Assembly: GCA_905480215.1 (NCBI GenBank)
Contig: CAJQPL010000082.1
Span: forward strand, 1-34,307
DNA: 34,307 bases
From: an uncultured Woeseiaceae bacterium
GTDB lineage: Bacteria; Pseudomonadota; Gammaproteobacteria; Steroidobacterales; Woeseiaceae
Direction: 5' to 3'
The notes beneath the pieces are model-generated. The model ran no database searches. It was not told where the DNA came from and saw only the letters and a list, made by a program, of their open reading frames with translations. Position numbers and translations under genes: made by a program. This document shows, one piece after another, positions 1 to 34,307 of this stretch; within the stretch, counting starts at the first letter, position 1; each line of letters starts with the position of its first letter.

Positions 1-1302
1 GCCATCGCATTCTGTCGGCGCAAGTACGGTGCCAAGGCAATTGGGCCATTTATCGTCAGCATGACGAAGGGCGCCGACGACATACTGTCTGTAATGTTGC
101 TCGCTCAGTGGGGTGAACTTACTAACAAGCGTGGCCAAGTGCCGCTCGATATATCACCGCTACTTGAAACCGTCGATGACCTGCAAAATGGCCCCAAAAT
201 CCTGGCCTCTTTGCTCTCCACCGAGGTCTATCGCAACCATGTCCGGCGGCGTAAGAATCGCCAGACAATCATGGTGGGTTATTCTGACAGTAACAAGGAT
301 GGCGGCCTCGCCTCCGCGCGCTGGGCCCTGCAGGGTGCTCAGGAAGTCCTTGTTAAAGCGGCCGAAGAGCAAGGTATCGAATTAACATTGTTTCATGGGC
401 GTGGCGGCACAGTAAGTCGCGGCGGCAGTAAGACGCATGTCGCCGTAATGGGGGCTCCACCAGGCACTGTGAATGGCCGCTTGCGGGTGACAGAGCAAGG
501 TGAAATTATCAATGAGAAGTACGGCCTCCGCGGCATCGCGCTTAGAACGCTGGAGCAGATGACAGGATCTGTCGCGCTCGCAACGGCGCTGCCAAGGCAT
601 CGCGGCGGCGACAAAGCAGAATGGCATACGATGATGGACGTTATCGCTAACGAATCTCGTCGCGCGTACAGAAAACTAATTTATGAGACACCCAATTTCT
701 ATGACTATTTCCGCAAAGCGACGCCCATCGATATCATCGAGCGAATGCGCATCGGCTCACGGCCTTCGTCGCGGCGGCGTCAATCCGGCATTGAAGACCT
801 GCGAGCGATTCCCTGGGTATTTTCCTGGACTCAGGCACGACTGATTCTGCCTGGCTGGTACGGAATAGGAAGCGGTCTCAGGAAGGCGATCGACGAGTTT
901 GGGGAAAGCGCGGTCGGTGACATGTTTAAAGAATGGTATTTTCTGCGCTCGCTTACGGCCGATACGGAAATGGTGTTAGCCAAAGCGGACCTCGGTATCG
1001 CGGAACTTTACTCCGAACTTGCCGGTGATTTGCACGCGGAATTTTTTCCGATCATTAAGGCCGAACACGAACGAACCCGGGAATTGATTCTCGGTTTTTC
1101 AGAGCACGAAACGCTGCTCGAAGGTGACATTACCTTGCAGCGAGCGATCATGCTGCGCAACCCGTATGTCGACCCCATGAGCTTGATGCAAGTCGACCTG
1201 CTGTCACGATGGCGGGAATCAAACTACGAGGATGAAGACATCTTCACCGCACTACTTGCCAGCGTAAACGGTATTGCACAAGCATTGCAGAACACCGGCT
1301 AA
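1..1302 (+). CDS. ppc: Phosphoenolpyruvate carboxylase, C-terminal part (5' end outside window)
   Basis: This enzyme carboxylates PEP with bicarbonate to give oxaloacetate, replenishing the TCA cycle in the cytoplasm. The reading frame is open from base 1, so the 433 residues seen are the C-terminal half of a protein that is usually about 880-930 aa. Visible family motifs are GYSDSNKDGG (about residues 93-102), the glycine-rich catalytic loop HGRGGTVSRGG (about 133), LRVTEQGE, RAIPWVFSWTQ and the invariant C-terminal QNTG. Two motifs differ slightly from the E. coli forms (GYSDSAKDAG, HGRGGSIGRGG), which suggests a divergent PEPC subgroup and not a loss of function. The gene converges on the nitroreductase gene with only 8 bp between the two stop codons, and I see no terminator hairpin in that gap. 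Confidence 0.97.
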   Translation, partial: AIAFCRRKYGAKAIGPFIVSMTKGADDILSVMLLAQWGELTNKRGQVPLDISPLLETVDDLQNGPKILASLLSTEVYRNHVRRRKNRQTIMVGYSDSNKDGGLASARWALQGAQEVLVKAAEEQGIELTLFHGRGGTVSRGGSKTHVAVMGAPPGTVNGRLRVTEQGEIINEKYGLRGIALRTLEQMTGSVALATALPRHRGGDKAEWHTMMDVIANESRRAYRKLIYETPNFYDYFRKATPIDIIERMRIGSRPSSRRRQSGIEDLRAIPWVFSWTQARLILPGWYGIGSGLRKAIDEFGESAVGDMFKEWYFLRSLTADTEMVLAKADLGIAELYSELAGDLHAEFFPIIKAEHERTRELILGFSEHETLLEGDITLQRAIMLRNPYVDPMSLMQVDLLSRWRESNYEDEDIFTALLASVNGIAQALQNTG

Positions 1303-1310
1303 CTCGCCGC

Positions 1311-1984
1311 TCAGTCCTCTATGAAGCTCGTAAAGGACTGCAGCGACTTGCGTTGAATGTCCGGAACCTCAGCATCGGCATGCGGATAGCCGACGACCAA
1401 TAACAGGAAAGGCCTTTCATTTTTCGGCCGCCCCAGAATCTCGTTTAGAAATTTCATTGGGCTCGGCGTATGGGTCAGCGTCGCCAGACCTGCTTCATGT
1501 AAGGCGGTAATCAGCATTCCGGTAGCCAGGCCGGTCGACTCACTCGGGTAGTAATGCTTGACCTTGCGACCATCGGACAAACGTCCAAACTTCTGTAAAA
1601 CACAGCGATCAGGTACGGGGCGGTTTCCAGAAACGGCTTGCTGTCATCTGTACCCAGGGGTTCAAGGGCTGCCAACCACTCTTCACTGGCACGATGCTGG
1701 TAGAACTCGCGTTCTTCGGCTTCTGCGGCTGCCCGAATTTTCTTCTTCGTTTGCGCACCGCTGACGACAGCAAAATGCCATGGCTGCAGATTTGCACCAC
1801 TAGGTGCGGTGTTCGCCACCTTCAGCGCGGTTTCGATAATATCGCGAGGCACAGATCTCGAAGAGAATTCGCGCACGGATCTGCGGCGATCAATATTCTC
1901 GTAAAAATCATTCAGACGCTGCCGCATCTCCTCGATCGGATATTCGCGGTAGTGCTCAAGCGGAACGCTTGGGTACTTAGCCAC
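1311..1984 (-). pseudogene. Nitroreductase-family flavoprotein gene with an internal frameshift
   Basis: Two overlapping minus-strand frames together make one nitroreductase-like FMN protein of about 224 aa. The first (from ATG at 1984) carries the FMN-contact segment [10 protein letters not shown] and the motif [18 protein letters not shown]. The second carries [41 protein letters not shown] and [12 protein letters not shown], the usual second half of the family. The frame breaks at 1597-1600, a run of four A on the + strand (TTTT in the gene). Adding one T would give [18 protein letters not shown] and restore a normal family sequence. This resembles the iodotyrosine-deiodinase-like branch. 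It could be a young pseudogene or a homopolymer sequencing error. The gene starts 1 bp after the end of the ycgN-like gene, so the two are probably cotranscribed. The exact substrate cannot be inferred. Confidence 0.85.
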
Positions 1985-1985
1985 T

Positions 1986-2414
1986 CTAGCTCCTTTTTTC
2001 TAATACGTTCCACTCATCAGTGTCGCGCTCTGAGACGGCTCGACCAAGCACCGAGATGCCAGCTTCGTGCACACTTTCGGGGCGACCCGATATGAGCGGA
2101 TGCCATGCGGCCAGATCATCACCATCTGCTAATAGGCGGTAAGCGCACGTTGTCGGCAACCATTTGAACGTCTGCGGCTCATCCAGAGACAAGGTCATAC
2201 ACTCCGCGACTTTTTTGGCACGACCGGCGTAGTCTGTGCATCGACAGGTCTTAAGATCGAGGAGTCGACAGGCAAGATCTGTGTAGAACACCTCTCCCGT
2301 GTCCTCATCCTCGAGCTTATGCATGCAACACAATGCGCAGCCGTCGCATAGCGATTCCCATTCGGCAGCCGACATTTGCGATAAAGATTTGCGTTTCCAA
2401 AACTGATCGTTCAT
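1986..2414 (-). CDS. ycgN: YcgN/UPF0260-family cysteine-cluster protein
   Basis: A 142-aa cytoplasmic protein of the YcgN (YkgJ-like, UPF0260) family, thought to bind zinc or an Fe-S centre through clustered cysteines; the biochemical role is not established. Visible cysteine motifs are CDGCALCC near the N-terminus, then [15 protein letters not shown] and a later AEC and TCAYRLL. The conserved tail [25 protein letters not shown] is typical. I chose the ATG at 2414 ([11 protein letters not shown]), because the family starts just before FWKRKSL. The longer open frame to 2480 would add 22 unconserved residues and overlap the divergent dehydrogenase start. The gene shares a 38-bp divergent intergenic region with that gene and is followed closely by the nitroreductase gene. 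Confidence 0.9.
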
Positions 2415-2452
2415 TTTCCAATACTCTGCGCTACTACGAATTGAATTGCCAT

Positions 2453-3406
2453 ATGAAAGCCGTGTTTCTTGATTTCGCAACGCTGGGTCCAGGACTTGAT
2501 ATCAGCGCCATGCAGGACCTCATGCCATCAGTCGAGATTTTTGACAATACAGATAACAGTGACATCGCAGACCGCGTGCGAGGCGCCGAGATCGTAATGG
2601 CGAACAAGTCGCGTTTCTCTGCTGATCTTTTGCGTGAAAATACCAGGCTGGGTTTGATTGCCCTGGTTGCGACGGGTACCGATAACGTCGATCTTGAAAC
2701 GGCGCGCGAGCTTGGTATTGCCGTCTGTAATATTCGCGACTATTGCACAGAATCAGTAGCGGAACATGTATTCGGCTCCCTGCTAAACCTCACGCACAAC
2801 CTGGATCGCTACAACGCCTCGGTTCGTGAAGGCGCCTGGCAAAAGTCGAACGACTTCTGCCTGATCAGTTTTCCAATTCGCGAACTGAGCTCAATGACGC
2901 TCGGCATTGTCGGCTACGGTGCACTCGGTAAAGGTGTTGCGAAGGTGGCACGGGCATTTGGAATGAAGGTCATCGTTTCAGCACGACCTGGCACCAACAC
3001 TGTTGACAAAGACCGCGTCTCTTTCGAGCAGCTACTTCGACAATCGGACGTTATTTCGCTGCATTGTCCACTCAATGACACAACCGCCGGTCTGTTTGCT
3101 GAGACCGAGTTTCGTAGCATGAAGTCTGACGCCATACTCATCAATACAGCGCGTGGTGGTTTGATTGATTCGAATGCTCTTGTGGCTGCACTTCGCAACG
3201 GTGAAATCGCAGCGGCTGCTATCGATGTGCTTGCCCAGGAGCCGCCAGTCGATGGCGACCCTTTAATCGATTATGACGCACCAAACCTGTTGATCACCCC
3301 GCACATCGCCTGGGCCACTGACATAGCTCGTCAGGCCGCTTTGGATCAGATGGTCGGCAATGTTGCGGCGTTTCAAAAGGGAGAAAAGCAGAATCGCGTG
3401 GTTTGA
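2453..3406 (+). CDS. D-2-hydroxyacid dehydrogenase (glycerate/hydroxypyruvate reductase type)
   Basis: A 317-aa NAD(P)-dependent D-isomer-specific 2-hydroxyacid dehydrogenase, probably acting on glycerate/hydroxypyruvate or a related small 2-keto acid. The Rossmann nucleotide motif GYGALG lies at about residues 154-159. The three catalytic residues of the family are present: Arg about 234 in NTARGG, Glu about 263 in AQEPP and His about 284 in [29 protein letters not shown] is the usual N-terminal substrate-domain signature. The start is set at the ATG at 2453 ([14 protein letters not shown]), which matches HprA-like proteins. The upstream in-frame ATG at 2333 lies inside the divergent ycgN-like gene and would add 40 atypical residues. 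Substrate assignment to HprA (glycerate dehydrogenase) is likely but not proven by sequence. Confidence 0.92.
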
Positions 3407-3442
3407 AGCAGCGACCGAGCATTCACGATTGACGCGGACTAA

Positions 3443-3856
3443 TTAGCCGGCAACAGCCTGCCGGGCCCATTTCACGATCTCGCGGACTCTTGGCGAACCC
3501 ATGTCGTAGGCAGCATCGAAGCTTACCCAACGCCACTCATGATGCTCTGGTTCACCGGTTTCAGGCGAATTACCCATTACAACCTCAGACTCAGCGGTCT
3601 TTCCCAGATAGTAGCGTGCGACTTTGCCCTTGCTATACGGGCCCGTCTCAAAGAAGAGGTCATTCCAGTCGAAAGTCAGATCCTCTAATCCCGTCTCCTC
3701 TTTCACCTCTCGCAACGCGGCCTGTAACGGCTCTTCGCCGGGCTCGCGCATCCCTTTCGGAAAATCCCAGTGATGAAATATACGCAGCAACAAAGTCAGC
3801 CAACCATCCGGCGTTTCGCGCACAACGACGATTCCACACGATAGTTTGTGATCCAT
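3443..3856 (-). CDS. Nudix hydrolase (diadenosine tetraphosphatase-like)
   Basis: A 137-aa Nudix-fold pyrophosphohydrolase. The Nudix box is complete and canonical: G, five residues, E, seven residues, then REVKEETGL (the GMREPGEE...REVKEETGL stretch, about residues 35-57). The N-terminal SCGIVVVRETPDGW and the segment HWDFPKGM resemble bis(5'-nucleosyl)-tetraphosphatases of the NUDT2 / MutT-like type, and the C-terminal EHHEWRWVSFDAA also fits. The likely role is clearing Ap4A or other nucleoside diphosphate-X compounds; the substrate is inferred. Its ATG overlaps the stop codon of the upstream permease gene by one base (TGATG at 3858-3854), so translation is probably coupled. Confidence 0.9.
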   Translation of the reverse strand: MDHKLSCGIVVVRETPDGWLTLLLRIFHHWDFPKGMREPGEEPLQAALREVKEETGLEDLTFDWNDLFFETGPYSKGKVARYYLGKTAESEVVMGNSPETGEPEHHEWRWVSFDAAYDMGSPRVREIVKWARQAVAG

Positions 3857-6354
3857 CAGGTGCCTGACTCTCGCAACACATTCGTCGGATTGGAATTTAC
3901 AGCACTGCGTGCTGCAAAGTAGCCGCTAATACAAACAATGAACACGCCAGCGGACACGCCGGCAAACCATAGCAATGGACTAAACTCGTAAGGTAAATCA
4001 AACAATCGAGTAGCAACCAGGTAGGCCAATACCGATGCACCCGCCGATGCCAGCACTCCGGCGGCAGTTCCCAAGGCCGCGAACTCGGCCATGACGCCGG
4101 CGAAAACGGTGCGACGTTTCGCCCCGAGTGCTCGCAACATGGCACTTTCAAAACGCCGCTCATCGATAGTCGACTGGACTGCAGCAAACAAAACGGCAAT
4201 CCCGGCGGCCAGCGTGAACATGAAAACCGCCTGCACGGCAAGACTCGCTTTATCTATGATGCCACGCACTTGCTCCAGTATTACACCTATGTTGATAACC
4301 GAAATACTCGGGTGAGCACGCACCAGGTTGATAAGAAACGGCTGATCATCAGTGGCGATACGCATGCTCGAAATATAGGTTGCTGGCATGTCATCTAGTG
4401 CTCCAGGCGACAACACAATGAAAAAATTGGGTTGAAACGAATCCCAGTTTACTTTTCGAACGCTAGCTATCTCCGCCTCGACTTCGCGTGCCGCAATTAC
4501 AAACTTAATGCGGTCGCCAATTGTTACGCCGGTGTTTAGTGCAGCGTCCTCCTCGATTGAGATTAAGGGCGGACCTGCATAGTCCGCCGGCCACCACTCA
4601 CCGTCGATTACTTCGTTGCTCGCCGCCAGCGGAATAGTCCATGACAAGTTGGCCTCTCGGTTAGCGAACCGCTTGCCTTCATTGTTTGGATACACGCGGT
4701 CCTGAATGGCTACATCGTTAATTGACATCATTCGCGCACGCACCATCGGCGTAAATACCGGCCGTTCAATACTATTTTCATCAAACAGCGCGCCGACCGC
4801 TTCAATCTCCTGCGGTTGAATATTGATGAGAAAATGGTTCGGGGCATTGTCATCAAGCGTTTCCCGCCAACCCTCCAGCAAGTCGGTCCGCACCAGAGTC
4901 AATAGCAACAACACGGTAATTCCAAGGCCGAACGCAACCACTTGTACGGCACTATCGCGACCGCGACGGGCAACATTCGCCAAGCCATAGCGCCACGCAA
5001 CGCCGACTCCAGAGCGTGCGCGACCGATCAAGGCAACCATGATCCGGCCGACAAGATACAAGAGCGCGGCAATGACCACTATTCCACCAACAAGATACAA
5101 GAGCATGGCGAGATCGCCCACTGAGCGATACAAGAGCGCGGCGACGGCCAGCAGTGAGATACCCGCGACCAGAACTCGCGATGGCGGCGGCGGCATGGCG
5201 TCATGACGTAAGACGCGCAACGGCGGCGTATTGCGCAGCTGAATCAAAGACGGTAAAGCAAACCCGATCAGCAGCACCATGGCACTGCTTGAGGCAAGAA
5301 AAACAGGCGTCCAACCGCTTGCAGGCAACTCACCCTGCTGCATCAGATCGATGAGAATGCGCGACAGTAGCTCTTCTGCGACAAAGCCAACGACACTGCC
5401 TGCAACAACGCCCAGTACGCCCAGTATAAAGAGCTGCAGCAGCGCTACCGATATGACGAAGCCCTGCGTCGCGCCAAGGCTTTTCATCAGCGCCACAGTA
5501 TCCATGCGTCGATGTGCGAAGCGTCGCGCCGACATCGCTACAGCCACCGCACTCAGCAACAAACTGATGACCGCGGTAAGTGACAAGAAGCGCTGCGCTT
5601 TGTCGGCCGCATTGTAGGCACGCTCGCTGCTCTCCTCCTGACTACGCACACGGATCGATCCCGGCAGCTTATCCTGGACGGCGTCATTGAAGTCGGCGAC
5701 ATCTTCGTCGTTGCCAGCAATCAGCAGCGCATAGCGGACGCGACTACCTTCACCGATCAGTGCACTTCGCGAAACATCGTCGATATTCATCATCAAAGAC
5801 GGTGCGAACGAGGAGAATCCGATCGACTGATCCGGTCGATAGGTCAGGACCGCACTGACTCTCGCTGTGAACTCACCAATCGCGAGCATATCGCCAACAT
5901 CAGCACCGACTCGTGCAAGCAAAGCACCATCCGCCCACACCTCGCCTGGCAGCGGAATGCCATCTGCAACTCGTTGCTCAGCAAACAGTTGATCGGAAAC
6001 TCGTACTTGCCCGCGTAGAGGATAGGAATCACTAACCACCTTTATGGTGGCCAACGCACTATCGTCGCCGTTGAACACAACGGAGGGGAATGACATCGTT
6101 TCCGCGGTCTCAAGATCGTACTTAAGGGCAAGATCGCGCCATTCCTGCGGTACCGGTTCCTGCGAGCGCAGTCGAAGATCAGCCGCGAGCACCTCATTCG
6201 CTTGTCGTGCCACCGCTTTGCCGATTCTGTCGGTAAGAAAGCCAACCGCTGTCAACGCGCTTACTGCGAGAGCAACCGCCGTCAACAACACCAACACCTC
6301 ACCTGAGCGCAGCTCGCGACCGAAACTCCTGATAGCAAATGCTATCGCCTTCAT
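3856..6354 (-). CDS. ybbP: ABC transporter permease, YbbP/FtsX family
   Basis: An 832-aa inner-membrane permease with the layout of YbbP: an N-terminal TM helix (about residues 15-40), a large periplasmic MacB-like domain, then FtsX-type TM clusters near residues 260-375 and 395-500, a second periplasmic region, and a last group of TM helices at about 700-825. With YbbA it should form a type VII (MacB/FtsX-like) ABC system that does mechanical work on the periplasmic side; the cargo is unknown. The order ybbA-ybbP beside tesA is conserved in many gammaproteobacteria. Start and stop both overlap neighbours (ATGA with ybbA, TGATG with the Nudix gene). A TM segment contains the repeated peptide LLYLVG/LLYRSVG, encoded by near-identical DNA at 5051-5065, 5090-5104 and 5127-5142. 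Confidence 0.94.
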   Translation of the reverse strand: MKAIAFAIRSFGRELRSGEVLVLLTAVALAVSALTAVGFLTDRIGKAVARQANEVLAADLRLRSQEPVPQEWRDLALKYDLETAETMSFPSVVFNGDDSALATIKVVSDSYPLRGQVRVSDQLFAEQRVADGIPLPGEVWADGALLARVGADVGDMLAIGEFTARVSAVLTYRPDQSIGFSSFAPSLMMNIDDVSRSALIGEGSRVRYALLIAGNDEDVADFNDAVQDKLPGSIRVRSQEESSERAYNAADKAQRFLSLTAVISLLLSAVAVAMSARRFAHRRMDTVALMKSLGATQGFVISVALLQLFILGVLGVVAGSVVGFVAEELLSRILIDLMQQGELPASGWTPVFLASSSAMVLLIGFALPSLIQLRNTPPLRVLRHDAMPPPPSRVLVAGISLLAVAALLYRSVGDLAMLLYLVGGIVVIAALLYLVGRIMVALIGRARSGVGVAWRYGLANVARRGRDSAVQVVAFGLGITVLLLLTLVRTDLLEGWRETLDDNAPNHFLINIQPQEIEAVGALFDENSIERPVFTPMVRARMMSINDVAIQDRVYPNNEGKRFANREANLSWTIPLAASNEVIDGEWWPADYAGPPLISIEEDAALNTGVTIGDRIKFVIAAREVEAEIASVRKVNWDSFQPNFFIVLSPGALDDMPATYISSMRIATDDQPFLINLVRAHPSISVINIGVILEQVRGIIDKASLAVQAVFMFTLAAGIAVLFAAVQSTIDERRFESAMLRALGAKRRTVFAGVMAEFAALGTAAGVLASAGASVLAYLVATRLFDLPYEFSPLLWFAGVSAGVFIVCISGYFAARSAVNSNPTNVLRESGT

Positions 6355-7058
6355 GCGACCGCCTTACTATCTGCGGCCAGCTTGCCAACGTCCAGGGAGA
6401 TAATTCGATCGCAGCGATTCGCAAGACCTTCATCATGCGTCACCAATACCAATGTGGTTGACGATTCGCGGTTCAGCGCGAACATCAATTCCATGATGTT
6501 CGCGCCGGTTTTGCTGTCAAGATTGCCGGTCGGCTCGTCGGCAAACAGAACCGCCGGGTTCGCGGCAAACGCTCGGGCGATTGCAACACGTTGCTTCTCA
6601 CCGCCAGACAGCTGCGCCGGATAATGGCTCCAGCGCTCCCCAAGACCAACTTTTTCGATAATTTCCCGAGCCGCAGTACGCGCATTGGGGCTACCCGCCA
6701 GTTCGAGAGGCAGCATGACGTTCTCCAGCGCGTTCAACGACGGCACCAAATGGAAAGATTGAAAAACAAAACCGACACTTTCCGCCCGTAATTGCGCCCT
6801 GCCGTCCTCATCCAGCTGCGACAGATTATCGCCGTTCAACTCGACATAACCGGCAGTGGGCAAATCGAGACCCGCCAATAAGGCCAGCAAAGTCGACTTA
6901 CCGGCCCCCGATGGCCCAACCACTGCAACAGACTCGCCAGCAGCAATGCTGAAACTCACGTCCGAAAGAATGGTCAGAGTCCCTTCAGGGCTGCTAACCT
7001 CTTTACTCAGCTCGTGAGCAACAAGAACACGATCAGATTTTGATGACAGGTTTGACAT
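6351..7058 (-). CDS. ybbA: ABC transporter ATP-binding protein YbbA
   Basis: A 235-aa ABC ATPase of the LolD/MacB/YbbA group and the motor for YbbP. The Walker A motif GPSGAGKST (about residues 48-56), Q-loop region FVFQSFHLVPSLNALENVMLP, signature LSGGEKQR, Walker B VLFADEPTGNLD and the switch histidine in LVLVTHDEG are all present, so ATP hydrolysis should be intact. The start at 7058 is supported by an AAGGGAAAG stretch upstream on the minus strand. Its start codon overlaps that of the divergent tesA by two bases (CATG at 7056-7059), so there is no intergenic space and each gene's promoter must lie in the other's coding sequence. The 3' end overlaps the ybbP start as ATGA. Confidence 0.96.
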   Translation of the reverse strand: MSNLSSKSDRVLVAHELSKEVSSPEGTLTILSDVSFSIAAGESVAVVGPSGAGKSTLLALLAGLDLPTAGYVELNGDNLSQLDEDGRAQLRAESVGFVFQSFHLVPSLNALENVMLPLELAGSPNARTAAREIIEKVGLGERWSHYPAQLSGGEKQRVAIARAFAANPAVLFADEPTGNLDSKTGANIMELMFALNRESSTTLVLVTHDEGLANRCDRIISLDVGKLAADSKAVA

Positions 7059-7668
7059 GCGATTGATACTTTCCCTTCTGGTTTTACTGTTATCCGCTAA
7101 TGCGGCAGGTACGGACTCGCCAACCGTATTGATTTTCGGCGATAGCCTGAGTGCCGGCTACGGTATTGAGGTAGACCAATCCTGGGCCTCATTGTTGCAG
7201 GTCAGACTGGAGACGCAAGGGTACGAACATAAAGTCGTGAACGCTAGCATCAGTGGCGAAACATCCGAGGGAGGTGTCACGCGAATTGACGCTGCGCTTG
7301 CAACTTTCGCTCCTGAGCTTGTGATTCTCGAATTGGGGGCCAATGACGGCTTGCGGGGTTTTCCTACCGCGCGCATTAAAACGAACCTGGCGGCGGTTGT
7401 GACGCGCGCACAGGCGTCCGGGGCTAAAGTCGTGCTGCTGGGCATTAAGATTCCGATTAACTACGGAGCGCGCTATTCGGCGGCGTTTGAAGCCGTGTTT
7501 CGTCAGATTTCCGAAGAATTGAATATTCAGTGGATCGAGTTCTTCATGGAAGGCATCGCATTAAATGACGAACTGCTGCAAGACGACCGCATTCACCCGA
7601 ACGCGATGGCACAATCGCTGCTGTTGGATAACGCCTGGCCAATAATAAGCGCTACACTCGACGAGTAA
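7057..7668 (+). CDS. tesA: Periplasmic acyl-CoA thioesterase I / arylesterase (SGNH hydrolase)
   Basis: A 203-aa SGNH/GDSL hydrolase like TesA (thioesterase I/protease I/lysophospholipase L1). An N-terminal signal peptide (MRLILSLLVLLLSANAAG) implies export to the periplasm. All four blocks are visible: FGDSLSAGYG with the nucleophile Ser, SISGETSEGG with the oxyanion Gly, LGANDGLRG with the Asn, and DRIHPNAMAQ with the catalytic Asp and His. The ATG at 7057 is preceded by AGG at 7048-7050. It is transcribed away from ybbA, the usual neighbour. The stop codon lies in the first copy of a 17-bp tandem repeat, and the acyl-CoA ligase gene follows 44 bp downstream, so the two lipid genes may share a transcript. 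Confidence 0.95.
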   Translation: MRLILSLLVLLLSANAAGTDSPTVLIFGDSLSAGYGIEVDQSWASLLQVRLETQGYEHKVVNASISGETSEGGVTRIDAALATFAPELVILELGANDGLRGFPTARIKTNLAAVVTRAQASGAKVVLLGIKIPINYGARYSAAFEAVFRQISEELNIQWIEFFMEGIALNDELLQDDRIHPNAMAQSLLLDNAWPIISATLDE

Positions 7669-7694
7669 ACAATAAGAACGAGTAAACAATAAGA
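7661..7694 (+). repeat. 17-bp perfect tandem duplication across the tesA stop codon
   Basis: The 17-mer ACGAGTAAACAATAAGA occurs at 7661-7677 and again, without a gap, at 7678-7694. The first copy contains the last codons and the TAA of tesA; the second lies in the 44-bp gap before the ligase ribosome-binding site (GAGGGG at 7701-7706). This looks like a recent slippage duplication. Confidence 0.95.
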
Positions 7695-7712
7695 AAAACT
7701 GAGGGGAAAATC

Positions 7713-9374
7713 GTGGAGAAAGTCTGGCTCAAATCCTATCCGGAGGGCATGCCCGCAGAGGTGCCGGAACCACCGTATCGCTCCGTCCGCGAATTATTTG
7801 AGCAGGCTTTTGAGGCATATCCTGAGAATGCGGCTTACACCAACATGGGCAAGACGCTTAGCTACGCCGATCTCGACCGATTGTCGATGCAGTTTGCGTG
7901 CTACCTGCAGGACACCTTAGGTCTAACTCGAGGCGAGCGGGTCGCGATCATGTTGCCGAATGTTCTGCAGTATCCGGTCGCAATGTGCGGCATCTTTCGC
8001 GCGGGCCTTGTCGTCGTTAACGTCAATCCGCTGTATACAGCGAGAGAGCTCGAACATCAGCTAAAGGACTCCGGTGCCAAGTGCATTCTTGTCCTGGAAA
8101 ATTTCGCGCATACGCTCGAAGAGGTCATCGCCGAAACTAATGTGTCGCATGTCGTAACCACGGGCATTGGCGATCTGCTCAGCTGGCCGAAGAGCGTCAT
8201 CACCAATTTTGTTCTTCGCCACATCAAGAAAGCGGTTCCTGCGTACCGATTCGAAAATCAGTTCACGTTCAAACAGGCACTCAAAGCTGGCACTGGAAAA
8301 GTGCTCAATGAGGTCGAACTCGGTTATGCCGATATTGCTTTTCTGCAGTACACCGGTGGCACTACAGGCGTTTCGAGAGGCGCGATGCTCAGTCATCGCA
8401 ACATGGTCTATAACGTGTATCAAAGTATCGTTTGGCAGGCCGATTCCTATGCCGGCGTGCAGCCGATAATAGCGATCACTGCGCTGCCGCTGTACCACAT
8501 CTTTTCGCTGCAAGGGAACTGCCTCACGGTGATGGCCCAGGGCGGCGAGAATATACTCATTACGAATCCGCGAGACTTTGAAGCTTTTGCCAAAGAAATT
8601 GCGAAGGTCGAATTTAATCTCTTTACCAGCGTAAACACGATGTTCGCCGCACTAATGGATACACCGAGTTTTTCCCGTATCGATTTTAGTAACCTGCGAG
8701 TCTGCATAGGTGGCGGTATGGCCGTACAAGCGGCTATCGCCAAAGAGTGGCATGAGAAAACCGGCAATTGGATACTGCAGGGTTATGGCCTGACCGAAAC
8801 CTCACCAGCCGCGATTGTCTGTCGAATAGATGCCGAGTTCACAGGCACAATCGGCTTACCGCTGCCATCAACAGAAGTGATGATTGCCGGCGATGATGGT
8901 AATCCACTAGCCATCGGCGAAATCGGCGAGATATGCATTCGCGGACCACAGGTGATGGAGGGCTACTGGCATCGTCCAGCGGAAACAGCGGAAACCATGC
9001 TGCCGGGCGGCTGGCTACGAACCGGCGATATTGGAAGAATGGATGATGCTGGCTACACCTTCATTGAAGACCGCAAGAAAGACATGATTCTTGTGTCAGG
9101 ATTCAACGTCTATCCGAACGAAATCGAAAACGTCATTGTGGAAATGGAGGGCGTCCTCGAGGCTGCTGCCATCGGTATGCCAGACGAGCGATCGGGCGAG
9201 ATCGTCAAGGCCTTCGTGGTTCGAAAAGACGCCAGCGTCACCGAACAAGACGTGAAAGATCACTGTCGCGAGAACCTCACTAACTACAAGCGACCAAAAT
9301 TCGTCGAGTTCCGTGATGACTTGCCAAAAACCAATGTCGGCAAAATTCTAAGAAGGGCATTACGTGACGAATAA
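7713..9374 (+). CDS. fadD: Long-chain fatty-acid--CoA ligase (FadD-type)
   Basis: A 553-aa ANL-superfamily ligase that activates fatty acids to acyl-CoA through an acyl-adenylate. The AMP/P-loop motif YTGGTTGVSRGAM starts at about residue 213, GYGLTETSP at about 357, and the TGD-containing motif GWLRTGDIGRMDDAG at about 435. The hinge/fatty-acid signature DRKKDMILVSGFNVYPNEIE and the C-terminal catalytic lysine in KTNVGKILRR are present. Length and the IVWQ/PLYHIFSLQGN region fit E. coli FadD. The start is a GTG at 7713 preceded by a strong GAGGGG Shine-Dalgarno; the N-terminus MEKVWLKSYPEGMPAEV matches the family. It overlaps the next gene by 11 bp. Chain-length preference is inferred only. 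Confidence 0.95.
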   Translation: MEKVWLKSYPEGMPAEVPEPPYRSVRELFEQAFEAYPENAAYTNMGKTLSYADLDRLSMQFACYLQDTLGLTRGERVAIMLPNVLQYPVAMCGIFRAGLVVVNVNPLYTARELEHQLKDSGAKCILVLENFAHTLEEVIAETNVSHVVTTGIGDLLSWPKSVITNFVLRHIKKAVPAYRFENQFTFKQALKAGTGKVLNEVELGYADIAFLQYTGGTTGVSRGAMLSHRNMVYNVYQSIVWQADSYAGVQPIIAITALPLYHIFSLQGNCLTVMAQGGENILITNPRDFEAFAKEIAKVEFNLFTSVNTMFAALMDTPSFSRIDFSNLRVCIGGGMAVQAAIAKEWHEKTGNWILQGYGLTETSPAAIVCRIDAEFTGTIGLPLPSTEVMIAGDDGNPLAIGEIGEICIRGPQVMEGYWHRPAETAETMLPGGWLRTGDIGRMDDAGYTFIEDRKKDMILVSGFNVYPNEIENVIVEMEGVLEAAAIGMPDERSGEIVKAFVVRKDASVTEQDVKDHCRENLTNYKRPKFVEFRDDLPKTNVGKILRRALRDE

Positions 9375-9741
9375 AGGCCAGAAATTTCTATCAATACTGC
9401 CGCTGTTACTGCTAGCCGCTGTTGTCAGCGCAGCCGTACCAATGCCACTGGATCCAGTTCGAGTAGCACCACACATCTTTGAACTCGAATTTGAGAACGA
9501 GCGCGTTCGAGTTATCAAACAGACCATTCGTAATGGCGAAACTCAACCGCTTCATGCGCATCCGGATCGGCTGCTGGTTTATTTGCAAACTTGTGCCTGG
9601 CTTGAGAATGACGCCAATGGTAATGAGCAAATGCAGGAGTTTAAATACGGTCAGGTAGTTTGGGCCGATGCTGTGACGCATGGGGGTGAGACTGCGAATG
9701 TTGTGCAAGAGTGTCGGATTTTGCAGATTGAGGTTTTGTGA
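9364..9741 (+). CDS. Small exported cupin-like protein
   Basis: A 125-aa protein with an N-terminal hydrophobic segment ending VVSAAVPMP, a plausible signal peptide cleaved near residue 23. The mature part looks like a single cupin domain: ENERVRVIKQTIRNGETQPLHAHPDRLLVYLQ contains the metal-type HxH pair (His 64 and 66), and a second strand pair GQVVWADAVTHGGETANV contributes another histidine. It starts with GTG at 9364 inside the last codons of the acyl-CoA ligase (11-bp overlap), so translational coupling is likely. No function can be assigned; it resembles uncharacterised periplasmic cupins. Its stop codon lies 8 bp before a long hairpin. Confidence 0.75.
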   Translation: MTNKGQKFLSILPLLLLAAVVSAAVPMPLDPVRVAPHIFELEFENERVRVIKQTIRNGETQPLHAHPDRLLVYLQTCAWLENDANGNEQMQEFKYGQVVWADAVTHGGETANVVQECRILQIEVL

Positions 9742-9749
9742 GCTGTTTC

Positions 9750-9828
9750 GGCGCGTGCCGGGAAATGTTTATCGGAATGGCTCGCTACGCTGCGCTTTAT
9801 TTCCTGTAAACATTTCCCGGCACGCGTC
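9750..9828. repeat. Long hairpin with shared 23-nt loop, copy 1 (between convergent genes)
   Basis: A 20-bp perfect stem (9752-9771 with 9807-9826) is followed inward by a GT wobble (9772/9806), one mismatch (9773/9805) and four pairs (9774-9777 with 9801-9804). It closes on a 23-nt loop at 9778-9800 whose core is GGCTCGCTACGCTGCGC. The hairpin fills the convergent gap between the cupin gene and hemE, ending 3 bp from the hemE stop codon. No strong T-run follows on either strand. It may end transcription in both directions. The loop is identical to that at 23089-23111, while the stem sequence is unrelated. Confidence 0.92.
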
Positions 9829-9829
9829 T

Positions 9830-10885
9830 TTAACGGTGGTACGCGGGACTTAAATCATGCACGGCTTGGACTAGGGCGCCTAGATGTTCCGGGTCGATGT
9901 CTGGGGTTATTCCGTGGCCCAGGTTGAAGACGTGGCCTGGGCCGTCACCGTAGCTCGCCAGGGTATTAGCGACGCCTTCGCGAATCACTTCCGGGCTTTC
10001 TCTTAGCGTTGCCGGATCCAGGTTGCCCTGTAGAGCGACTTTGTCATTTACGTATTCGCGCGCTGTCGCCAAGTCGGTCGTCCAATCGACTCCAAGTGCA
10101 TCGCAGCCGATGTTGGCCAAATCTGATAACAATGGACCTGCGTTCTTTGTGAAGACTATGACGGGTATTTGGCTGCCGTCTTTTTGTCTGGTGAGGCCGT
10201 CAATGATTTTTTCCATGCTGGCCATCGAGAAGCGGCGGAAATCGTCGGGTGGGAGCACAGCGCCCCAGGTATCGAATATTTGTACTGCCTGGGCACCGGC
10301 ATCGATTTGTGCGTTTAGGTAGTGGATGGTGGTCTCGGCCATGATGTTCATCAGGTGGTCGAGAACCTCCGGGGCTTCTGCAGCGAGGCCTTTGATGGTT
10401 GGAAAGTCGCGGTTCGAGCCGCCTTCTACCATGTAGGTTGCTACGGTGAATGGGCTGCCTGCGAAACCGATTAGTGGTACATCACCGTTGAGTTCACGGC
10501 GTACTCGAGCAACTGTTTCGAACACATAGCTGAGTTTCTTCTCGACATCAGGGACGCGCAGGGCCTTGATCGCGGCGGCGTTCTGAACCGGTCTCTCGAA
10601 TTTTGGACCTTCGCCGCTGACGAAGTATAGCCCGAGACCCATCGCATCGGGGATCGTCAGTATGTCGGAGAACAAGATAGCTGCGTCGAGTTTGAAGCGG
10701 CGCAATGGCTGTATCGTGACCTCACAGGCCAGTTCCGGGTTCTGGCACAGGCTCATAAAGTCGCCCGCTTCTGCGCGCAGCGCTCGATACTCGGGAAGAT
10801 AGCGGCCCGCTTGGCGCATGATCCAGACTGGCGTACGTTCTACCGGCTGGCGCAACAGCGCCCGCAGTAACAGGTCATTTTTCAA
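9830..10885 (-). CDS. hemE: Uroporphyrinogen decarboxylase
   Basis: A 351-aa enzyme that decarboxylates uroporphyrinogen III to coproporphyrinogen III in haem synthesis. The signatures [16 protein letters not shown] (about residues 20-35, with the substrate-binding arginines) and [17 protein letters not shown] (about 140) are intact, as are [14 protein letters not shown] with the catalytic Asp and the C-terminal [16 protein letters not shown]. The start is TTG at 10885: the frame upstream reaches the tandem TGA codons at the end of pyrF with no ATG or GTG, AGAGGA lies 9 bases upstream, and [15 protein letters not shown] aligns with the N-terminus of known HemE. It is the last gene of the minus-strand array that starts at pilM, 21 bp after pyrF. 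Confidence 0.97.
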
Positions 10886-10906
10886 CTTATTTTTTCCTCT
10901 GGGTCA

Positions 10907-11623
10907 TCAGCTGTTCACTTGTGTTTCGATTGATGCCTGCATCGCTTCTGCTGCCGCACGTGGGCTCTCAGCATCGCGAATTGGCCGGCCGACTACGATG
11001 TAGTCAGCGCCATTTGAGAAAGCAGTCTCCACTGTCACAACGCGTTTTTGATCGCCCATCGGTTTGTTGTCGACAGGGCGGATGCCAGGCGAAATTACTA
11101 GCAATTTGTTGTCAATATGCTCGCGTAGTTTTGGTACTTCGAGACCGGAAGAAATAACGCCGTCGCAGCCGACCTCCAGCGCCTGGCGTGCACGAGACAA
11201 GACCAGTGCCTCGATATCGCAGTCAAAACCCAGGTCGTCAAGGTCGCCACGATCGAGGCTCGTCAACACCGTAACACCGAGAACCTTGAGGGTATCGCCC
11301 TTATTCTCTGCCGCCGCCTCCATAATAGAGCGATTGCCGTGGACAGTTACAAATGTTGCGCCACGATCTTTGAGTCGGCGTACGGCCGAGCCAACCGTTG
11401 CCGGGATATCGAAAAACTTAAGGTCGCAGAAGACTTTCTTGTCGCGTTTGAGCATCCAGTCGAGCAAATCAAAATACTCGCCGCTCATCATTAACTCGAG
11501 TCCGATCTTGTAGAAGGTCACTGCGTCGCCGAGCTCATCGGCTAACGCCCGTGCGCGATCGCAGTCGGCAACATCCATCGCAAATATCAGGCGGTCCTTA
11601 TTGGGTATGTTCTTGTGCTGCAC
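10907..11623 (-). CDS. pyrF: Orotidine 5'-phosphate decarboxylase
   Basis: A 238-aa enzyme converting OMP to UMP, the last step of de novo pyrimidine synthesis. The catalytic Lys-Asp array is in FCDLKFFDIPATVGSAV (about residues 60-76). The N-terminal LIFAMDVADCDRARAL and the phosphate-binding C-terminus DYIVVGRPIRDAESPRAAAEAM are typical of the PyrF group 1 family. The start is GTG at 11623 with GAGGA seven bases upstream. The gene ends with two consecutive TGA codons (10909-10904). It sits 63 bp after the dGTPase gene and just before hemE, in the same direction. Confidence 0.97.
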   Translation of the reverse strand: MQHKNIPNKDRLIFAMDVADCDRARALADELGDAVTFYKIGLELMMSGEYFDLLDWMLKRDKKVFCDLKFFDIPATVGSAVRRLKDRGATFVTVHGNRSIMEAAAENKGDTLKVLGVTVLTSLDRGDLDDLGFDCDIEALVLSRARQALEVGCDGVISSGLEVPKLREHIDNKLLVISPGIRPVDNKPMGDQKRVVTVETAFSNGADYIVVGRPIRDAESPRAAAEAMQASIETQVNS

Positions 11624-11686
11624 GAAGATTCCTCATGAAATTTGGTGTCATTTGCAGGGTGGGCGGCCTGCCGGTTCCGGATTCTA

Positions 11687-12814
11687 TCAGCCTGTCATGC
11701 TTTCGTGGACTGCGATTGCATATCGATCGGTCATTCCAGCGATATAATCCGCGACCACGCGGGCTCGCTCCGCTCCTGCCGCGCTGGCAGCCGCGCTCGC
11801 AAATTCATCCGGCATAAGACGCTCGTCCGCCATATAGGCTGCAAACAGGTCTTTGACAATCGCCTTGGCGATGCCTGTCATCTCAAGTTTTTGCTCATGG
11901 CTATAAAGATGTTTTTGCAGAAACTTCTTTAACGCAGCGTGTTGCTCGTATACCGCATCAGACATCGATACCAGGGGGGCTGCCGCATTGCGCACATCGT
12001 CAATTGACGCAGGCGCCGCCGCTTCGATACGACGTTGCGTTTCTTCAATCAGGTCACTGACGACCGCGCCAATCATGCGTCGGATAACTTCATAAATAAG
12101 ACGCCGGTCCTCCAGCTCTGGATAGCGCGCTCTAACGACGTCGAATTGATCGGAAAACAAGGACTGTTCTCGTAGCAGATCGAGACTCAACAGACCGGCA
12201 CGGTAACCATCATCCAAATCGTGGTGGTTATAGGCGATGGCATCAGCAATGTTCGCCAGTTGCGCCTCAAGTCCTGCTTGTTTCTTCTCAAGAAAACGCG
12301 CGCCGACATCACCAAGTTCACGAGCGTTGCGTGCCGAGCAATGCTTCAAAATACCTTCTCGTGTTTCAAACATGAGATTGAGACCAGCGAAATCCGCGTA
12401 CTTGCTTTCGAGCTTATCAACCACACGAAGCGACTGCAGATTGTGCTCAAAACCACCGTAATCACGCATACAAGCGTTCAGCGAGTCCTGTCCCGCATGG
12501 CCGAATGGCGTGTGCCCGAGGTCATGTGCCAGGCAAATTGCTTCAATCAGTGGCTCATTGAGCTGCAGAGCAACTGCTACCGTGCGCCCGATCTGCGACA
12601 CTTCAAGCGAATGCGTAAGACGTGTTCGATACATATCACCTTCGTGATTGACGAACACCTGTGTCTTATAAATCAGCCGCCGAAATCCCGTCGAGTGAAT
12701 GATTCGATCACGATCACGCTGGTATTCACCACGATAGGTCGACGGCGCCTCGTAGTATCTGCGCCCGCGGCTGCTTGATTCATGCGCCGCGTAAGGTGCC
12801 AGCACTGCAGTCAT
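11687..12814 (-). CDS. dgt: dGTPase-like HD-domain triphosphohydrolase
   Basis: A 375-aa HD-domain protein of the deoxyguanosinetriphosphate triphosphohydrolase-like family (type 2, shorter than E. coli Dgt). It is expected to hydrolyse dNTPs to deoxynucleoside and triphosphate. HD metal-binding motifs are visible: RTRLTHSLEVSQIGR (about 63-77), the His-Asp pair in AICLAHDLGHTPFGHAG (about 92-108), and YNHHDLDDGYRAG later. The N-terminal segment STYRGEYQRDRDRIIHSTGFRRL is typical. Its ATG overlaps the aroB stop (TAATG at 12816-12812). The link to aroB is gene order only; I see no functional tie to the shikimate pathway. Confidence 0.94.
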   Translation of the reverse strand: MTAVLAPYAAHESSSRGRRYYEAPSTYRGEYQRDRDRIIHSTGFRRLIYKTQVFVNHEGDMYRTRLTHSLEVSQIGRTVAVALQLNEPLIEAICLAHDLGHTPFGHAGQDSLNACMRDYGGFEHNLQSLRVVDKLESKYADFAGLNLMFETREGILKHCSARNARELGDVGARFLEKKQAGLEAQLANIADAIAYNHHDLDDGYRAGLLSLDLLREQSLFSDQFDVVRARYPELEDRRLIYEVIRRMIGAVVSDLIEETQRRIEAAAPASIDDVRNAAAPLVSMSDAVYEQHAALKKFLQKHLYSHEQKLEMTGIAKAIVKDLFAAYMADERLMPDEFASAAASAAGAERARVVADYIAGMTDRYAIAVHESMTG

Positions 12815-13884
12815 TAAGCTGCTGCGCCGATGACGGCCTGCAGTCGTTGCTCATCATAGGATGCCGTGACATAGGCGTCCCCCAATGAATGTAGCAGGAC
12901 GAAACGCAGCTGTTTTTGCGCCACCTTCTTGTCCGTAGCCATCACTCGCATCCAGGTTTCAGCATCGATCTGTGGCGCGGTCACCGGCAGCCCCGCTGCA
13001 TTCAAAAGCGATCTTAGGCGTTGCAATTCAAGCTCATCAATAGCGCTGAGTTCGGCCGCCATAACCATCCCGGCTGCGACAGCTTCGCCATGCAACCATT
13101 CGCCATAGCCCTGACAATGTTCGATCGCATGACCAAAGGTGTGGCCAAAATTCAAGATCGCGCGCCGTCCTGCCTCACGTTCATCATCCGCTACGACTTC
13201 GGCCTTGATTTCGCATGAACGTTGAATTGCGTAAGCCAGTGCAGCAGCATCTTTTTGCAGCAAGGCCTGTATGTTTTCTTCGAGCCACGCGAAAAATTCC
13301 ACGTCGCAAATCGCGCCATACTTGATCACTTCGGCAAGGCCCGCTTTAAGCTCCCTATCAGGCAAAGTTAGGAGCGTGTCTGTATCGATCATCACTAGCT
13401 GTGGCTGATGAAATGCGCCAATCAGATTCTTGCCCAATTCATGATTGACACCGGTTTTTCCGCCCACAGAAGAATCAACTTGCGCAAGTAATGTCGTCGG
13501 TATCTGGATGAAAGCAACGCCACGCATGTAGCAGGCGGCGGCAAAGCCCGTTATGTCGCCGACTACCCCGCCTCCCATAGCAATTATGGTCGTATCCCGC
13601 GCCGCGCGAGTGGCGACCAGGCGGTCGAGAATCAACTGCATGCTGGCAACCGTCTTGTGCGATTCACCGTCTGCAAGATCGATTGTGGTGACTGTCTTGC
13701 CGTCGAGGTTTGGCAAAATCCGGTCGCGATACAGGGGGCTAACATTGCTATCGCTAACAATCAGGCAATCCGGTCCACGGACGAATTCGGCAATATCGAA
13801 GCCGCCGTCCAGCAGGCCGTTGCCAATAATGATGGGATAACTGCGCTCGCCAAGCTCAACGGTAATCTTATGCTGCGTACTCAT
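12814..13884 (-). CDS. aroB: 3-dehydroquinate synthase
   Basis: A 356-aa NAD- and metal-dependent enzyme converting DAHP to 3-dehydroquinate, step two of the shikimate pathway. NAD-binding GGGVVGDITGFAAA (about residues 104-117), IPTTLLAQVDSSVGGKTGVN (about 128-147) and the zinc-ligand region NFGHTFGHAIEHCQGYGEWLHGEAVAAGM (about 245-273) are all intact. It begins with ATG at 13884, 29 bp after aroK, in the standard aroK-aroB order, and its stop overlaps the start of dgt. Confidence 0.98.
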   Translation of the reverse strand: MSTQHKITVELGERSYPIIIGNGLLDGGFDIAEFVRGPDCLIVSDSNVSPLYRDRILPNLDGKTVTTIDLADGESHKTVASMQLILDRLVATRAARDTTIIAMGGGVVGDITGFAAACYMRGVAFIQIPTTLLAQVDSSVGGKTGVNHELGKNLIGAFHQPQLVMIDTDTLLTLPDRELKAGLAEVIKYGAICDVEFFAWLEENIQALLQKDAAALAYAIQRSCEIKAEVVADDEREAGRRAILNFGHTFGHAIEHCQGYGEWLHGEAVAAGMVMAAELSAIDELELQRLRSLLNAAGLPVTAPQIDAETWMRVMATDKKVAQKQLRFVLLHSLGDAYVTASYDEQRLQAVIGAAA

Positions 13885-13913
13885 TGATGTAGATTACATG
13901 AATGTTGGGGCAG

Positions 13914-14426
13914 CTATGAAACCTGCTCGATAATTTCTTCAGCGACAGACTTGACCTTGCGCCCATCGGTTTCCACTATCGCGTCCGCAATTTCGCGGTA
14001 CAAGGGATCTCGAAAGTCCAACAACTCCTGCAGCGTAGCGCGCGGGTCGGAGTTTTGGAGTAACGGCCGATCGCGGCCTTTATGCGTACGCGCGACCTGC
14101 TGGTCAACGCTGGTATACAAATACACCACGAATCCACGGCCGCTGAGATGGCTGCGACTATCGGAATCAATGATCGCGCCGCCGCCTGTTGCGAGAACGA
14201 CTCCGTCCATCTTGCTAAGGGTCTCGATGACAGCCGCCTCGCGCTTGCGAAACCCTGCCTCGCCCTCTTTCTCGAAAATAAACGATATATCGACCCCGGT
14301 GCGAGACTCAATCTCATCATCGCTGTCCACAAAAGACATGTGCAGGGCGCGCGCAACGTAACGCCCGACCGCCGACTTACCTGCACCCATGGGGCCGACA
14401 AGAAATATGTTTTTGGGTTGCTTCAT
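13914..14426 (-). CDS. aroK: Shikimate kinase
   Basis: A 170-aa kinase that phosphorylates shikimate with ATP. The P-loop GPMGAGKSAVGRYVA is at about residues 11-25, the shikimate-binding SDDEIESRTG at about 33, EKEGEAGFRKRE at about 50, the Walker B-like LATGGGAI at about 76, and the lid RDRPLL at about 118. I chose the ATG at 14426 (MKQPKNIFLVGPMGAGKS), which matches AroK N-termini. The longer in-frame ATG at 14456 lies inside the intrinsic terminator that separates the gene from pilQ. That terminator suggests aroK needs read-through from pilQ or a promoter of its own in the short stretch after it. Confidence 0.97.
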   Translation of the reverse strand: MKQPKNIFLVGPMGAGKSAVGRYVARALHMSFVDSDDEIESRTGVDISFIFEKEGEAGFRKREAAVIETLSKMDGVVLATGGGAIIDSDSRSHLSGRGFVVYLYTSVDQQVARTHKGRDRPLLQNSDPRATLQELLDFRDPLYREIADAIVETDGRKVKSVAEEIIEQVS

Positions 14427-14440
14427 AAAAACTTTTATCT

Positions 14441-14475
14441 CGCAAAAGAAAGCCAACCCGAAGGTTGGCTTTACA
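14441..14475 (-). terminator. Rho-independent terminator after pilQ
   Basis: On the minus strand a perfect 10-bp stem AAAGCCAACC/GGTTGGCTTT (arms at 14472-14463 and 14458-14449) closes on a TTCG tetraloop and is followed by CTTTTG. It lies 25 bp after the pilQ stop codon and before aroK, so it should end or attenuate the pilMNOPQ transcript. Confidence 0.9.
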
Positions 14476-14496
14476 GTTTAACTGAGAATTAGCAGC

Positions 14497-16704
14497 TTAG
14501 TAGATGCTTGAACCTTCCTCAAGGATGCGCGGTGTTACAAAAATCAACAATTCCGCTTTGTTATCAATCCGTTGTTTGCTGCGGAACAAGGCGCCCACAA
14601 ACGGAACATCACCGAGGATAGGTACTTTCTTGATCGTTTCGCGACGCTCGGTCTCGTAGATGCCACCGAGAACAACGGTCTGACCATCGGCCACCAGAAC
14701 CTGGGTCTCTACGGAGCGAGTATCAATACTCGGCACCGTTCCACCCAGACCACCAGTTGAAATGATCTCACCAACGTTATCCTTGCTGACGCGAAGATCC
14801 ATGATGATGTTGTTGTCCGGCGTTATCTGCGGAGTGACGACCAGCTCAAGAACAGCTTCCTTAAACTGAATGGTCGTTGCACCCGAAGACGCTGATTGCT
14901 GGTACGGAATTTCCACACCCTGCTTGATCGTCGCTTCACTTTGGTTTGCAGTAATGACACGTGGCGTCGAAACAATCTCGCCGCGGCCTTCTGCTTCCAG
15001 TGCCGTCAACTCAAGATCAACGAGGTAATCATTACTGAGAACCGCGAGTGAGAATCGACCTGCTGCATCAGCGATCGGAACGTTTACGTTATAACGATTT
15101 GTCAGCGACGGAAGCTGGACCGGATAAAACGTTCCGTTTGCCGGATCAGCCAGGTTATCCAGTGCTGAACCAATCATGGTGTCTGTACCCGAGCCTGTAC
15201 CAGAAATGGTTGTCAGGTGGTTAGGGCCAGCATCGGTCCCGGTAACACCTAGGCGTATACCGAGGTCTCTACTAAAGTCATCGTTGACTACAACAATGCG
15301 TGACTCGATCAATACCTGCTTAATCGGCACGTCGAGGGTGCGCACCATACGACGAACATCCTGCAGACGTTCTGCGGTGTCCTGTACCAACAAGGTATTG
15401 GTGCGCTCATCAACGCCGAGGCTACCGCGTTCAGAAAGCATCGAGCTGCTGCCGCTATCGCCGCTAATCAATGCTGCCAAATCAGATGCCTTGGCGTAAT
15501 TAACCTGCAAGAACTCTGAGTACATCGGCTCCAGTTCGCTTATCGCCAACTGCGCTTCAAGATCCGCGGTTTCGCGCGCTGAAATCTCTTCGGCCGGTGC
15601 CACCATGATGACGTTGCCGTTCTGACGCATGTCCAGACCCTTGGTCGTCATAACAATGTCGAGAGCCTGATCCCAGGGAACATTTCGCAGACGCAGTGTT
15701 ACGTTACCTTGAACCGTGTCAGAGACGACGATGTTCTTGCCGGAGGTTTCAGCAAGCAGCTGCAGAACAGCGCGTGTTTCAATGTCCTGGAAGTTAAGCG
15801 TCAAACGCTGCCCTTCGTATTCTTTGTCCGAAGAGAACAAGCTGGATTCTGTATCAGCTGTCTCCGGTGCCGGATTGATCTCAATGGTGAATTCATTGTC
15901 AGACTGATAAGCCAACTGTTCGTACTTACCTTCAGCAGAAATCACAATGCGTGTGTCAAGATTCGTACGCAGCGTATCAACCGTAGTAACCGGGGTTGCG
16001 AAGTCCATTACATCGAGACGGCGCATCAGTTCTGCCGGCAAGCTCGTGTCCTTGAATACCGCTACGACTCGTCCGCCTTCCTGGCGAATGTCGACTGGTG
16101 TTGACGGATCGGTCAGATCGACAACAATTCGACCACCGCCGTCACGTGTACGACGGAAATCAACACTTGAAATCGAACGGCTGCCCGGCGCTGCATAAGA
16201 ACGGTCGTCGGATGAAGCTGCGCTGGCGAACTGGGTAGAACCTGCGCTGTAATCATCCCCGTCACCCAAGATGACAGTTACCGTATTGCCGCTACGGGCG
16301 GTCGTGTACTCAACCATCGAGCCGAGATTCAGTACCACGCGCGTTCGGCCATTGGCCTCGGCGGTCAATACTGTATTCAGCGGGCCCAAATTAACGTCGC
16401 GGCGACGTGAAGTCAGCCCCAACGCCGTATCCGGTAAATCAAGCGCAATTCGCGCTGGATTTTCAATAGTGAACGCAAGCGGCTCAGGTGCAGCTTCGCT
16501 CATGATGAGCTTTAGCTCGACACGTTGGCCGGGCAAACTTTGCACTTGAATATCCTGTAGACGGTTACCTTCCTGTGCGCTAACTGACGCGCCACAAAAA
16601 AGCAGCAGCGCCGCTTGTGCCAATACAGCTAGCTTTAACGTCGAATTACGGCGTCCAGCTGTCGGGTTGAATTTGAACATCATTCCTTTAACTCCCAGTT
16701 TCAT
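14497..16704 (-). CDS. pilQ: Type IV pilus secretin PilQ
   Basis: A 735-aa outer-membrane secretin that forms the pore for the type IV pilus. A signal peptide ends at about ASVSAQ (residues 39-44). Two AMIN domains follow (about 50-150 and 170-270; peptidoglycan binding in this family), then the STN/N0 domain (LNFQDIETRAVLQLLAETSG to GLDMRQ, about 300-370), the N1 domain (about 390-460, LLSERGSLGVDERTNTLLVQDT), and the C-terminal secretin beta-barrel with the VPILGDVPFVGALFR signature near 700. Several starts are possible: ATG at 16704, 16683 or 16680. The last two lie just after AAAGGA, so 16680 (MFKFNPTAG) may be the true start. It is the last gene of the pilMNOPQ set, with a terminator after it. 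Confidence 0.97.
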   Translation of the reverse strand: MKLGVKGMMFKFNPTAGRRNSTLKLAVLAQAALLLFCGASVSAQEGNRLQDIQVQSLPGQRVELKLIMSEAAPEPLAFTIENPARIALDLPDTALGLTSRRRDVNLGPLNTVLTAEANGRTRVVLNLGSMVEYTTARSGNTVTVILGDGDDYSAGSTQFASAASSDDRSYAAPGSRSISSVDFRRTRDGGGRIVVDLTDPSTPVDIRQEGGRVVAVFKDTSLPAELMRRLDVMDFATPVTTVDTLRTNLDTRIVISAEGKYEQLAYQSDNEFTIEINPAPETADTESSLFSSDKEYEGQRLTLNFQDIETRAVLQLLAETSGKNIVVSDTVQGNVTLRLRNVPWDQALDIVMTTKGLDMRQNGNVIMVAPAEEISARETADLEAQLAISELEPMYSEFLQVNYAKASDLAALISGDSGSSSMLSERGSLGVDERTNTLLVQDTAERLQDVRRMVRTLDVPIKQVLIESRIVVVNDDFSRDLGIRLGVTGTDAGPNHLTTISGTGSGTDTMIGSALDNLADPANGTFYPVQLPSLTNRYNVNVPIADAAGRFSLAVLSNDYLVDLELTALEAEGRGEIVSTPRVITANQSEATIKQGVEIPYQQSASSGATTIQFKEAVLELVVTPQITPDNNIIMDLRVSKDNVGEIISTGGLGGTVPSIDTRSVETQVLVADGQTVVLGGIYETERRETIKKVPILGDVPFVGALFRSKQRIDNKAELLIFVTPRILEEGSSIY

Positions 16705-16711
16705 GCAGGTG

Positions 16712-17239
16712 TCAGTCTAAAAGACCAACTGCGGCGTCTCTTTCAATGTAGCCGCCAATACCATCAGAAATAATCTCTATCACACCGATTTCTGACTCAG
16801 AAATTCCCGTAATTCGTCCGTCATTCTGTCCCATATAATTGCCGGGAATGACGCGGTGAATTAGACCGTCCGAAGTCTGTACGAGGCCATACATCGTCTC
16901 GCCAATATGCAGCGTTCCGACCATGCCCAACGAGTCCAGAGGAAAGCTTTCGAGGTACTCACGGCTACGCTCAACATCAGGTCGCGGACCACCCCCGTTG
17001 CGGGCTGCCTGTGGCGTATCCGGTCGAAACGGTGATCGCAGGCCGTCAATATCGGCGATATAGCGGAATCCATCATAAGGCGTAATTTCCGGTAACGGAT
17101 CAATGCGGCCACCTGGACGTGCCTTGACTTCGTTGATGTAGCGGTCGAGCTCATCGTCGGCGCTACCGCCACATGCTGACAGGCCAAAAGCCATCAACAC
17201 TACGAACAGGCTGCGCTTAACTAATTGAGAAGTGCGCAT
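16712..17239 (-). CDS. pilP: Type IV pilus assembly lipoprotein PilP
   Basis: A 175-aa lipoprotein that links the PilN/PilO inner-membrane pair to the PilQ secretin in the periplasm. The signal sequence MRTSQLVKRSLFVVLMAFGLSACGG has a lipobox with the acylated Cys at about residue 23. The C-terminal half (MVGTLHIGETMYGLVQTSDGLIHRVIPGNYMGQNDGRITGI) is the PilP beta-sandwich with its typical GNYxGxNxGxI sequence. I chose the ATG at 17239, one base after the pilO stop; the longer frame to 17284 would put 15 charged residues ahead of the signal sequence. Confidence 0.96.
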   Translation of the reverse strand: MRTSQLVKRSLFVVLMAFGLSACGGSADDELDRYINEVKARPGGRIDPLPEITPYDGFRYIADIDGLRSPFRPDTPQAARNGGGPRPDVERSREYLESFPLDSLGMVGTLHIGETMYGLVQTSDGLIHRVIPGNYMGQNDGRITGISESEIGVIEIISDGIGGYIERDAAVGLLD

Positions 17240-17240
17240 C

Positions 17241-17840
17241 TTAGTCAGCCTCCTCGTCAAGGTAACGATATGTCTGAGCAACAACTTCCATGCTCAGCTG
17301 GTCGAAATTATCAGGCGATTCCGGCGTAATCGTGATGTTATGCAAGGTCACGATTCGCGGCAGCGCAGCGATGCCGCTGACAAAATTACCAATCTCGTGA
17401 TAGCCGCCGGTAAGGCGAATATTGATCGGTTTCTCAGCATAGAAGTCTTTCGGTATCTCGGATTGCGGTACAAAAAGCTTTTCCTGCAACCCGGCTGCCA
17501 GCCCCGTTTGGGAGATATCGACGATCAGGCTTGGGATTTCTGTCTCGCCTGGCAGCTGCCTGAGCATGGTGCCAAATGATTGTTCAATCTCAGCCAATTG
17601 CGCTTTGTATGCATCGAAGTTTACGGCTTTTCTTTGTTTGTTCTCAAAGGTCAGCCTGTATTGCACTTCTTCCGCTGCTGCACGCTGCAGCTGTGGACGC
17701 TTGTCCTTAATAATCGTGAAATAGATGCCAAGACCAACGACTGCGGCAAATACGATCACAATTACTGCGAAGCGAAACGATCCCGGCCAACGACCTACGT
17801 CATTGATATCTAAGCTTTGGAGTTCTTCAACGATATTCAT
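17241..17840 (-). CDS. pilO: Type IV pilus assembly protein PilO
   Basis: A 199-aa bitopic inner-membrane protein that pairs with PilN in the pilus alignment complex. It has a short cytoplasmic N-terminus (MNIVEELQSLDINDVGRWPG), one TM helix at about residues 22-44 (FAVIVIVFAAVVGLGIYFTI), a periplasmic coiled-coil region (about 50-95) and a ferredoxin-like domain with the conserved KPINIRLTGGYHEIGNFVSGIAALPRIV segment. The start overlaps the pilN stop as ATGA (17840-17837), and pilP follows after one base. Confidence 0.96.
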   Translation of the reverse strand: MNIVEELQSLDINDVGRWPGSFRFAVIVIVFAAVVGLGIYFTIIKDKRPQLQRAAAEEVQYRLTFENKQRKAVNFDAYKAQLAEIEQSFGTMLRQLPGETEIPSLIVDISQTGLAAGLQEKLFVPQSEIPKDFYAEKPINIRLTGGYHEIGNFVSGIAALPRIVTLHNITITPESPDNFDQLSMEVVAQTYRYLDEEAD

Positions 17841-18403
17841 ACCTCGTCCTCCAGCTCAGCGTCCGAACGAACTTGTTTTGCATACACAACAAACTCAGAT
17901 TGTCTGGAGCTGCCTGACTGCTTTGTTTCAACGCGCTCAACTTCCGGATCGGTCAACCATACGGATGAGTCGATCTGTCGCATCAGTGCGGAAACTCGTG
18001 TGCTTGATTGCGCAATCCCGCGCAGCTCGACTCGTGCGCCGACCTGCCGCATGCCCGTCAAATACACACCTTCGGGAAGCTGACGAACCAACTCATCAAA
18101 GAGGTGCACAATCTCGGGGCGGCTCTTTTGTAATTGCTCAATGATTTCCATGCGCGCGAGCAGGCGTTCTTTCTGCCGCTCGAGGCTATCGATTTCCTTG
18201 ATGCTCTTTTCGAGCTCGGCGATCTCGTTAGTCAGGCGCTCATTACGTGCCTCCTGGCTAGAGATCATCTGCGAATACGCGAGCATCGTCAGCATGATTA
18301 CGGCAATACCCGCGACTACAGCGCCGCCAAGAGCAACACCGAAATCGCGTTGCCGTTTTTGACGCTCCGCTTCGCGCCATGGAAGTAGATTAATACTAGG
18401 CAT
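17837..18403 (-). CDS. pilN: Type IV pilus assembly protein PilN
   Basis: A 188-aa inner-membrane protein. The N-terminus MPSINLLPWREAERQKRQRD carries the INLLPWRE motif that binds the actin-like PilM. One TM helix (about 22-45) leads to a periplasmic coiled coil (NERLTNEIAELEKSIKEIDSLERQKERLLARM) and a small alpha/beta domain. The ATG at 18403 overlaps the pilM stop (TAATG) and puts the PilM-binding motif at the very N-terminus as in other PilN; the upstream start at 18433 is therefore rejected. Confidence 0.97.
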   Translation of the reverse strand: MPSINLLPWREAERQKRQRDFGVALGGAVVAGIAVIMLTMLAYSQMISSQEARNERLTNEIAELEKSIKEIDSLERQKERLLARMEIIEQLQKSRPEIVHLFDELVRQLPEGVYLTGMRQVGARVELRGIAQSSTRVSALMRQIDSSVWLTDPEVERVETKQSGSSRQSEFVVYAKQVRSDAELEDEV

Positions 18404-19464
18404 TAGTCGAAACTCCTCAGTGCGAGACCGCAAGCAGTAAGAAGTGCTGTCGCATCTTTATTTACGCCTTGTGACTTGGCCTTAGATGAAATCTTCATTT
18501 GGCCAAGCGGATCGCCAACTTCAGTGGGGATACCTACGCGGCTGGAAATGACATCCGAGATTCCCGGAATGTTGGCGCAACCGCCACATACCAGGATCAT
18601 GTCAGGTTGTTCGCGGCCGCCACCTGAAGCCAGGTAGAACTGCAGTGAACGACTGACCTGTTGCGTCATGTCATCAATAAAGGGTTCGAGAACTTCCGGT
18701 TGATAATTGCTCGGCAGACCACCTTGCTTCTTGGCGCGACCGGCATCTTCCATCGAAAGTCCGTAAGTACGCATTATTTCTTCAGTCAGCTGCTGGCCAC
18801 CGAAGTTAAAGTCTCGCGTGTAGACGACTTTGAGGTCTGCCAGGACACTGAATGTCGTGCTACTGGCGCCGATGTCGACCACCGCTACCGATTGCCCCAT
18901 GCCGCCGTCTGGAATCTGATGGCTGAGCAGTCGACACGCGTTTTCCAGCGCGAAAGCCTCTACGTCAACGATCTGCGTAGAAAGACCAGCCGCTACAACC
19001 GCTTGCTGGCGCTGCTCGACATTTTCCGTACGCGTCGCAACCAGTAATACGTCCATCAGCTCCGGGTCTTTATCATTGGGGCCGATAACTTCGTAATCGA
19101 AGCTAACCTCTTCCATGGGGAAGGGGATGTACTGGTCCGCCTGAATCTCGACCTGCCCCTCAAGATCTCTGTCTGAAAGACTCGATGGCATCTGAATGAC
19201 TTTAGTAATCGCAGCATCACCGCTTATCGCGACTGCTACGTCCGTTGCCTTAGCCCCAGCGCGCTTTACAGCGCGGCGAATGGCCTCGCCGACGGCCTTC
19301 GCGTCGACGATGGCTTTCTCATTCACTGAACTCGGGGGGGTTGGCTCTGCCGAATAGGACTCAACTCGATAGCGCTTTCCACTCTGGGAAAGTTCTATCA
19401 ACTTGACCGACGATGTCGTGATATCGAGGCCCAGCAGTGGCTGTGTTTTTTTGCCAAAGAGCAC
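18403..19464 (-). CDS. pilM: Type IV pilus assembly ATPase-like protein PilM
   Basis: A 353-aa cytoplasmic actin/FtsA-like protein that binds ATP and the PilN N-terminus. Visible features are the N-terminal phosphate-1 loop LLGLDITTSSVKLIELS (about 11-27), QADQYIPFPMEEVSFDYEV, the phosphate-2 loop VAVVDIGASSTTFSVL (about 195-210) and ILVCGGCANIPGI (about 290), the adenosine motif. The start is GTG at 19464 with AAGGA about seven bases upstream. It is the first gene of the pilMNOPQ operon and diverges from mrcA, the common gammaproteobacterial arrangement. Confidence 0.97.
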   Translation of the reverse strand: MLFGKKTQPLLGLDITTSSVKLIELSQSGKRYRVESYSAEPTPPSSVNEKAIVDAKAVGEAIRRAVKRAGAKATDVAVAISGDAAITKVIQMPSSLSDRDLEGQVEIQADQYIPFPMEEVSFDYEVIGPNDKDPELMDVLLVATRTENVEQRQQAVVAAGLSTQIVDVEAFALENACRLLSHQIPDGGMGQSVAVVDIGASSTTFSVLADLKVVYTRDFNFGGQQLTEEIMRTYGLSMEDAGRAKKQGGLPSNYQPEVLEPFIDDMTQQVSRSLQFYLASGGGREQPDMILVCGGCANIPGISDVISSRVGIPTEVGDPLGQMKISSKAKSQGVNKDATALLTACGLALRSFD

Positions 19465-19821
19465 GTATTTTTCCTTCTAAGTCGGTAAGTTGCGAGTTAA
19501 ATCTAGGTCGGACATTAGCAAAGTGATTTAACTATATATCAATAAAATGTTAAATAAAACGTGACTTTGTTCTCTATCTCGTCAGCATCATGGTAATGCG
19601 ACTAGGACCAGCATTTCCGTGAACCAGTCGAGAACTCAAACTATGACTCGTTATTGCAGCACTAAGGCTCGGACCTTTATCATCTGTCCCTGACACTCAA
19701 GCACGAGTCTTTGCCCCAAAAAAGCCACATTTCTTGCATCAACCACCCATCACCGTAAGCTCTAATAAGGTGAACAATCGCCCACAAAAACAGGGATGTT
19801 CGGCTGAAAACGCCTGTAACT
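19465..19821. promoter_or_regulatory. Divergent pilM / mrcA intergenic region with an AT-rich dyad
   Basis: These 357 bp hold no gene that I can support. A split inverted repeat lies at 19519-19569: CAAAGT (19519-19524) and ATTTAAC (19526-19532) face GTTAAAT (19549-19555) and ACTTTG (19564-19569). Its centre reads GATATATAGTT on the minus strand, a possible -10 for pilM, though I find no good -35. On the plus side TCTAATAA near 19761 could be a -10 for mrcA. All promoter assignments are weak. Confidence 0.35.
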
Positions 19822-22440
19822 ATGCATAATCCAACGCAAAAAAAAGCGAAACCACGTCACATAAGACGACGACGAGCCCTAAGAACTTTGATTATTGCGC
19901 TGGGTTTTGGCTCGATTAGCGCAATTGGGGCCGTCGCCGGCGTTATCGGCGCTTACTATTATGTGCAGCCGAGCCTGCAGTCCGCGGAGACCATCCGTGA
20001 TATCCCGCTGGAGGTACCACTGCGTATATTCAGCCGGGATGGCTACCTGATCAGCGAAGTTGGCGAGCGAAAGCGCATCCCGGTCACCTATGAGGATCTA
20101 CCGCCGCACGTGGTCCACGCTTTTATCGCTGCTGAGGACCGACGCTTCTTTGAACACTCTGGAATTGACTACCGCGGCGTTCTGCGCGCGGTTTTGCGCC
20201 TGGCGAAGACCGGCAACGCTTCGGGCGGTGGCGGCAGCACACTCACTCAACAGCTGGCACGCGACTATTTTTTGACTCGCGAACAGACTGTGCAGCGCAA
20301 GCTCACGGAAGCCTTCCTCGCTTATAAAATTGAGCAGGAGTTCACGAAAGATCAGATCATGGCGCTGTTCCTCAACAAGATGTTTTTCGGGCAGCGCGCT
20401 TACGGTGTCGCCGCTTCCGCGCAAGTCTTCTTTGATAAGAACCTGAGTCGTATCAATATTGCCGAAGCCGCCACCCTGGCCGGTGTTTTACCGGCGCCTT
20501 CACGATACAACCCGGTGAGCAATGCCGAGAATGCGAAGAATCGTCGTGGCTATGTACTCGGTCGCATGCGCGATCTTGGGTATATCAGTGACAGCGAATA
20601 CGACGAGGCGATGGCCTATCCGATGGAATCACGGCTGCACGGCGCGGCCATCGAGCTGAACGCGCCTTACGTAGCCGAGATGGTTCGCAGTCAAATGCTC
20701 AAGCGTTATGGCGAGGATGCCTACACGGCCGGCTACCAGGTAGTAACAACGCTCGATTCGCGTCTGCAAAAAGCAGCGAATTACGCATTGCGCAATGGTC
20801 TGCTCGAGTTTACGCGGCGCCGCGGATACCGCGGGCCACATGCGCAGGTTGCGCTCACCGCCGAGATTGCGGCATTACCGTTTGAACAATGGCCGGACGA
20901 AATTTTGCAACCACTCGATCGATACGCGCCGGGTGGCTTGTCTTTGGCGCTGGTCACAGAAGTTTCGCAAGACAATACGGCGAGCATCGTGTTTCGCGAC
21001 GGCACCACCGCGGTTATTCCCTGGTCTGGTTTGCGTTGGGCGAATCCTTTCATCGACCGTGAGAACTTTGGTCCTGCCCCTGAAACTGCGGCAGAAGTCG
21101 TAGCCATCGGCGACATTATCTATGTCATGCCAACCGCCGATGATTACTGGGCGCTGGCACAAGTTCCGGAAGCACAATCCGCGGTCGTTTCAATTGACCC
21201 TTACGACGGCGCCGTTTCAGCGCTAACAGGCGGTTTCGATTTTACAGTGAGCAAGTTCAATCGCGCCCGCCAAGCGTACCGACAACCAGGTTCTGCGTTC
21301 AAACCCTTCATATACTCAGCTGCACTCGAACATGGCAACACCGCTGCGACAGTAATTCTGGATGCGCCGGTCGTCATCAGCTCGTCTGAGCTTGAGGCCA
21401 TCTGGCGACCCATTAACTACAGCGGTCGCTTTTACGGGCCAACACGCTTGCGCGAAGCGTTGAAGCGATCGATGAATCTTGTCTCCGTTCGTTTGCTGCT
21501 TTTTGAAACTGGCGTCGGTAACGCAATTCGGCACCTCGAAAAGTTTGGTTTTAGCGATGCCACATTGATAAGAAATGGCTCGCTCGCCTTAGGTGGCGGT
21601 CAGGCCTCACCGCTGGATATGGCGCAGGGCTATGCAATCCTCGCAAACGGTGGTCATGCGGTAACGCCCTACATTATTGATTCCATTTACAGCGCGACCG
21701 GCGAACCGCTATTTCGCGCCGAAGCCGCGATTGTCTGTGAAGAGTGTATTGCGGATGAGAAGCCACCTTCGAGCGACGAGGACACACGGTCCGAAGAAGA
21801 AATTGCTGCGGCGAGGGAAAGCGCGCTGGAGCAAATGGCCGATGTTGCTGAAACCTATCGACCAGATGCGAGCATAGCGCCCGAGTTGTTCGAGGGCATC
21901 AATCTCGCACCGCAGGCCATAACGCCACAGAACGCGTTTATCATCCAGGACATGATGCGAGGCGTTGTCGGTCCTGGCGGAACGGGAGCTCGCGCGCGCC
22001 GCGAGCTCGGCCGAACCGACCTGTCCGGGAAAACCGGTACCTCAAACGATCGCCGCGATGCGTGGTTCGGCGGCTTTAACGCGGATCTCGCCGCCGTTGT
22101 CTGGGTCGGTTACGACGACGATTTACCGCTCGGCCCCCGCGAAGAAGGCTCACGTACGGCCCTGCCGATCTGGGTTGAGTTTGCTCGCATTGCATTAGAG
22201 GGCGCACCCAACCATCAGATGCCGATGCCGGAGGGCATAACATCGGTCAGAATCGACTCTGCCACCGGTTGCCGCGCCAAATTTGGTCAGCTGAATTCAC
22301 AGTTTGAGGTATTTCGAGTCGGGAACGAACCCGATTGCGAAGAACTTGGCGACGTTACAGATCTGTTCAACAATGCAGCAGGTGTCGATCCAGAGCCTGA
22401 AGGTGAAGATGAAGATGAGGATACTGAATCCCTCTTTTAA
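19822..22440 (+). CDS. mrcA: Penicillin-binding protein 1A (bifunctional transglycosylase/transpeptidase)
   Basis: An 872-aa class A PBP that polymerises and cross-links peptidoglycan. A basic cytoplasmic tail is followed by a TM anchor (about residues 24-50). The GT51 domain shows EDRRFFEHSGID (about 105) and GGSTLTQQLARD (about 136). An OB-type insert (about 320-440) is typical of PBP1A. The transpeptidase domain has the SxxK nucleophile in GSAFKPF (about 490), SMN (about 550) and KTGTSND (about 737). The C-terminus is strongly acidic (EPEGEDEDEDTESLF), and an acidic linker rich in E and D lies near 645-680. The start is ATG at 19822. Divergence from pilM is common in this class. The next gene follows after 4 bp. 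Confidence 0.97.
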   Translation: MHNPTQKKAKPRHIRRRRALRTLIIALGFGSISAIGAVAGVIGAYYYVQPSLQSAETIRDIPLEVPLRIFSRDGYLISEVGERKRIPVTYEDLPPHVVHAFIAAEDRRFFEHSGIDYRGVLRAVLRLAKTGNASGGGGSTLTQQLARDYFLTREQTVQRKLTEAFLAYKIEQEFTKDQIMALFLNKMFFGQRAYGVAASAQVFFDKNLSRINIAEAATLAGVLPAPSRYNPVSNAENAKNRRGYVLGRMRDLGYISDSEYDEAMAYPMESRLHGAAIELNAPYVAEMVRSQMLKRYGEDAYTAGYQVVTTLDSRLQKAANYALRNGLLEFTRRRGYRGPHAQVALTAEIAALPFEQWPDEILQPLDRYAPGGLSLALVTEVSQDNTASIVFRDGTTAVIPWSGLRWANPFIDRENFGPAPETAAEVVAIGDIIYVMPTADDYWALAQVPEAQSAVVSIDPYDGAVSALTGGFDFTVSKFNRARQAYRQPGSAFKPFIYSAALEHGNTAATVILDAPVVISSSELEAIWRPINYSGRFYGPTRLREALKRSMNLVSVRLLLFETGVGNAIRHLEKFGFSDATLIRNGSLALGGGQASPLDMAQGYAILANGGHAVTPYIIDSIYSATGEPLFRAEAAIVCEECIADEKPPSSDEDTRSEEEIAAARESALEQMADVAETYRPDASIAPELFEGINLAPQAITPQNAFIIQDMMRGVVGPGGTGARARRELGRTDLSGKTGTSNDRRDAWFGGFNADLAAVVWVGYDDDLPLGPREEGSRTALPIWVEFARIALEGAPNHQMPMPEGITSVRIDSATGCRAKFGQLNSQFEVFRVGNEPDCEELGDVTDLFNNAAGVDPEPEGEDEDEDTESLF

Positions 22441-22444
22441 GAAT

Positions 22445-23056
22445 ATGGGTAGAAAGCAAACAAGCGAAGCAGAACGCGCCCGGCAAATAGTCGCTCAGGA
22501 AGCTGCGCGCATTATTGTTAATCAGGGCATTCGCGACTACCGGCTCGCAAAACAAAAAGCCGCGGAGCGACTTGGATTGAGTTCGCGTGGCTCATTGCCA
22601 GGCAATGCCGAGATCGAAGTTGCGGTGGCAGATTACTTACAAATATTTGGTGGTGATGAACATGCCGACCTACTGCGCCTCATGCGCACTGCCGCGCTAT
22701 CAGCAATGGAATTGCTAGCGCCCTTTTCCCCACGACTTGTCGGTCCGGTATTGGCGGGTACTGCCGATGATAATTCGGCCGTTAATCTTCACGTCTTTGC
22801 AGACAGCCCGGAAATGATCGCGATGGAAATTGGTGACAGGGGTATACAGTTTAAATCCTACGAGCGCCGCCTGAAGACTCGGCGCGGACAAATTGAAATG
22901 TATGCAGGGTTTGAGTTTCGCCACATCAACGAAACAATTCAGGCAACAGCGTTCCCTATTGATGGCGAACGGCAAGCACCTCTAAGTCCGATTGATGGAA
23001 AACCGATGAAACGAGTAAATGCTGGTGCGGTGCAGGAGTTGCTTCAACATGTATGA
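22445..23056 (+). CDS. Conserved hypothetical protein, possibly nucleotidyltransferase-like
   Basis: A 203-aa soluble protein. The N-terminal third is helical and rich in Ala/Arg (EAERARQIVAQEAARIIVNQGIRDYRLAKQKAAERLG). The middle, APFSPRLVGPVLAGTADDNSAVNLHVFAD, looks like the core strands of a minimal nucleotidyltransferase fold but lacks a clear G-S/D-x-D catalytic pair. The end has the conserved-looking RQAPLSPIDGKPMKR. From memory, proteins of this form occur in many beta- and gammaproteobacteria without a known role; this is recollection, not a search. The ATG at 22445 lies 4 bp after the mrcA stop, so it is probably cotranscribed with mrcA; longer in-frame starts would lie in mrcA. The stop codon overlaps the arm of the hairpin at 23055. 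Confidence 0.78.
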   Translation: MGRKQTSEAERARQIVAQEAARIIVNQGIRDYRLAKQKAAERLGLSSRGSLPGNAEIEVAVADYLQIFGGDEHADLLRLMRTAALSAMELLAPFSPRLVGPVLAGTADDNSAVNLHVFADSPEMIAMEIGDRGIQFKSYERRLKTRRGQIEMYAGFEFRHINETIQATAFPIDGERQAPLSPIDGKPMKRVNAGAVQELLQHV

Positions 23057-23145
23057 CAAGAGTGCGGCCTGATAAATATTTCTAGCAATGGCTCGCTACG
23101 CTGCGCTTTATTTGCTCGAAATATTTATCAGGCCGCACTCTTGTC
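23055..23145. repeat. Long hairpin with shared 23-nt loop, copy 2 (between convergent genes)
   Basis: A 28-bp perfect stem (23055-23082 with 23118-23145) is followed inward by one mismatch (23083/23117) and five pairs (23084-23088 with 23112-23116). It closes on a 23-nt loop at 23089-23111 with core GGCTCGCTACGCTGCGC. The left arm begins within the TGA stop of the upstream gene, and the right arm ends 21 bp from the gltA stop. There is no T-run on either side, so it is not a textbook intrinsic terminator. Loop and internal mismatch position match the copy at 9750-9828; the stem sequence is entirely different. Confidence 0.94.
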
Positions 23146-23166
23146 CCGAACCCGGGAGCACTTCGT

Positions 23167-24459
23167 TTAGCGTTCTTCGATCGCCGTGTAGTCTCTTGCG
23201 ACTGGCCCTGTGTAGAGCTGTCGTGGTCGGGCAATCTTGCCACTTGGATCAGAAATCATTTCACGCCAGTGCGCTGTCCAGCCTACCGAACGACCCAGTG
23301 CAAACATCACTGTGAACATTGACGTTGGGATGCCAAGCGCTCTGTAGATAATGCCTGAGTAGAAGTCGACATTCGGGTACAGGTTCTTCTCCACAAAGTA
23401 GTCGTCTTGTAGCGCAACTTGCTCGAGCTCCAACGCAAGATCAAACATCGGCGTGTCTTTTCTATCCAGTTGCTTCAGGACCTTGTGCGCCATCTCGCGG
23501 ATGATCGTCGCGCGCGGATCGAAGTTCTTGTAAACGCGGTGGCCGAAGCCCATCAAACGGAATGCATCGTTTTTGTCTTTCGCCTTCTCGACGTATTTGC
23601 CGATCTGACTGACATCACCAATTTCCTCGAGCATATTGAGCACTGCTTCATTCGCACCGCCGTGTGCGGGGCCCCACAGCGCGGAAATGCCGGCAGCAAT
23701 AGCTGAGTAAGGGTTTGCACCAGAACTGCCTGCCATACGCACGGTGGACGTTGAACAGTTCTGTTCATGATCGGCGTGCAGGATAAACAGTAAATCGAGC
23801 GCTTCCGCTGCAACCGGATCAATCTCGTAAGGTTCGGCTGGCACGGCGAATAACATGTGCAGCAGGTTCTCGGTGAAATTGAGATCATTGCGCGGATATA
23901 TAAATGGCTGGCCGCTATTCAATTTGTAGGCGGCGGCAGCAATGGTTGGCAGCTTGGCCAGAATCCGGTGCGCAAATATGTCCCGGTGCAGAGGATTCGA
24001 TGAGTCCATCTCTTCGTGGTAATACGCGGACATGGAACCGACGACAGCGGATAACATTGCCATCGGATGGGCGTTGTAACGAAAACCCTTGAAGAAGCTC
24101 AGCATGCCGTCGTTGAGCATGGTGTGCATGCGGATGGTGTTATCGAATTCGCTTAGCTGCTGCTCGGTCGGCAATTCACCGTTCAATAAAAGGTAAGAGA
24201 CTTCAATGAAGCTGGAGTTGGCTGCCAGCTGCTCTACCGGGTAGCCCCGGTACATAAGGATGCCTTCCTCACCGTCAATGTAGGTGATATCCGACTCACA
24301 GCTGCCTGTTGAAACAAAACCTGGATCGTACGTAAATACTCGTTGGTCACGGTACAAACGCGCAATGTCGACCACGTCCGGACCAACGGTACCTTTTCTA
24401 ACAGGCAACTCTGTTTCCACGCCTTCCGGGCTCTTTAGTCGGTATACATCCTCAGTCAT
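23167..24459 (-). CDS. gltA: Citrate synthase (type II)
   Basis: A 430-aa enzyme condensing acetyl-CoA and oxaloacetate to citrate. It has the N-terminal small beta domain of the hexameric, NADH-sensitive Gram-negative type ([42 protein letters not shown]). Catalytic regions are [20 protein letters not shown] with the first His (about 265), [16 protein letters not shown] with the second His (about 308), and NVDFYSGI with the Asp (about 365). The start is ATG at 24459. It lies downstream of rpmE on the same strand, separated by 135 bp holding an inverted repeat and a palindrome, and converges on the hypothetical gene across the copy-2 hairpin. Confidence 0.97.
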
Positions 24460-24510
24460 CGTAATCCTTTAATGTCCTTATCCTAAAACCCGACGAGCAT
24501 AGCAGCGCGC

Positions 24511-24522
24511 CCGGATATCCGG
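24511..24522. promoter_or_regulatory. 12-bp perfect palindrome upstream of gltA
   Basis: CCGGATATCCGG is a perfect palindrome 52 bp upstream of the gltA start codon. On the minus strand TGCTATGCT follows it, a possible extended -10 for gltA. The palindrome could be an operator, but a site this short may occur by chance. Confidence 0.3.
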
Positions 24523-24544
24523 AATCATTGAAAACCGCAAATTT

Positions 24545-24597
24545 TAGAAACCGGCAGGCCAATTCCAGAGGAAAAGACCCAAGCAGTCCGGTTTCTA
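24545..24597 (-). terminator. Inverted repeat at the rpmE stop codon, possible terminator
   Basis: On the minus strand TAGAAACCGG (24597-24588), which begins with the rpmE TAG stop, pairs perfectly with CCGGTTTCTA (24554-24545) across a 33-nt loop. The sequence after it is AAAATTTGCGGTTTT, so the T content is moderate and not immediate. It probably marks the 3' end of rpmE, but the long loop makes this a weak terminator call. Confidence 0.45.
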
Positions 24598-24798
24598 GCC
24601 CATACCGTACTTTTTACGGAACTTGTCTACACGTCCGCCAGTATCGACGACTTTTTGTTTGCCCGTGTAAAATGGGTGGCACGAGGAGCACACTTCAACA
24701 GAGAGATCCTCGCCGAGGGTTGAGCGTGTTATGAATTCATTCCCGCAACTACAGGTGACTTTGATGTCGTCGTAATTGGGATGTATTTCGGCTTTCAT
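24595..24798 (-). CDS. rpmE: 50S ribosomal protein L31
   Basis: A 67-aa ribosomal protein, normal length for L31. It is the zinc-binding C+ form: CSC (Cys 16 and 18) and CSSC (Cys 37 and 40) give four ligands, with the conserved ...HPFYTGKQK and [11 protein letters not shown] sequences. The start is ATG at 24798 with GGGAGAG a few bases upstream. It stands alone between the AT-rich gap and gltA. A possible promoter on the minus strand is TTGCGG with TATATC 15 bases later, near 24867-24847, directly downstream of the DnaA-box pair. Confidence 0.98.
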
Positions 24799-25191
24799 GA
24801 TCTGGCTCTCCCGAGCGGACTACTGCATAAAAAAGGGCGCGTAGGATATAGGGAAGCAGGATTCGCCGCAAGCCCCCAATCTTATCCACAGAAGCTGTGG
24901 ATAAGACTGTGGATGATTTTTGAGTGAATGCTCTAAGCTGCGGTTTTTCAAAGATTGATGTCAAAATGATTAAATAGTGTCCATTTTCGTTAATTTATTT
25001 AAAACAATAACTTACAACGATTTTGAAACACTCTATGTGAGATAGGGGCCCTCTTCCACTGAAAATAAAGGCATACCCAAAGTCTTGTGCATAAATGCAT
25101 AAGGCGAAACCGGACTCACAAGGCCGCAGTTAAATATTATTAATGGCCGAAAACCTGCCCTTGAGGCAATAAAATTGGCGATCACCGGCCG
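24799..25191. other. 393-bp non-coding, AT-rich gap between rpmE and hemW
   Basis: I find no gene here. The rpmE-proximal part holds its leader and a possible promoter. A DnaA-box cluster lies at 24882-24916. From about 24917 to 25080 the DNA is clearly richer in A and T than its surroundings, with runs such as TTAATTTATTTAAAAC at 24990-25005. The rest, up to the hemW stop, shows no strong terminator. Confidence 0.8.
24881..24916. promoter_or_regulatory. Cluster of DnaA-box sequences
   Basis: TTATCCACA, the perfect DnaA-box consensus, is at 24882-24890, and its exact reverse complement TGTGGATAA at 24896-24904. Together they form an 11-bp inverted repeat with a 3-nt centre (24881-24905). A third box, TGTGGATGA with one mismatch, follows at 24908-24916. 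It lies about 85-120 bp upstream of rpmE, next to AT-rich DNA. The sequence match is certain; DnaA binding is inferred. Confidence 0.75.
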
Positions 25192-26340
25192 CTAGTCGTT
25201 GATGAATTCGGCCTGCAAGTCATTCAGGAATCGGGCACCCAGTTCGGTTGGCCTCCAGATTTCGCTGGTATCGCGCTCAATCAGACCGCGACGCCGTGCA
25301 TTTTCGCTGGCGCGCATCAGTTCCGCTGCATCAACCCCCGTTCGCTGTACGAACATGGCTTCAGAAAAACCAGCGTTAAGTCGCAGCGCGTTCAGCATGA
25401 AATCGAACAGGATTTCATCGCCTGCAAGCGGCGTTTCGGCCATTTCGGGGCCGCCAGCTTCCTGACCCATCATGTACTGCAGTGGATTCGCCGGCTTCTG
25501 ATAGCGGCAGACGCTACCCCCTGCTGTCAGCTTGCCATGGGCGCCTGCGCCGACAGCGAGGTAGTCACCGAATAGCCAGTAGTTCATATTGTGGCGGCAA
25601 TGCCGATCAGGTTGCGCATAGGCCGAAACCTCATACTGTTGGTAGCCGTGACTGTCGAGCAAGGATTGGCCGGCCTCCTGAATAGCATACGCATCGTCGT
25701 CGCTCGGCATATTGGTGGGCGGGCGGGCGTAGAACACCGTGTTCGGCTCGAGCGTAAGTTGATACCAGGAAATATGCGCTGGCTGCAGTTCGATCGCCGC
25801 TGTGACGTCTGACATTGCGAGCTCGACATCTTGTCCCGGCAGGCCGTGCATCAGATCAATATTGATATTGTCGAAGCCGGCATTTTTTGCGTCGGTAACG
25901 GCGCACGTTATATCAGCACTGCTGTGAATACGACCGAGCCCTGCTAGTAAATCGTCGTTAAAACTTTGCGCACCGATCGACAATCGAGTCACGCCAGCAT
26001 CACGGTAGCCGGCTGGTGCACCGCACTCGACGGTGCCCGGATTAGCTTCCATCGTTACTTCGATATCATCTGTCAGTGCAAAGCGCGACCTGATGCCGTC
26101 GATGATCCGCGCAATCTCCTCGGGCAAAAACAGACTGGGTGTTCCACCGCCCAGGAAGATGCTGCTTAGTGGACGTCCCGCAGCACGCACGGTCTCCCGT
26201 TGCAGATCTGCAAGCAATGCTTCTATGTAGCGCTGCTTCGGCGCTGCTTCACCCGCAGTGTGCGAATTAAAATCGCAATAAGGACACTTTCGCACACACC
26301 ACGGCAGGTGCACGTACAAAGAAAGTGGCGGCGTCTTCAC
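25192..26340 (-). CDS. hemW: HemW, radical-SAM heme chaperone (formerly HemN-like)
   Basis: A 382-aa radical-SAM protein. The N-terminal cluster motif is CVRKCPYCDFNSH (CxxxCxxC, about residues 15-22), followed by IFLGGGTPSLF (about 60), EANPGTVE and RLSIGAQSFNDDLLAGLGRIHS. The sequence HNMNYWLFGDYLAVGAGAHG holds the HNxxYW heme-binding motif that separates HemW from coproporphyrinogen dehydrogenase HemN. HemW is thought to deliver haem to respiratory enzymes. The start is GTG at 26340, overlapping the rdgB stop as GTGA. The order hemW-rdgB is conserved in gammaproteobacteria. Confidence 0.96.
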   Translation of the reverse strand: MKTPPLSLYVHLPWCVRKCPYCDFNSHTAGEAAPKQRYIEALLADLQRETVRAAGRPLSSIFLGGGTPSLFLPEEIARIIDGIRSRFALTDDIEVTMEANPGTVECGAPAGYRDAGVTRLSIGAQSFNDDLLAGLGRIHSSADITCAVTDAKNAGFDNINIDLMHGLPGQDVELAMSDVTAAIELQPAHISWYQLTLEPNTVFYARPPTNMPSDDDAYAIQEAGQSLLDSHGYQQYEVSAYAQPDRHCRHNMNYWLFGDYLAVGAGAHGKLTAGGSVCRYQKPANPLQYMMGQEAGGPEMAETPLAGDEILFDFMLNALRLNAGFSEAMFVQRTGVDAAELMRASENARRRGLIERDTSEIWRPTELGARFLNDLQAEFIND

Positions 26341-26945
26341 GCGAAACGTTGTTCAATCAGCGCCACAAGTTTTCGCAGAGCTTGGCCACGATGACTACGT
26401 GCGTTTTTTTCTTCTGCCAATAACATTGCAGCACTGGTGCCGCTCGCGGGATCCAGAAAAATCGGGTCATAGCCGAAACCGCCATCGCCTTGCCTGGCCG
26501 TAAGAATTGACCCCCGCCACTTGCCTTCCGCAATCAACGCCTGTGGGTCACCTGGCATGACGAATGTTGCGGCACAGCAAAACGCTGCGCCACGGTCAGC
26601 CGTTTCTACGTTTTGCAATGCACCAAGAAGCTTGTCGATGTTTTTGCCGTCAGTCGCATCTGGCCCGGAATAGCGGGCCGAGTAAACGCCTGGCGCGCCG
26701 TCAAGTGCATCCACTACCAATCCTGAATCATCAGCAATCGCAGGCAGGCCGGTAATCGCCGCTGCATGCCGCGACTTGAGGAGTGAGTTTTCGATGAAGG
26801 TCGTGCCGGTTTCCTCGGCATCTTCCACGCCAAGCTCCGATTGCGCGACAACCTCAATGCCAAGGCCCTCGAGAAGACGTGCGATCTCGCGAATCTTTCC
26901 TTTGTTGCCACTCGCCATGACAACTTTGTCCGGCATCGAAGTCAC
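26337..26945 (-). CDS. rdgB: RdgB/HAM1 non-canonical purine NTP pyrophosphatase
   Basis: A 202-aa (or 199-aa) enzyme that removes ITP, dITP and XTP from the nucleotide pool. The family motifs are intact: [14 protein letters not shown] (about 8-21), [23 protein letters not shown] (about 72-94, with the metal-binding acidic residues) and [12 protein letters not shown] (about 154-165). The GTG at 26945 overlaps the rph stop (GTGA); an ATG three codons later (26936, [13 protein letters not shown]) is an equally good start. The gene couples at both ends to rph and hemW. Confidence 0.96.
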
Positions 26946-27667
26946 GATAATGCTTTGGTAATCGCCTCGTTTTGTGCGCTGATAATTCCTGCGATGCCGC
27001 CACGTGCCAAAGTCAGCATGGCGCTAAACTCATCATCGGAAAACGCATGCCCCTCTGCTGTTCCCTGCACTTCGATAAACCGACCAGCATCGTTCATAAC
27101 TATGTTCATGTCGGTCTCGGCCTCTGAATCTTCTGCGTAGTCGAGGTCGAGCACGGGCGTGCCAGCGTAGATGCCAACAGATACTGCCGCGACCTGTCCG
27201 TGCAGCGGATTCTTTTTCAGTTTGCCTTTGGCCGCGAGTCTTTGCATTGCGATTGCCAATGCCACATAGGCACCACTGATAGATGTGGTCCGTGTTCCGC
27301 CATCCGCTTGAATCACATCGCAGTCGAGGGTTATGGAGCGCTCGCCGAGCGCCTTCATATCGGTTACGGCCCGAAGCGAGCGCCCGATCAGGCGCTGAAT
27401 TTCTACAGTACGGCCACCTTGTTTTCCTCGTGCCGCTTCACGGCCGGAACGGGTATGCGTGGCGCGCGGCAACATGCCGTACTCGCCGGTCACCCAGCCA
27501 CTGCCCTTGCCGCGCATCCATCCCGGAACGCGCTCCTCAATACTCGCCGTACACAACACTTGTGTATCGCCGAATGATGCAAGAACACTGCCTTCAGCAT
27601 GCTTGGTAAAGTCGGCGACGAAGCGAACTTCGCGCATAGATGCAGGATCGCGGCCACTAGGACGCAT
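26942..27667 (-). CDS. rph: Ribonuclease PH
   Basis: A 241-aa phosphate-dependent exoribonuclease that trims tRNA 3' ends. Sequence landmarks are the N-terminal [54 protein letters not shown], the phosphate-binding [28 protein letters not shown] (about 75-105), and [24 protein letters not shown] (about 112-135) with the catalytic Asp. The full-length C-terminus suggests activity is kept. It starts with ATG at 27667, 35 bp after the phosphatase gene, and overlaps rdgB by 4 bp. Confidence 0.97.
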
Positions 27668-27702
27668 AGTTGTTCTCCATTATTAGAATTGTCTGGGCTG
27701 TT

Positions 27703-28449
27703 TCAGACGCCGAGCCACTTTATCGCGGTACCCGTCGTATTGTCACTGAAGGGCGCGTTGATTTCGAGCGCCTTTACGCTTAGAACTTTAAGATTCTCAG
27801 CAAGCCCCTGATCACCTTCGGCGGCAATCTCGGCCATGTCATCATCAGTCAATCCTGACCAAAGACCATCCGAACAAGCTAGCAGCACGTCTCCGTACAG
27901 CATGTCTTTTTTGTTTGCGATGCTCATATCGGGGACCGGTGCGTCACCCCCAATGCAACATTCAACGAAGTTGCGCATTGGATGATCCATTGCTTCTTCT
28001 TCACTGATAGCACCTTCCTGTATCAACACCTCAACGTGGCTATGATCGCGGGAGCGAGTCAGGATGGCGCCATTTCGTACCTGGTATATGCGGCTGTCGC
28101 CAACATGAGCCCAGTACGCACCGCCTTCCTGAACCAGGCAAATGGCACAGGTAGCGCGTGGTCGAAAATCAATGGCAACGTCACTGCCTATGCGAACCAC
28201 TTCATCATGTGCCGCCGCCAGGGCCATATATAGAAAGCCCTGCGGATCAAAAATCGGCTGCCGCGCGGCCATGAACAGATCCTGTACGACCTTCAATCCG
28301 GTTTCGGCAGCGAGCGCGCCATCCGAATGTCCGCCCATACCATCGAATACCAGCATGAGAGCCGCTTCATCGGAGACAACTACAGCGGCGCGATCCTGAT
28401 TGTCCTGCCGGTCTCCAAGCGCGGAAACTTTTGCGTATTCGATTTGCAT
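27703..28449 (-). CDS. PP2C-family protein serine/threonine phosphatase
   Basis: A 248-aa cytoplasmic, metal-dependent PPM/PP2C phosphatase like PrpC/Stp1. Metal-binding motifs are visible: GDRQDNQDRAAV (about 12-23), LVFDGMGGHSDG (about 33-44), AHVGDSRIYQVRNG (about 113-126), the flap-linked SRDHSHVEVLIQEGAISEEEAMDHP, LLACSDGLWSGLTDD (about 188-202), and a final DNTT. No TM segment or extra domain is present. No Ser/Thr kinase gene is visible in the window, so its partner is unknown. It sits upstream of rph on the same strand and diverges from yicC. Confidence 0.93.
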   Translation of the reverse strand: MQIEYAKVSALGDRQDNQDRAAVVVSDEAALMLVFDGMGGHSDGALAAETGLKVVQDLFMAARQPIFDPQGFLYMALAAAHDEVVRIGSDVAIDFRPRATCAICLVQEGGAYWAHVGDSRIYQVRNGAILTRSRDHSHVEVLIQEGAISEEEAMDHPMRNFVECCIGGDAPVPDMSIANKKDMLYGDVLLACSDGLWSGLTDDDMAEIAAEGDQGLAENLKVLSVKALEINAPFSDNTTGTAIKWLGV

Positions 28450-28509
28450 AGATTCTTTAAAATTGCTTCTTCAAGTATGACTTCTTTAAACGACAGTGGC
28501 CTTCAACAG

Positions 28510-28533
28510 GGACGACAGCTTAGAATGTTGTCC
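28510..28533. promoter_or_regulatory. Imperfect inverted repeat in the phosphatase/yicC divergent region
   Basis: GGACGACA (28510-28517) and TGTTGTCC (28526-28533) form a 7-of-8 inverted repeat around an 8-nt centre containing TTAGAA. TAGAAT at 28521-28526 could be a -10 for yicC. This is a candidate operator only. Confidence 0.3.
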
Positions 28534-28588
28534 TCACAAAAAGCGTGACCTAGGCGGCACTCGCTACAAGTTCTGGAGAACAACACAG

Positions 28589-29455
28589 ATGTTACACAGT
28601 ATGACAGGCTTCGCGCGAGAGTCGGTTGAAACCGAACTCGGGACATTAACGTGGGAGATTCGCTCCGTAAACCATCGCTATCTCGATGTGCAGTTAAAAT
28701 TGCCAGAGGATCTGCGGCCCAAAGAACAGGCCTTCAGGCAGCAGGCAAGCGCTGTGCTGGGTCGCGGCAAGGTTGAGTGTGGACTGTACTTCAGGCGCGC
28801 AAATGATCAACAGTCAGAGATGCAGATTGATACCAAGCTGGTTGACCTGCTCGGCGCTCGTTTGTCCGAAATTTCCTCCAGACTGCCGCAAGCTGCCGCG
28901 GTAAACCCGCTGGAAATACTGCGCTGGCCGGGCGTCACGCAGCAAGCGGAGATTGACGTAGAACCGCTTTTTGAACAGGCCACGGTACTTCTGACCACAG
29001 CGCTAGCGGCAATGAACAAGATGCGATTGAGTGAAGGAAAGCGCATGAAAGACTTGCTCGAAGCCCGCTGTATCGAGATCGAATCAATATCAACAAGCGT
29101 AAGAAAGCGAATGCCGGAAGTACTGCAGGCAACAAGAAGCAAGCAGAAAGAGCGTATTGACAAACTCGACATCGAGGCAGATCCCGCGCGTCTGGAAATT
29201 GAACTCGCGATGATCGCGCAGAAAATCGATGTAGATGAAGAGCTGGACCGACTCGATAGCCACCTCGTAGAAATTCGCGACACCTTTATCAATGACAAGG
29301 CCGTCGGCCGCCGCCTGGACTTCCTGATGCAGGAACTCAATCGTGAGGCGAATACGCTTGGATCAAAATCGGCCGACACAGAGACAACCAAAGCAGCCGT
29401 CGACCTGAAGGTGCTAATAGAGCAGATGCGCGAACAAATTCAGAATGTCGAGTAG
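28589..29455 (+). CDS. yicC: YicC-family endoribonuclease
   Basis: A 288-aa YicC protein, a family recently recognised as endoribonucleases. The N-terminal SMTGFARESVETELGTLTWEIRSVNHRYLDVQLKLPEDLR is the family signature. The C-terminal DUF1732-type part ends with DSHLVEIRDTFINDKAVGRRLDFLMQELNREANTLGSKS, conserved across the family and rich in the acidic and basic residues thought to form the active site. I chose the ATG at 28589 (MLHSMTGFAR) because YicC proteins start there; the open frame to 28496 adds 31 unrelated residues. It lies 6 bp before gmk, the usual neighbour. Confidence 0.95.
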   Translation: MLHSMTGFARESVETELGTLTWEIRSVNHRYLDVQLKLPEDLRPKEQAFRQQASAVLGRGKVECGLYFRRANDQQSEMQIDTKLVDLLGARLSEISSRLPQAAAVNPLEILRWPGVTQQAEIDVEPLFEQATVLLTTALAAMNKMRLSEGKRMKDLLEARCIEIESISTSVRKRMPEVLQATRSKQKERIDKLDIEADPARLEIELAMIAQKIDVDEELDRLDSHLVEIRDTFINDKAVGRRLDFLMQELNREANTLGSKSADTETTKAAVDLKVLIEQMREQIQNVE

Positions 29456-29461
29456 ATCGAC

Positions 29462-30082
29462 GTGAGTAATCAAGCGGGCAAACTATTTGTTTTCGCCGCA
29501 CCGTCCGGTGCTGGCAAAACAACTCTGGTTCACGCTGTTGTCAGGAAGCACCCCGAACTTCGATTCTCTGTTTCCTATACCACGCGCGAACCGCGTCGCA
29601 ACGAGGCCAATGGCGTCGATTATTTCTTTGTCAACGAAGAAGAGTTCATGCGTCTTCGTAACCAGGGCGAGATGCTGGAGTTCGCACAGGTCTTCGACTA
29701 TTTCTACGCTACCAGTCGCAGCCAAGTGGAAAATCACCTGGCGGACAATCGCAATGTTGTTCTGGAAATCGATTGGCAAGGTGCGCGGCAGGTACGCGAG
29801 TCCATGCCCGACTGCGTCACTATTTTCATAATGCCGCCGTCACTCACGGAGCTGGAGCGTCGCTTGCGAAGTCGTCGCACCGACAAGACGGCGGTAATCG
29901 AGCGGCGCCTGCGTGATGCCAGGAGCGATATATCGCATTGGGATGAGTTTGATCACGTAATTATTAACGACGATCTTGACGAAGCTGTCGCCGCGCTCGA
30001 AGCGGTTTTTCGGGGCGAAGGCGAAGCCTCCTCGACGGACAATCCCGAGCTACGGCAGGCTATTAGCGATATCATCGACTAA
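29462..30082 (+). CDS. gmk: Guanylate kinase
   Basis: A 206-aa kinase that phosphorylates GMP to GDP. The P-loop is APSGAGKTTL (about residues 13-22). The GMP-binding SVSYTTREPRRNEANGVDYFFV (about 37-58) and EIDWQGARQVRESMP (about 101-115) match the family. The start is GTG at 29462 (MSNQAGKLFVFAAPSG). It is the first classical gene of the gmk-rpoZ-spoT-ridA-recG string and supplies GDP, precursor of the alarmone made by the downstream spoT product. Confidence 0.97.
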   Translation: MSNQAGKLFVFAAPSGAGKTTLVHAVVRKHPELRFSVSYTTREPRRNEANGVDYFFVNEEEFMRLRNQGEMLEFAQVFDYFYATSRSQVENHLADNRNVVLEIDWQGARQVRESMPDCVTIFIMPPSLTELERRLRSRRTDKTAVIERRLRDARSDISHWDEFDHVIINDDLDEAVAALEAVFRGEGEASSTDNPELRQAISDIID

Positions 30083-30208
30083 AGGCTTATAACAGTTGGC
30101 TATATAGCCTCGTATTGCGGCCTGCCGGTGCCCTAGACTCCGCGCCTGCACGTGAAAAGGGCTTTGGCCCATTTGCCGTTTTATTCATTCAGAATCAGGA
30201 TTACACGC

Positions 30209-30490
30209 ATGGCTCGTATTACAGTCGAAGACTGCCTCGATAACATCGAAAATATTTTTGAAATGGTGCTGGTTGCCGCAAAACGTGCTCGCCGCGTCGC
30301 TCACGGTGCCGACCCGATGGTTGAGCTCGAGAATGACAAGCCAACGGTTATCGCACTGCGTGAAATTGCAGAAGGCCTTGTAAACTCATCGATTCTTGAA
30401 GAAATCGAAGAACCGGCAACTGAAGATCTCCTGCAAATGGAATCGATCGAAGACGTATTGCCGGTACGCGGCATCTCGATAGGCGATTAA
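30209..30490 (+). CDS. rpoZ: RNA polymerase omega subunit
   Basis: A 93-aa omega subunit, which stabilises the RNA polymerase beta' subunit and forms part of the ppGpp site 1. The N-terminus [31 protein letters not shown] matches the family ([17 protein letters not shown] against the usual ENRFELV form, with Ile for Arg). [15 protein letters not shown] is the conserved second helix. The ATG at 30209 preceded by CAGGATTA is preferred to the ATG at 30152, which adds 19 unrelated residues. The 126-bp gap after gmk holds the palindrome GGCTATATAGCC (30098-30109). Confidence 0.97.
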
Positions 30491-30547
30491 ACACGCCCTC
30501 TAACGCGGACAGCGACACAATCCCCGATCCGAAGGTATGATCGAAGC

Positions 30548-32704
30548 ATGGATTATGCCGCCGCAATATTATCGAAACTACCGGGCGCGAATAAGCGCGA
30601 CCACGGTGTGCGCCGACTGATCGAAACGCTTGAGTCTTATTTGCCAGCAGAGCAACTCGAGACAATTACGGCCGCCTACGAGTTTGGTGCAAACGCACAT
30701 ACCGGGCAAGTACGTAAAACCGGAGAAGCCTACATTACGCATCCGGTCGCGGTGGCGCAGGAACTCGCCGAAATGCACCTCGACGCCGAGGCTATCACCG
30801 CCGCAATTTTGCACGACACTGTCGAAGACACCGCCGCTTCTCTGGATGACATCAGCGAACGCTTTGGCAGTGAAGTCGCATTGTTGGTCGACGGTGTAAG
30901 CAAACTCGATCAAATCCAATTTCGCAGTCACGCCGAGGCGCAAGCCGAAAGTTTCCGCAAAATGATGTTGGCGATGATTGAGGATATTCGCGTCATTCTC
31001 GTCAAGCTCGCGGATCGTTTACACAACATGCAAACGCTCGGTGCGATGCCACTGGACAAGAAAAAGCGCATTGCCAGAGAGACTCTTGACATCTACGCGC
31101 CGATCGCAAATCGATTAGGCATCAACCGACTAAAGGTGCAACTCGAAGACTTAGGTTTTAAACATCTATACCCGTTTCGTTACCGCGTTCTCGAGACTGC
31201 CCTAAAAAAGAGTAAGGGCAGTCAGAAACAGATCGTCAAGAAAATTTCCGAAGAATTCATTTCGATACTGGCCGATGAAAACCTCAAGGCGGAAGTACTG
31301 GGTCGCGAGAAACATCTCTACAGCATCTATAAGAAGATGGCGGGTAAGCGCATATTACTGTCTGACGTTGTTGATGTTTACGGGTTTCGAATCATCACTG
31401 AGGACGTAAACACCTGTTACCAGATTCTTGGACTGGTGCACGGCTTATACAAGCCGATGCCTGGACGTTTCAAGGACTACATTGCGATACCCAGGATTAA
31501 TGGTTATCAATCCTTGCACACCACATTGTTTGGACCCCAGGGCCTGCCACTCGAAGTGCAGATTCGCACACAGGAAATGGATCGCCTTGCCGAATCCGGC
31601 GTTGCCTCACACTGGATATACAAAGCAGAAGAAAAATCTGATGCCAGCCCGCAGCGGCGAACTCGCGCGTGGTTAGCCAACCTTGACGAATTACAGCAAT
31701 CGGGCACCTCAGAAGAATTTCTTGAAAGCGTAAAAGTCGATTTGTTTCCTGACAAAATTTACGTGTTCACTCCCGATGGCGACATCATACCGCTGCCGAA
31801 AGGTGCAACCGCAGTGGACTTTGCTTATGCCGTGCACACCGATATCGGCGATCGTTGCATCGCAGCAAAAGTTAACCGCGGGCTTGTACCATTGCAAACC
31901 GAACTGCAGAACAGTCAAGCCGTACAGATAATTACGTCGAAGGGCGCCAAACCCAATCCGAACTGGCTGACGTTTGTGCGCACTGCAAAAGCGAGAACGG
32001 CAATTCGCCATCACATGAAGGATTTGCGAGTGTCGGAGTCCGTTGACCTCGGTAAGCGCTTACTCGACCGTTCTTTGAAAGACCTGGGTTCATCGTTACG
32101 CAAGGTCGGCAAAGTGCGCATGGCCGAATCGCTTGAACAGCTCGGCCTGGTCAACACCGACGAGTTGTTTGAACAGGTCGGCCTGGGAGAACGACTTGCG
32201 CCGTTGACGGCGCGGGTACTTGTCGGCGGCAGCATCAACGATGATGACCAACAGGACGCAGCAAGCCTTGTTATTGCCGGCACGGAAGGCATGGTCGTCG
32301 CTTACGGGAAATGCTGCCATCCGATACCAGGCGACGATGTGATGGGCTATCTAACAGCCGGGCGCGGCGTCGTCATTCACCGCAACCAGTGCGGCAATCT
32401 CTCGAATTTTCGCAAGCAGCCTGAAAAGTGGATATCGGTGACCTGGGAGACGAACATCGAGCGCGGCTTCAACTCGCAGATTCACATCGACACTCGTAAC
32501 AAGCCGGGCGTGCTCGCCGAAGTCGCTGCGACAATCGCGGATTGCGATTCAAATATAGAGCAAGTCGAAGTGCGTGGGCGGCACGATGATTGCTCGATAT
32601 TGTCATTCTTATTGCTAGTAAAAGACCGTGTGCACCTGGCGCGAATCATGCGCAGTGTGCGTAATATGAAAAACGTAATTCGCGTAACGCGCGAATGTGC
32701 TTAA
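30548..32704 (+). CDS. spoT: Bifunctional (p)ppGpp synthetase/hydrolase SpoT
   Basis: A 718-aa RelA/SpoT homologue that controls the stringent response. The N-terminal hydrolase domain keeps its HD motif: [13 protein letters not shown] (about 59) and [11 protein letters not shown] (His-Asp at about 89-90), plus [14 protein letters not shown]. The synthetase domain has [25 protein letters not shown] and [15 protein letters not shown] domain follows (about 395-455, [29 protein letters not shown]), then the zinc-finger/helical region ([26 protein letters not shown]) and a C-terminal ACT domain (about 640-715). Both catalytic parts look intact, so it may make and degrade ppGpp. The start is ATG at 30548, 57 bp after rpoZ. 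Confidence 0.97.
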
Positions 32705-32723
32705 GGACAGGGCAGAAAAGCTA

Positions 32724-33104
32724 ATGAGCAAGAAAACTTTACACACTGACAAAGCGCCGGCAGCGATCGGCACCTACTCGCAGGCAGCTGTCGGCGGTGG
32801 CCTGACATTCCTTTCCGGGCAAATCCCGTTGGTCCCGGAAACGATGGAAGTTGTTGCGGGCGATTTTGAGGCGAGGGCGGTACAGGTTTTCGAGAATCTA
32901 AAAGCACTGGCAGCGGAGGCTGGCGGCACGCTAAACGATGCCGTGAAGGTTACTGTTTTCCTTACTGACCTCGACAATTTCGCGACCGTCAATTCGGTTA
33001 TGGAGCGTTATTTCGATCAACCTTACCCGGCACGCGCTGCGGTTGGCGTCGCGTCGCTGCCCAAGGGCGTCGACGTTGAGGCAGACGCCGTCCTTGCAAT
33101 CTGA
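32724..33104 (+). CDS. ridA: RidA family enamine/imine deaminase
   Basis: A 126-aa YjgF/YER057c/UK114 protein that hydrolyses reactive 2-aminoacrylate and related enamines. Sequence landmarks are the N-terminal [51 protein letters not shown] and the C-terminal [25 protein letters not shown], with the conserved Arg in PARAAV. The ATG at 32724 ([12 protein letters not shown]) fits the family length; the longer frame overlaps spoT. It lies 19 bp after spoT and overlaps recG by 11 bp. This ridA position between spoT and recG is common in gammaproteobacteria other than enterics. Confidence 0.96.
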
Positions 33105-34307
33105 TTCACCACTAACAGCACTGAAAGGCGTCGGTCCGGCGCTCGCAAAGAGGCTCGAAAAACTCGACCTGTATCGAGTTGAAGATCTGCTGTTCCTGCT
33201 ACCGTTGCGTTATGAGGACCGCACGCAACTCGTTAAAATTGGCGCTCTGCAAGCGGGTAGCCGCTGTCTGGTGAGTGGTGAAGTGTTGCTCGCTGAGACC
33301 GTGTATCGAGGCCGGCGTAACCTGCTGGTGCGAATCACTGACGGCAGCGCGCAACTAACCTTGCGATTCTTTCATTTTTCGCGGCAACAGCAAGCACAAT
33401 TCAAAGCCGGCATTCATATCACTTGCTTCGGCGAAGCCAGACGCGGCAATAATGGCTTCGAGATGATCCACCCGGAATATCGCGTCCTGCGTGAAGGTCA
33501 GGATGCCGCAACCGATGACTCTCTGACCGCAATCTACCCGGCTACCGAAGGTGTACAACAAGGGCGTTTGCGAAGCCTCACCGACCAGGCATTGCAACAG
33601 ATGGCTGCAGCACCGCCGCAGGAATTACTGCCCCTGGAAGTCACGAAAAAGCTCGGCATGCCGTCGCTGGCCGACGCTATCAATTACTTACATCGCCCAC
33701 CACCGGATGCCGACACACAGCGACTGATTGATGGCAGTCATCCGTGCCAACAGCGCTTGGCGTTCGAGGAATTACTTGCGCACTACCTGAGTTTGCGCGG
33801 TTTGCGAGCTTTGGCTGCAACAGAACCCGCTGTGGCATTGATTGATGGTAACGAAGACGTCAGCAACTTCGTCGGCGATCTGCCATTCAAACTCACCGAT
33901 GCACAACAACGCGTTAGCGACGATATCCTCGCTGACTTGTCGCAACCGCACCCTATGATGCGCTTGATTCAGGGTGATGTCGGATCCGGAAAAACTGTGG
34001 TTGCGGCAATTGCCTGTATCAAGGCGATCGCATGTGGTGTGCAGGCAGTAATCATGGCGCCAACAGAAATACTGGCAGAACAACATTGGCGCAGCTTTTC
34101 AGAATGGTTTCGTCCATTGGGATTTGAGCCGGCATGGTTGAGCGGCAGCCAACGGGTTGCGGCGCGACGCGCATCCCTTGCGGCAATTGCAAATGGCGAC
34201 GCGAAGTTGATCGTTGGCACGCACGCGCTGTTTCAGGACGGTGTCGACTTTCATCGACTTGGCTTGGTCGTCATCGATGAACAGCACCGCTTTGGTGTGC
34301 ATCAACG
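33094..34307 (+). CDS. recG: ATP-dependent DNA helicase RecG, N-terminal part (3' end outside window)
   Basis: The first 404 residues of RecG, which drives regression and branch migration of stalled forks and Holliday junctions. The wedge domain shows [41 protein letters not shown] at the N-terminus. The helicase domain shows Walker [12 protein letters not shown] (about residue 295), [18 protein letters not shown] and the DEQH box in [11 protein letters not shown]. The frame has no ATG or GTG start near the expected N-terminus. TTG at 33094 ([15 protein letters not shown]) fits best and has GAGG 12 bases upstream; TTG at 33076 is the alternative. The start overlaps the ridA stop by 11 bp, which suggests coupling. 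Confidence 0.95.

Follow-up and report, generated by a model that had tools for sequence, protein, structure and literature searches.

The window analyzed here, a stretch of 34,307 nucleotides (nt) from an uncultured sediment bacterium of the Woeseiaceae, contains two long hairpins, one next to hemE and the other next to the gene for citrate synthase (Table 1). Both lie in tight gaps between convergent open reading frames (ORFs) and both point the same way; the ORF coordinates agree in this with an earlier model-made reading of the letters alone (the sequence-only reading). The 3′-end of the ORF upstream of copy 1 has similar counterparts that adjoin hemE in five relatives compared, and the outer arm of copy 2 begins within the stop codon of its own upstream ORF (22304–23056).

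Table 1. Positions in the window of the two hairpins, their cores and the neighboring genes.
Feature	Position	Strand	Remarks
Hairpin copy 1	9752–9826	minus (conserved strand)	arms 9752–9777 and 9801–9826; model match 9755–9823, 79.0 bits
Hairpin copy 2	23055–23145	minus (conserved strand)	arms 23055–23088 and 23112–23145; model match 23066–23134, 79.7 bits
Copy 1 core	9777–9799	minus	5′-TAAAGCGCAGCGTAGCGAGCCAT-3′; internal-loop halves TAAAGCGCA and GAGCCAT flanking mini-hairpin GC-GTA-GC
Copy 2 core	23088–23110	minus	same sequence as copy 1 core
ORF upstream of copy 1	9364–9741	plus	125 aa, without Pfam match
hemE, uroporphyrinogen decarboxylase	9830–10885	minus	Pfam URO-D; convergent neighbor of copy 1
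ORF upstream of copy 2	22304–23056	plus	250 aa, without Pfam match
Citrate synthase gene	23167–24459	minus	Pfam Citrate_synt; convergent neighbor of copy 2

The arms of copy 1 are 26 nt long and 92% complementary, which resolves into 20 perfect base pairs, two mismatched positions and four inner base pairs, with the 20-bp and 4-bp stems that had been proposed; those of copy 2 are 34 nt long and 97% complementary, and each pair of arms encloses 23 nt. The proposed identity of the two loops also stands, with a shared exact core of 26 nt (AATGGCTCGCTACGCTGCGCTTTATT) that has no other match in the window at up to three mismatches; the same search in 100 shuffled windows gave a mean and a maximum of 0 matches. 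Folded as RNA, the two copies reach z-scores of −8.8 to −12.5 on both strands, and none of 200 shuffles was equally stable. What fails is the contention that the outer stems share no sequence: compared in register over 31-nt arms, the copies are 52% identical on the left and 58% on the right, which is usual for the family described below (46–58%). Elsewhere in the window, another inverted pair (24874–24912, 18-nt arms, 89% complementary) lies in the gap that precedes the citrate synthase gene; one arm contains CTTATCCACAG and its partner CTGTGGATAAG, and we take the pair to resemble two inverted DnaA boxes.

The element as a whole is about 85 nt long and consists of arms of about 29 nt, a conserved internal loop (AARTAAAGCGSA/GAGCCAT) and an inner mini-hairpin. 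On the minus strand of the window these follow one another as arm, AARTAAAGCGSA, inner hairpin, GAGCCAT and arm, and we refer to this strand of the element as the GAGCC strand. In G043, a genome with 51 copies, conservation begins and ends sharply at the limits of the arms. Across the family, the median arm length is 29 nt whether the convergent gap is tight or wide. Most inner hairpins read GC-GNA-GC, where N is C in 84, A in 33, T in 31 and G in 3 of 187 sites, counts that include a CC-GNA-GG variant. Five of the 187 sites have ACA or AAA loops instead, further exceptions to the GNA rule are found among elements with longer inner stems, and in some genomes the mini-hairpin is swapped for longer hairpins altogether. 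A portion of PMC4686876 describes GNA and GNNA loops closed by at least two G-C pairs as extra-stable DNA mini-hairpins, and an inner cGNAg loop with a free N would fit that rule. The likeness to the d(GCGNAGC) mini-hairpins thus lies in the GC-GNA-GC of the core, with N free and some GNNA variants; unlike them, the mini-hairpin is here one module of a larger element and can be exchanged for longer inner hairpins. A second module (CTCGATCCCGCTTGACGGGA and variants) occurs within the loop of elements in L015, L085, L097, L120, L124, L183, L191 and L221; it is also found apart from elements (L161, L175), adjoining GCTCCTAC, which is GTAGGAGC on the opposite strand, and its 13 occurrences look like a mosaic with another palindromic repeat.

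The home genome is 65% complete (2.17 Mb, 87 contigs) and yielded two copies, by pattern and by covariance model; tolerating two mismatches in the pattern added one match on another contig (L003) with a fold of a different type. Two copies and no more, which the sequence-only reading would have taken as a sign against its proposal, is what this incomplete genome offers but not what its relatives offer: there we find many copies, with a near-invariant core and varying yet paired stems, mostly at convergent or 3′ sites, as that reading had anticipated. If one mismatch is allowed, the 17-nt core is present in 47 of 73 genomes of the genus (at most 51 matches per genome, compared with 0–2 for a reversed-pattern control) and in 53 of 107 genomes of the family; the exact 26-nt core occurs in nine stretches of GTDB contigs, all of them labeled as Woeseiaceae, gammaproteobacterial or proteobacterial MAGs. 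A covariance model (R1) built from 90 elements aligned without gaps matched at least 68 of 107 family genomes, at least 69 of 296 order genomes (at least 12 of them from other families) and at least 5 of 369 class genomes (at least 3 of them outside the order), all of which are lower bounds because only a few candidates per genome were scored (at most 47, 17 or 13) and the filters were stricter. The copy number ranges from 0, even by the model in G051 and G061, two genomes of the genus that are 99% complete, to 54 by pattern search in G043. A number of MAG contigs begin no farther than about 100 nt from an element (G067:C20 and C82, 52–74; G035:C7, 45–61; G017:C27, 17–33; G006:C140, 72–88), as if the hairpins break assemblies, and copy numbers in MAGs may therefore be underestimates. 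In viral contigs, two patterns had no match and a third had one chance match without a stem (L408), and no match to the one G464 element tested was found in plasmids and phages. The hairpins are thus members of a large and widespread family of dispersed palindromic repeats that is apparently undescribed; a description of such a loop-conserved repeat family was not found among the PMC titles and abstract openings searched.

The stems of this family co-vary strongly, yet they are not wholly private to their sites. After removal of 20 sites that were more than 85% identical to others, the 187 sites gave 167 non-redundant elements, 110 of which passed filters for the length of the core, for gaps and for the stem score; the 90 best-scoring stems among them were taken into the alignment. 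In this set, preselected as it is for good stems, 538 cells have both sides of a pair changed, compared with 129 in shuffles; 86.7% of the pairs are standard, compared with 65.4% in shuffles and 34–45% with slid partners; and all 22 outer pairs have changed on both sides. The suggestion that the hairpin is a signal under selection whose stem only needs to pair is also supported, and the strand asymmetry described below identifies the GAGCC strand as the one concerned. The idea of a conserved loop on a private stem survives in part: the core is near-invariant and the stems co-vary, but the arms share a diffuse consensus. Mean arm identity in register spans 46–58%, from 46% for different sites of different genomes to 58% for different sites within a genome, and at orthologous sites of different genomes it is 51–53%, below the within-genome value.

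It is informative to examine how the elements change where the same site can be followed between genomes. The groups of sites with homologous flanks on both sides comprise 10 (hemE), 9 and 8 (citrate synthase) sites, besides smaller ones. In 79 of 146 orthologous pairs the two elements are oriented differently with respect to their flanks; the pairs are not independent of one another and include some gaps with two elements. In one pair of opposite orientation (L118 and L124) the arms are 82% identical and the element is inverted. Among close pairs with at least 92% arm identity, four double changes (both partners of a base pair) stand against five half changes, counted as distinct events, and over the 27 pair positions counted the only differences between L090 and L182 are two double transversions. 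All 29 close pairs together, which are likewise not independent, have more half changes (85) than double changes (72, of which 42 are double transitions and 30 double transversions). A G·U intermediate is not available to a double transversion. According to a section of PMC8604942, homogenization of the arms and inversion of the spacer are described products of polymerase template switching between short inverted repeats, and bacterial data cited there favored transversions. From these parallels we infer that template switching across the hairpin would keep the arms alike; coupled changes could also arise, at least in part, where pairing is under strong selection. Template switching, which the sequence-only reading had offered as one possible source of the stems, thus gains support as an arm-homogenizing process from the coupled double changes, the many transversions and the inversions in place at orthologous sites. 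The elements resemble template-switch-homogenized quasipalindromes in the homogenization of their arms and the inversion of the spacer (PMC8604942), with coupled arm changes; they differ in that a single core recurs across many sites and genomes and there is one favored strand. Close orthologous gaps at hemE and citrate synthase, few in number, were compared and showed neither a clean empty site nor a target duplication; gaps with and without an element differ along their entire length. The divergence of stems at orthologous sites points to long residence, and the mobility of the element is putative. In L095, L103, L112, L184, L202 and L212, hemE or citrate synthase gaps that have no element contain other long hairpins. 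A further orthologous site (L012, L015, L016, L017, L022, L049) lies about 550–630 nt from contig ends and matched no Rfam family; in L016 and L017 it contains two elements in opposite orientation.

The family also has an asymmetry between its strands. At stem positions 5–26, read on the GAGCC strand of the 167 non-redundant elements, there are 284 G·U and 41 A·C pairs, with G·T and A·C scored symmetrically. Counted per element, G·U is favored in 119 and A·C in 6, with 42 ties (sign test), and the excess is present in each of the three main subclasses (46:14, 216:25 and 19:2). It does not depend on how the neighboring genes are read: at tandem sites the ratio is 73:4 with the GAGCC strand antisense to its two neighbors and 40:8 with it sense, and at eleven tight tandem sites, ten of which were Pfam-scanned for both neighbors and which include recA-recX, purH-purD, aroK-aroB and ruvX-pyrB, it is 24:2. 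The residual wobbles therefore sit on the GAGCC strand whatever the direction of transcription. Because the asymmetry does not follow transcription, pairing is kept on the element's own strand, either as single-stranded DNA (ssDNA) or as an RNA that does not arise by read-through from the neighbors. A loop that stays constant on a stem whose two halves vary in concert suggests that one strand is recognized as a folded hairpin.

Among known systems, the closest in outline are the REP-like repeats in the wide sense, since the element is a dispersed palindrome, mostly extragenic (4 of 187 sites lie within called ORFs) and 3′ of genes. REP and BIME sequences of the GTAG and CGTC types are, in the parts of PMC3733652 that concern them, likewise dispersed palindromes of uneven copy number at the 3′-ends of genes. 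However, the arms here are about 29 nt, compared with REP stems of 5–13 or 8–9 base pairs, and it is the internal loop and core that are conserved, not the stem and a terminal tag. In the outer 25 nt of the 167 elements, GTAG occurs in 22 on the left and 9 on the right (13.5 and 8.7 in shuffles) and CTAC in 23 on the right (15.9 in shuffles), a slight excess without a fixed position in the profile; as neither a fixed terminal GTAG nor an associated Y1 transposase was found, the GTAG class was rejected. Y1 transposase genes (PF01797) are present in 13 of 20 genomes, where no relation to copy number is evident by eye, and a model search of their 17 loci found no element; a link to RAYTs was set aside on both counts. 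The CGTC class, with its terminal CGTC, stem of 8–9 base pairs and loop of 4–5 nt, does not match arms with a median of 29 nt, and CGTC is not enriched at the outer ends (20 and 22 of 167 elements, compared with 17.0 and 25.0 in shuffles), although it lies beside the core, internally, in many class B copies.

Integron attC sites carry R″ and R′ boxes (RYYYAAC and GTTRRRY) at the base of the stem. In the 167 elements such boxes were found in 4 on the left, 1 on the right and none on both sides (shuffles 2.1, 1.6 and 0), so that the box pair of an attC site is not seen. The two have features in common, in that attC sites, as presented in part of PMC2727003, are single-strand hairpins of variable sequence and conserved structure from which one strand is chosen; but attC sites are conserved at the base of the stem and variable at the apex, and here the apex is conserved and the base variable. 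No Rfam family reached its gathering threshold in the 15 loci scanned (7 and 8), and a relaxed cutoff (E ≤ 1, six loci) brought up nothing but subthreshold matches, namely those of four microRNA models to copy 2 and that of a leader at another position in L001. The element is best filed as a REP-like dispersed palindrome, apparently a variant not described before, and we infer by analogy that it may work in principle like the folded sites of REP/RAYT or attC/IntI, while failing the tests of membership in either.

These observations can be brought together in a model that we find about as easy to credit as to doubt, namely a new REP-like, strand-specific hairpin repeat whose arms are homogenized by template switching and which is read by a putative trans-acting protein. 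The recognized form would be the folded single strand GAAATAAAGCGCA-(hairpin)-GAGCCATTC, most likely as ssDNA; the protein would read the internal loop, and the stem would serve as a scaffold. Copies would spread within genomes as non-autonomous REP-like elements and would survive mainly in 3′ gaps, where they do the least harm. Template switching across the hairpin during replication would keep the arms alike and invert the element, and selection for a stable hairpin on the GAGCC strand would also keep the arms alike.

It is possible, if unlikely, that the GAGCC strand instead acts as a structured RNA, a 3′-UTR or independent hairpin that is bound by a protein and serves mRNA protection, processing or regulation. 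Strong covariation with G·U wobbles is a classic sign of a conserved RNA, the sites lie directly past stop codons, and an RNA from an antisense transcript would account for the strand asymmetry equally well; folding energies under DNA and RNA models do not discriminate, and DNA is not favored. However, of the 57 tandem sites whose called genes on either side lie within 400 nt, 33 have the conserved strand as antisense and 24 as sense, the asymmetry is equally strong when antisense, and the orientation flips at orthologous sites. Nor do the G043 copies have a conserved promoter-like sequence outside the hairpin, and the Rfam result stated above points the same way.

A different perspective comes from a distant genome, G464, whose three copies (L400:2942–3138, L399 and L401) are near-perfect palindromes around the same core, with arms of 81, 56 and 41 nt (the last with a further 21-nt outer pair) and 0–1 mismatches, and only about 10–16 nt beside the core common to all three. 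The 81-nt pair starts 8 nt past a tRNA-Gly gene and fills the gap up to the next ORF. In another genome, G160, six of eight matches have arms of 27–31 nt with a consensus of their own. Nothing else supports as strongly the idea, raised in the sequence-only reading, that the core is fixed and the stem is made anew, and one can imagine a mobile hairpin that inherits only its loop core as sequence: a putative enzyme would recognize the folded ssDNA of one strand, and the stem would be rebuilt at each site by template switching and may grow by copying local DNA, up to the near-perfect 81 base pairs seen there. We regard this fuller scheme as speculative and rather doubtful.

Less probable still is a chromosome-level DNA site, that is, a cruciform or hairpin whose binding would serve nucleoid folding, topology or replication. 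The near-invariant core, the presence across the order and the sharing of orthologous elements by several genomes, for example in the hemE and citrate synthase gaps, would suit such a role. The copy number, from 0 even in two 99%-complete genomes to 54, speaks against it, as does local GC skew at 87 convergent sites, which shows no replication-strand bias (mean −0.004, t −1.1).

The placement of the elements invites a comparably improbable reading, a bidirectional terminator of convergent genes that lacks a U-tract, as had been suggested for the two hairpins of the window. Where genes were called within 400 nt on both sides (150 sites, leaving out five duplicate loci, any locus shorter than 600 nt and any core no more than 250 nt from the end of its locus), 92 sites are convergent, 57 tandem and 1 divergent, compared with 22, 237 and 58 of 317 other adjacent gene pairs in the same loci, a baseline in which loci carrying two elements enter twice. 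The automatic gene calls are noisy, in that two runs disagree on some sites and copy 1 was called tandem where its ORFs are convergent. Such placement alone is ordinary, given that known REPs, in the relevant portion of PMC3733652, lie at 3′-ends of genes, mainly at convergent and unidirectional sites, with uneven copy number between species. T is not enriched at the hairpin exits of the 167 elements (fraction 0.24, control 0.222; at least six T in eight positions in 1 of 167, compared with 8 of 167 in the control), so that the U-tract of an intrinsic terminator is not seen. The terminator idea is weakened by this result, and elements also lie inside tandem pairs (recA-recX and aroK-aroB, Pfam-named) and show no preference there for the transcribed strand, the plus strand being sense in 33 and the minus strand in 24, and neither strand-specific pairing nor an invariant loop is needed for termination. 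Finally, an element that inserts a core and duplicates the local DNA of each site in inverted form is very improbable; the nearly private arms of G464 would suit it, but arms within the order, and in Woeseiaceae in particular, have a fixed length, a diffuse consensus and sharp ends, and in G464 we found neither a copied gene end nor an empty site, with arms that stop before the gene or tRNA in the two loci whose neighbors were examined.

The group that includes the Woeseiaceae thus carries an abundant and apparently undescribed repeat family with an inverted design, in which the loop is constant and the stem is free. Copies at orthologous sites, with their inversions and their concerted changes in the two arms, provide a natural record of template switching in bacteria. 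A strand asymmetry that is independent of gene direction offers a test, from sequence alone, of whether a dispersed palindrome acts as a folded single strand, and in this family it points to a putative hairpin-binding factor.
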